From a virus: a stretch of 36,063 bases of DNA. The DNA lies in IMG/VR virus record IMGVR_UViG_3300049732_000389, positions 1 to 36,063 of that record. One strand, written 5' to 3'. The notes below the pieces were generated by a model. That model made no database searches, was not told where the DNA came from, and saw only the letters and a list, made by a program, of their open reading frames with translations. The translations under genes and the position numbers were made by a program. Below are positions 1-36,063 of this stretch, piece by piece (the first letter of the stretch is position 1; the number at the start of each line of letters is the position of its first letter).

Positions 1-463
1 GCTGCGCGGCTCTGGCGTCGCGGCGGTCGCGCCCAAAAATCCCCCCAGGGGGCCGCCGCAGCCGCCGATACTCCTGCGCCCACGCGACGAGCTCGAGCGG
101 ATCGACGTGGCCGTTGTCTGCCTCGAGCCGCTCGGCGAGGGCATCGGCCAGGACGCGGGAGCGGACGCGACACGCGACGGCCCCCCGCACGCTCTCCCGC
201 GAGGGCCGCGGCTCGACGAGCCGCGCCGCCTGCGGCGCGATCCCGAGGCGGATGCGGATGATCTCGAGCGGGGCGAGCGTGATCTTGTACAGCGCGTGCA
301 TGGCCTCGGGACAGAGATGCCGCACGTCCACGGGTTCGCCGGGGCGCGCGAACACGTCCTGCCGATCCGTGCCGACGATCTTCTCGACGATCGGCGGGAG
401 TTGCGTGATCAGGTACGTGCCGCCCGCGGTGCGCGACAGGAACAGCTGCGGATCAGGCGCCAT
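1..463 (-). CDS. Hypothetical protein, C-terminus cut by window edge
   Basis: An ATG at 463 follows a strong GGAGGAGG ribosome site with a 6-base spacer. It opens 154 codons that run off the left edge without a stop. The protein begins MAPDPQLFLSRTAGG and is rich in Arg, Glu and Leu, with no domain I recognise. It overlaps the end of the upstream HNH gene by 11 bases, so it belongs to the same operon. If the window is a circular map, the frame continues from 36063 down to a TGA at 35951. That would give 191 residues overlapping the start of the small terminase gene. Its place between an HNH gene and terminase suggests a packaging-adjacent role, but no function is assigned. Confidence 0.7.
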   Translation of the reverse strand, partial: MAPDPQLFLSRTAGGTYLITQLPPIVEKIVGTDRQDVFARPGEPVDVRHLCPEAMHALYKITLAPLEIIRIRLGIAPQAARLVEPRPSRESVRGAVACRVRSRVLADALAERLEADNGHVDPLELVAWAQEYRRLRRPPGGIFGRDRRDARAAQ

Positions 464-830
464 GCAGATCCTCCTCCGCGGCGCGCCGGGCGGCGGCGCG
501 CTCGCGCATCGTCTTGCGAGTATGACAGCCGCGACACAGCGCTTGCAGATTGGCGCGCTCGTCGCTGCCGCCGAGGCGCCGCGGCCGGATGTGATCCACG
601 TCGACCGCGAGCGTCGGGCGCCCGACCGTGAGACACGCGCGGCAGAGCGGTTCCTCGGCGAGCACGGCCCGCCGCAGGCCCAGCCAGAAGCTCCCGCCGT
701 ATTCTTTCCATACGCTGCGGCCCGACGGATAGGTTCGTCGCGCGGGGCCGTGCACGGGGCAGGGGCGGGCGTCGGTGACCAGCTCGGGGCAGCGGGCGAC
801 GCGGCAGGGGCGCGGGGGCGCGTACGGCAT
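453..830 (-). CDS. HNH endonuclease
   Basis: This 125-residue protein has a clear HNH fold. C63-x2-C66 is followed by DVDHI (D79, H80), a basic loop PRRLGG, N94, and C99-x2-C102-H103, so both the zinc knuckle and the beta-beta-alpha metal site are visible. Small HNH nucleases of this kind next to terminase genes are common in long-tailed phages, where some are needed for terminase-dependent DNA packaging. Here the terminase genes would lie just downstream if the window is circular. The ATG forms a TGATG overlap with the upstream gene. A homing-type role is the alternative, but the adjacency to terminase favours packaging. Confidence 0.9.
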   Translation of the reverse strand: MPYAPPRPCRVARCPELVTDARPCPVHGPARRTYPSGRSVWKEYGGSFWLGLRRAVLAEEPLCRACLTVGRPTLAVDVDHIRPRRLGGSDERANLQALCRGCHTRKTMRERAAARRAAEEDLHGA

Positions 831-1096
831 CAGCGTCGCCAGTCCGCATCGGTCATGTCTGGATTCCCCACCTCTTCCGGCGTTCTCCGGTCCCGGAGCG
901 CCGCCCAGAGGGCCGCGTGCAGCCGCCGGCGTCGCAGAAGCTGTACCGATGGGCCTACCCCACGGGTCCGCATCCGGGTCGCGGCCTGCTTGCACGACGG
1001 GCTGCAGTAGAGCCGCGGACGCGAGCGGTAGCGGACGCCCCCCGACGGGCCGAGCGGCCCGTGACAGGCCAGGCACAGACCGGCGACGGTCGGCAT
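830..1096 (-). CDS. Small zinc-finger protein
   Basis: This 88-residue protein has an N-terminal zinc-binding pattern: C8-x2-C11, then about 20 residues to YCSPSCKQAA (C31, C35). A basic helix-forming tail follows (LLRRRRLHAALWAALRDRR). The Cys pairs resemble treble-clef or zinc-ribbon DNA-binding modules. The ATG directly follows the TGA of the upstream gene, and the stop overlaps the HNH start as TGATG, so translation is probably coupled. It may be a DNA-binding accessory protein; the specific role is unknown. Confidence 0.7.
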   Translation of the reverse strand: MPTVAGLCLACHGPLGPSGGVRYRSRPRLYCSPSCKQAATRMRTRGVGPSVQLLRRRRLHAALWAALRDRRTPEEVGNPDMTDADWRR

Positions 1097-1255
1097 TCAG
1101 CGCCCCCAGTCGGGCGGATCGTCGAAGGGCACGGCGCGCGTGAGCAGGGACCCGATGCAGAACCCCGTGAGGCCAGCGAGCATGAGCAGACCGACCGTGA
1201 GCGGCCAGCCCCCCCATGCCAGCACGGCCCCGAGGCCCTCGCCGCACGGGGTCAT
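1097..1255 (-). CDS. Small single-pass membrane protein
   Basis: A 52-residue protein with one strongly hydrophobic stretch of about 25 residues (WPLTVGLLMLAGLTGFCIGSL) and a polar, acidic end (PFDDPPDWGR). The start overlaps the preceding stop as ATGA. A single short membrane segment is compatible with a superinfection-exclusion or holin-like protein. Nothing in the sequence decides between these, and early-operon placement argues against a classic holin. Confidence 0.6.
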   Translation of the reverse strand: MTPCGEGLGAVLAWGGWPLTVGLLMLAGLTGFCIGSLLTRAVPFDDPPDWGR

Positions 1256-1416
1256 CGCGGGGTCCGGGGGCGACGCAGCGGCACGACCACGCCGGGGCGC
1301 AGCGTGCGCAGCCGGATCGTCGTGTGGGCCCCGCACGTGCGGACGCGCCGCCACCGCGCGCGGCGGATTTCGAGCAGACACCCGCAGCCCGGTGCCAGGC
1401 GATGCCCGGCGGTCAC
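1252..1416 (-). CDS. Small basic protein, GTG start
   Basis: A 54-residue, Arg-rich protein with three cysteines (GCGC near residue 12 and VRTCG near 28) and a basic Pro/Arg tail. The GTG start forms a GTGA overlap with the upstream stop, and the stop overlaps the next ATG as ATGA. The main evidence that it is real is this coupling and the tight tiling of the operon. It could bind nucleic acid, but the function is unknown. Confidence 0.5.
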   Translation of the reverse strand: MTAGHRLAPGCGCLLEIRRARWRRVRTCGAHTTIRLRTLRPGVVVPLRRPRTPR

Positions 1417-1655
1417 CGCAGCTCCCGCGCGGGCGGCGCGGCCTGGCGCTCGAGGACGACGGGCGGGCGCGGGATGCCCCGGGCCCGCTCGAGCTCGTGG
1501 TGCAGCCCGGCCGCCGCGACGCGCACGTAGAGCGCCCGCTCCGGACCGACCCGGCACTCGAGCGCCTGCACGAACGCGCTCAGGAGCCCGGCCAGCTCGT
1601 CGAGGGAGCCGGCGGCAATCTCCCGGGCGAGGGCGGCGTGCAGCGGCGGGCTCAT
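1413..1655 (-). CDS. Hypothetical helical protein
   Basis: An 80-residue protein that looks almost wholly helical (LAREIAAGSLDELAGLLSAF, then VQALECRVGPERALYVRVAAAG) with a Pro/Arg-rich tail. Start and stop both lie in 4-base ATGA or GTGA overlaps with neighbours. I recognise no family. It sits between two small membrane-protein genes. Confidence 0.6.
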   Translation of the reverse strand: MSPPLHAALAREIAAGSLDELAGLLSAFVQALECRVGPERALYVRVAAAGLHHELERARGIPRPPVVLERQAAPPARELR

Positions 1656-1822
1656 CGCGGCACCGGCACGCCGGCCAACCCGGCGAGGATCAGGCCCACG
1701 GTGAGGGCGGCCAGGCCGGTGGCCATCAGGTTCCAGCGGGCCGGCACGTTCGCCGCCGCCAGGGCGAAGGACACGAGCGCGAGCACGAACGCGAGCAGTT
1801 GCAGGAACGCGGGCATGGTCAT
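1652..1822 (-). CDS. Small two-pass membrane protein
   Basis: A 56-residue protein with two hydrophobic segments, about residues 5 to 25 (FLQLLAFVLALVSFALAAA) and 33 to 52 (MATGLAALTVGLILAGLAGV). A short polar turn with Arg and Asn separates them. The size and hairpin topology fit a class II holin, but small phage membrane proteins of other functions look the same. The first ATG is preferred because it forms an ATGA overlap with the upstream gene; an ATG two codons later is possible. Confidence 0.6.
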   Translation of the reverse strand: MTMPAFLQLLAFVLALVSFALAAANVPARWNLMATGLAALTVGLILAGLAGVPVPR

Positions 1823-1986
1823 GGGTCCACCTCCTCGCCGCAGCGGTGCGGCGCCGCGGCGGCACAGGCCAGACACAGCACGGCCCGCCAGCACCGCGGG
1901 CACTGGTCGCACGCGGTACACGCCGAGCGGCCGCAGCGGACGCACCGGCCCGTCCGCCGGCGGCCGCAGTTGTCGCAGGGGCTCAC
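1819..1986 (-). CDS. Very Cys-rich zinc-binding miniprotein
   Basis: This 55-residue protein has 11 cysteines spaced largely as CxxC pairs: C4-x2-C7, C15-x2-C18, C23-x2-C26, C29-x2-C32, C38-x2-C41 and C49. Such density implies binding of two or more zinc ions, as in tandem zinc ribbons or rubredoxin-like knuckles. The GTG start comes directly after the upstream stop with no gap, and the stop overlaps the next ATG as ATGA. The overlapping alternative frame (start 2020) encodes low-complexity Arg/Pro sequence and is not preferred. Confidence 0.6.
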   Translation of the reverse strand: MSPCDNCGRRRTGRCVRCGRSACTACDQCPRCWRAVLCLACAAAAPHRCGEEVDP

Positions 1987-2184
1987 TCACCATTCCGCCT
2001 TGCAGCTCGGGCAGTCGCATTCTTCTTCTTCATCCAGTTCTTGCCGCTCGAGCCATGCGTCATATCCTTCCGGGTCGTTTTCCCGCCACTGCGCGTAGCC
2101 TTCAGGATCAACGCACTTAGCACACTCGCAGTATTCCTCGCACGGCCCGTGAGCACCACACGACCAACATCCACGGAAACTCAG
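1987..2184 (-). CDS. Acidic Cys-rich protein, probable CTG start
   Basis: This 65-residue frame encodes two Cys clusters around an acidic aromatic centre. The N-terminal cluster is CWSCGAHGPCEEYCECAKC (residues 6 to 24), the middle has DPEGYAQWREND and a near-repeat DPEGYDAWLE, and the C-terminal cluster is CDCPSC (56 to 61). It looks protein-like and zinc-binding. There is no in-frame ATG, GTG or TTG between the preceding stop and the first Cys. The best start is CTG at 2184, which overlaps the upstream TGA as CTGA and follows AGGAG by 5 bases. This mirrors the ATGA and GTGA overlaps used elsewhere in the operon. Confidence 0.55.
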   Translation of the reverse strand: MSFRGCWSCGAHGPCEEYCECAKCVDPEGYAQWRENDPEGYDAWLERQELDEEEECDCPSCKAEW

Positions 2185-3035
2185 AAGAGCTCCTGCTGAT
2201 GCCGCGGGCAGTAGTTCAGGGGCTCACGTCGCGCGCGCGGTGGCCGCGTGGGCCGATTGCACAGACACGGCAACTCGCCGTTGTGGCGATTAAAGGCGTC
2301 GCGGAGCATCCGCCACGCCCGCTTCTCGGTCTTCTTGGGATTGGCCCGCAAGTCCTCGTGTACGTCGATGAGTTTGCTGAGTCGCTCCGCGATCAGGCGG
2401 TCCCCGCCGCGCACATCGTGCCCGAGGTCATCGATGTCGGAGATCAGCCTATCGGTCGCCTTGTCGACGACTCCGCGAACCACCTTCGCGATGTCCTCGA
2501 CGATGGCGTACTTGACGGCATCGAGCTGGCTTGCGGTCTCGCCGCGGATGACTCCCTCGAGATCGGGCGGATCGAGCGGCTGTGCGACGTGCGGTTCCTG
2601 GAACCGCAACGGCAACGTGTACCCGGTGGTCTCACCGAACAGAGCACGGAGATTGCTGGCTGGTTGCTGCCCGTCGCCCGTGTTGAAGAGGATCTCGGTG
2701 ATGATGCGGGCCAAGTTGCGCTGGATGCCGCGCACGAGATCCGATTTCGCAGTACGACTGCTATCAATACGCATCAGCGCCCACGGTAGGCCATCAGCCA
2801 AGCGGACACAGAAGACTTCTCGTCGCTGCCCATCAAGCTGTGGTGCCTTAAGGCACCACAGGTCCTCATCGATATTCGTCTTCAGCGCTTCGTGGTCACG
2901 CTCAATCCCGATCAGCTCGCAGACGCGCCGCCAGATGATCCATGATTCCTCCGGCGTCGGTCCCACGATGATCCACTTGTTCGCGATCTCGACCGCAATG
3001 CGTTCCACCTCAACCATGAGCGTCTCGTCGTCCAT
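2181..3035 (-). CDS. Antirepressor-like protein (P22 Ant N-terminal-like)
   Basis: A 284-residue protein. Residues about 35 to 115 contain a pattern (VCELIGIERDHEALK, then REVFCVRL, LPWALMRIDSSR, a long amphipathic helix) that resembles the N-terminal domain of P22-type phage antirepressors. In these, a predicted catalytic-type sheet region is followed by a helix. The middle (about 175 to 235) looks coiled-coil-like. The C-terminus carries two Cys groups (PCLCNR and YCPRH) that could bind zinc. The ATG lies 11 bases after the replication gene stop. Antirepressors counter a prophage repressor, but the resemblance here is by motif only, so the call is tentative. Confidence 0.45.
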   Translation of the reverse strand: MDDETLMVEVERIAVEIANKWIIVGPTPEESWIIWRRVCELIGIERDHEALKTNIDEDLWCLKAPQLDGQRREVFCVRLADGLPWALMRIDSSRTAKSDLVRGIQRNLARIITEILFNTGDGQQPASNLRALFGETTGYTLPLRFQEPHVAQPLDPPDLEGVIRGETASQLDAVKYAIVEDIAKVVRGVVDKATDRLISDIDDLGHDVRGGDRLIAERLSKLIDVHEDLRANPKKTEKRAWRMLRDAFNRHNGELPCLCNRPTRPPRARREPLNYCPRHQQELF

Positions 3036-3046
3036 CGCAGACTCCC

Positions 3047-3787
3047 TCAGAGTTCGACGTGTTCCTGCGGAACATTTTGAAGTCCTCGCTCACTCCGCGT
3101 GGCGAGCGAGGCCAGGAGGCCGGCGACCACGGGTGCTAGGGGTCGGTGGCCGTGGTTCGGGCCGTGGTGCGCGGTTTCGTGGCGCGCCGGGCGTTGGCCT
3201 CGGGGATCGCCCTCGTCGCCGGTCGAATCCCGTTCACCAGAACTCCGATCCTGTACCCGGGTCCGACCGGGCATCTGGGCGCCCGAGTTATCCACACGTG
3301 ACTGTCTTGATAGATCGATAGATCGATAGATCGATCCTCGAGGAAGGTTCTGGAGACCTCTAGAAACCTCGCGCATCCTCGTGAGGGCTCTAGAGAAAGC
3401 CTCGGCGCCAGCGGCCGTCCACGCGGGAAGGCGCGATTTTGCTGGATGCGAGACCTTCTGATGGTCGTGCCAGGAGTGAAACTCGAGGTAAAGGGGCGAA
3501 TCGGGTTGTCCACCGTTATCCACAGGTTGTCCACCGTTATCCACAGCGTATCCACGGACCAACCCTGTAGAGACCACCTCCTCGAGGCCTTGGACCACGT
3601 CCGCAGGTCGGACCCGGGCGTGATATCCCCACACGAGCACCCGAAACTGGTCCGGATCGAAGATGAGCCGTCCATGATCGTCGGCCTGCGTCAGCATCGC
3701 GACCCACAGACGGAACGCACGATCGGACAGCCGGCCGACCTTCCGGTGGAGCATCGCCTCTGGCTTTAAGGTTCTGATGCGGGCCAT
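3047..3787 (-). CDS. Phage replication initiator / replisome organizer-like protein
   Basis: This 246-residue protein starts MARIRTLKPEAMLHRKVGRL, followed by FRLWVAMLTQADDHGRLIFD. That is the typical N-terminal winged-helix region of phage replisome-organizer and DnaD-like replication proteins. Residues 82 to 95 are a tandem VDNGGQP repeat. Residues about 120 to 246 are low-complexity and basic, without a recognisable helicase-loader domain. The gene overlaps the RusA-like gene by 22 bases. The codons of residues 82 to 95 and about 151 to 167 coincide with DnaA-box and iteron-like DNA (see the origin entry), an arrangement like lambda O, whose gene contains the phage origin. Confidence 0.7.
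   Translation of the reverse strand: MARIRTLKPEAMLHRKVGRLSDRAFRLWVAMLTQADDHGRLIFDPDQFRVLVWGYHARVRPADVVQGLEEVVSTGLVRGYAVDNGGQPVDNGGQPDSPLYLEFHSWHDHQKVSHPAKSRLPAWTAAGAEAFSRALTRMREVSRGLQNLPRGSIYRSIDLSRQSRVDNSGAQMPGRTRVQDRSSGERDSTGDEGDPRGQRPARHETAHHGPNHGHRPLAPVVAGLLASLATRSERGLQNVPQEHVEL
3311..3334. repeat. Tandem 8-bp repeat TAGATCGA x3
   Basis: TAGATCGA is repeated three times without interruption, giving GATC every 8 bases in an otherwise very G+C-rich genome. Eight is not a multiple of three, so each copy is read in a different codon frame (encoding IYRSIDLS). Selection for a repeated peptide therefore cannot explain the array. It is probably a protein-binding or duplex-opening element of the origin. 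Confidence 0.85.
3505..3546. repeat. Two tandem 21-bp repeats, each with a DnaA box
   Basis: Each unit is a G followed by TTGTCCACCGTTATCCACAG, so each has one near-match and one exact DnaA box spaced 10 bases apart (one helical turn). The two units abut exactly at 3525/3526. In the overlapping gene they encode the peptide repeat VDNGGQP. Confidence 0.9.
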
Positions 3788-4203
3788 AGCGCCTCCCCTG
3801 GCGCGGTGACAGGTTGGGTCAGCGTAGCGACGGTCAATGTCAAGCCGGGCTTGGACCCGTAGACCTTCCGCACGCGAAGGTCCACGATCTGCGCGTCATC
3901 CTTCCAGAGCACGCCATTCAGCGCGTCGAGCTGGTGTTTGAGCAGGTTCTCAGCATCGGGCCGCACGCAGGGCGCCGGACGATGGCGTGGCGAGACCGCG
4001 CGGGGCCGCGGGAACGTGTAGACGAGGTCGAGGACGAGCGGCCCGATGAGGGGCCGCATCGGCGCATGCTCGCGGGCCACGACGGCCACGTAGTCGCCCC
4101 ACGCGGTGTTGCGGCGCAACGGGAAGGCCCGGCCATCAGGACGCCGCACCACGGACCCCGTCTGGCTCGCCTTCGGGATGCCCGGACAGAAGAACGTGAT
4201 CAT
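3766..4203 (-). CDS. rusA: RusA-like Holliday junction resolvase
   Basis: This 145-residue protein matches the size and layout of RusA-family crossover-junction endonucleases. It starts ITFFCPGIPKASQTG and has a mid-domain VLDLVYTFPRPR. The metal-site block RPDAENLLKHQLDALNGVLW, then KDD, gives candidate ligands D83, E85 and D102/D103, and K89 is conserved. E. coli RusA uses Asp at the position corresponding to E85, so this is an Asp-to-Glu variant. It would resolve branched recombination or replication intermediates, fitting a role beside Bet and the initiator. The ATG at 4203 sits in an ATGA overlap with a tiny upstream frame. Confidence 0.85.
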   Translation of the reverse strand: MITFFCPGIPKASQTGSVVRRPDGRAFPLRRNTAWGDYVAVVAREHAPMRPLIGPLVLDLVYTFPRPRAVSPRHRPAPCVRPDAENLLKHQLDALNGVLWKDDAQIVDLRVRKVYGSKPGLTLTVATLTQPVTAPGEALWPASEP

Positions 4204-4262
4204 CGCCCGCGAAACGTCTCCTCCAGCCACGCCGCGTAGAACAGGTAATCGCGCAGGCTCAT
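4200..4262 (-). CDS. Possible 20-residue microprotein
   Basis: The frame encodes MSLRDYLFYAAWLEETFRGR. Its ATG overlaps the stop of the upstream gene as ATGA, and its own TGA overlaps the rusA ATG as ATGA. It therefore fills exactly the gap between two tightly coupled genes. The sequence is an amphipathic helix-like peptide with aromatic residues. It may be a real microprotein or simply a coupling leader for rusA translation, whose ribosome site (GGAGGAG) lies inside it. Confidence 0.45.
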   Translation of the reverse strand: MSLRDYLFYAAWLEETFRGR

Positions 4263-4471
4263 GCGGCCTGCGCCTGCTCAGGCGGCCAGGGTGCGTTGTA
4301 CGGCCCGGTCGGGCGGGTCATGACGGCGCGCGCGCGGAGGATCTGCTCGCCGTCGGCCTTGCGCCCGGCCGTCCAGCGGACCATCACGTAGCCGTCGATC
4401 TCGTGATGGCCCGCCACCAGCAGCAACGCGCCGGACTTCCGGCACATCTGCACGGAGTAGCCCGTGGTCAT
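4259..4471 (-). CDS. Hypothetical protein, paralogue of 6258-6491
   Basis: A 70-residue protein that shares its first 45 residues with the product of 6258 to 6491. Common blocks are GYSVQ, a Cys at 10, SGALLLVAG versus TGALLLVAG, and WTAGRKADGEQ versus [11 protein letters not shown]. The C-terminal tails differ. The shared core looks like a small beta-rich fold. The start at MTTGYSVQ is chosen because it overlaps the upstream stop as TGATG. The function is unknown; two copies in one operon suggest duplication and divergence. Confidence 0.7.
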   Translation of the reverse strand: MTTGYSVQMCRKSGALLLVAGHHEIDGYVMVRWTAGRKADGEQILRARAVMTRPTGPYNAPWPPEQAQAA

Positions 4472-4698
4472 CAGCCGATCGCCTTGAGCCACCCCGCGCG
4501 CAGACAGCACCCCTCACAGATCACTCGGAGGATGGCGATGTCGTGCTCGTCGGGGCTATCACAGAAGACTTCGCCCAGTTCGCGCCGGGTCGCCCCGACG
4601 ATGTGGGCGACCGTCGCGCCGTCCTCGACATGCCGACAGACGATGTAGCCAAGACGCCGTCCATCGGTTCCGCAGGCCACGTAGGGATAGCGCGTCAT
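4471..4698 (-). CDS. Hypothetical protein
   Basis: A 75-residue protein (MTRYPYVACGTDGRRLGYIV at the start) with five cysteines, including CEGCC near the C-terminus, and a mixed alpha/beta appearance (VAHIVGATRRELGEVF). It starts in an ATGA overlap with the methyltransferase stub and ends in TGATG with the next gene. It does not look like the missing remainder of the methyltransferase: there is no Pro-Cys catalytic motif and no ENV or QRR motif. Confidence 0.6.
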   Translation of the reverse strand: MTRYPYVACGTDGRRLGYIVCRHVEDGATVAHIVGATRRELGEVFCDSPDEHDIAILRVICEGCCLRAGWLKAIG

Positions 4699-4898
4699 GC
4701 CGGCGCCTGCGTCTCGTCGCCGCTCCCGCATGGGAGCCAAGAGCGAACGTCTCCATATCGCGGAACGGCAGGCCATCGCCGCTCGAGGACGCGGGTGCAG
4801 AAAGGGTCGATCTCGACCTGTCCGATGCAGACGTGTCCGGAGCGCTCGAGTCCAAGGTCAAACCCTCCGATCCCGGCGAAGAGGGAGAGGTAGCGCAT
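4695..4898 (-). pseudogene. Truncated C5-cytosine DNA methyltransferase (N-terminal stub)
   Basis: This 67-residue frame begins exactly like a C5-cytosine methyltransferase. MRYLSLFAGIGGFDLGLE carries motif I for S-adenosylmethionine binding, followed by the motif II/III-like VEIDPFCTRVLERRWP and YGDVR. It then ends at LPCGSGDETQAPA without the catalytic Pro-Cys motif IV, the ENV motif or the target recognition domain. Full enzymes are usually 300 residues or more. The start is intact and follows the upstream TAA directly, and the stop overlaps the next ATG as ATGA. It is either a deletion remnant or a retained cofactor-binding miniprotein. Confidence 0.8.
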
Positions 4899-5273
4899 TT
4901 ACTGGTCGGCGGCCCGGAGCGCCGCGGCGAGGTGCTGCACGAGCACCACGTCGTGGTCTCCGAACGTCTCCACCAGCCACGCGAGCGCGAGCGCCCCGCG
5001 CCCCAGCCCCGGATGCGCCGCCTTGAAGGCGGGCGCGAGCCACGGGTCCGGGAGGTCGGCGTGCGTCTTCGCGCCGGGCTGCCGCCACCGCTGGTGCGCG
5101 TGCGTGTACGGCGCGTGCGGACAGCCGCCGCACGGCGGGTGCTCCGCGAACCAGGGATCGGCGCGGTCGTCCACCAGGACGCCCGACTCGTAGGGCTCGC
5201 CCCGCCCGGCCGTGAGTGCGGCCTGGGCGGCGAGGATGCCCGCGATCATCGCCGGGGGGACAGCGTCGCTCAC
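4899..5273 (-). CDS. Hypothetical protein downstream of Bet
   Basis: A 124-residue protein beginning [20 protein letters not shown]. The middle contains [18 protein letters not shown], a possible metal site with two Cys and three His. The C-terminal part is helical ([20 protein letters not shown]). The GTG start forms a GTGA overlap with the bet stop. In phages this slot often holds the exonuclease or single-strand-binding partner of the annealing protein, but no nuclease motif or OB-fold is recognisable here. Confidence 0.65.
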
Positions 5274-6109
5274 CGGCTGACCCCGAGACTCTGGAGCAGC
5301 GTCCAGAGCCCGTCGATGGTGGCGCCGTCGGCGGCGAGGAACGGCGCGCCGGCGACGTGCTGCTCCCACTGTTTGCGCTGGAGGGTCGGGGAGGTCTTCA
5401 GCTCGACCCACCGCACGCGCAGCCGCGCGATCAGCGCGTTCAGCTCGTCGCGCACGTCCTGCGGGCGGCTCTCCACGTCGGGCGCCGGTGGGGGAGCGGC
5501 TGAGGCACCATCGGCCGAGGGCGGCGGCAACTCGCCCGTGTCGGCCTGGGCCATCTCCTCGGCGGCGTAGAGGCCCGACAGCTCGTGGGGGAAGGCCTTG
5601 CGGAGCGCGAGCATCTCGGCGCACTTCGCGAGCATGAGGTCCGGCATCCTCGCCCACATGACCGTGGGCCCGCCGGTCTTCGTCGTCTGCACGTACGAGG
5701 TCCAGCGCGCGACGGCCCAGAGCGGCGCCGTGAAGTCCACGCGCAGCACGCCGACCCGGGCGGCGGCCGGCGGTCCCTCCGCAAGCCAGACATCGGTCCA
5801 GACGCCGTCCGGGCCGCACCACTGCGGGCCCAGCTGCCCCGCATACTTCGTGCTGCGCTCCGCGATGAGCCGGGCGCCGTCGATCGAGACCTGGGTCTGC
5901 AGCACCTCGCGGTTCTCGCGGCCGTCCCACCGGCGAATCGCGTAAATCTGGCGCACGAAGGGATCGAGCCCCGTGCGCCGACAGATTTGGAGGAAGAGGG
6001 CGAGCTCATCGTCGGTGGCCCCCTTGGCGACCGTCCGCTTGATGAGATCGATCTGCTGCGGGCCGAGCGCCATCGCCTCGCGCACGACCGCGAGCGTGTC
6101 CGTCGTCAT
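5270..6109 (-). CDS. bet: Bet / RecT-family single-strand annealing protein
   Basis: This 279-residue protein fits the lambda Red beta family: [20 protein letters not shown] (residues about 33 to 52), [21 protein letters not shown] (72 to 85), then [21 protein letters not shown] and a Lys/Arg helix [21 protein letters not shown] (161 to 181). These proteins anneal complementary single strands during recombination and replication. Residues about 190 to 220 are a Pro/Ala/Ser linker before a helical tail typical of the variable C-terminus. The ATG at 6109 overlaps the upstream stop as ATGA. No matching exonuclease is seen nearby. Confidence 0.9.
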
Positions 6110-6261
6110 ATGTCCTCCTCCTCCTCGGGCGCGTGGCAGGCACGCACGTGCCCGCACGTCTCGCAGAACAGCGCGACGTAGCGCCCGACGCTGCGCGTGG
6201 CGCGGTAGGCGAGACACGGCGGCTCGGCGGTGTTGCACTGGCACGGAGCCCCGGCCGTCAC
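6106..6261 (-). CDS. Small Cys-rich protein, GTG start
   Basis: A 51-residue protein with six cysteines (PCQC at 7 to 9, PPC at 16, then [12 protein letters not shown]) and an acidic end EEEED. The [11 protein letters not shown] segment resembles half of a zinc ribbon. The GTG forms a GTGA overlap with the upstream stop, and its stop overlaps the bet ATG. The function is unknown; metal binding is likely. Confidence 0.6.
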
Positions 6262-6491
6262 TGGCAGGCCCCCGGGTGGCCCGTCGCGAGGCGGCACCAC
6301 ATGCGCACGCCGCGCGGGAGCTTCTGGCCGCAGATCCGGGCCTTCACCTCGGCGAGGGCCTGCTCGCCGTCCGCGCGCCGACCCGCCGTCCACGCCACGA
6401 GGTCGTAGCCCGGCACCGTGCGATCGCCCGCCACGAGGAGGAGCGCCCCCGTGGCCCGGCAGAGCTGGACCGAGTAGCCGTCAGTGCTCAT
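6258..6491 (-). CDS. Hypothetical protein, first gene of the early operon
   Basis: A 77-residue protein beginning [20 protein letters not shown]. It is a paralogue of the 4259 to 4471 product (shared [23 protein letters not shown]) but carries a distinct Cys-containing tail ([20 protein letters not shown]). It follows a GGGAG ribosome site by 6 bases and is the first gene after the attachment region. Its promoter should therefore lie within about 100 bases of the tRNA-like core. Confidence 0.75.
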
Positions 6492-6521
6492 GGCGTCTCC
6501 CGCGTTCGCCCCCCTGAGTCA

Positions 6522-6531
6522 GATGCACACG
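6522..6531 (+). promoter_or_regulatory. GATGCACACG repeat, left arm of attP
   Basis: GATGCACACG is identical to the two copies on the other side of the tRNA-like core (6699 and 6719). Repeats on both sides of a core and next to an integrase gene are the expected layout of integrase arm-binding or Xis sites. It lies 31 bases upstream of the early operon start codon, so it could also act as an operator. Confidence 0.5.
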
Positions 6532-6579
6532 TAGCGCACAGGGCCGCTCGCTAGGTCCGCGTCGATATAGAAGGGACGG

Positions 6580-6624
6580 GGTCCTCTCAAGGCCGAGACG
6601 CGGGTTCGATTCCCGCTGGGGCCA
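6580..6624 (+). other. attP: attP core: 3' half of a tRNA-Glu-like gene
   Basis: The sequence folds as the 3' half of a tRNA. It has part of an anticodon stem (GGTC paired with GGCC), the 7-base loop CTCTCAA with CTC at the anticodon position, a variable loop, a perfect T arm (GCGGG, TTCGATT, CCCGC), the 3' acceptor strand TGGGGCC and discriminator A at 6624. The matching 5' half is absent: the sequence near 6553 does not read GGCCCCA. Tyrosine integrases commonly target tRNA genes and carry the 3' end in attP so that the host tRNA is restored on integration. The position 5' of the integrase gene fits. The tRNA-Glu(CTC) identity is a likely reading. Confidence 0.85.
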
Positions 6625-6670
6625 GGCCGCAAAATCAGGTAGTTGCGCCATCCGCCCCGCTCCGACCGCC

Positions 6671-6728
6671 GCACACGATCCCTAAAAACTGCACACACGA
6701 TGCACACGGTCATGGTATGATGCACACG
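6671..6728 (+). promoter_or_regulatory. Cluster of GCACAC motifs, right arm of attP
   Basis: GCACAC occurs at 6671, 6691, 6702 and 6722 on the same strand, with start spacings of 20, 11 and 20 bases, that is close to whole helical turns. Two copies are extended to GATGCACACGG(G)TCAT (6699 and 6719). A -10-like TATGAT at 6716 to 6721 lies inside the last copy, so factors bound here could both help recombination and repress the integrase operon. Confidence 0.55.
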
Positions 6729-6734
6729 GGTCAT

Positions 6735-6740
6735 AGGAGG
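6735..6740 (+). promoter_or_regulatory. Ribosome site AGGAGG for the integrase operon
   Basis: A perfect AGGAGG lies 10 bases upstream of the ATG at 6751 and fixes that start. The upstream TATGAT (6716 to 6721) is a good -10 element, but no clear -35 is present 16 to 18 bases before it; the GCACAC motifs occupy that place. Confidence 0.75.
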
Positions 6741-6750
6741 GCCCGACGAG

Positions 6751-7023
6751 ATGCGGACAGAAGAGAACGTCGCAAGTGAGACGCCCGAAACCGCCACCCG
6801 CAACTACCTGCAGCTCTTCCCCACGGCGGCGCTGGTGGCCGCCGCACGCGGCGAGGTGGACCTTGCCCGGCTGGTGCGCGACGAACTGGCCAACCGCGGC
6901 CTGGACTACTTCACGGGTCGATGGGTCGGATTCGAGCGCGCCGAGGCCCTCGCCGCCCAGACGAGCATCGCGAAGAATGCGCGGGGCGAGCGCATCCGGG
7001 TCTCCATCCCGACGGACGCCTGA
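6751..7023 (+). CDS. Hypothetical protein upstream of integrase
   Basis: A 90-residue protein with a perfect ribosome site. The centre reads LARLVRDELANRGLDYFTGRWVGFERAEALAAQ, a compact helix-turn-helix-like arrangement with a conserved-looking GRWVGF turn. Similar small proteins with a NRGLD...WVGF core occur on mobile elements without a known role. It ends 3 bases before the integrase, so the two are surely co-transcribed. Its position suggests an excisionase or integrase regulator, but it lacks the usual winged-helix Xis or MerR-type motif. Confidence 0.75.
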   Translation: MRTEENVASETPETATRNYLQLFPTAALVAAARGEVDLARLVRDELANRGLDYFTGRWVGFERAEALAAQTSIAKNARGERIRVSIPTDA

Positions 7024-7026
7024 GCG

Positions 7027-8112
7027 ATGCCGGACCGGCGCCGCACCAGCCAGCGCTCTTCCCCCGTCGTCGGCCATCCCGGCATCCGGCACGAGCGGCT
7101 GCCGAACGGCCGTGTGCGCTACCGTGTGCAAGTCCAAGTCGCGGGCCAGCGCGTCTCCAAGATCGCGGCCACGCTCGAGGCCGCCTTGGAGATCGAGAAG
7201 CGCCTGCGGGCCGGCGATGTCGTCGACACGCGCCCCGCGCCCGAAGACCCCGAAGCCACCGTCGACGATGGCTTGCGCCACTACGTGCTCGACCTCGAGG
7301 GGCGGCGCAAGGACGGCCGCCGCGCCGAGCAAGTCCGGGGCGCGCTCCGGGCGCTCCTCCCGGAGATCGCCGCGAAGCCGCTGGGCGCGCTGATCCTCGA
7401 GGATGTCAGCGCCTACGTGGGGGCGCGCGAGCGGGCCGGCATCAAGCCGAACACGATCGTCCGCGACCTCCGCGTGTTCCGCGCCATGCTCCGCAAGGCG
7501 CGGCCCGACCTCAAGGTGCCCGCCGAGCTCTTCCCGGCCGAGGATCTGACGCGCGTGCGGATGCTGACGCCCGAGCAGCGGGCCGAGGTGTTCCCGCTCC
7601 TGAGCGCCATGTGCGGGGAGCGGTTCGCGCTGATCGCCGCCCTCGCGATGCTGGGCATCATGCGGCTCACCGAGGTCCGCACCCTGCGGCGGGAGATGAT
7701 CCATCTGCCGGCCCGCGTCATTCTGTTGCCGCGGACCAAGGGACGCAAGCCCCGGCCGCGCGTGGTCCGGCTCAGCGACGAGGCCGTCACCCTCGTCACG
7801 CGGGCGCTCCTGATCAGCCCGCATCCTAGCTGGGTGTTCCCGAACGCGCAATCCGGCGAGCCATACTCCCGCGTCCACATCAGCCGCTGCTGGCGCAAGG
7901 CGGCCCGCGCCTGCGGCCTCGCGGGGTTCACCTTCCACGACCTGCGGCACCACGGCCCCACCGTCGCCGTCAACGCGGGGGCGAACAGCGCCACGCTGAA
8001 GGCGATGGGTGGGTGGCTGAGCGATGCGTCGATGCAACGCTACACGCATGTCCTCAACCCGACCGTGGACGCCTTCATGGGGATGATCACGACGCGTCCG
8101 TCCCCCGCTTGA
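7027..8112 (+). CDS. int: Tyrosine-recombinase phage integrase
   Basis: This 361-residue protein has an N-terminal arm-binding-like region (residues 1 to about 75), a core-binding SAM-like domain (about 78 to 165) and a catalytic domain (about 175 to 361). Catalytic residues are visible: R213 in MRLTEVRTL, K238 in RTKGRK, H304 and R307 in FHDLRHH, W330 in MGGWLSD (Trp in place of the usual His) and nucleophile Y339 in QRYTHV. It should integrate the phage at a host tRNA gene using the core at 6580 to 6624. The 3' end overlaps the convergent minus-strand gene by 26 bases. Confidence 0.95.
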   Translation: MPDRRRTSQRSSPVVGHPGIRHERLPNGRVRYRVQVQVAGQRVSKIAATLEAALEIEKRLRAGDVVDTRPAPEDPEATVDDGLRHYVLDLEGRRKDGRRAEQVRGALRALLPEIAAKPLGALILEDVSAYVGARERAGIKPNTIVRDLRVFRAMLRKARPDLKVPAELFPAEDLTRVRMLTPEQRAEVFPLLSAMCGERFALIAALAMLGIMRLTEVRTLRREMIHLPARVILLPRTKGRKPRPRVVRLSDEAVTLVTRALLISPHPSWVFPNAQSGEPYSRVHISRCWRKAARACGLAGFTFHDLRHHGPTVAVNAGANSATLKAMGGWLSDASMQRYTHVLNPTVDAFMGMITTRPSPA

Positions 8113-8308
8113 ACCGCTGCCCCAGCTCGCGCCGCGTGACGGGCTCACCCGGGGCCAGCATGGCCCGCGTCTCCCGGTATTCGCGGAGCGTGGCGAGGTA
8201 GTCGGCCCACACGGAGCCGTCGTGCGGGAGGCGGGTCTCGAGCTCCGCGAGCCGGGCCTGCAGCACACGGACCGCGCGCTGCAGCGGCGACATCCACCGC
8301 TCGGTCAT
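8087..8308 (-). CDS. Small helical protein, last gene of the repressor operon
   Basis: A 73-residue protein with a long charged helix (LQRAVRVLQARLAELETRLP) and YLATLREYRETRAML, then PVTRRELGQRF. The pattern resembles small mobile-element proteins with a coiled-coil front and a partial helix-turn-helix tail. It overlaps the 3' end of int on the opposite strand by 26 bases. The ATG at 8308 lies in an ATGA overlap with a 12-codon frame. The function is unknown. Confidence 0.65.
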   Translation of the reverse strand: MTERWMSPLQRAVRVLQARLAELETRLPHDGSVWADYLATLREYRETRAMLAPGEPVTRRELGQRFKRGTDAS

Positions 8309-8343
8309 CGCCCGTCCCGGTCGAGCCAGCCCATCAGATTCAC
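8305..8343 (-). CDS. Possible 12-codon frame bridging two genes
   Basis: VNLMGWLDRDGR starts with GTG overlapping the upstream stop (GTGA) and ends with TGA overlapping the downstream ATG (ATGA). This is the same linking pattern as the microframe at 4200 to 4262. Twelve codons is very short, and a coupling device is more likely than a functional peptide. Confidence 0.25.
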   Translation of the reverse strand: MNLMGWLDRDGR

Positions 8344-8537
8344 GGGCACTCCCGCTGCCGCACGAAGCTGCGCCACGTCTCCACCATGTGCTCCAGGGCA
8401 TGAAGGTTCTTCTCGGACTTCTCGCCGAGCCAGATGCTGGCGGCCACGGCAACGCGGCGCTCGAGCACGCGTTCGTTCTGGGCGGTCGTGTCCGCGCTCG
8501 GGCCGTGGGCTTGGTCGAGATGGCGAGCACCAGTCAT
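8340..8537 (-). CDS. Hypothetical helical protein
   Basis: A 65-residue protein with a disordered start and a C-terminal helical region (NERVLERRVAVAASIWLGEK, then NLHALEHMVETWRSFVRQR). Start and stop lie in ATGA and GTGA overlaps. It is co-transcribed with the XRE repressor. No family is recognised. Confidence 0.65.
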   Translation of the reverse strand: MTGARHLDQAHGPSADTTAQNERVLERRVAVAASIWLGEKSEKNLHALEHMVETWRSFVRQRECP

Positions 8538-8737
8538 GGGGACACCTCCTTGATCGGGGGCGCGCCGAAGCGCCGGTCCGCGCTGCCGAGCCGCTTGCGC
8601 CACGCGAGGAGCCGACGCACGGCCGCGTCGAGCGCGTCGGCCTTCTCCGCGACGTCGTCCAGCATGGCCCGCTCGGTCTGCCAGTCCGCGCGCGTGCGCG
8701 GGCGGCCGACGACGGTGGCACTACGGGCAGGGCTCAT
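8534..8737 (-). CDS. Hypothetical protein with coiled-coil-like centre
   Basis: A 67-residue protein starting MSPARSATVVGRPRTRADWQ, followed by a long helix (ERAMLDDVAEKADALDAAVR) and a basic segment RRLLAWRKRLG. It is the second gene of the repressor operon, with 4-base overlaps on both sides. It could be a small dimeric regulator or a repressor partner; nothing in the sequence decides this. Confidence 0.65.
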   Translation of the reverse strand: MSPARSATVVGRPRTRADWQTERAMLDDVAEKADALDAAVRRLLAWRKRLGSADRRFGAPPIKEVSP

Positions 8738-8982
8738 GGCTGGCCGTCGCCCGTGCCGAAGAACGCGCGGCGCGGCACGCCCCAGAGCTTCTGGAGCTGG
8801 GCGAAGAAGGCGTCGTCGGGGACGCGCTTGCCGCGCTCGATCAGGCTGATGCGCGACTGGCTGCAGCCGAGGATCTTGGCGAGCTCGTCCTGCCGCATGT
8901 GCAGGGTGCGCTCGCGCCAGTGTTTGAAGCGAGTCGCGGCGAAGGCCGCGGGGCCAGTGAGGGGACGCCGAGGGCGGGGCAT
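8734..8982 (-). CDS. XRE-family transcriptional repressor (Cro/CI-type HTH)
   Basis: An 82-residue protein with one helix-turn-helix domain: HMRQDELAKILGCSQSRISL and IERGKRVPDDAFF span residues about 28 to 60, the classic XRE layout. There is no C-terminal peptidase or dimerisation domain, so it is not a RecA-cleavable CI. The ATG at 8982 is chosen because GGAGGTG lies 6 bases upstream. Frames starting at 9033 or 9042 would add about 20 unlikely residues. It faces a ribbon-helix-helix gene across the control region and is the leading lysogeny-repressor candidate. Confidence 0.85.
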   Translation of the reverse strand: MPRPRRPLTGPAAFAATRFKHWRERTLHMRQDELAKILGCSQSRISLIERGKRVPDDAFFAQLQKLWGVPRRAFFGTGDGQP

Positions 8983-9252
8983 GTAGACACCTCCGTCGGC
9001 GAAGGTGCACTGCGCCTGGAACGTGATGAGCATGGCCTCCACTGTTGGGCGCTGGCGCGGGAGACGTCAAGGGGCGCGGTAACGTTATATGACGAATCAC
9101 GGTTCAGTCCGCGCTATCGGAAATCCCCCCGGGCAGATTCTCCCGACTTGACGCCGGGCGTATCCCCAGGTGACACTGTGAGATTGGATGGAGTGGCTTG
9201 ATCTCCCCGGGTAAACTTGACCACCCATGGCGGCAGTGCATACCGTGGTGGC
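8983..9252. promoter_or_regulatory. Divergent control region of the lysogeny switch
   Basis: This non-coding stretch separates the XRE gene (minus) from the RHH gene (plus). It contains the palindrome TAACGTTA (9080 to 9087), which overlaps a minus-strand -10-like TATAAC (9089 to 9084). It also holds an inverted pair CGTCAAG (9065 to 9071) and CTTGACG (9147 to 9153), and a further CTTGAC at 9216. These look like operator half-sites and -35 elements, but no promoter here matches consensus at both boxes. Confidence 0.5.
9217..9246 (+). promoter_or_regulatory. Possible promoter of the RHH gene
   Basis: TTGACC (9217 to 9222) and TACCGT (9241 to 9246) are 18 bases apart. The same TACCGT follows a perfect TTGACA by 17 bases upstream of the ParB-like gene. 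The predicted transcription start would fall at about the ATG at 9253, implying a leaderless message, which would also explain why that gene lacks a good ribosome site. Confidence 0.3.
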
Positions 9253-9501
9253 ATGAGTAAGCCCCGCCCCACGAAGCCCGGGATGACGACGATCAACATC
9301 CGATCGGTACCAGAGGCGACGAAGGCCCGACTCGACTTTTTCTCCAAGCGCCGCGGCATCCACTATGCGGTCTACATCGATCACGTGACCCGCCTGCATG
9401 CCCAGCTCGAGCGCGCCGCTCGTCAGCGCGGCGGGGGGCTGGCCTTGGCGTTCCTGACAAAGGCGGGGATCGCGCTCGGCACCCTCGAGCCGCCGCCCTA
9501 G
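9253..9501 (+). CDS. Ribbon-helix-helix (Arc/CopG-like) regulator
   Basis: An 82-residue protein. TTINIRSVPEATKARLDFFS (residues 12 to 31) reads as the DNA-contacting beta strand and first helix of an Arc/CopG fold, followed by a turn RRGIH and a second helix YAVYIDHVTRLHAQLERAA. The gene is divergent from the XRE repressor, so the pair may form a two-regulator switch. The stop shares a single CTAG (9498 to 9501) with the stop of the convergent minus-strand gene. A TTG start at 9217 is possible but would use codons within the putative promoter. Confidence 0.65.
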   Translation: MSKPRPTKPGMTTINIRSVPEATKARLDFFSKRRGIHYAVYIDHVTRLHAQLERAARQRGGGLALAFLTKAGIALGTLEPPP

Positions 9502-10385
9502 CGCGCCCAGGGCGGCCGCGCGCGATCGCCGAGCTCCTGACCGTGCGAGAGCGCGGCGCCGTACTCGTGGACGATCTCCGAGAACCGGGCATGGTCCTTC
9601 AAGGCTCGGAGCATCGCCGCGACCTGGATCATCTCGTGGCCGATCCCGACGGCGGTCCAGTGGGGAGACGGAGTGAGGTGCGCCTCCATGGAGAGGCGAT
9701 ACACCATGAAGAGCTTCCAGAGCGTCCGGTCCTGCTCCGTGCCCGCCATCATGGGGCGCTGCCAGCGCGGCAGGCTCGCCCAGCGCTTCGCGTCCGCCAG
9801 GTTGACCACTGCGCGCTCGTAGAACTCGCGCTGCTCCTCCGGGGGCACCGCGGCGAGGGCCTCGAGCAGGGGCACGTTGCGGGCGTGGCCCTCGCGGATC
9901 AAGCGCTCATCGAGGGCGGCCTTGATCGTCGGGAAGAGACATGACGGAGCTATGCGCGACGTCCATCGGCGACGAGCGCGCTCAAAGAGGTTCGCTACTT
10001 CATCTGGCGGGAGTCGCGCGATCACCAAGTCGGTATAGGTCTCGCCTTCAAGTTCGGCGTACCGACGTCGACCAAGTCGTGCGTGGATGACCTTCCTGCA
10101 CTGTGGACAATTCTTTTGGCCCTTCCACTGTGCTCGCGGGAGACCACATGTCCGGCATGGACCGCGTTGCTTTCCCGGGACGGCGGCGTTATCCGCCCTG
10201 TTATCCTTTCCACGGAAGCCGCGCTGTCGTCGGACCGCATCGCGCAAGCAGGAACGGCACCGCCACCGGTCATCACTCCATCGCCAGTTCGTCGCGCCGC
10301 ACGTATGTGGACCCGCGGGTGGCGGACGACGGACAACGGTGGCTCCAGCGTTCGTGCCCTCGTTGCCCGTCGTCGCCTCGGTCAT
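9498..10385 (-). CDS. Zinc-finger protein of unknown function
   Basis: A 295-residue protein with two N-terminal zinc modules. One is C29 with C43-x2-C46 (HTCGATNWRWSDDRWRCRSC). The other is C77-x2-C80 with C93-x2-C96 (PCRTCG, then KNCPQCRK). The remaining two thirds are helical, without a recognised domain. It lies 3 bases downstream of the ParB-like gene, and the two form an isolated minus-strand pair. The N-terminal fingers suggest nucleic-acid binding. It is not a homologue of any standard phage module that I recognise. Confidence 0.75.
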   Translation of the reverse strand: MTEATTGNEGTNAGATVVRRPPPAGPHTCGATNWRWSDDRWRCRSCLRDAVRRQRGFRGKDNRADNAAVPGKQRGPCRTCGLPRAQWKGQKNCPQCRKVIHARLGRRRYAELEGETYTDLVIARLPPDEVANLFERARRRWTSRIAPSCLFPTIKAALDERLIREGHARNVPLLEALAAVPPEEQREFYERAVVNLADAKRWASLPRWQRPMMAGTEQDRTLWKLFMVYRLSMEAHLTPSPHWTAVGIGHEMIQVAAMLRALKDHARFSEIVHEYGAALSHGQELGDRARPPWAR

Positions 10386-10388
10386 ACG

Positions 10389-11264
10389 TTAGGCCGCCTT
10401 CTTCTTCCGGCGGCTCTCGCCAGGAAAGCGGGCGATGATTGCGTTCTTCACCGAGCCTCCCGCGCGCTTGTACCGGAGCGCGTTGCGGGTCCACTTCACC
10501 ACGTCCTTGATCTTGGCGCCGCGCTTCGTGTGGGCGGTCTGCATCTGATCCCAGATCTGCTTGGCGTACATCTGCCGGGCCGAGCCATCGGGCGCCGTGG
10601 CCCCGGCGTTGACCGCGTCCAGCAGAAGCTCGTCCACCTCGGCCTCGGGCTCCTCGTGGAGCATGATCTCCTGCGCCCGGGCCACGGCGAGCAGCGCGGG
10701 CTTGAACACGGCCACGACGGAGACCTCCTTGTCGCCGAGCCACTCGAGCGGCTTGCGGACGCAGGTGAGGATGAAGTCCCGGTGCGTGTCGAAGAAGGCG
10801 ATCAGCTCACGATCCGTCGGCCCGGCGGTGCGACAGATGGCCTTCGTGACCGTGGCGGCCAGATCGCGCTCCTGTTTGCTCGTGAAGAGGGCCGGGACGT
10901 GGATGGCGAGCTGGTCGGCCAGCGTCCGGCCCGCGCCCTGGTCAAGGCCCAGCGTGTCGGCGATGGTGACGATCGTGACGGTGATGGCGACGTCGGCCTC
11001 GATCGCGGCGCGGCAGCGGTGCTGCCCGTCCGCGAGGCGATCGTTCGGCAGGAACCGGAGCGGCGGGGACTTCCGGGCGTCCCAGTTGCCGGAGAGGATC
11101 TCGCGCTTGAGCTTCTCCACGTGGCCCTTGCGGAGATCGCGGTTCACCGGATCGTGGGCCAGGATGTCGGCGGCGAGCGCGGGCGTGAGGTTGACTTCGG
11201 GGATGCTGTGCTCGGCCTTGAGGGCGGTGATGAGGTCCTGATACGACGCAAAGCTCCGTGACAT
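10389..11264 (-). CDS. ParB-like / DGQHR-motif protein
   Basis: A 291-residue protein with an N-terminal ParB-like region. NRDLRKGHVEKLKREILSGN (41 to 60) is followed by LRFLPNDRLADGQHRCRAAI (69 to 88), containing the DGQHR signature at 79 to 83. Proteins with this motif occur in many phages and mobile elements; some ParB-fold members hydrolyse nucleotides, others act as nucleases. The rest is helical and ends in a basic tail (GESRRKKKAA). The ATG follows AGGAG by 8 bases. It forms an operon with the zinc-finger gene. Confidence 0.75.
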   Translation of the reverse strand: MSRSFASYQDLITALKAEHSIPEVNLTPALAADILAHDPVNRDLRKGHVEKLKREILSGNWDARKSPPLRFLPNDRLADGQHRCRAAIEADVAITVTIVTIADTLGLDQGAGRTLADQLAIHVPALFTSKQERDLAATVTKAICRTAGPTDRELIAFFDTHRDFILTCVRKPLEWLGDKEVSVVAVFKPALLAVARAQEIMLHEEPEAEVDELLLDAVNAGATAPDGSARQMYAKQIWDQMQTAHTKRGAKIKDVVKWTRNALRYKRAGGSVKNAIIARFPGESRRKKKAA

Positions 11265-11631
11265 CGATCATGCTCCTGTGGGTGGTGACCGGTCGGCATC
11301 GAGGCCTCGTGCGGCGTGGCCGACCCTGGTCGTGGACAGGCCTGGTCGTGAATGACAGCGGGGCGGCAGGGCACGTCGGGGAGGGCTCCGGCTCTTCAGC
11401 ATGGGCCTCGGACGGTACGCCCGGATGTATTCCATGTCAACCCATGTATCCTCACCTCGCCGCCGCTGTCATAGAGGCGCCCACGCCCCTTTTCGTCACC
11501 GCGCGCCCCATTTCGTGGCGACTGGTCCCTGTCCAGCGGCGCTAAGCCTGCGTAATCACATGCGGCCGCCCCTGGCCTGACGCTTGCGTATCCCACCCCC
11601 GGACACACCGATACTCGCAAGGAGGACGGGG
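11265..11631. promoter_or_regulatory. 367-bp non-coding region between divergent genes
   Basis: This is the longest stretch here without a convincing gene. It holds two copies of CCTGGTCGTG (11325 to 11334 and 11341 to 11350), the ATGTAT repeats and promoter described separately, and the upstream region of the DUF4124-like gene. A good promoter for the plus-strand gene was not found by eye. No RNA gene was recognised. Confidence 0.5.
11412..11440 (-). promoter_or_regulatory. Candidate promoter of the ParB-like/zinc-finger operon
   Basis: Read on the minus strand: a perfect -35 TTGACA (11440 to 11435), a 17-base spacer and TACCGT (11417 to 11412) as a weak -10. ATGTAT repeats at 11425 and 11444 (plus strand) surround the -35 box and could be operator half-sites. 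Transcription would start near 11405, leaving a leader of about 140 bases. Confidence 0.4.
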
Positions 11632-12033
11632 ATGAAGCGCGCTGTCGTAGGACTGCTGATGCTGGTCGGGATCGTGTGGACGGGGGCCGCGGCAGAGGCG
11701 CAGGTGCTCTTTCGCTGGACCGACGCCCAGGGGCACGTGCACGTCACGGACGAGGTGACCAGCATTCCCTCGGATCGGATGGGGAGCGTTGGCTACATGA
11801 TGGAGACCCAGTTGGCACGCCTGCAGCCGGCGGCGGCGCGCGCGCGCGTGCAGCGGACGGCTTGGGCGAACGACGTGGCCGAGTGTCGGACCCAGGCCCG
11901 GACCCTCGACAGCCACTTCGACGCCCATATCCCGGAATTCGGGAAGGTGAAGATGTTCGGACTGCCGGAGGCGCGCTATGCGTTCTCCAAGTGCCTCGAC
12001 AGCCGCGGCCACGACATGGTGCGCTCGTACTAA
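11632..12033 (+). CDS. Exported DUF4124-like protein (candidate lysogenic-conversion gene)
   Basis: A 133-residue protein with a classic Sec signal peptide: MKR, a hydrophobic core (VVGLLMLVGIVWTGAA) and a likely cut after AEA at residue 23. The mature start LFRWTDAQGHVHVTDEV matches the DUF4124 pattern of a short beta hairpin with W, D, G and H near the N-terminus of envelope proteins. Two cysteines (85 and 121) could form a disulphide. AGGAGG lies 6 to 7 bases before the ATG. It is monocistronic, opposite in strand to flanking phage operons, and ends at hairpins, all typical of a moron expressed from the prophage. Confidence 0.75.
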   Translation: MKRAVVGLLMLVGIVWTGAAAEAQVLFRWTDAQGHVHVTDEVTSIPSDRMGSVGYMMETQLARLQPAAARARVQRTAWANDVAECRTQARTLDSHFDAHIPEFGKVKMFGLPEARYAFSKCLDSRGHDMVRSY

Positions 12034-12057
12034 CATCCCCTTTCCCCGAAGGATTGC

Positions 12058-12086
12058 GCCGGCCCGCCGGAGCTGCAGGGGCCGGC
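12058..12086 (+). terminator. Hairpin after the DUF4124-like gene
   Basis: A perfect 8-bp G+C stem, GCCGGCCC with GGGCCGGC, around a 13-base loop, begins 24 bases after the stop at 12033. No run of T follows, so it is at best an imperfect intrinsic terminator, useful in either direction. Confidence 0.45.
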
Positions 12087-12117
12087 TCCTCTCACGCCTC
12101 TTCGACGAAATGGAACT

Positions 12118-12140
12118 GTCCGCGCCGATTCTGCGCGGAC
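12118..12140 (-). terminator. Hairpin at the end of the late operon
   Basis: GTCCGCGC and GCGCGGAC form a perfect 8-bp stem with the 7-base loop CGATTCT. It lies 33 bases beyond the last tail gene stop on the minus strand. No U-tract is seen. With the neighbouring hairpin it sits exactly where two convergent transcripts meet. Confidence 0.45.
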
Positions 12141-12172
12141 TGCGCGCCGCCCCTCTGCGGAGCGTGAACGTA

Positions 12173-13879
12173 TCACGCCGGCCCCACCGCGTGATACGCG
12201 AGACGGAGCGCGCCCGCGCCCCCCACGCTGCCCACCTCGATGGGGTCGGGCGGGGTGATGCCCGCCGGCCAGTCGGCGAGCTCGCCCTCGTCCACGTGCG
12301 CGGGGTCCTCGGCCAGGAGGGCCGCCGGGTCCAGATTGGGCGCGGCCGGCGACACGACGAACTGCTCGCGCTGATCGGCGGGCGGCCAGATCGTCGGCCC
12401 CACGGCGCTGTCCTCCGCGATGGCATAGAGCAGGTCGTCGCCGAGGTACTGCACCGCGGCGCCGCGATAGAGCAGGGCGTTATCGCCGGAATCGACGCCC
12501 GTCTGCTGCGCTGCCACGACGCTGGCGTTGGTCGTGGGGTCGTAGACGCGGAGCTGCATCGTCGCCAGGACGCCCGGGGGGGACACCGTGACGCTCGTCG
12601 CGAGGACGTGGTGGTAGAGCACCCGGCGCGGACTCGCCGGGCGGTAGAGCCAGCGGACGCCGCGCTGCCCGACGTGGGCGCCCGGCAGCGTGGTGGCATA
12701 CCAGGGCTCGATGGTCTGCCGCGTCGCGAGCGTGCCGGTCTCGAGGAAGGTGCCGTAGCGCTGATCCTGGATCGTCGGCGTGCTGATGCCGCCGACGCCC
12801 CCCGTGTGCTTCAGATAGCTCCAATTCACGGCGACGCGGCGCTGTGTCCCCGTCCATTCCACGAGGCTCCAGGTGCCAAACAGGAGCCGCTGCTGCTGGC
12901 GGACGAGACCGATGAGCACCTCGTGGATGAAGTTGAATGGCGCGCGGTATTCGTCCGTCGTCGGCGCTTCCCACAGGATCGCCGCCGCATCGGTGCGCAC
13001 GGCCACGAGGTAGACGTAGCTATCGTCACCGAAGAAGGGCAGCGTCGTGGCATACGCGATGCGGACCTGAACGGCCCCGATGAGGGTCACGGCGTCGGGT
13101 TCGAGGATGACCGCGAATTCACGCCCGTTCTCCGCGTAGGGCCACCGGTGCGGCACGTCCGCGATGAGGGTGGAGCCCGCGGAGCTGTAGGTGTAGGTCT
13201 GCGCGTTGAACTTGCCCGGCATCGCCCAGGCGACCGGATCGATGGTCTGGACGTGGGTCGCGGAGATGGCGTCGCCGCCCGCCGGCTCGCCCACCGGGCG
13301 CGAGAGCCGGAACACGTAGATACGCGGGCGGTAGCTGCCATTGCCCAGCGTGCCGGCGATGCCGTCGCCGGCCACGGAGCGCGCGGCGAGCACATAGAAC
13401 TGATTGTCCGCGCCGGGCTGCCCCCAGCCGACCCGGAAGGGACCGGTCGTGAGATCGCCCGCGACGCGATCGGCGTTGATGAGGCCCTGGAGGTTGAGCC
13501 GCTGCGCCTGCTGATCGTTGCGGAAGACGACATCCCAGACGCCCGCGCTGACCTCGGCGAGGAGCAGCTCCTCGACGCGCCCCTGGCTACCCGGCGGATG
13601 CCCTCCCCCCTGCGCCCGTTGCCACTGGTGCGTGAGGATGATTTCGCGCCGGCCACGGCGCCAGAGGACATGCACGCGCTGGCCGACCGTGAGTGTCGCC
13701 GTGCCCTTCGTCGGCAGCACGTCGCCGCCGACGACGTAGCGGCCATCGGGCTGCACGCCGGCGATCGGTTCCTCGAGGATGTAGGGCGCGTCCGCGGCGG
13801 GCCCGCCCCCGTGGCGGATGACGGCGAGGATGCGCTCCGCGAGCGGCGTACAGAACCGCTCCCAGAACGGATCGGCCAT
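12173..13879 (-). CDS. Large tail-tip or receptor-region protein
   Basis: A 568-residue protein, the last gene of the late operon. Residues about 30 to 90 contain a beta-rich module (DGRYVV, then GTATLTVGQRVHVLWRR, REIILTHQWQ) that recurs in the preceding 83-residue protein, suggesting an OB-like tail-tip domain. The rest is beta-rich with many aromatic residues (YVYLVAVRTD, FNFIHEVLIG) and no enzymatic motif. Terminal position in the tail module suggests host contact. The start shares TGATG-type coupling with the preceding stop. Confidence 0.6.
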   Translation of the reverse strand: MADPFWERFCTPLAERILAVIRHGGGPAADAPYILEEPIAGVQPDGRYVVGGDVLPTKGTATLTVGQRVHVLWRRGRREIILTHQWQRAQGGGHPPGSQGRVEELLLAEVSAGVWDVVFRNDQQAQRLNLQGLINADRVAGDLTTGPFRVGWGQPGADNQFYVLAARSVAGDGIAGTLGNGSYRPRIYVFRLSRPVGEPAGGDAISATHVQTIDPVAWAMPGKFNAQTYTYSSAGSTLIADVPHRWPYAENGREFAVILEPDAVTLIGAVQVRIAYATTLPFFGDDSYVYLVAVRTDAAAILWEAPTTDEYRAPFNFIHEVLIGLVRQQQRLLFGTWSLVEWTGTQRRVAVNWSYLKHTGGVGGISTPTIQDQRYGTFLETGTLATRQTIEPWYATTLPGAHVGQRGVRWLYRPASPRRVLYHHVLATSVTVSPPGVLATMQLRVYDPTTNASVVAAQQTGVDSGDNALLYRGAAVQYLGDDLLYAIAEDSAVGPTIWPPADQREQFVVSPAAPNLDPAALLAEDPAHVDEGELADWPAGITPPDPIEVGSVGGAGALRLAYHAVGPA

Positions 13880-14130
13880 CAGCGCGGCCCGTGGATGACG
13901 GGTTTCCCGTTCCGCACCTCGGAGACGTTCACGCGCTGCCCGACCGTGTGCGGGTAATCCGTCTCGGGATTCGCGGTCACCCGCGTGCCGTTCAGATCCA
14001 CGACATACGTCCCGTCCGCGTTGATGGCGAGCACGGTGCCCGGCTGGTAGAGCGCATCGGCGCCGCCCGCGCCGGGCCGGCGCTGCGGCTTCGCCATCAG
14101 GTGCACCAGCACGTCATAGAGATTCGCCAC
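13879..14130 (-). CDS. Small OB-like tail protein
   Basis: An 83-residue protein with LYQPGTVLAINADGTYVVDL, then HTVGQRVNVSEVRNGKPVI. The DGTYVV...VGQRV pattern is the same as in residues about 45 to 75 of the following 568-residue protein. It fits small beta-barrel tail-tip or baseplate proteins. It starts 2 bases after the upstream stop. Confidence 0.6.
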   Translation of the reverse strand: MANLYDVLVHLMAKPQRRPGAGGADALYQPGTVLAINADGTYVVDLNGTRVTANPETDYPHTVGQRVNVSEVRNGKPVIHGPR

Positions 14131-14132
14131 GC

Positions 14133-15857
14133 CTACGGCGCCTCCTCGCGATAGAAGACGGCCTCGAAGGAACAGGTGAACTCCCCGCCGTCGCGGCCAT
14201 CGACATACGTGAAGGCGATGCGGCGGATCTGCGCCGGGTCCAGCGGGATCGGCGTGCCCAGCGCGTCGAGGTATCCGGTCAGGTGAATCGTGCTGCCCTT
14301 CGTCACGTCGGGCAGGGCCGGACCCTGGCCGCTCAGCCGGTACTCGACGAGCCCGCTCGCCGTGCGGTACTGGCCCATGAGGAAGTCGAGATCGTCCTGC
14401 GTGAGGTTGCCGTTACTGTAGCGGATCGGGATGGCGGTCGGGTCCGTCGAGATGACTTCCATGATGCGGCCCGGATTCGTCCCGCCGCCCCCGCCGCCGT
14501 CGAACCCGCCGGGGCGCCGCGGACCGCCCGGCGGGAAGCCGGCCTGGTCCTGCGCCTGGAGCGTGGTGGACCCGGTGGCCTTGCCGGTGGCGGGATCGAA
14601 CGTGGTGCGCGTGGTCGCCACCTCGAGCCAGCCGGGGAGCTTCTCCGTGCGCACCTCCTCGATCCGCTCGGCCTCAGGAAACGTGACGGTGGTTGTGGGT
14701 GGCGTGCCGCTCTTGGTCTCCTTCCGCTTGAAGCGCTTGGTCGTCGTGCCCGCGAGGAAGCGCCGCGCGTCGTACTTCCAGGCCACCTCCTCGCGCGCGG
14801 TCTGCCCCAGCGTCTTGTAGGGCGGCGGGCCGGGCACCTCGACGAGCGTCTTGATCGTCGTCACCGCCGCCAGCGGGAGCGGCTGCGTCAGCGGCCCCGC
14901 GGGGCCGTAGCTCGAGGGCTCATACGTCGTCTCCGTCACGGACTCCTTCACCTGGATGAGCCCGCCGGACGGGTGGGCCTGGTGCTCGCGCTGCACGTGC
15001 TTGAGCAGGAGATGATCCGGTTCGCGGAACGTCCGTTCCCCGTCCACTTGCGCGATGAGGGTGCCCGCAAGGTCATACGTGGGAATGGAGTACGGGACAA
15101 CGACGGTCGATGACGAGACCTCGGGCGGATCGCTCGGCTCGAACTGCCAGCCCTCGGGCCGTCCTTCGAGGATGACGGTGCCGATGAGCGGCAGGCGCCG
15201 CCGCGGGCCGAGCGTCAACTCGACGAGCCGGGCGTCCGCGACGGTCATCGTGAGATCGGCCGGCGGATGGAGCAGGCGCGGCCGGATGCGGATGCGCGTG
15301 CCCTCGGCCGTGATATCGACGCCCAGCGGCGCGACCTGACTCCAGGGCTCGACGAGCCGGCGCAAGAGGTCGTAGAGCGTGCCGCTGGCGTCGAAGGTCT
15401 CGCGCAGCGTGTAGTCGCGGACCTCCCACGACAGGCTGAACCCGGTGCCGGTCACCAGATCCTCGGCAATCCCCGCCGCCGTCCACGTCCCGACCTTGAT
15501 CTCGATGCCCGGTTCGGTGGGCGCCGGCGTGCCGGGCAGGAGCGTGCCGGGCACGTAGCGGATGGCGCGCTGGAGGTCGAACGTATCGGCCAGCGCATCG
15601 ACGCCCCGGATATACGTGCGGCGCTCGTCCACGCGGCCCACGAGCCGCCGGTCGATGATGCTGCCGTGGGTCACTTGCTGGGCGAGCACCTCGTTGCCCG
15701 ACGCATCCAGGAACCCCATGGGCAGCTGGTAGACGGCGTCATCGTCGGGCACCAGCATGAGCTCCGCGCCCGCCACCTCGGCGGTCCAGCCGTCCGCCGG
15801 CGTGTCGAGCGAGCAGTCGATGTCGAACCGGAGGACGCCGGGAACGGGTGTCGGCAT
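14133..15857 (-). CDS. Tail-tip / baseplate hub-like protein
   Basis: A 574-residue protein starting MPTPVPGVLRFDIDCSLDTP, with repeated beta-strand segments and a region (LVTGTGFSLSWEVRDYTLRE, then LYDLLRRLVEPW) of the kind seen in hub proteins that cap a tail tube. Residues about 420 to 460 are a Gly/Pro-rich linker. The size and the position three genes after tape measure fit a tail-associated hub. The ATG at 15857 overlaps the upstream stop as TGATG, and long in-frame sequence upstream of it is a shadow of the next gene. Confidence 0.6.
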   Translation of the reverse strand: MPTPVPGVLRFDIDCSLDTPADGWTAEVAGAELMLVPDDDAVYQLPMGFLDASGNEVLAQQVTHGSIIDRRLVGRVDERRTYIRGVDALADTFDLQRAIRYVPGTLLPGTPAPTEPGIEIKVGTWTAAGIAEDLVTGTGFSLSWEVRDYTLRETFDASGTLYDLLRRLVEPWSQVAPLGVDITAEGTRIRIRPRLLHPPADLTMTVADARLVELTLGPRRRLPLIGTVILEGRPEGWQFEPSDPPEVSSSTVVVPYSIPTYDLAGTLIAQVDGERTFREPDHLLLKHVQREHQAHPSGGLIQVKESVTETTYEPSSYGPAGPLTQPLPLAAVTTIKTLVEVPGPPPYKTLGQTAREEVAWKYDARRFLAGTTTKRFKRKETKSGTPPTTTVTFPEAERIEEVRTEKLPGWLEVATTRTTFDPATGKATGSTTLQAQDQAGFPPGGPRRPGGFDGGGGGGTNPGRIMEVISTDPTAIPIRYSNGNLTQDDLDFLMGQYRTASGLVEYRLSGQGPALPDVTKGSTIHLTGYLDALGTPIPLDPAQIRRIAFTYVDGRDGGEFTCSFEAVFYREEAP

Positions 15858-17044
15858 CAGACCCGCTCCACGCGTCCGACGGGCCGCTGAATCCGCTGGT
15901 CGCGCACGGGCGGGAAGGCGGCCCCGGCGCCGACGGTGAGGGCGGCGGCGGCCGTGTAGCGCACGGCCGCGCGGGCCGCGAGATGCGCGGTTGGCGTGCC
16001 GAGGGTGGCGGCGGCAGTCAGGGCGAGCGCGGCGGTGCCGGCGAGCGCGGGCACGGGCGGCACGAGGGTGCCCACGCCGTCGAACGCGAGGATGGCGGCG
16101 CCCGCCAGGGCCGCGCTCGGCGCCCCCTGGAAGGTGCCCGTCGCGCTGAACGCCACGGTGGCCGCGCCGGCCAGCGCATCGCTCCCGGTGCCGCCGCCCG
16201 CGTCCTCGAGCATCGCGGCGAACAGCTCGGCGTCGGTCAGCGCGTTGCCGTAGATGCGGAGCGTGATGATGCTCACATCCGAATCGAAGTAGGACTCGCC
16301 GCCCCAGCCGATCCGCAGCGGGGCGGACGCATCCGCGAACGCGCCGCTGGCCGTCGCGCTCCCGTCGAGCGCGCCGTCGCGGGCGAAGTCCCACGCATCG
16401 CCGTTCCGGCGAATGGCGAGGCTGACGGGCGTGTCCACGGTGGGCGTCCACGCCGCGCCGGCCGGGCTCCGCTCCCCGACGGCGGCGTTGTACCAGTAGA
16501 GGTTCGTCTTCCCCGCCGACATGAAGTTGTACTCTGCGGCCCACTTCGTCGTGTAGCCGCTGCCCTGGCTATGCGACAGCCAGCCCGGCTGGCCGCTCGT
16601 GACGTGGAAGGCGAGCCGCACGACGAGGGTAAACGTGCTGCCGAGGGTCCAGCGGGCATGGTCGGGCACGGAGGCGTAATCGCTGGCGGGGCAGCGGAGG
16701 GCCGGCTCGCCGGCCACCGTGCCCCAGGTGCAGCCCCCCGTCAGCGTCCCGTGCGCCAGCGAGGCCGAGCGGTCGGGGAGCGTCGTCCCGGCGCCCAACG
16801 CATCGGCCGCGACCCAGTGCCCGAGGAGCTGCGGCGCCGTGCCGAGCGTGCCGCTGGCCGTGAAGGCGACGGCGGCGGACGCGGGGCCGAGGGAGCCGGG
16901 CGGCTCCAGCAACGCCCCGCTCGCCGTGATCGTGAGGGTGACACTGCCGGCGAGGGCGGCGGGCTCGACGACGCCGTCCAGCAAGAGGGCCCCGCCGGTT
17001 TCGAGGAGGAGCCCGCCGCCGTCCTCTTTCAGTAGCCGCGCCAT
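15857..17044 (-). CDS. LamG-like domain tail fibre protein
   Basis: A 395-residue protein. The N-terminus reads LLKEDGGGLLLETGGALLLD. A concanavalin/LamG-like jelly roll lies at about 105 to 285 (FTLVVRLAFH, VSLAIRRNGDAWDFARDG, a metal-site-like DSDVSIITLRIYGNALTDAE). On both sides are Ala/Gly repeats of the type LAGAATVAFSATGTF, which look like stalk repeats. LamG domains in phage tails commonly bind carbohydrates, so receptor binding is likely. Confidence 0.7.
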   Translation of the reverse strand: MARLLKEDGGGLLLETGGALLLDGVVEPAALAGSVTLTITASGALLEPPGSLGPASAAVAFTASGTLGTAPQLLGHWVAADALGAGTTLPDRSASLAHGTLTGGCTWGTVAGEPALRCPASDYASVPDHARWTLGSTFTLVVRLAFHVTSGQPGWLSHSQGSGYTTKWAAEYNFMSAGKTNLYWYNAAVGERSPAGAAWTPTVDTPVSLAIRRNGDAWDFARDGALDGSATASGAFADASAPLRIGWGGESYFDSDVSIITLRIYGNALTDAELFAAMLEDAGGGTGSDALAGAATVAFSATGTFQGAPSAALAGAAILAFDGVGTLVPPVPALAGTAALALTAAATLGTPTAHLAARAAVRYTAAAALTVGAGAAFPPVRDQRIQRPVGRVERV

Positions 17045-17050
17045 GGCGCC

Positions 17051-17662
17051 CTACACGAGGTAGACGATGCCCTGCTCAGACGTATAGGCGTGGAGCGCCG
17101 TCGCCCCCTGCGTCCACGAGACTTTCAGCACCTTTGACGCGGTGGAGTCTTCCGTCGCCGTCCCGCGCCGGGAGACGAAGGCCGAGGCGCCCGTGTTGTT
17201 CGTCTGGGAGTAGATGGTGGCGTGGCAGATTTGCGCGTTCGTCGCCCCGTTCGCGGACAGGTCGACGATGAGGCGCACCGACTTCAGGGTGGTGCTATCG
17301 TCCGACACGGCGGACAGGCCGAGCGCGCTGATGATGTTCGTCGCCCCGTAATAGACCTTCATGGTGTGGGCGTCGGCGCCGCCGCCGTTCTTGAGCTTGG
17401 CCCCGAGGAGTTCGAGCCGCACGCGCCCGGTCGTGCCAAGGGTGTTGGCCGGGATCGTCACCGTGTAGACATCCGTCTCCGTCGCCGTATTCGTGACGGT
17501 GATGTTCGGGCGCGAGCGGTCGATCACCCGGGTATCGAGGAGCAGGGCCGCCGTCGCCCGTTTCGTCACCGGCGTCCCGGCCGGATCGTCCACCAGCACC
17601 ACGAGATCATCCGTGGTGACGGCGCTGACGGCGGTCAGCTCGGTGATCTTTTGGTCGGCCAT
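17051..17662 (-). CDS. Tail fibre / tail-tip structural protein
   Basis: A 203-residue protein starting MADQKITELTAVSAVTTDDL, then VVLVDDPAGTPVTKRAT. This is a motif common at the N-terminus of phage fibres and appendage proteins, where it forms the attachment segment. The rest is beta-rich with Thr and Asn (VTNTATETDVYTVTIPANTL), typical of a fibre head. It overlaps the upstream stop by one base. Confidence 0.65.
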   Translation of the reverse strand: MADQKITELTAVSAVTTDDLVVLVDDPAGTPVTKRATAALLLDTRVIDRSRPNITVTNTATETDVYTVTIPANTLGTTGRVRLELLGAKLKNGGGADAHTMKVYYGATNIISALGLSAVSDDSTTLKSVRLIVDLSANGATNAQICHATIYSQTNNTGASAFVSRRGTATEDSTASKVLKVSWTQGATALHAYTSEQGIVYLV

Positions 17663-18072
17663 CAGGCGACGGTGACCTCGAGGGCCCCGGCGGCGAAGAC
17701 GGGCGCACTGTCCCCGCTGTTGATCGTGCGCGACGTGGTCAGCGCGCCATACACCAGCAGGTTGCCGCTCGACGCCGCGTCCCAGATGCCGAAATGCGTG
17801 ACCACGCCCCAGTTGGCGGTCGGCGCCGGATAGGTGATCGCGCTGACGTTCGTGGTCTTGCCGTCCGTCGAGCTGGCCGCCGACCAGTTCGCATCGCCGG
17901 GCGCGACGGATTGCCGCGCATAGCTGCCGCCGCTCACCTCCGCGCCCGTCGCCGCGTCCGTGGGGTTCGCCGTGTGGAGCGAGACGTAGAGCGCGGCGGG
18001 CTTCGCGAAGCTGCCGGTTCGGAAGATGTGGGTCCGCAGTTGCGCCTCGAGGTAGTCACTAGCGGAAGACAT
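17662..18072 (-). CDS. Conserved phage tail-associated protein
   Basis: A 136-residue protein of a type often seen in siphophage tail modules: a short helix (DYLEAQLRTHIFRTGSFA), then LYVSLHTANPTDAATGAEVS, SYARQSV, THFGIWDA and a beta-rich end. The exact role in the tail is not known. Its start lies inside the end of the upstream HNH gene (14-base overlap), which is unusual for a structural gene and suggests that the HNH gene was added upstream. Confidence 0.7.
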   Translation of the reverse strand: MSSASDYLEAQLRTHIFRTGSFAKPAALYVSLHTANPTDAATGAEVSGGSYARQSVAPGDANWSAASSTDGKTTNVSAITYPAPTANWGVVTHFGIWDAASSGNLLVYGALTTSRTINSGDSAPVFAAGALEVTVA

Positions 18073-18535
18073 GATGCTTCACCGTCCCTTCTCGCCAGCG
18101 CTTGACCATCTTGCAATGGTTCGAGCAGCAGCGGCCTTTCTGGGGGTCGCGCTTGGCGGTCATGTGCAGAAACGTGATGCTGCAGACCTCGCAGACGCGA
18201 GATTCCGCTCGCGTGACTCTTGCGTGCGTCGTGCTGCTCCGGATGACAAGCTCGCCCTGCTGGATCAGGCGCGGATGCCCACGCCGCACGTTGCACCGGA
18301 GACACGACGGGACGAGATTCGCGAGGGCGCTGTTGCACGGGTCATTATCGAGATGATCCACTGAGATGTCTCCCGCCATCACGGGACCGACCCGCCAGTT
18401 CAACATTCGCCCGCACCAATGACACGCATGCGGCCCCGCGCCGATGGCGTCGTAGAGGACGCGGCGGTGTTCGCAGACATAGCCAGACGTCCGTGCCAAT
18501 GGATGCCCCGGGCAACGGAGGGAGCGGTATCTCAC
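18059..18535 (-). CDS. HNH homing-type endonuclease inserted among tail genes
   Basis: A 158-residue protein. GHPLARTSGYVCEHRRVLYD at the N-terminus, CHWCGR, then VDHLDNDPCNSALANLVPSC and CN form the typical free-standing phage HNH (D60, H61, N68, C78, C81). A second Cys set (CEVC, CCSNHC) at 115 to 141 looks like a zinc finger for target recognition. The local DNA has noticeably more A+T than the neighbouring tail genes. It interrupts the tail module and overlaps the next gene, as expected for a mobile homing gene. Confidence 0.85.
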   Translation of the reverse strand: MRYRSLRCPGHPLARTSGYVCEHRRVLYDAIGAGPHACHWCGRMLNWRVGPVMAGDISVDHLDNDPCNSALANLVPSCLRCNVRRGHPRLIQQGELVIRSSTTHARVTRAESRVCEVCSITFLHMTAKRDPQKGRCCSNHCKMVKRWREGTVKHHVFR

Positions 18536-18580
18536 GCGTTCATTCCTTCGTGTCCAGCTACTAATGGTCTCCGTCCTCCT

Positions 18581-19015
18581 TCAGCGCCCGGTATAGGGCG
18601 CGCCAAACAGCTGCGTCAGCGTCAGCCACCGCCACGCGAGCGTGTAGCTGTGCAGCGATACCTGCGGGCCAGGCACCGCGTACTCAAATTGATGGCTGAA
18701 CCGGATCGGCTTGATGGTGCCGACGTTGCCGAGGCTATCCGCGAAGGCCTGGCCGACGCCCCACGCAGTCACGAGGGCCAGCAGCGCCGCGAGCGTCTCC
18801 GCCGCGACGAGGCCGGGCGACTCGCGCCCACCGGATGAGAGCGTCCCCTGCTGGCGGTCGGCGCGGAACCCGAAGTCCTGGATCGTCGTCGCCTCGATGC
18901 CGTCGAAGACGCGGACGCCGAGCGCGAGCTCGCCGAAGGGCTGATAGCTCGAGACGTCCACGACGAGCGTGAGCGGGCCGCTGCCGAGCGAGACAGAGCC
19001 GCGCGGGTTCGCCAT
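18581..19015 (-). CDS. Distal tail protein candidate
   Basis: A 144-residue protein directly downstream of tape measure (TGATG overlap), the usual place of the distal tail protein. The sequence is beta-rich: GSGPLTLVVDVSSYQPFGEL, then SLHSYTLAWRWLTLTQLFGA. It is shorter than a typical Dit. The assignment rests mainly on position. Confidence 0.5.
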   Translation of the reverse strand: MANPRGSVSLGSGPLTLVVDVSSYQPFGELALGVRVFDGIEATTIQDFGFRADRQQGTLSSGGRESPGLVAAETLAALLALVTAWGVGQAFADSLGNVGTIKPIRFSHQFEYAVPGPQVSLHSYTLAWRWLTLTQLFGAPYTGR

Positions 19016-20988
19016 CAGGGGTGGCGTGCGCCCATGAAGGTCAAGGCGTCGGCGAGGCCCTCGGAAATCTTGCTGACGAGGTCCGTTCCCACCTGCAGCT
19101 CTTTCAGCGCGGCGGCGAGTCCCTGCACGGCCGTGGTGAGCTTCGTCGCGGAGTCGGTGGCCTTCGAGAAATCGTCCGCGATCGTGAGTTCGCCGGCCGC
19201 GTTGCGGACCATCTGGATCGGTCCCATCCCGGCGCCGCCCGTGGCCGGTCCGGCGGGGCGCTCCCCGAGGAGCGCGCGGAGTTGCGCTTCGGGCGATTGC
19301 GCGGCCTGCCGCTCCAGTTGCGGAATGTTCCGGATGGCCTCCAGCTCCTGGGGCGTGACGCTGCCGCCCGCCGCGAACACGTCGCGGGCGGTCTTGGCCT
19401 TCCGGAGTTGCTCGTCCACGTCGAACTGGCCGAGCAGGATGTCGGACGGACGGATGCCGCCGCGCGCGTCGCCGATGGAGAACGGGGCCCGTTGGCCGCC
19501 CCCACCCGGCAGATCCTTGGGCAGATCCTTCAGCCGCGCCAGGAAGGCGTCGAGGGCAGCATTGGCGTCGGCCTGCATCTGGCGCTGTAGATCCGCGATG
19601 GCCTGATAGGCGGTCAACCACGCCTGGCTCATCTTCTCCGCGCCGGCCATGATCTGCTGCTGGTAGGCGAGTTCCTGTTCGGCCGTGATCTGGCCGAGAC
19701 TCCGCTGAATCGCCCGGAACTGCTCTTCCCGCTGCTGGCGCTGCTGGAGCGCCCGCTCGGTGACCTGCTGGACCTGCTCCGCGGTGGAGAGGTTCAGGCG
19801 CGTCGTCTCGAGCGCCTCCTGCTTGCGGATCGCGAGCACGTCTTCTTCGCGGGTCGGGCCGCGGGCGGCGCGGGCCCGCGCATTGGCGGTCTCGCTGATG
19901 GCGCGCAGCTCCGCGTCCCGCACGCGCAGGATGCCCTGGAGTTGCGCCTCGGTGGCCCGCTCGACGGTTCCGAGGCGCTCGGCCTCGGCGGCCTGGCGGC
20001 GGGCCTGCGCCTGCGCCGCGGCCACGCCCAGCTGCTGCTCGGCCTCGATGGTGCGGAGCTCCGATTTGAGCCGCCGCTGCGCGATGGCCTCTTCCATCTC
20101 GCGCTGTTGCTGGGCGGCGGCCTGCGCCCGCTGCTCGCGCCCCTGCTCGGCCTGCTCGCGGAGCATCCCGGCGCGCTCCTCGAACTCCCGGCCGCGCAGG
20201 AACGGCAGGCGCGCGGCGTTGGCCTGCTGCTCGGCGATGCGGCGCTCGAAATTCAACTGCTGCTCGGCGTACTGGAGCCGCCGCGCCGCGGAGGCCTCCG
20301 CTTCGGCCTGCGCCTGCGCGGCCCCGGAGGCGTCGCCCAGACGCCGCAGCTCGCGGGCCCGATCGAGCGCCGCCGCCATGCGGGCGTCCTCGCGCTGGCT
20401 GAGCACGTCCCGCAGGCTGGCGCCGGCCTGGATCTGCTCGCGGAGGATGACGGGCGCGGCGGCCTGCCGCTGGCGCTCCTCCGGATGTCCGGAGATCGCC
20501 TCCGTGGCCATCTGGCGCAGGGTGCCAAGGCGGCTCTGGCCGCGCTGAGCGAGCGTGTCCATCGCCTTGTTGGCCTCGGCGAGCCGCCCGAGGAACGGGG
20601 CGGGATCGAAGCTGTTGAAGGCCTCGCTGAGCTCGCGCTGCTGCTCGGCGGCGCTGTCGGCGGCGTTCGCGTAGGCCGTGACGAGCCCCGTGCCCACCTT
20701 GAGGGCGGCGCCATACTGGCGGGGCACGGCGTCCGCGAGCGAGTTGAGCGTGTCGAGGAAGAGGTCGCCGGCATCCTGCCCGCGTTTCATCCCGCGCACG
20801 AGGTCGTTCATCATGCCGAGCGCGCTGCCCCCGCCGCCGGCGCCGCGCCCCCCGCCGCGCCCGACATTCGCCACGGTGGTCGCGGCGCGCTCGGCCTCGG
20901 CCGTGATCTTCTGCATCGCCGACGTGACGGCCGCGGTCGCCTCGTCGCGGGCGCGGATGACGACTTCGATCGCGGCGGTCGTGGCCAT
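19015..20988 (-). CDS. Tape measure protein
   Basis: A 657-residue, almost wholly helical protein with long Ala/Gln/Arg/Glu coiled coils (residues about 190 to 460). The N-terminus is VVIRARDEATAAVTSAMQKI and a Gly-rich region lies at 45 to 58. It is the standard N-terminal pattern of phage tape measures. At roughly 1.5 angstrom per residue the tail would be about 100 nm. The position just after the tail chaperone and before tail-tip genes agrees. It lacks a recognisable peptidase or lysozyme domain. Confidence 0.85.
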   Translation of the reverse strand: MATTAAIEVVIRARDEATAAVTSAMQKITAEAERAATTVANVGRGGGRGAGGGGSALGMMNDLVRGMKRGQDAGDLFLDTLNSLADAVPRQYGAALKVGTGLVTAYANAADSAAEQQRELSEAFNSFDPAPFLGRLAEANKAMDTLAQRGQSRLGTLRQMATEAISGHPEERQRQAAAPVILREQIQAGASLRDVLSQREDARMAAALDRARELRRLGDASGAAQAQAEAEASAARRLQYAEQQLNFERRIAEQQANAARLPFLRGREFEERAGMLREQAEQGREQRAQAAAQQQREMEEAIAQRRLKSELRTIEAEQQLGVAAAQAQARRQAAEAERLGTVERATEAQLQGILRVRDAELRAISETANARARAARGPTREEDVLAIRKQEALETTRLNLSTAEQVQQVTERALQQRQQREEQFRAIQRSLGQITAEQELAYQQQIMAGAEKMSQAWLTAYQAIADLQRQMQADANAALDAFLARLKDLPKDLPGGGGQRAPFSIGDARGGIRPSDILLGQFDVDEQLRKAKTARDVFAAGGSVTPQELEAIRNIPQLERQAAQSPEAQLRALLGERPAGPATGGAGMGPIQMVRNAAGELTIADDFSKATDSATKLTTAVQGLAAALKELQVGTDLVSKISEGLADALTFMGARHP

Positions 20989-21180
20989 TTACGGCAGATC
21001 GGCCTCGACGGGGACGCCGTCGATCTCCCGCTCCACGGGCGCGCGGACGCGCGGACGCGGGCCCAGCAGGAAGAGGAGTTGCCGCAGGGTCATGGCCTCC
21101 ACGTCTACGGGGCGCCAGCCGAACCGCTCGGCGAGGGCGTGGTAGAGGGCGCCGAAGGTGAAGGGCTCGCCGCGCCCGCT
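20989..21180 (-). CDS. Probable -1 frameshift extension of the tail chaperone
   Basis: In the -1 frame relative to the 131-residue gene, an open frame runs through its 3' end and continues to a TAA at 20989. It encodes GEPFTFGALYHALAERFGWR, then a helix and PVERE...EADLP. This is more protein-like than the Ser/Pro-rich tail of the zero frame. It has no good start of its own; the only ATG (21093) leaves 34 residues. Chaperone genes before tape measure in many phages use a -1 slip to make such an extension. No canonical slippery heptamer was identified, so the exact fusion point and the start given here are approximate. Confidence 0.5.
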   Translation of the reverse strand, partial: SGRGEPFTFGALYHALAERFGWRPVDVEAMTLRQLLFLLGPRPRVRAPVEREIDGVPVEADLP

Positions 21181-21500
21181 GCGCCTTCGGCCGGTCGAGG
21201 AGGGTAGGACGCGGCGATTACCTCGAGGAGCTGCCGCGGCACGAGCGCCTCGACATGCTCTGGCGCGAGCTGCGGGCAGAGCCGCCGCACCACCTCGCGC
21301 CGGTTGGCGAGGAACGCCCCGAAGTCGGCGGCCGGCGGCACGTCGCCCTCGAGATGGTAGACGGCTTCCGCCTCCTTCGCGGGAAGATCCATGAAGCTGA
21401 AGAGCGCCGTCTCGACCGGCTGGCCGTCGATGACGACGGTGATGAGCTCCGGGGTCGGCGCGAAGAGCTTGCGGTCGCGCGCCGCGTTCGCATCGACCAT
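21105..21500 (-). CDS. Tail assembly chaperone
   Basis: A 131-residue protein between tail tube and tape measure, the position of gpG-type chaperones. Residues about 1 to 100 look folded (LITVVIDGQPVETALFSFMD, then EAEAVYHLEGDVPP and VVRRLCPQLAPEHVEALV). The final 30 residues are a low-complexity Ala/Ser/Pro tail, which is what remains when the ribosome does not shift frame. Confidence 0.7.
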   Translation of the reverse strand: MVDANAARDRKLFAPTPELITVVIDGQPVETALFSFMDLPAKEAEAVYHLEGDVPPAADFGAFLANRREVVRRLCPQLAPEHVEALVPRQLLEVIAASYPPRPAEGAAGAASPSPSAPSTTPSPSGSAGAP

Positions 21501-21512
21501 GCCGGCCGCCTC

Positions 21513-22511
21513 CTACTTGTAGACGAGCTTGAAATCCGTGTTCGGCGCGTCGCGCAGCGTGGCGCGAATGCGCAATCCGCGCGTGGCCACGCCGTCGCGA
21601 TCCGTCCAGTCGGCGCCGATGATCTGCCCGCCGGGCGAGTCGTCCGCCGCCACGTGAAACTCGACCATGTTGCCCACCGTCTGCCCGAGCACCCAGCCGA
21701 CCTCTTGCAGCGGATCGGCGTCCTCCATCGAGTCCCAGATGCCCGAGTCGTCCTCGCGGTCCATCTGCGGGTCGGCCTCCACCATGGGCTCGCGGTCGGA
21801 GATCATGAATCCCGAGGAGCCGCTGGTGTGGTTGGCGCAGGGAACGCGGCTCATGGCGTTGCCCATGTCGAAGGACAGCGTGTCCACGCAGGGCCCGTAC
21901 TCGCCCAGGTGGAAGTTCGCGGACCGGAGCGTCGGCAGCGCGGGATCGGGCTTGATCGCCGGCTGCACGTAGGCGATGTCCTTTTCCTCCTCAAGCGTGC
22001 CCTGGAACGTGAAGGCATAGCGCATGGGCCCGCCGGCGCGCCCGGTCGCGCGCCACGAGCCGCAGCACCCGACGAGCTGCGCGGAGACGGCGTTGCCGCC
22101 GGGAATCTCCTGCACGACGTAGATCGTGACGGACTCGTGCACGTCGGTCGGGACGTACGCGAGGGTGCCGGCCACCAGGGTCACGCCGAGGCCGCAGGCG
22201 CGCAGCGGGAGATCGGCCTCGGGCCGCTCGCTGCCCGTCCATGCGGTGCCGCCGGCCTTGCCGCGAATGAACATGTCGAAGGTCACCGTGCCCGTCCGCG
22301 TCCCGATGGCCGAGCGGAGGCGTCCCAGCGCGCCCGCCGTCGCGAGGTTCGGAATCTCCTCGATCTGCGGCGAGAAGCGGATCGAGTCCGACACCGCCTG
22401 GATCACGTCGGTCAGGACGTAGGTATCGGCGATGGCATCGACGCCATAGGTCGCCTCGACCTTCATGACGATCTGCTGCTTGGCCTTGCGCGGCGTGATG
22501 ATCTGCGCCAT
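21513..22511 (-). CDS. Major tail tube protein
   Basis: A 332-residue beta-rich protein starting MAQIITPRKAKQQIVMKVEA. The early region (IRFSPQIEEIPNLATAGALG) and repeated strands such as TGTVTFDMFIRGKAG and MRYAFTFQGTLEEEKDIAYV are typical of siphophage tube proteins of the type that stack as rings. It has the expected place between tail-terminator and chaperone genes. A probable Ig-like or decoration segment could account for its larger than usual length. Confidence 0.75.
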   Translation of the reverse strand: MAQIITPRKAKQQIVMKVEATYGVDAIADTYVLTDVIQAVSDSIRFSPQIEEIPNLATAGALGRLRSAIGTRTGTVTFDMFIRGKAGGTAWTGSERPEADLPLRACGLGVTLVAGTLAYVPTDVHESVTIYVVQEIPGGNAVSAQLVGCCGSWRATGRAGGPMRYAFTFQGTLEEEKDIAYVQPAIKPDPALPTLRSANFHLGEYGPCVDTLSFDMGNAMSRVPCANHTSGSSGFMISDREPMVEADPQMDREDDSGIWDSMEDADPLQEVGWVLGQTVGNMVEFHVAADDSPGGQIIGADWTDRDGVATRGLRIRATLRDAPNTDFKLVYK

Positions 22512-22538
22512 GGAAACGCTCCTCCTCCGTCGCGGCGC

Positions 22539-23030
22539 TCAGGCCGCCAGCACCTCGTCGTCCAGCACCGCCTCGATGGCCATCGCGAAGACGCCCACGG
22601 GCTCGTCGGCCCCCTGGTCCGTCTCCTCGGGCCGGGAAAAGTCGAAATTGCGGATAGAGCCGCGCGGCATCGGCGCCCGCGCGAGGGTGAGAAACACGTC
22701 ATAGCGCAGGCGCTCGAGCCAGAGCGAGCGCGTCGCGCCGTCGCTGCCGATCACGTAGCCGTACACCATGATCCCGAAGTGATCGACGTAGCGCCCGACG
22801 CCGCCGGTGGACCCGAACTCGCGGCGCGACCCGGAGGCGTCGATCACGCAGAGACGCGGGAACTCCGCGCGCTGCGCCGGCACCACGAAGCGCCGCTCCA
22901 CCGTGATCGGGTTCGGGTAGGTCTGCTCGGCCGGCGTCATCGTGGGCTCGGCCCAGAACCGGGGGCCCGTCATGGTGCGCAGCAGCGTCACCACCTCGGC
23001 GAGCGCCTGCTCCCGCGGCGCCTCGGCCAT
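22539..23030 (-). CDS. Tail terminator-like protein
   Basis: A 163-residue protein between the gp10-like protein and the tail tube, the usual slot for the tail terminator. An N-terminal helix (ALAEVVTLLRTMTG) is followed by alternating strands (VERRFVVPAQRAEFPRLCVI and HFGIMVYGYVIG) and a closing helix/strand. Function by position and fold impression only. The start overlaps the upstream stop by one base. Confidence 0.6.
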   Translation of the reverse strand: MAEAPREQALAEVVTLLRTMTGPRFWAEPTMTPAEQTYPNPITVERRFVVPAQRAEFPRLCVIDASGSRREFGSTGGVGRYVDHFGIMVYGYVIGSDGATRSLWLERLRYDVFLTLARAPMPRGSIRNFDFSRPEETDQGADEPVGVFAMAIEAVLDDEVLAA

Positions 23031-23566
23031 CAGGCCGGGGTCCCGCCGCCGAACACGGCCCCGGCCCAGCGGCGCGTCTCCTGCTCGAAGCGCTGGAGGA
23101 TGGCGGGCTCGCTGTCCACGGCGGCGCGCCGCATCCAGAAGCGCGGTCGGAGGCCCGGATGGTCGACGACGTGGCGGAAGACGCGCGGGCCGCCCGGCGG
23201 CCCCAGCGCGAGGGCGCGCGGGCCTCGCGCCCGACGGCGCACCGCGATCCGGTGCCGGGCGGTGCCGAACTCGAGGAACCGCCCGTAGTAGGTCTCCGTC
23301 CGCACGTAGCCGACCGTGCCCTTCCCGGGCGACGCGACGACGACGGTGGCCAGCGAGCCGGCCAGCGGCCCGTAGCCGGGCGCGTTCTTCTTCCGGGGGC
23401 GGCCCGTGGGCGTCACGATGCCGCCCGACACGTTGGCCTCCCCGGCGGCGCGCACCCGCGCCACGGCGGCCTCCATGGCCGTCTTGAGGTACGGGTCGAG
23501 CGGCGCGGGCCGCATGAGCGCCGGGTCCGGCGTCACGAGAATCTGGATGGGGGCGTCGTCGGCCAT
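23030..23566 (-). CDS. HK97 gp10-like tail completion protein
   Basis: A 178-residue protein. The characteristic pattern YYGRFLEFGTARHRIA in mid-sequence followed by HPGLRPRFWMRRAA near the C-terminus identifies the HK97 gp10 family, which forms the head-tail joining or tail-completion ring. The ATG at 23566 is 7 bases after the upstream stop. In-frame sequence further upstream belongs to the shadow of that gene. Confidence 0.8.
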   Translation of the reverse strand: MADDAPIQILVTPDPALMRPAPLDPYLKTAMEAAVARVRAAGEANVSGGIVTPTGRPRKKNAPGYGPLAGSLATVVVASPGKGTVGYVRTETYYGRFLEFGTARHRIAVRRRARGPRALALGPPGGPRVFRHVVDHPGLRPRFWMRRAAVDSEPAILQRFEQETRRWAGAVFGGGTPA

Positions 23567-23573
23567 GGGGCGG

Positions 23574-24335
23574 TCACACGAACTGCGGGCGCTTGCCGCT
23601 GAAGGTCTGGAGCGCCCCGTAGGGCACCCAGCGCGGGATTTCAAAGGTGGGCCCGCCGCCGGGCTGCGCGATGGACACGATCTCGGCCGTGCCCTGCTGC
23701 TGGTTCCGGTGCCACGCCTTGACCGTCTCGAGGACGGCCACGCGCACGTCGCCCGGCAGCTGGTTCGGTCCGTCCTCCGGGACGCAGTCAAATCCCCCCG
23801 TGTACGTGACGAGGATGGGCTGGGGATCGCCGCTGGCGTGGCCCCCGTATCCCCCCCCGCCACACCCGCAGGCACAGCGCAGCCAGGCCCCGCTGCCGCC
23901 CCACGTGCCCCCGCCGCCGTCCCAGCCCCCCGGGCGCCAGAGGGCATCCGGGCACCAGGGGGAGCCGGGGACGGAGGCGTGCACGAGGACATCGAAGGTT
24001 CCGCGCGGGCCGTCGCTCTCCTGCGTCCACACCGTCTGCACGGCATCGGCGAGCGTACAGGCCACCGGCGCCGACACGTCGATCGGCACCCGGAGCAGGC
24101 GCAGGAGATGCGGCCCGCGCGGCAGCGACAGCCGGACCGTCTCGGTCTTGCGCGCCATCGGGCGCGCGTAGCTCTCGACGAACTGCGACACCCAGTTGAT
24201 CGCGTCCACCAGCCGCTGGTCCTCCTCGGCGAGGTCCGACGGCGTGGTGGGGCGCGCCACGCCCAGATGCGCCTTGACCTCCTCGAGGCTCACGAGGGCG
24301 TTCGCCGCAAGAAGCGCGTCCAGCGCGATCGTCAT
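23574..24335 (-). CDS. Head-tail connector protein with Gly/Cys-rich insert
   Basis: A 253-residue protein. The N-terminus (VSLEEVKAHLGVARPTTPSD, then LVDAINWVSQFVESYARP) and C-terminus (LPGDVRVAVLETVKAWHRNQ) match the gp6-type connector pattern. Between them, residues about 134 to 170 are an extraordinary insert rich in Gly, Trp and Cys (RPGGWDGGGGTWGG, then CACGCGGGGYGG). Connectors of this family are usually about 100 to 200 residues, so the insert explains the extra length. Confidence 0.75.
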   Translation of the reverse strand: MTIALDALLAANALVSLEEVKAHLGVARPTTPSDLAEEDQRLVDAINWVSQFVESYARPMARKTETVRLSLPRGPHLLRLLRVPIDVSAPVACTLADAVQTVWTQESDGPRGTFDVLVHASVPGSPWCPDALWRPGGWDGGGGTWGGSGAWLRCACGCGGGGYGGHASGDPQPILVTYTGGFDCVPEDGPNQLPGDVRVAVLETVKAWHRNQQQGTAEIVSIAQPGGGPTFEIPRWVPYGALQTFSGKRPQFV

Positions 24336-24341
24336 CGACGG

Positions 24342-24737
24342 TTACTTCTTGGCCGCTCCGGCCGCTCCCGGCGGCTGCGGCTTGCCGCCGCCCATCGGGA
24401 AATATCCCCATCCGTACTCCGGATGCCAGCCCCACCCACCGCCCGGCGGGGGCGGCTTCGGCTCGCCGGGGTTGCTGGGCGGATCGGGCGGGATCGGCGG
24501 CAGCGGATGCCCCGCCACCGGCGGGTAGCCTGGCCGGTCGGGGAAGTCGATGCCCGGCGGCCCCCAGATCGGGTGAATCGGTGCGCCCGGGGGGCCACCA
24601 CCCGGGGGCGGGAAGATCGGCCCGCCGCCCACCGACAGGTCGGTGTAGCTCATCTCGCCCAGAAACGTGGCCGCGCGCCCCGCTTTCATCGCGTGGTCCC
24701 AGATCACGCCGTTGATCATCACCGGAATGCTCGCCAT
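24342..24737 (-). CDS. Pro/Gly-rich structural protein
   Basis: A 131-residue protein. After a short folded start (MASIPVMINGVIWDHAMKAG), residues about 38 to 120 are Pro/Gly-rich with repeated motifs: GPIFPPPG, HPIWGPPGIDFPD and HPEYGWGYFPMGG. Such extended proteins occur downstream of the capsid gene in many siphophages and may decorate the head. The function is unproven. The frame is credible because of periodic aromatic-Pro motifs rather than random low complexity. Confidence 0.65.
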   Translation of the reverse strand: MASIPVMINGVIWDHAMKAGRAATFLGEMSYTDLSVGGGPIFPPPGGGPPGAPIHPIWGPPGIDFPDRPGYPPVAGHPLPPIPPDPPSNPGEPKPPPPGGGWGWHPEYGWGYFPMGGGKPQPPGAAGAAKK

Positions 24738-24754
24738 AGGCTCCTCCTCCCTCC

Positions 24755-24910
24755 TTACGAGGGTGGGTGTGAAGTGGACGGGGGCGCGGGCGGGGGATCG
24801 TGCGGCCCGTGGTCGTGCGCGTCCGTGAGCCGGCGCACGAGATAGCCGCCGACGCCCGCGAGGGCGACAGCGAGCCCGACGAGCAGCGCGCAGGACTCGC
24901 TGCCGCCCAT
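24755..24910 (-). CDS. Small membrane-anchored protein
   Basis: A 51-residue protein: one hydrophobic segment (ALLVGLAVALAGVGGYL, residues 8 to 24), basic residues RR, then a His/Pro-rich hydrophilic tail. It starts 10 bases after the capsid stop. The N-out, single-span pattern with a soluble tail fits a small holin, antiholin or membrane anchor, but structural-gene placement makes the role unclear. Confidence 0.5.
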   Translation of the reverse strand: MGGSESCALLVGLAVALAGVGGYLVRRLTDAHDHGPHDPPPAPPSTSHPPS

Positions 24911-24920
24911 GGCCGCGCCT

Positions 24921-26171
24921 TTACGGCGCGGCGGGCAGCACCGGCAACCCGGTGACGAGCCCGAACGCCTGCGGCCGGTAGACCACGAGCGCCGCGCGCA
25001 CCTCCGCGCGAATCGCCGTCATGTTCTTTACGAAGAAGTCGTCGTGGCTGTTGGTGGCCTGGACGGAGACGCCCCCCTTGCGGAACAGCTGCCCGCCCAT
25101 GGCATACGCGCCGACGATGGCGGTGCCGTCCACGACCTCGGGCGTCGTCTGCACGCGGAGGCCCCAGATGCGTGGCTCGACGCCCGACGCCCAGGCGGCC
25201 GGGCCCGCGAGATAGCCGCCGGCCGTCGAGGTCTCCGTCATCACGCCCACCCACGTCGAGGGCGACATGACGACGGCGTCGGGCCGCAGCCGGGAGGTCT
25301 GGTAGATCTGGGCGGCCTGCGTCGCGATGGCGGCCGCCGCCGCGCCGGTGCCCGTGCCCATGGGCAGCGTCGGCGTCTTGCCCGGCAGCGCGATCAGGCC
25401 CATCATCTGGCCGCCCGCGCCGCTGCCGTTGATGAGCTGGTCCTGGAGCTTCTCCACGACGCCGTTCAGCATCTGCGCGTCGATAAACGACCGCAGCCCG
25501 GCCACGTCCTCGAGGAACTCGTCGACGACGGGAATCCAGTGGGCGATCTTCACGAGCCCCTGCTGCTTGAGTTCGAAGGTCTTGTGCGATTCGGGCTTGG
25601 CCGCGCCCGGGGCGACGACATCGGCGTTGTTCGTCCAGAGCGTCTCCTGCAGGTACTGGATCATCCCGCCGTCCATCGTGCCCTGCGCGAACAGGTCGGC
25701 CACGCCCCAGTCGGTCGGGTACGGCAGGAACGGCTGGATGGCGGTGCCGCCCGGAATCAGCGTGCCGGGCGGGTTGACGGTGACGCTCGCCTCGAGCTCG
25801 ACGGTGGGCGTGGCCCACTGGCCCGAGCGCGGCATCCGGCGCAGCGAGGCGTAGATGTCCGTCTCGACGAACTGCGCGCCGAGCGACTTCGACGGCGGCG
25901 CCGCCGAGCCGTGGTGCCCGTGGCCGTTCGTGCCGGCGGGCGGCGCGGCCGGCGGCGGCGGCTGGAACCCCTTCACGGACGCGAGCAGCTCGGCGAAGCC
26001 CTCGCCCCGGCGGCGCTTCTGATCGAGCGCCTGCATCCGGCCGAACAGCGCGTCTTTCTCGGCGCTCTCCTCGGGCGTGAAGTCGCGGTCCTCGCGCTCC
26101 GCGAGCGCCACCAGCGCTTGGACCCGCTCGTTGGCCTCGCGCATCTCGTCCTGTACCGTGCGAATGTTCAT
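24921..26171 (-). CDS. HK97-fold major capsid protein
   Basis: A 416-residue protein starting MNIRTVQDEMREANERVQAL. The first about 70 residues are a charged coiled coil, the delta or scaffold domain that the prohead protease normally removes. A Pro/Gly/His linker follows (about 80 to 100), and then the HK97 core with DIYASLRRMPRSG, the E-loop and spine-like LKQQGLVKIAHWIPVVDEFL, and the C-terminal A-domain VKNMTAIRAEVRAALVVYRP. The ATG at 26171 has an AGAGGA ribosome site; an upstream in-frame extension lies over the protease gene. Confidence 0.9.
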   Translation of the reverse strand: MNIRTVQDEMREANERVQALVALAEREDRDFTPEESAEKDALFGRMQALDQKRRRGEGFAELLASVKGFQPPPPAAPPAGTNGHGHHGSAAPPSKSLGAQFVETDIYASLRRMPRSGQWATPTVELEASVTVNPPGTLIPGGTAIQPFLPYPTDWGVADLFAQGTMDGGMIQYLQETLWTNNADVVAPGAAKPESHKTFELKQQGLVKIAHWIPVVDEFLEDVAGLRSFIDAQMLNGVVEKLQDQLINGSGAGGQMMGLIALPGKTPTLPMGTGTGAAAAAIATQAAQIYQTSRLRPDAVVMSPSTWVGVMTETSTAGGYLAGPAAWASGVEPRIWGLRVQTTPEVVDGTAIVGAYAMGGQLFRKGGVSVQATNSHDDFFVKNMTAIRAEVRAALVVYRPQAFGLVTGLPVLPAAP

Positions 26172-26184
26172 GGCCGTCCTCTTT

Positions 26185-26976
26185 TCACTCCTTCTGCGCG
26201 GGTGCCCCAGCACCCGCCAGGAGCTCGAATCCGTGGGCAGCAATCCGCGCGTACTCCCGTGCGCGGGGTGACGGTCGGGGGGGTGGCGGCGCCGGGGCCG
26301 CCGGCGGCCGGCGGAAGCCCGAGAGGTCGAAGGCGGCCCAGGCCGCCGCCGCCTCGTCGGGCAGCGCGCCCGCGTCGATCGTGTCGATGAGCCGGGCCTC
26401 GCGCGCGTCCGATGCGGAGAACCACGTCTCGTCGTACATCCAATGCCGGATCTGCGTGCGGTCGGCGCCGCGCCGCGCGTACACGTCGGCCATCAGGCCG
26501 GCGGTCTTGTCGAGGAGCTCGGCCATGTGGCGCATGTCGCCGGCCGGCCCCATCACGAGCGCGTGCGGCTCGTGGATCATCAGGAGCGACGCGGCGGCCA
26601 TGGAGAGCGACGCGCCGCCCATCGCGATGACGCTCGCGATGGAGGCGGCGAGGCCCTCGACGTGGACGGCCACGGGCGCGGGGTGGTGCTGGAAGGTGTT
26701 GTAAATCGCCAACCCGTCGAAGACATCGCCGCCCGACGAGTTGAGATGCACGCGGAGCGGCCGGGCGCCGAGGCTCCGGAGCTCGGCCACCACCGCGCCG
26801 GCCTCGATGCCGGGCCACCCGATCACGTCGTACAGGTACAGGTCCGCGGGCGCGCCCGCGGCGGACGCCTCCGCGCGCAGGCGCCACCGGGGCGCCGTCG
26901 TGCGCTCCGGGCGCCGGGCCTGCCCCCGCACGCGCTGGCCCTCTGCGATCACCTCGCCGAGCTCGCTATGGGTCAT
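26185..26976 (-). CDS. ClpP-like prohead protease (S14)
   Basis: A 263-residue protein with the ClpP fold seen in phage head maturation proteases. HLNSSGGDVFDGLAIYN (77 to 93) is followed by GLAASIASVIAMGG with nucleophile S112, and LLMIHEPHA with H135; the helix containing DMRHMAELLDKTAGLMADVY and LID near 197 complete the pattern. It sits directly upstream of the capsid gene. A Pro-rich tail (about 222 to 240) precedes a short helix. Confidence 0.92.
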   Translation of the reverse strand: MTHSELGEVIAEGQRVRGQARRPERTTAPRWRLRAEASAAGAPADLYLYDVIGWPGIEAGAVVAELRSLGARPLRVHLNSSGGDVFDGLAIYNTFQHHPAPVAVHVEGLAASIASVIAMGGASLSMAAASLLMIHEPHALVMGPAGDMRHMAELLDKTAGLMADVYARRGADRTQIRHWMYDETWFSASDAREARLIDTIDAGALPDEAAAAWAAFDLSGFRRPPAAPAPPPPRPSPRAREYARIAAHGFELLAGAGAPAQKE

Positions 26977-26980
26977 CTCG

Positions 26981-27391
26981 TCATCCCTCCCGTCCCGTGA
27001 GCAGCAGCAGCAGGTCGTCGTCCTCCGGGATCAGCACGTCGCGGACGTAGTCCAGGTGGTGCGCCGACACGCGCAGGGTCGGGGCGAGCTCGACCACGAG
27101 CGGGGCGCGATACCGGACGGGCCGGGGCGCGGCGCGCGTCGCCGTCCCCGGCAGCCCGACGGTGACGACGACCGCGAGATCGAACGCGGTGCGCCAGCGG
27201 TTCGGGAACACCCAGACGCCGCCGCCCGTGAACTGGCCGCTGCCGGCCACCGGCAGGAAGCGCGCCGCCAGATCGAGCGTGACGACGGCGGCGACCGCGA
27301 GCGTCGCGGCGGCGGGGCCGGCCGCCCCGGGCGCCGCGCCCCAATACGCGCGCGTCCAATACCCGGCGGACCAGTAGGAGGACGCCCACAT
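26981..27391 (-). CDS. Hypothetical structural protein
   Basis: A 136-residue protein starting MWASSYWSAGYWTRAYWG, a short aromatic repeat found at the start of some phage head-region proteins. An Ala-rich segment follows, then beta-rich sequence (AFDLAVVVTVGLPG, APLVVELAPTLRVS). It is preferred over the overlapping alternative frame because of its aromatic N-terminus and ordered strands. The role is unknown. Confidence 0.6.
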   Translation of the reverse strand: MWASSYWSAGYWTRAYWGAAPGAAGPAAATLAVAAVVTLDLAARFLPVAGSGQFTGGGVWVFPNRWRTAFDLAVVVTVGLPGTATRAAPRPVRYRAPLVVELAPTLRVSAHHLDYVRDVLIPEDDDLLLLLTGREG

Positions 27392-27393
27392 GA

Positions 27394-28347
27394 TTAGGTC
27401 AGATCCAGCGTCACGGCCGTCCGGTAGCCGTTGCTATCGACGGGGGCGGTCACGCGCGCTTTGCCATCGGCCAGATCGCGGATCGTCACGGTGCCGGCCG
27501 TGCCGGGCGTCGGGCCGGCCGTCTTCGCGCCATTCGCGCTGTTGGCGAGGCGCAAGCTCTGCCGCGCCGTGACCGCGCCCTCGATGACGGCGTCCCAGAC
27601 CTCGGCCGCCGACAGGTCGTTCAGGTTGCCGATGGCCGTCGTCAGCGTCGCGAACGACGCCGCGATGACGGACGCATCGGCCGGATCGGTGGGCAGGGTG
27701 TCCGTCTTCGCCTTGATGGCCGTCAGGTCGGTCTGCGCGGTGGTCTGCGCCGCGCTCGTGGCGACACCGGCAACGGTCGCGTCCATCTTGCCGCCCACGA
27801 GCGCCGCCGGCAGGCGCGTCTGGAGGTTGTCCGTATCCGCCTGCACCGCATCGACGCTCGTCTGGCTGGCCTTGGCGTCCACGCTGGTCTGGCTCGCCCG
27901 CGACGACACGGTGGCGTTCAGATTCGTGCCGACGATGTTGCCCGCCGTGCCGGCGCCATACGCGCCGGGGAGCGCCGTCGACCACGGGTCGGACCCGCCG
28001 GCCCCGCTGGAGCGGTTCTGGATGGAGAAGTGCGCGACGATGCGCCCCACGACCGAGATGGTGTCCACGGTGCCGGCGGTCAGCACCACGGCGTAGTTCG
28101 TGGCGGCGGCGTAGCCGTTGCCGCTCGTCGCGACGATGCGGACGTTGTGCAGGCCCGTGCGGCCATCGAAGGTCACGGTGAGCGTGACGCCCGCCGTGAT
28201 CTCCGTGGTCGAGTTGTCGGGGTAGCACGCGACGGTGCCCCCCGTCAGGTTGACGGTCGTGTCCGTCAGGTCCGTCGTGTTGAACTTGAAGTCAAAGGTG
28301 GCCCCCAGGGTGAAGTCCCCGAGGTACGTGGCATTCGTGACGCTCAT
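27394..28347 (-). CDS. Fibre-like structural protein with Ig-like start
   Basis: A 317-residue protein. The first about 100 residues are an Ig-like beta sandwich (GDFTLGATFDFKFNTTDLTD, LTVTFDGRTGLHNVRIVATS, YAVVLTAGTV). Residues about 150 to 230 are a Thr/Ser/Ala helical stalk (SQTSVDAKASQTSVDAVQAD). It ends with VWDAVIEGAVTARQSLRLAN and a small beta domain. The alternating head and coiled stalk is typical of a fibre or head appendage. It overlaps the upstream stop as ATGA. Confidence 0.65.
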   Translation of the reverse strand: MSVTNATYLGDFTLGATFDFKFNTTDLTDTTVNLTGGTVACYPDNSTTEITAGVTLTVTFDGRTGLHNVRIVATSGNGYAAATNYAVVLTAGTVDTISVVGRIVAHFSIQNRSSGAGGSDPWSTALPGAYGAGTAGNIVGTNLNATVSSRASQTSVDAKASQTSVDAVQADTDNLQTRLPAALVGGKMDATVAGVATSAAQTTAQTDLTAIKAKTDTLPTDPADASVIAASFATLTTAIGNLNDLSAAEVWDAVIEGAVTARQSLRLANSANGAKTAGPTPGTAGTVTIRDLADGKARVTAPVDSNGYRTAVTLDLT

Positions 28348-29060
28348 ACCGCGTGCCCCAGGACACTGATCGACTGGCAGGCCGGGCTATCGGTCGTATG
28401 GGTGGCGGTCGCCGTGGCGACGATGGAGGCCATCGCGCCCCACGATGTGCCGTTCCAGGAGAAGTGCCGGGTGTAACTGCTCGTGAGGAGCGGCCACCAC
28501 AGGGCGTTGACCGTGCGCACCGTGCCCGGATACTTGAGGGCCTTGTCCTGGTTCGCGGTGCTCAGGATCGTGGGGTGAAACTGCATGTGCATGAGCGCCC
28601 CGTCGAACGTCCTGTCCTGGGCCGTGGTGTTGCCGATGCAGTAGCCGCTGGTGGGGCTGACGGCGGTGCCCGAGGGCACCTGGACCTGCACGAAGTTGGC
28701 CCCGGTGGCGAAATCGACCCGCATGACGGGGTCGTTGCCCGTGGCCGTCCGGTCGTAGGTGATCGAGATGGGGTGCCAGACGCCCGTGCCCACGGTCCAG
28801 TCACAGGCCCACTGCGCCAGCACCGGGCCGGGCGTGAACACCTGCAGGAAGCTCAGGGCCGCGACGGCGTTGCGATTGAAAATCGCAAACCCTTCCGTCG
28901 CGCCGCCCGCCTCGCTCGCCCCGAAGAGGCGCCCGCGCCCGTTCTCCCCGAAGCCGCTCGGCCGCGCCCAGCAGAGGAAGGTGAACTGCGGCACGTCGAG
29001 GCCGGTGCCGCTGGTCCATTCGATCTTACTCGTGGTGCCGTTGAACAGGATGCCGGCCAC
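28344..29060 (-). CDS. LamG/concanavalin-like structural protein
   Basis: A 238-residue protein consisting mainly of one jelly-roll: MAGILFNGTTSKIEWTSGTG, FTFLCWARPSGFGENGRGRL, WHPISITYDRTATGND, and GALMHMQFHPTILSTANQDK. These are the signature strands of LamG_3-type domains that bind sugars or other surface ligands. It lies between portal and protease genes. That location is unusual for a tail receptor, so it may decorate the head. Confidence 0.65.
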   Translation of the reverse strand: MAGILFNGTTSKIEWTSGTGLDVPQFTFLCWARPSGFGENGRGRLFGASEAGGATEGFAIFNRNAVAALSFLQVFTPGPVLAQWACDWTVGTGVWHPISITYDRTATGNDPVMRVDFATGANFVQVQVPSGTAVSPTSGYCIGNTTAQDRTFDGALMHMQFHPTILSTANQDKALKYPGTVRTVNALWWPLLTSSYTRHFSWNGTSWGAMASIVATATATHTTDSPACQSISVLGHAV

Positions 29061-29063
29061 GGC

Positions 29064-30560
29064 TCAGGCTCCCGCCAGGCGGGCCGCCTCGACGAGGAGC
29101 GGCCGGTAGCGGTCGAGGTTCTCGGCCACGCGCGCATAGGGCGGCTGGATCGTGTCGCCGTTGACCTCGACGAGGAGCGCGCTGAAGCGCGTTTCCCAGG
29201 TGATCCAATCGTCCACGCAGCCGGGCCGCGGCGCGGGCACGGTGCTGATCTCCGCCTTGCTGATCTGCGCGCTGTCGCAGTCCACGAGCGCGGCGAGCCG
29301 GCCCGCGAGCGCGGCGTAATACGGCTCGCGCGGGTGCGGATTCAGCGTCCCGCCCCACGGATAGCCGACGGCGCGCCCGACGGGACTCCCGTGGAAGTTC
29401 AGCGCGAGGCCCTGCGGCGCCTGCTCCGCGATCTCCCGGATCGCCGCCGCGCTCGCGTCCACCTCGATGGCGGCCATCGGGCCCGTGCCCCAGAAGTTGC
29501 GCGACGACCAGTCGCTCGAGGCATAGGTGGACGGCTCGCCCCAGTACTTCCCCCACACGCGATTGAGATTCACGCCGGGGTAGCGTTCGCGGTTCGGGCG
29601 CAGCCCGCTCATCGACCAGTCGCGGTCCTCGCCCTCGCCCAGTACCCCGCCGAGGTCCCACGTGGCGCCGACCGGCATCGCGGAGAAATCCAGGTTCTTG
29701 CGGCAGAAGTACGGCGCGAGCCCGTGACGCGGGCCGTTCTGCACGAGCCACAGGCCGTCGGGATTCGGGACGATGACGTTGACGATGTGGCGCGTCTCCC
29801 AGACGCGGCGGCCCTCGCCCGTCGTGAGGAGCCAGACGAGCCACTCGTAGCCGAGCGGCGACTGATCGATCTCGTCGGCGTGATCGCCCCACCGGCAGTA
29901 GAGGGTCGGGTGCGTCGGGTCGCCGAGCTGGTACTGGACGAGGTCGTAGCCGAGGCAGCGGTCGCCGTTCGGGATGGTGACGCCGCCCACGGCCTTGGCG
30001 TGGCTCATCCCGTAGGTCAGCGCCCGCAGCTCGGGATACGCCTCGGCCAGCGCGGCGAGCCGCGCATACAGCGTCTCGACGTAGGGATACCCGCCGTTAT
30101 AGGTCGTCTCCTCCTGCGGCGGGAGCGGTTCCTCCGTCACGAGGAAGGTGAGCGTGTTGCTGCGGGCGCCGCCGTCCACGACGGTGACGTAGCGCGGGCC
30201 CACCGTCGTGAGCCCGCCCGCCGCCGTCCGCATCGTCAGCTCCGTCGCGGACACGTAGCTCGTGCCGCTGGCGGGCTCGCCGCCGAGCGCCCCTTGCTTG
30301 CTACTCCAGTAAATCCGGCTCGCCGGCGTGAACCCGCTGCCCTGCACGCGAATCAGCGCGTTCGCGCTGCCGGTGGGCAAGGTCGGCGGCACCAGCGCAC
30401 TCAGCCCGAGCGCCGGCGCCACGTGCGGCGTCAGCGTGACATCGACATCCGCGACATACGTATTCGCCGGGACGGCCGTCGGCTCGCCGGCCGTGAGGCT
30501 CACGCTCGTCGTCGCGGGCGCCCACCACGCCCGCGGATTCAGGCGGGGCGGCAGCGGCAT
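29064..30560 (-). CDS. M14-family zinc carboxypeptidase with TIG-like domain
   Basis: A 498-residue protein. Residues about 65 to 145 form a TIG/IPT-like domain (ALIRVQGSGFTPASRIYWSS). Residues about 155 to 495 are an M14 metallocarboxypeptidase. HADE supplies zinc ligands H227 and E230; VNLNRVW gives R334; LNFHGSP gives zinc ligand H390; LLVEVNG gives catalytic E465. NPDGLW is also typical of the fold. All key residues are present, so an active enzyme is likely. Some M14 phage or bacterial enzymes cut gamma-D-glutamyl-diaminopimelate links of peptidoglycan; the substrate here is unknown. No signal peptide is seen, so a virion-associated role is plausible. Confidence 0.85.
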   Translation of the reverse strand: MPLPPRLNPRAWWAPATTSVSLTAGEPTAVPANTYVADVDVTLTPHVAPALGLSALVPPTLPTGSANALIRVQGSGFTPASRIYWSSKQGALGGEPASGTSYVSATELTMRTAAGGLTTVGPRYVTVVDGGARSNTLTFLVTEEPLPPQEETTYNGGYPYVETLYARLAALAEAYPELRALTYGMSHAKAVGGVTIPNGDRCLGYDLVQYQLGDPTHPTLYCRWGDHADEIDQSPLGYEWLVWLLTTGEGRRVWETRHIVNVIVPNPDGLWLVQNGPRHGLAPYFCRKNLDFSAMPVGATWDLGGVLGEGEDRDWSMSGLRPNRERYPGVNLNRVWGKYWGEPSTYASSDWSSRNFWGTGPMAAIEVDASAAAIREIAEQAPQGLALNFHGSPVGRAVGYPWGGTLNPHPREPYYAALAGRLAALVDCDSAQISKAEISTVPAPRPGCVDDWITWETRFSALLVEVNGDTIQPPYARVAENLDRYRPLLVEAARLAGA

Positions 30561-30991
30561 CAGGGATACCCGCTCCGCAGCCGTACCGTGGGCGTGACCT
30601 CGATCGCGTCGCCCTCGTTTTCGATGTGATACGGCGCATCCGGAAACCGTTGCGCGCCCCACAGGGACCCGCTGTCCAGCCCGACGAGGAACGCGCCGTA
30701 GACATCGGCCGGCGCCCCGGCCGCGGTGAAGACGAAGTGCTGGGCCGGCGCCGACGCCTTCGCCGGGGTGTTCGTCCCCGCATCGGCCGCCGTGAGCGTC
30801 CAGACCCCGGCCGCGAGCGCCTTCGCCGCGTAGCCGTGGCCGCTCATCTCGACGTAATCGGCCGTCACGTCCGCGAGGCCCGGCGTCGTGTCGTTGACGA
30901 ACAGCCGCAGCGAGAGCGTCTCGGGCGCCTCGATGCCGAGCGCGATCGCGAGCATCTGTACCTCGCCCTCGTCGGGCAGGACGGCGGGCAT
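30560..30991 (-). CDS. Conserved phage structural protein
   Basis: A 143-residue beta-rich protein (MLAIALGIEAPETLSLRLFV, then NDTTPGLADVTADYVEMSG, VYGAFLVGL, LWGAQRF). The pattern SLRLFVND.TPG is familiar from small proteins in structural clusters of long-tailed phages, often near fibres. The function is not assigned. The stop overlaps the carboxypeptidase start as TGATG. Confidence 0.6.
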   Translation of the reverse strand: MPAVLPDEGEVQMLAIALGIEAPETLSLRLFVNDTTPGLADVTADYVEMSGHGYAAKALAAGVWTLTAADAGTNTPAKASAPAQHFVFTAAGAPADVYGAFLVGLDSGSLWGAQRFPDAPYHIENEGDAIEVTPTVRLRSGYP

Positions 30992-30993
30992 GG

Positions 30994-31386
30994 CTAGCTA
31001 CGTTGCCCCGACGCGATCTCGAGCCGGGCGCCGTTCAGGAGACGGTTCTGCATGGTGATTCCGTCCTCCTGCACCTTCGTCATCTGCGAGAACGACAGCC
31101 GATCCGCCCGCACCTTCCCCTTCCCGGCCTTCTCGAAGGGGGTGGGGATGGCGAGACCGGCGAGGTCGTAGTCGAACGAGACGATGTAGCCGGGACCCTC
31201 TTCGGAGCCGACAGTCCCCTGGAGGTTCTCGATGTACGTGGCGAACTGCTGGCACGCGGACCCGACCTCGACCACGTACTGCGGGGGGAGGTCGTAGTAG
31301 CGCATGCGATAGTCCCAGAAGTTGCTGCCGTCCGCGTTCTTGATGTCCACGCTCACGGTCATGTCGGCCTTCCCGGGTTTCGGCAT
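30994..31386 (-). CDS. Hypothetical structural-region protein
   Basis: A 130-residue protein starting MPKPGKADMTVSVDIKNADG, with a central NFWDYRMRYYDLPPQYVVEV and helices after it. The ATG at 31386 is preceded by GAGGAG 8 bases upstream. A GTG at 31482 overlaps the portal stop (GTGA) and would add 32 Arg-rich residues of poor quality, but cannot be excluded. No family is recognised. Confidence 0.55.
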   Translation of the reverse strand: MPKPGKADMTVSVDIKNADGSNFWDYRMRYYDLPPQYVVEVGSACQQFATYIENLQGTVGSEEGPGYIVSFDYDLAGLAIPTPFEKAGKGKVRADRLSFSQMTKVQEDGITMQNRLLNGARLEIASGQRS

Positions 31387-31478
31387 CCGTGTCTCCTCGG
31401 GCGTGACGCCCACTGCGCGCCGCGTACGCGAGCGCCACGCGCGGGAACTCAGCCGGTCGCGTCCGGGCGCGGTCGTCG

Positions 31479-33047
31479 TCACCGCGCGGTCTCGGCGATC
31501 TCGATCACATGCCCCTGCGCGTTGCGCACGAACACCTCCCGCCGGATCACCGTGCCGTCCGGGCCCAGCTCCTCGGAGGCCCGCACCCGGCCGCGGTCGT
31601 CGCGCAGGATGCGGCGCGGCGCCCGGCGCCCGGACCGCCCGGGGGCGGCGGCCGGCAGCGTCTCGGCGAGCTCGCGCGGCAGCGCCCGCAGCGCGCGGAT
31701 GATGCGATCCGCCGACGGGTCCAGCGCGGGCGGCTCGCTCCCGCCGCGCGTCGGGAGGCTCGCCGCCGGCACGGCGGGCTCCACGGGCCGCAGCGCCGCC
31801 GCTTGGCCCTCGGCCAGATCGAGCCGCGTCACCGGCACGTCGAACGCGGCGTCGTTGATGCGCGGCAGGTTCAACCGCGCCCGCGCTTCGTTGCGGCTCA
31901 TGTAGGGCGACCCCGTCGCGGCGCTCAGCGCCTGCTGCTCCTCCTCGAACGAGCCCTGCAGCTTTTCGCTGATGTTGAACTGCACGTAGACCTCGCCCTC
32001 GTCGCTATCGCTGAACTCGGGCAGGAGCTGCCGCTCGAGCTCGCCCTCGAGCAGCGCCACCAGCGGCCCGAGGGTGTCCTGGTAGAGCGCCTTGTGCTGC
32101 TCGCGCAGCGAGCCGTAGCCCTGCGCCTCGACGATGCCGACCATCGCGGGCGGCACGTGATAGGCGGCGGCGACTTCCTCGCGCGTCAGCTTGCGGGCGT
32201 CGACGAGTTCCGAATCGCGCGCCGATGCCGTGATCGGGGTGAACTCCATGCCGTCCTCGAGGACGGCCGTCTTGCCGGCGTTCCGCGGCCCGACGAAGTT
32301 CGCCCACTGCTGGCGGAAATCCTCGCGCTGCTCGGCGGTCCACTTCGGCGCATCTTTCGGGCGGCCGATCCAGCCGCCGAGCTTCGCGCCGTTCGCCCAG
32401 AACCACGTGCGGAAGTCGTTCGCCGCCGCCTCCTCGGCGAGGACCTTGCGCAGGGTCTCGAGCGGCGAGAGCCCGACGACCGGGTCGTCGGGGTTGTAGA
32501 GCCGCAGATGGAACACCTCGGAGGCGGGCAACGGGAACGTCGTGCCGTCGGGCAGCGTCCACACGAAGGCGCGCGGCACGAGGTCGCCCAGCGGCTGCAC
32601 GGTGGCCGGGGTCACGCGGTAGAGCTCGAGCCGGTTCGGCCGGCGCACCTTGACCGCGTAGGCATTGCCGAAGACGCCCAGATCGTGCACGAGGGCGCTC
32701 ACCCACACGGCGCGCGTCGTGCCGGGATTCGGCGTGCGCAGCAGGCGCGCGAGCGGGTGGTTGTGCACCCGCACGCGGTCCGTGTCGGACAGCCGCCGGA
32801 AGACCTGGATGCCGAGCTGCCCCAGCTGCTGGGCGAGGAAGTCGACCACCGTCCGCACATGCGGCTGCGCCCGGTAGAGCACCGCATAGCTGCCGCTCGG
32901 GCCGCTCCCGGGCCACCAGAGGCCGCCCGACAGCGGCGGCGGCGGCGGGAGGAGGCCGGGCGGCGGCGCGAGGGGACGCAGCACCTCGCGCAGCGCCTCC
33001 CACCAGCGGCGCGGCCAGCTCAGCGGCACGGTGAACGCGGGAGGCAT
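31479..33047 (-). CDS. HK97-type portal protein
   Basis: A 522-residue protein of the HK97 portal family: YRAQPHVRTVVDFLAQQLGQ, then DVNPL-like LRTPNPGTTRAVWVSALVHD, GNAYAVKVRRPN, LRLYNPDDPVVGLSPLETLR, FANGAKLG-type segment and KLTREEVAAAYHVPPAMVGI. Residues about 30 to 45 are a Pro-rich N-terminal arm, and the C-terminal about 120 residues are an added basic extension. It forms the dodecameric DNA entry ring. The ATG at 33047 lacks a clear ribosome site; a TTG at 33083 is an alternative. Confidence 0.9.
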   Translation of the reverse strand: MPPAFTVPLSWPRRWWEALREVLRPLAPPPGLLPPPPPLSGGLWWPGSGPSGSYAVLYRAQPHVRTVVDFLAQQLGQLGIQVFRRLSDTDRVRVHNHPLARLLRTPNPGTTRAVWVSALVHDLGVFGNAYAVKVRRPNRLELYRVTPATVQPLGDLVPRAFVWTLPDGTTFPLPASEVFHLRLYNPDDPVVGLSPLETLRKVLAEEAAANDFRTWFWANGAKLGGWIGRPKDAPKWTAEQREDFRQQWANFVGPRNAGKTAVLEDGMEFTPITASARDSELVDARKLTREEVAAAYHVPPAMVGIVEAQGYGSLREQHKALYQDTLGPLVALLEGELERQLLPEFSDSDEGEVYVQFNISEKLQGSFEEEQQALSAATGSPYMSRNEARARLNLPRINDAAFDVPVTRLDLAEGQAAALRPVEPAVPAASLPTRGGSEPPALDPSADRIIRALRALPRELAETLPAAAPGRSGRRAPRRILRDDRGRVRASEELGPDGTVIRREVFVRNAQGHVIEIAETAR

Positions 33048-33100
33048 CGCCAGTGTGTAACGGGCGGCGACCGCCCCGCACAAGAGGGTTCCCTACAGAT

Positions 33101-33145
33101 GGGACGGGATGGGACGCGATGGGACTTATTGGGACTTGTTGGAAC
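33101..33145. repeat. 10-bp phased GGGAC array
   Basis: GGGAC begins at 33101, 33111, 33121 and 33131, with a variant GGAAC at 33141. These are exact 10-base steps, so the motif recurs on the same face of the helix. The first two copies share the longer unit GGGACGGGAT/GGGACGCGAT and the next two GGGACTTATT/GGGACTTGTT. It overlaps the end of the zinc-ribbon gene and the gap before the portal gene. Confidence 0.85.
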
Positions 33146-33386
33146 GGCCCCTGCGGGGGGCCAGCCGGGGGCCCGTCCACGCCCGACAGCGCGGGCACCA
33201 GCCCTCGATCGCCGCCACGGGGTCGAGCACGGCATGCGCGCAGCGCGGACACAGGAGCAGCGTCGCTCGCGCCGACCAGCGGCGCTCCTGGCAGCCCGGC
33301 AGCCCGCACGTGATCCACCCGACCCGCGCGTAATCCCCACACGTCGGGCAGCGCGGCCAGTCAGGGGGACGGATCGGCAGGTTCAC
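33126..33386 (-). CDS. Double zinc-ribbon protein
   Basis: An 86-residue protein with paired CxxC motifs: CPTCG (13 to 16), CGLPGC (27 to 32), CPRC (46 to 49) and CPRC (64 to 67). Two zinc ribbons are predicted, followed by a basic tail GRSNKSQ. The GTG start forms a GTGA overlap with the upstream lipoprotein-like gene. A role near terminase and portal, such as DNA binding during packaging, is only a guess. Confidence 0.7.
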   Translation of the reverse strand: MNLPIRPPDWPRCPTCGDYARVGWITCGLPGCQERRWSARATLLLCPRCAHAVLDPVAAIEGWCPRCRAWTGPRLAPRRGRSNKSQ

Positions 33387-33757
33387 CAGGCTTTCGGATG
33401 GCACGACACGGTCACCCCGTGCGGCGCCGCGGCCGCCTCGAGCGCGGCCCAGAAGGCGCGCCGCTCCCCCGCCGTCCCGCGCACGCAGTAGCGCTTGAGC
33501 GCTTCCCCGATGGCGCGCCCGCGCAGGATGGCGTCGGTCTCGCGCTCGGCCGGCGGGGCGGCCGCGGCCGGCGGGGCGGCCGCGGCCTCGGGCGGGTCCT
33601 CGCCGGTCTTCACCGACTTGCGGAGGGTCGCGCTCGCGGTGAGGCAGACCGTGCGGTCCGCCTCGAGATCGATCTGCACGTCGTCGGGCAGGCGCGGCCA
33701 GCTGAGACACCCGGCCGCCCCGAGGCCGAGCGCCGCGACCCACGCGCGCCCGCGCAC
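33383..33757 (-). CDS. Putative lipoprotein between terminase and portal
   Basis: A 124-residue protein with a basic start (MRGRA), a hydrophobic stretch and AAGC at residues 14 to 17, a relaxed lipobox. The middle (about 57 to 71) is an Ala/Pro linker. The C-terminal domain is helical with two Cys. The Pro-rich, lipoprotein-like layout could suit an outer spanin, but it is longer than Rz1 and has no adjacent inner spanin. The start is 1 base after the upstream stop. Confidence 0.5.
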   Translation of the reverse strand: MRGRAWVAALGLGAAGCLSWPRLPDDVQIDLEADRTVCLTASATLRKSVKTGEDPPEAAAAPPAAAAPPAERETDAILRGRAIGEALKRYCVRGTAGERRAFWAALEAAAAPHGVTVSCHPKAW

Positions 33758-33758
33758 C

Positions 33759-33923
33759 TCATCCCTCGCCGTCGCCGTCGCGACGATCCACCAGCCGCAT
33801 CTGTACGCCCGTGCGCGCCTCGAACCGCCGCGCCCGCACGAGGCCCTTCTCCTTCCATCGCCACAGCGTCGACCGGCTCACGCCCTCGCGCGCCGCGAGC
33901 TCGCGCGGCTTCAGCCACTCCAC
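33759..33923 (-). CDS. Small MerR/AlpA-like helix-turn-helix protein
   Basis: A 54-residue protein: VEWLKPRELAAREGVSRSTL, then WRWKEKGLVRARRF, is a winged-helix start of the MerR/AlpA type, as used by excisionases and small phage regulators. The GTG at 33923 is chosen because GGGGAG lies 4 bases before it and it follows the terminase stop by 10 bases. An ATG at 33965 would overlap the terminase gene by 32 bases. A DNA-binding role in packaging or late regulation is possible. Confidence 0.65.
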   Translation of the reverse strand: MEWLKPRELAAREGVSRSTLWRWKEKGLVRARRFEARTGVQMRLVDRRDGDGEG

Positions 33924-33933
33924 CGCGCTCCCC

Positions 33934-35649
33934 TCAGACCGTGAGGAGTGCATGCCCATCCGCATAGGCCGAGACCTCCTCCCCCGCCGGCACGCCGGCG
34001 TGCCGGATCCATCGGCTCAACGCGATGACGAGCGCCGTGACGCCATCGATCCGCCGCCGCGCGGCGAGCTTCGTCGGGATGATGTCGCCATACGCGCCTG
34101 TCCGCACCCCGCAATTACTCACGTTCCACCGCAGCACCGGCGACCCCGGATGCGTGAGGCGGCCACTCCGGATCAGCGCCTCCAGATACTGGCTCGGCTC
34201 GGACAAATTCTTGAACGACTGCGTCACCTCGACCATCGGCACCCCGGCCGCCCGCAGCGCCGTCGAGAGCATCGTGCCGCTGTAGGGATCGTAGCCGAGG
34301 CTCGCGAGCGCCATCGTGGGCAGGATCGTCTCCGTGAGCGTCCGGTGGATGAACTCGTAATCCACGATGTCCCCGGGCGTCAGCGTGAGCCAGCCCTGCT
34401 CGGCCCACAGGCGATACGGCGCCTGGTCCTCGAGCTCGTGCTGCCGCGCCGTCGCCTCGGGAATCCAGAACCAGGTGCGCGTGAAGAGCTCCACGTCGAG
34501 CGTCGCCGCCCGCGTCCCCGTCGCGTGCGGCGCCTGCTCCGTCGCCCCCGTCAGCGTGATCGCCTCCGCGGGCCGCGTCGACGGCCGCCACCACACGAGC
34601 GTCAGCGCCGAGAGATCGAACTTGCTCGAGAGATCGAGGCCCCCGACGCACGGCAGGATCGCGAGCTCGGCGTCCGACGGCAACGCCCCCGCGCACGCCT
34701 CCCACTGCGGCAGCGGGAGCCACGCCCCCACTGCGGCGGCCCAGCGGTTCAGGTGATACCGCGCGAAGGACGCCCGCTTGCGCGGCTCGGCCTGCGCCGC
34801 CTGCACCTCGCGCTCGAGGTAATCGCGCTGCACCGTGAGGCCCAGACTCGGATTCGTCCGCTCCCACGTGGCCGGCGCATCCCACGGCTCGTCATCCCGC
34901 GCGGAGAAGAACACGGGGAGCAGCGTCTCGTCCGGCACGATCCCCTCGCGCACCTTCTCCGCGTAACTCCACTCCTCCGCGCAGAGGCTCTCGGGATCGT
35001 CGCCCGCCGTCGTCGGCAGCAGGATCAGCGGCTCGGGTTGCGCCGCCACCGACCGCGACAACGCGTCGAACAGGTCCCGCGACCCGGCGGCGTGCAGTTC
35101 CTCGTAGACGAGGCTCGCGATGCGGTAGCCGTGCGAACCCGACGCATCCGCGGCCAGCACGACGAGCCGCACGTCGCGCTGCGGGATCACGATGGTCCGC
35201 GCGTATACCTCCGTGCGGGTCCGGAGGATCGGCGAGTCGCGGATCATCCGCTTCAACGGCTCGAGCGTGTTTTCCGCCTGACTCTTGGCGGCGCCGACGA
35301 TGACCACCGTCGTCCCGGGCCGCGCGTGCTGATACGCGATCAGCGCGGCCAGCACGACGGAGCTCGTGGACTTGCCGTTCTGCTTCGGGACGCCCAGGAA
35401 CACGCGCCGGAACCGGCGCCGCCGGTCGGCCACGCGCTTCCAGCCGAAGACCGGGCGCACGATCAGCTCGCGCACCCACGGCAGCCACTGATGCCCCAGA
35501 CACTCCGTCGCAAAGTCCACGGCATCGGTGGCCGCGCGGCGGTCGAACCGATACTTGCCCGCGCCGTCGTCAATCGGGATGGTGACGCCCGGCCAGCGGA
35601 CATGCGGCGGGGCCCCGCGACCCCACCACGCGGCCGGGCGCGCCGGCAT
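33934..35649 (-). CDS. terL: Terminase large subunit
   Basis: A 571-residue packaging ATPase-nuclease. The Walker A-like segment is GVPKQNGKST (86 to 95, K93), Walker B is ASLVYEELHA (E183, E184) and the coupling motif is LPTTAG (212 to 217). The C-terminal RNase H-like nuclease has GLDLSSKFDLSA, GYDPYS and DGVTALVIAL, providing the acidic residues. It is of the HK97-like Terminase_1 type. It overlaps the small-subunit stop as TGATG. Confidence 0.95.
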   Translation of the reverse strand: MPARPAAWWGRGAPPHVRWPGVTIPIDDGAGKYRFDRRAATDAVDFATECLGHQWLPWVRELIVRPVFGWKRVADRRRRFRRVFLGVPKQNGKSTSSVVLAALIAYQHARPGTTVVIVGAAKSQAENTLEPLKRMIRDSPILRTRTEVYARTIVIPQRDVRLVVLAADASGSHGYRIASLVYEELHAAGSRDLFDALSRSVAAQPEPLILLPTTAGDDPESLCAEEWSYAEKVREGIVPDETLLPVFFSARDDEPWDAPATWERTNPSLGLTVQRDYLEREVQAAQAEPRKRASFARYHLNRWAAAVGAWLPLPQWEACAGALPSDAELAILPCVGGLDLSSKFDLSALTLVWWRPSTRPAEAITLTGATEQAPHATGTRAATLDVELFTRTWFWIPEATARQHELEDQAPYRLWAEQGWLTLTPGDIVDYEFIHRTLTETILPTMALASLGYDPYSGTMLSTALRAAGVPMVEVTQSFKNLSEPSQYLEALIRSGRLTHPGSPVLRWNVSNCGVRTGAYGDIIPTKLAARRRIDGVTALVIALSRWIRHAGVPAGEEVSAYADGHALLTV

Positions 35650-35990
35650 CAGGCCGTCCGCGTGAAGAACCGGCTCGCCCGCTCGGCCGTCGCGTCCGAC
35701 AGCGCCTCGCCCATCGGCGGTTTGCCGACCTTGCTCCGTCGCGGCGCCTCGAGCTGGCGCAGCGCCTGCAGGTACGCGAGCCGCATCGTCCGCTCGATTT
35801 CGACGGCCGGATGGCGGAAGCGCCCGCTCTTGACCCGCAGGGTCACGCCGTCGCGCGCGACTTCCTCCCGGGCCGCCTCCGCGAGCTCCAGGAACCGCCC
35901 GGCCTGCTCCGCGATGCGCCGCACTACGCTCGTGGCCCCAAATTGCGTGATCAGTTCACGCGCGATCTGCGCGGCAAGGGTCTGCGGCAT
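35649..35990 (-). CDS. terS: Terminase small subunit (P27-like)
   Basis: A 113-residue helical protein directly upstream of the large terminase. Features are an N-terminal helix (LAAQIARELITQFGATSVVR), a central LRVKSGRFRHPAVEIERTMR, which is the P27-family type of G..HP...E motif, and a C-terminal segment LRQLEAPRRSKVG. It recognises viral DNA and delivers it to the large subunit. GGAGG lies about 8 bases before the ATG at 35990. Confidence 0.8.
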   Translation of the reverse strand: MPQTLAAQIARELITQFGATSVVRRIAEQAGRFLELAEAAREEVARDGVTLRVKSGRFRHPAVEIERTMRLAYLQALRQLEAPRRSKVGKPPMGEALSDATAERASRFFTRTA

Positions 35991-36063
35991 CTCGTGTCCT
36001 CCGCTCTGCCCCTCGCGGGGCGGGTAACCTCACTCGGCCGAAAGATCATGCGCGATCGGGGGC
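35991..36063. other. Right end of the window, upstream of terS
   Basis: This short stretch holds the terS ribosome site (GGAGGACACGAG) and a small hairpin-forming GCCCCGCGAGGGGC. Read on the minus strand, it also continues the frame of the gene cut at the left edge if the ends are joined. No cos-like sequence was recognised. Confidence 0.4.

Follow-up and report, generated by a model that had tools for sequence, protein, structure and literature searches.

The replication initiator gene of the virus record IMGVR_UViG_3300049732_000389 (36,063 bp, GC content 71%; this whole stretch is called the window below) quite probably contains the phage replication origin. The putative origin occupies approximately positions 3288–3556 and would function with the initiator bound to iterons, DnaA bound to its boxes, and melting of the GATAGATC array. 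The location of an origin inside the initiator gene is well supported, because the segment holds the least stable DNA of the genome, the codon-position signal has been lost from it, and iterons, purine tracts and DnaA boxes are enriched in its homologous counterpart in relatives. The resemblance to lambda ori inside gene O that had been proposed in a sequence-only reading of this DNA is supported. Participation of host DnaA is probable.

DnaA boxes, repeats and duplex stability in the initiator gene

The protein product of the gene matches replication-initiation PHROGs (phrog_2149, E 1.1e-9; phrog_1408, E 1.6e-8), in line with its initial description as replisome-organizer-like. A Pfam search with the initiator gave no family match, and comparison of its sequence with solved structures gave none either. 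AlphaFold2, run on a 70-row alignment, predicts a confident N-terminal winged-helix domain (approximately residues 1–122) and a poorly ordered tail; pLDDT is mostly above 90 at residues 1–140 and about 50 beyond residue 150. In the predicted fold, high-confidence helices are followed by a two-strand wing (strands 77–82 and 99–103). Foldseek matches of this model were mostly winged-helix regulators, but they were weak (best E 0.015). A RusA-like gene adjoins the initiator gene not only here but also in Gordonia phages Leroy and Spooky.

The exact DnaA box TTATCCACA has three copies in the window, all on the plus strand and all inside one 258-bp part of the initiator gene, which agrees with the three boxes within 260 bases noted in the sequence-only reading. 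Its estimate that less than one copy is expected by chance also holds: base composition gives about 0.07 exact copies, and shuffles give 0.91 copies at up to one mismatch. The whole-window scan that it had proposed found no spread of good boxes, the single one-mismatch copy in the genome being at 10102. Two of the exact boxes lie, as described from the letters, in tandem 21-bp repeats together with near-match boxes: each unit of GGTTGTCCACCGTTATCCACA contains one TTGTCCACC box and one exact box. With the GTATCCACG box at 3548 they form a row of five same-facing boxes, weak and strong ones alternating, whose starts (3506, 3516, 3527, 3537 and 3548) are separated by steps of 10, 11, 10 and 11 bp and whose gaps measure 1, 2, 1 and 2 bp.

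Features of the putative origin region and neighbouring genes (window coordinates)
Feature	Position	Strand	Remark
Initiator gene, 246 aa	3047..3787	-	Contains all boxes; winged-helix N-terminus, tail encodes putative origin
Perfect 13-bp inverted repeat, CCCGGGTCCGACC / GGTCGGACCCGGG	arms 3256-3268, 3606-3618		Encloses whole origin region
Exact DnaA box TTATCCACA	3288-3296	+	nt 491 of gene, family-typical position; adjoins candidate unwinding element
Candidate unwinding element: GATAGATC array, contains four GATC sites	3302-3336		Least stable 30-bp segment of genome
Iteron-like array, degenerate; about six units spaced 10-11 bp (consensus ..CTnnGAG)	~3336-3396	-	From periodicity scan
Perfect tandem 21-bp repeat, two units of GGTTGTCCACCGTTATCCACA	3504-3545	+	One weak and one perfect DnaA box per unit
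Near-match DnaA box TTGTCCACC	3506-3514	+	First tandem unit
Exact DnaA box TTATCCACA	3516-3524	+	In tandem repeat
Near-match DnaA box TTGTCCACC	3527-3535	+	Second tandem unit
Exact DnaA box TTATCCACA	3537-3545	+	In tandem repeat
Near-match DnaA box GTATCCACG	3548-3556	+	Fifth box of phased array
RusA-type Holliday-junction resolvase gene	3766..4230	-	Upstream of initiator gene and overlapping it
Tyrosine integrase gene	7027-8112	+	Strand opposite to nearly all other recognisable genes

Duplex stability, suggested as a check for positions 3250–3560, singles out this region at every scale used. The least stable 30-bp segment lies at the array (3302–3336), and with window sizes of 50, 100 and 300 bp the first rank in the genome likewise goes to windows that start at 3286–3299. 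The GATAGATC array itself comprises 3.4 copies at 3309–3335. The second least stable 100-bp segment of the genome starts at 3474 and lies over the box cluster, and the weakest duplex stands between the two DnaA sites, that is, the box at 3288 and the array at 3506–3556. The companion check on GC skew gave no support: the skew is weak, with extremes near 8 kb and 30 kb and no switch near 3.3 kb, and it was dropped as an origin marker because it is not informative. Codon-position GC content is flat in the origin part of the gene (0.56/0.58/0.51, compared with approximately 0.69/0.53/0.92 in the terminase gene).

The sequence-only reading is corrected on its separate iteron-like array: the 8-bp array has the look of an unwinding element, and another array, with a 10-bp period and located at approximately 3336–3396, is more like iterons. 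The five-copy 10-bp periodicity of this second array, 0.58, is the second highest in the window (mean 0.29, standard deviation 0.05), and its units shift in codon phase, unlike what a repeat at the protein level would show.

The peptide encoded by the tandem boxes is VDNGGQPVDNGGQP (VDNGGQP twice), and the structural model places it in the loop that connects the wing strands. The stretch Y80–H109 is 30 residues long in this phage and 16–18 residues long in all 69 aligned relatives; hence, judging from the alignment, the tandem is an insertion of about 13 residues in the wing loop, found in this phage only among those 69 relatives.

Relatives of the initiator and box pairs in other viral DNA

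Phages, IMG/VR and genomes yielded 327 loci with a relative of the initiator gene, which fall into 158 clusters. A search of IMG/VR with the initiator protein alone had matched only a near-identical copy. The gene tail was defined as nt 270–600, and enrichment was measured relative to the flanks. In the 158 clusters the tails are strongly enriched in the iteron-like words CTCACTGAG and GAGGACTCA and in the purine words AGGAAGGGA, and the enriched DNA lies directly 3' of the winged-helix part.

When the cluster of the window was left out, the remaining 157 clusters contained ten exact copies of TTATCCACA or TTGTCCACA inside the gene, all at nt 300–550, and nine outside it, although the flanking DNA amounted to six times more (binomial p 8e-5). 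Among 1,680 9-mers of the same composition, TTATCCACA ranks first in frequency in the gene tails. The box is located approximately 30–75 nt from a purine tract in 9/9 box-bearing relatives, and in one of them (L373) the tract is flanked by a box on each side. In the window this family position is taken by the 3288 box, to which the boxes of the wing loop (nt 242 and 263) come in addition.

Relatives that keep the protein and lack the repeats, which had been named as evidence against an embedded origin, were found in part: no exact box occurs in the gene in 148 of the 157 other clusters, and the tandem insertion is found in 0/69 aligned relatives, yet nine clusters have boxes at the family position. 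The distant phage relatives L003–L013 have no exact TTATCCACA box. Because of the 148 boxless clusters and the absence of the tandem from the aligned relatives, DnaA use is, on these comparisons, lineage-specific, and boxes are not needed across the initiator family; the earlier suggestion that host DnaA takes part stands as probable for this phage within that limit. A link between boxes and missing helicase or loader genes was rejected: DnaC-like genes were present in 0/10 box-bearing records against 3/30 others and DnaB-like genes in 1/10 against 9/30, counts that are not significant and come from records many of which are fragments.

Pairs of TTATCCACA spaced 21 bp apart were found in at least 120 IMG/VR stretches (L014–L133), compared with 27 for the same pairs at 16-bp spacing and seven for the reversed sequence at 21 bp. 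A third box midway, with at most two mismatches, was observed in 8 of 137 pairs, some of them in near-identical sequences, while about 0.2 were obtained with shuffled spacers. The excess suggests that helically phased pairs may serve as a marker of phage origins. Most 21-bp pairs are outside long reading frames. Only one of ten long frames that hold a pair is an initiator (L126), the others including terminase, portal and glycosyltransferase genes, and a box pair in a long frame was therefore rejected as a sign of an embedded origin. The L126 initiator gene (1833–2858, plus strand, 35% GC) has boxes at 2288 and 2309, 21 bp apart and in frame, encoding VDN...VDN; its product matches other PHROG families (replication initiation, O-like and DnaD-like).

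Proposed mechanism, alternatives and known origins

From this arrangement we infer protein binding, melting and origin activity as follows. The winged-helix initiator would bind the 10-bp-periodic array, and host DnaA would bind the 3288 box and assemble on the five phased boxes, with the two perfect boxes anchoring the occupation of the weak ones. Initiator and DnaA together would melt the GATAGATC array, and the host helicase would then be brought in. No DnaB-like or DnaC-like gene was found in this phage, so the helicase and its loading are likely those of the host. We thus read the putative origin as one of the lambda O type that also has DnaA sites, as iteron plasmids do, in the order DnaA array, iterons, weak duplex, DnaA box.

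Alternatively, the origin could work as in lambda with the phage initiator alone, and the DnaA boxes could regulate transcription of the early operon or be dispensable. Most relatives indeed have iterons and purine tracts with no exact DnaA box, and lambda DnaA acts via transcription from pR and not in the origin (PMC7466680). However, the boxes of relatives are at the origin, approximately 30–75 nt from the purine tract, and not at the promoter end of the gene, and in this phage the genome's weakest duplex is flanked by the five phased boxes; we regard this alternative as unlikely. A very improbable explanation is that the boxes form a sink, by which a multicopy phage genome would titrate host DnaA and slow initiation in the host. 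Titration of DnaA by box clusters is established for datA of E. coli, and many viral contigs contain phased pairs, most of which do not fall in long reading frames, but a sink leaves unexplained why an unwinding element and iterons are found at the same place and why the boxes have a family position in the gene.

The account to which we give the least credence denies the boxes any function at the DNA level and assumes that the VDNGGQP codon block was duplicated in a tolerant loop, the boxes arising by chance. The insertion does sit in a length-tolerant wing loop and is unique to this phage. Against chance, rare T-ending codons (GCT 3.5%, CCT 5.9%, CGT 4%) and GAT are used exactly where each exact box needs them, and the third box is outside the duplication, at the family position. 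With the codon usage of the genome, none of 100,000 synonymous recodings had three exact boxes; with that of the gene itself, 6 of 100,000 did. The tandem pair is one duplication, and therefore only about two box events are independent; at least two boxes were produced in 21 of 100,000 trials with genome usage and in 502 of 100,000 with gene usage.

Returning to the origin that uses both the phage initiator and DnaA, we tentatively speculate that this phage moved from a plain lambda-like origin to a DnaA-driven one by growing a phased strong-weak array in a tolerant initiator loop. Host DnaA might then open the origin and load the helicase, the phage protein mainly marking the place, and the 21-bp VDN...VDN design might have arisen separately in other initiator families, for example that of L126.

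In lambda, ori is in the middle of the initiator gene O, with iterons beside an easily melted tract (PMC7466680; PMC5043065), and in phages P27 and 933W two extra iterons add 13 residues to O compared with lambda (PMC7466680). The region described here is similar in its position in the middle of the initiator gene and in the easily melted segment beside repeats, in this case the least stable of the genome; the box repeat adds about 13 residues to the initiator, as the extra iterons do to O. In contrast, the lambda iterons are inverted repeats of a 19-bp sequence that bind O dimers, DnaA acts in lambda via transcription from pR, and in this phage exact DnaA boxes lie in the gene and the initiator belongs to other PHROG families.

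In the R6K gamma origin, DnaA sites bound the A+T-rich region, and iteron plasmids add DnaA sites (PMC5043065). The combination of iterons, an A+T-rich segment and consensus DnaA boxes is shared with P1 and R6K gamma; in contrast to these, the putative origin here is also translated as part of a protein, an integrase gene is present in the phage, and the iterons are short and degenerate. By its layout the phage origin would work like the P1/R6K type, but we do not file it as a member because the boxes are not conserved in relatives (9/157 other clusters). The weak DnaA sites of E. coli oriC form arrays with 2-bp gaps and are occupied cooperatively from strong sites nearby (PMC6070618). Strong boxes beside arrays of weak boxes occur here too, with gaps of 1 or 2 bp, whereas there are only five boxes, in one orientation, with weak and strong ones alternating within a coding sequence. 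For the RepA of mycobacterial prophages, an origin upstream of or within repA was proposed by analogy with lambda (PMC7157519); that case differs in that no repeated motifs were reported in the regions examined, DnaA is unmentioned and the RepA is a different protein (PMC7157519).

Initiator genes that contain an origin are already known, and so are iteron origins that contain DnaA boxes. Their combination, with a phased array of DnaA boxes lying in frame in the initiator's wing loop, was not found in the open-licence papers searched. Here one DNA stretch is both a protein-coding loop and a putative binding array for the host initiator, which makes it a compact and testable case. It also allows origins to be predicted in a large phage family in which few have been mapped; the known hosts of this family are mostly Actinobacteria.

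Phage genome and likely host

An IMG/VR contig that is 99.9% identical to the window (L002) spans both of its ends (positions 1 and 36063; position 4944 of the contig); hence the record is a whole genome, either circular or circularly permuted. By gene content (terminase, portal, capsid, head protease, RecT, RusA and tyrosine integrase) it looks like that of a tailed phage with a temperate lifestyle. An actinobacterial host is suggested for this uncultured phage by its portal protein, which most resembles the portal proteins of Arthrobacter phages (47%). Rfam and tRNA scans of the window were both empty.

A DNA methyltransferase frame at 4695–4898 (minus strand; MRYLSLFAGIGGFDLGLE...) ends after 67 aa and represents a fragment or an interrupted gene. 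By motif it looks cytosine-type, and a Dam-type reading of the GATC array was rejected since the fragment resembles a cytosine enzyme and is cut short. The protein encoded at 10389–11264 (minus strand) matches phrog_5931 and, weakly, a ParB-like family. A zinc carboxypeptidase gene (Peptidase M14; 29064–30662, minus strand) is located between the portal and head protease genes.
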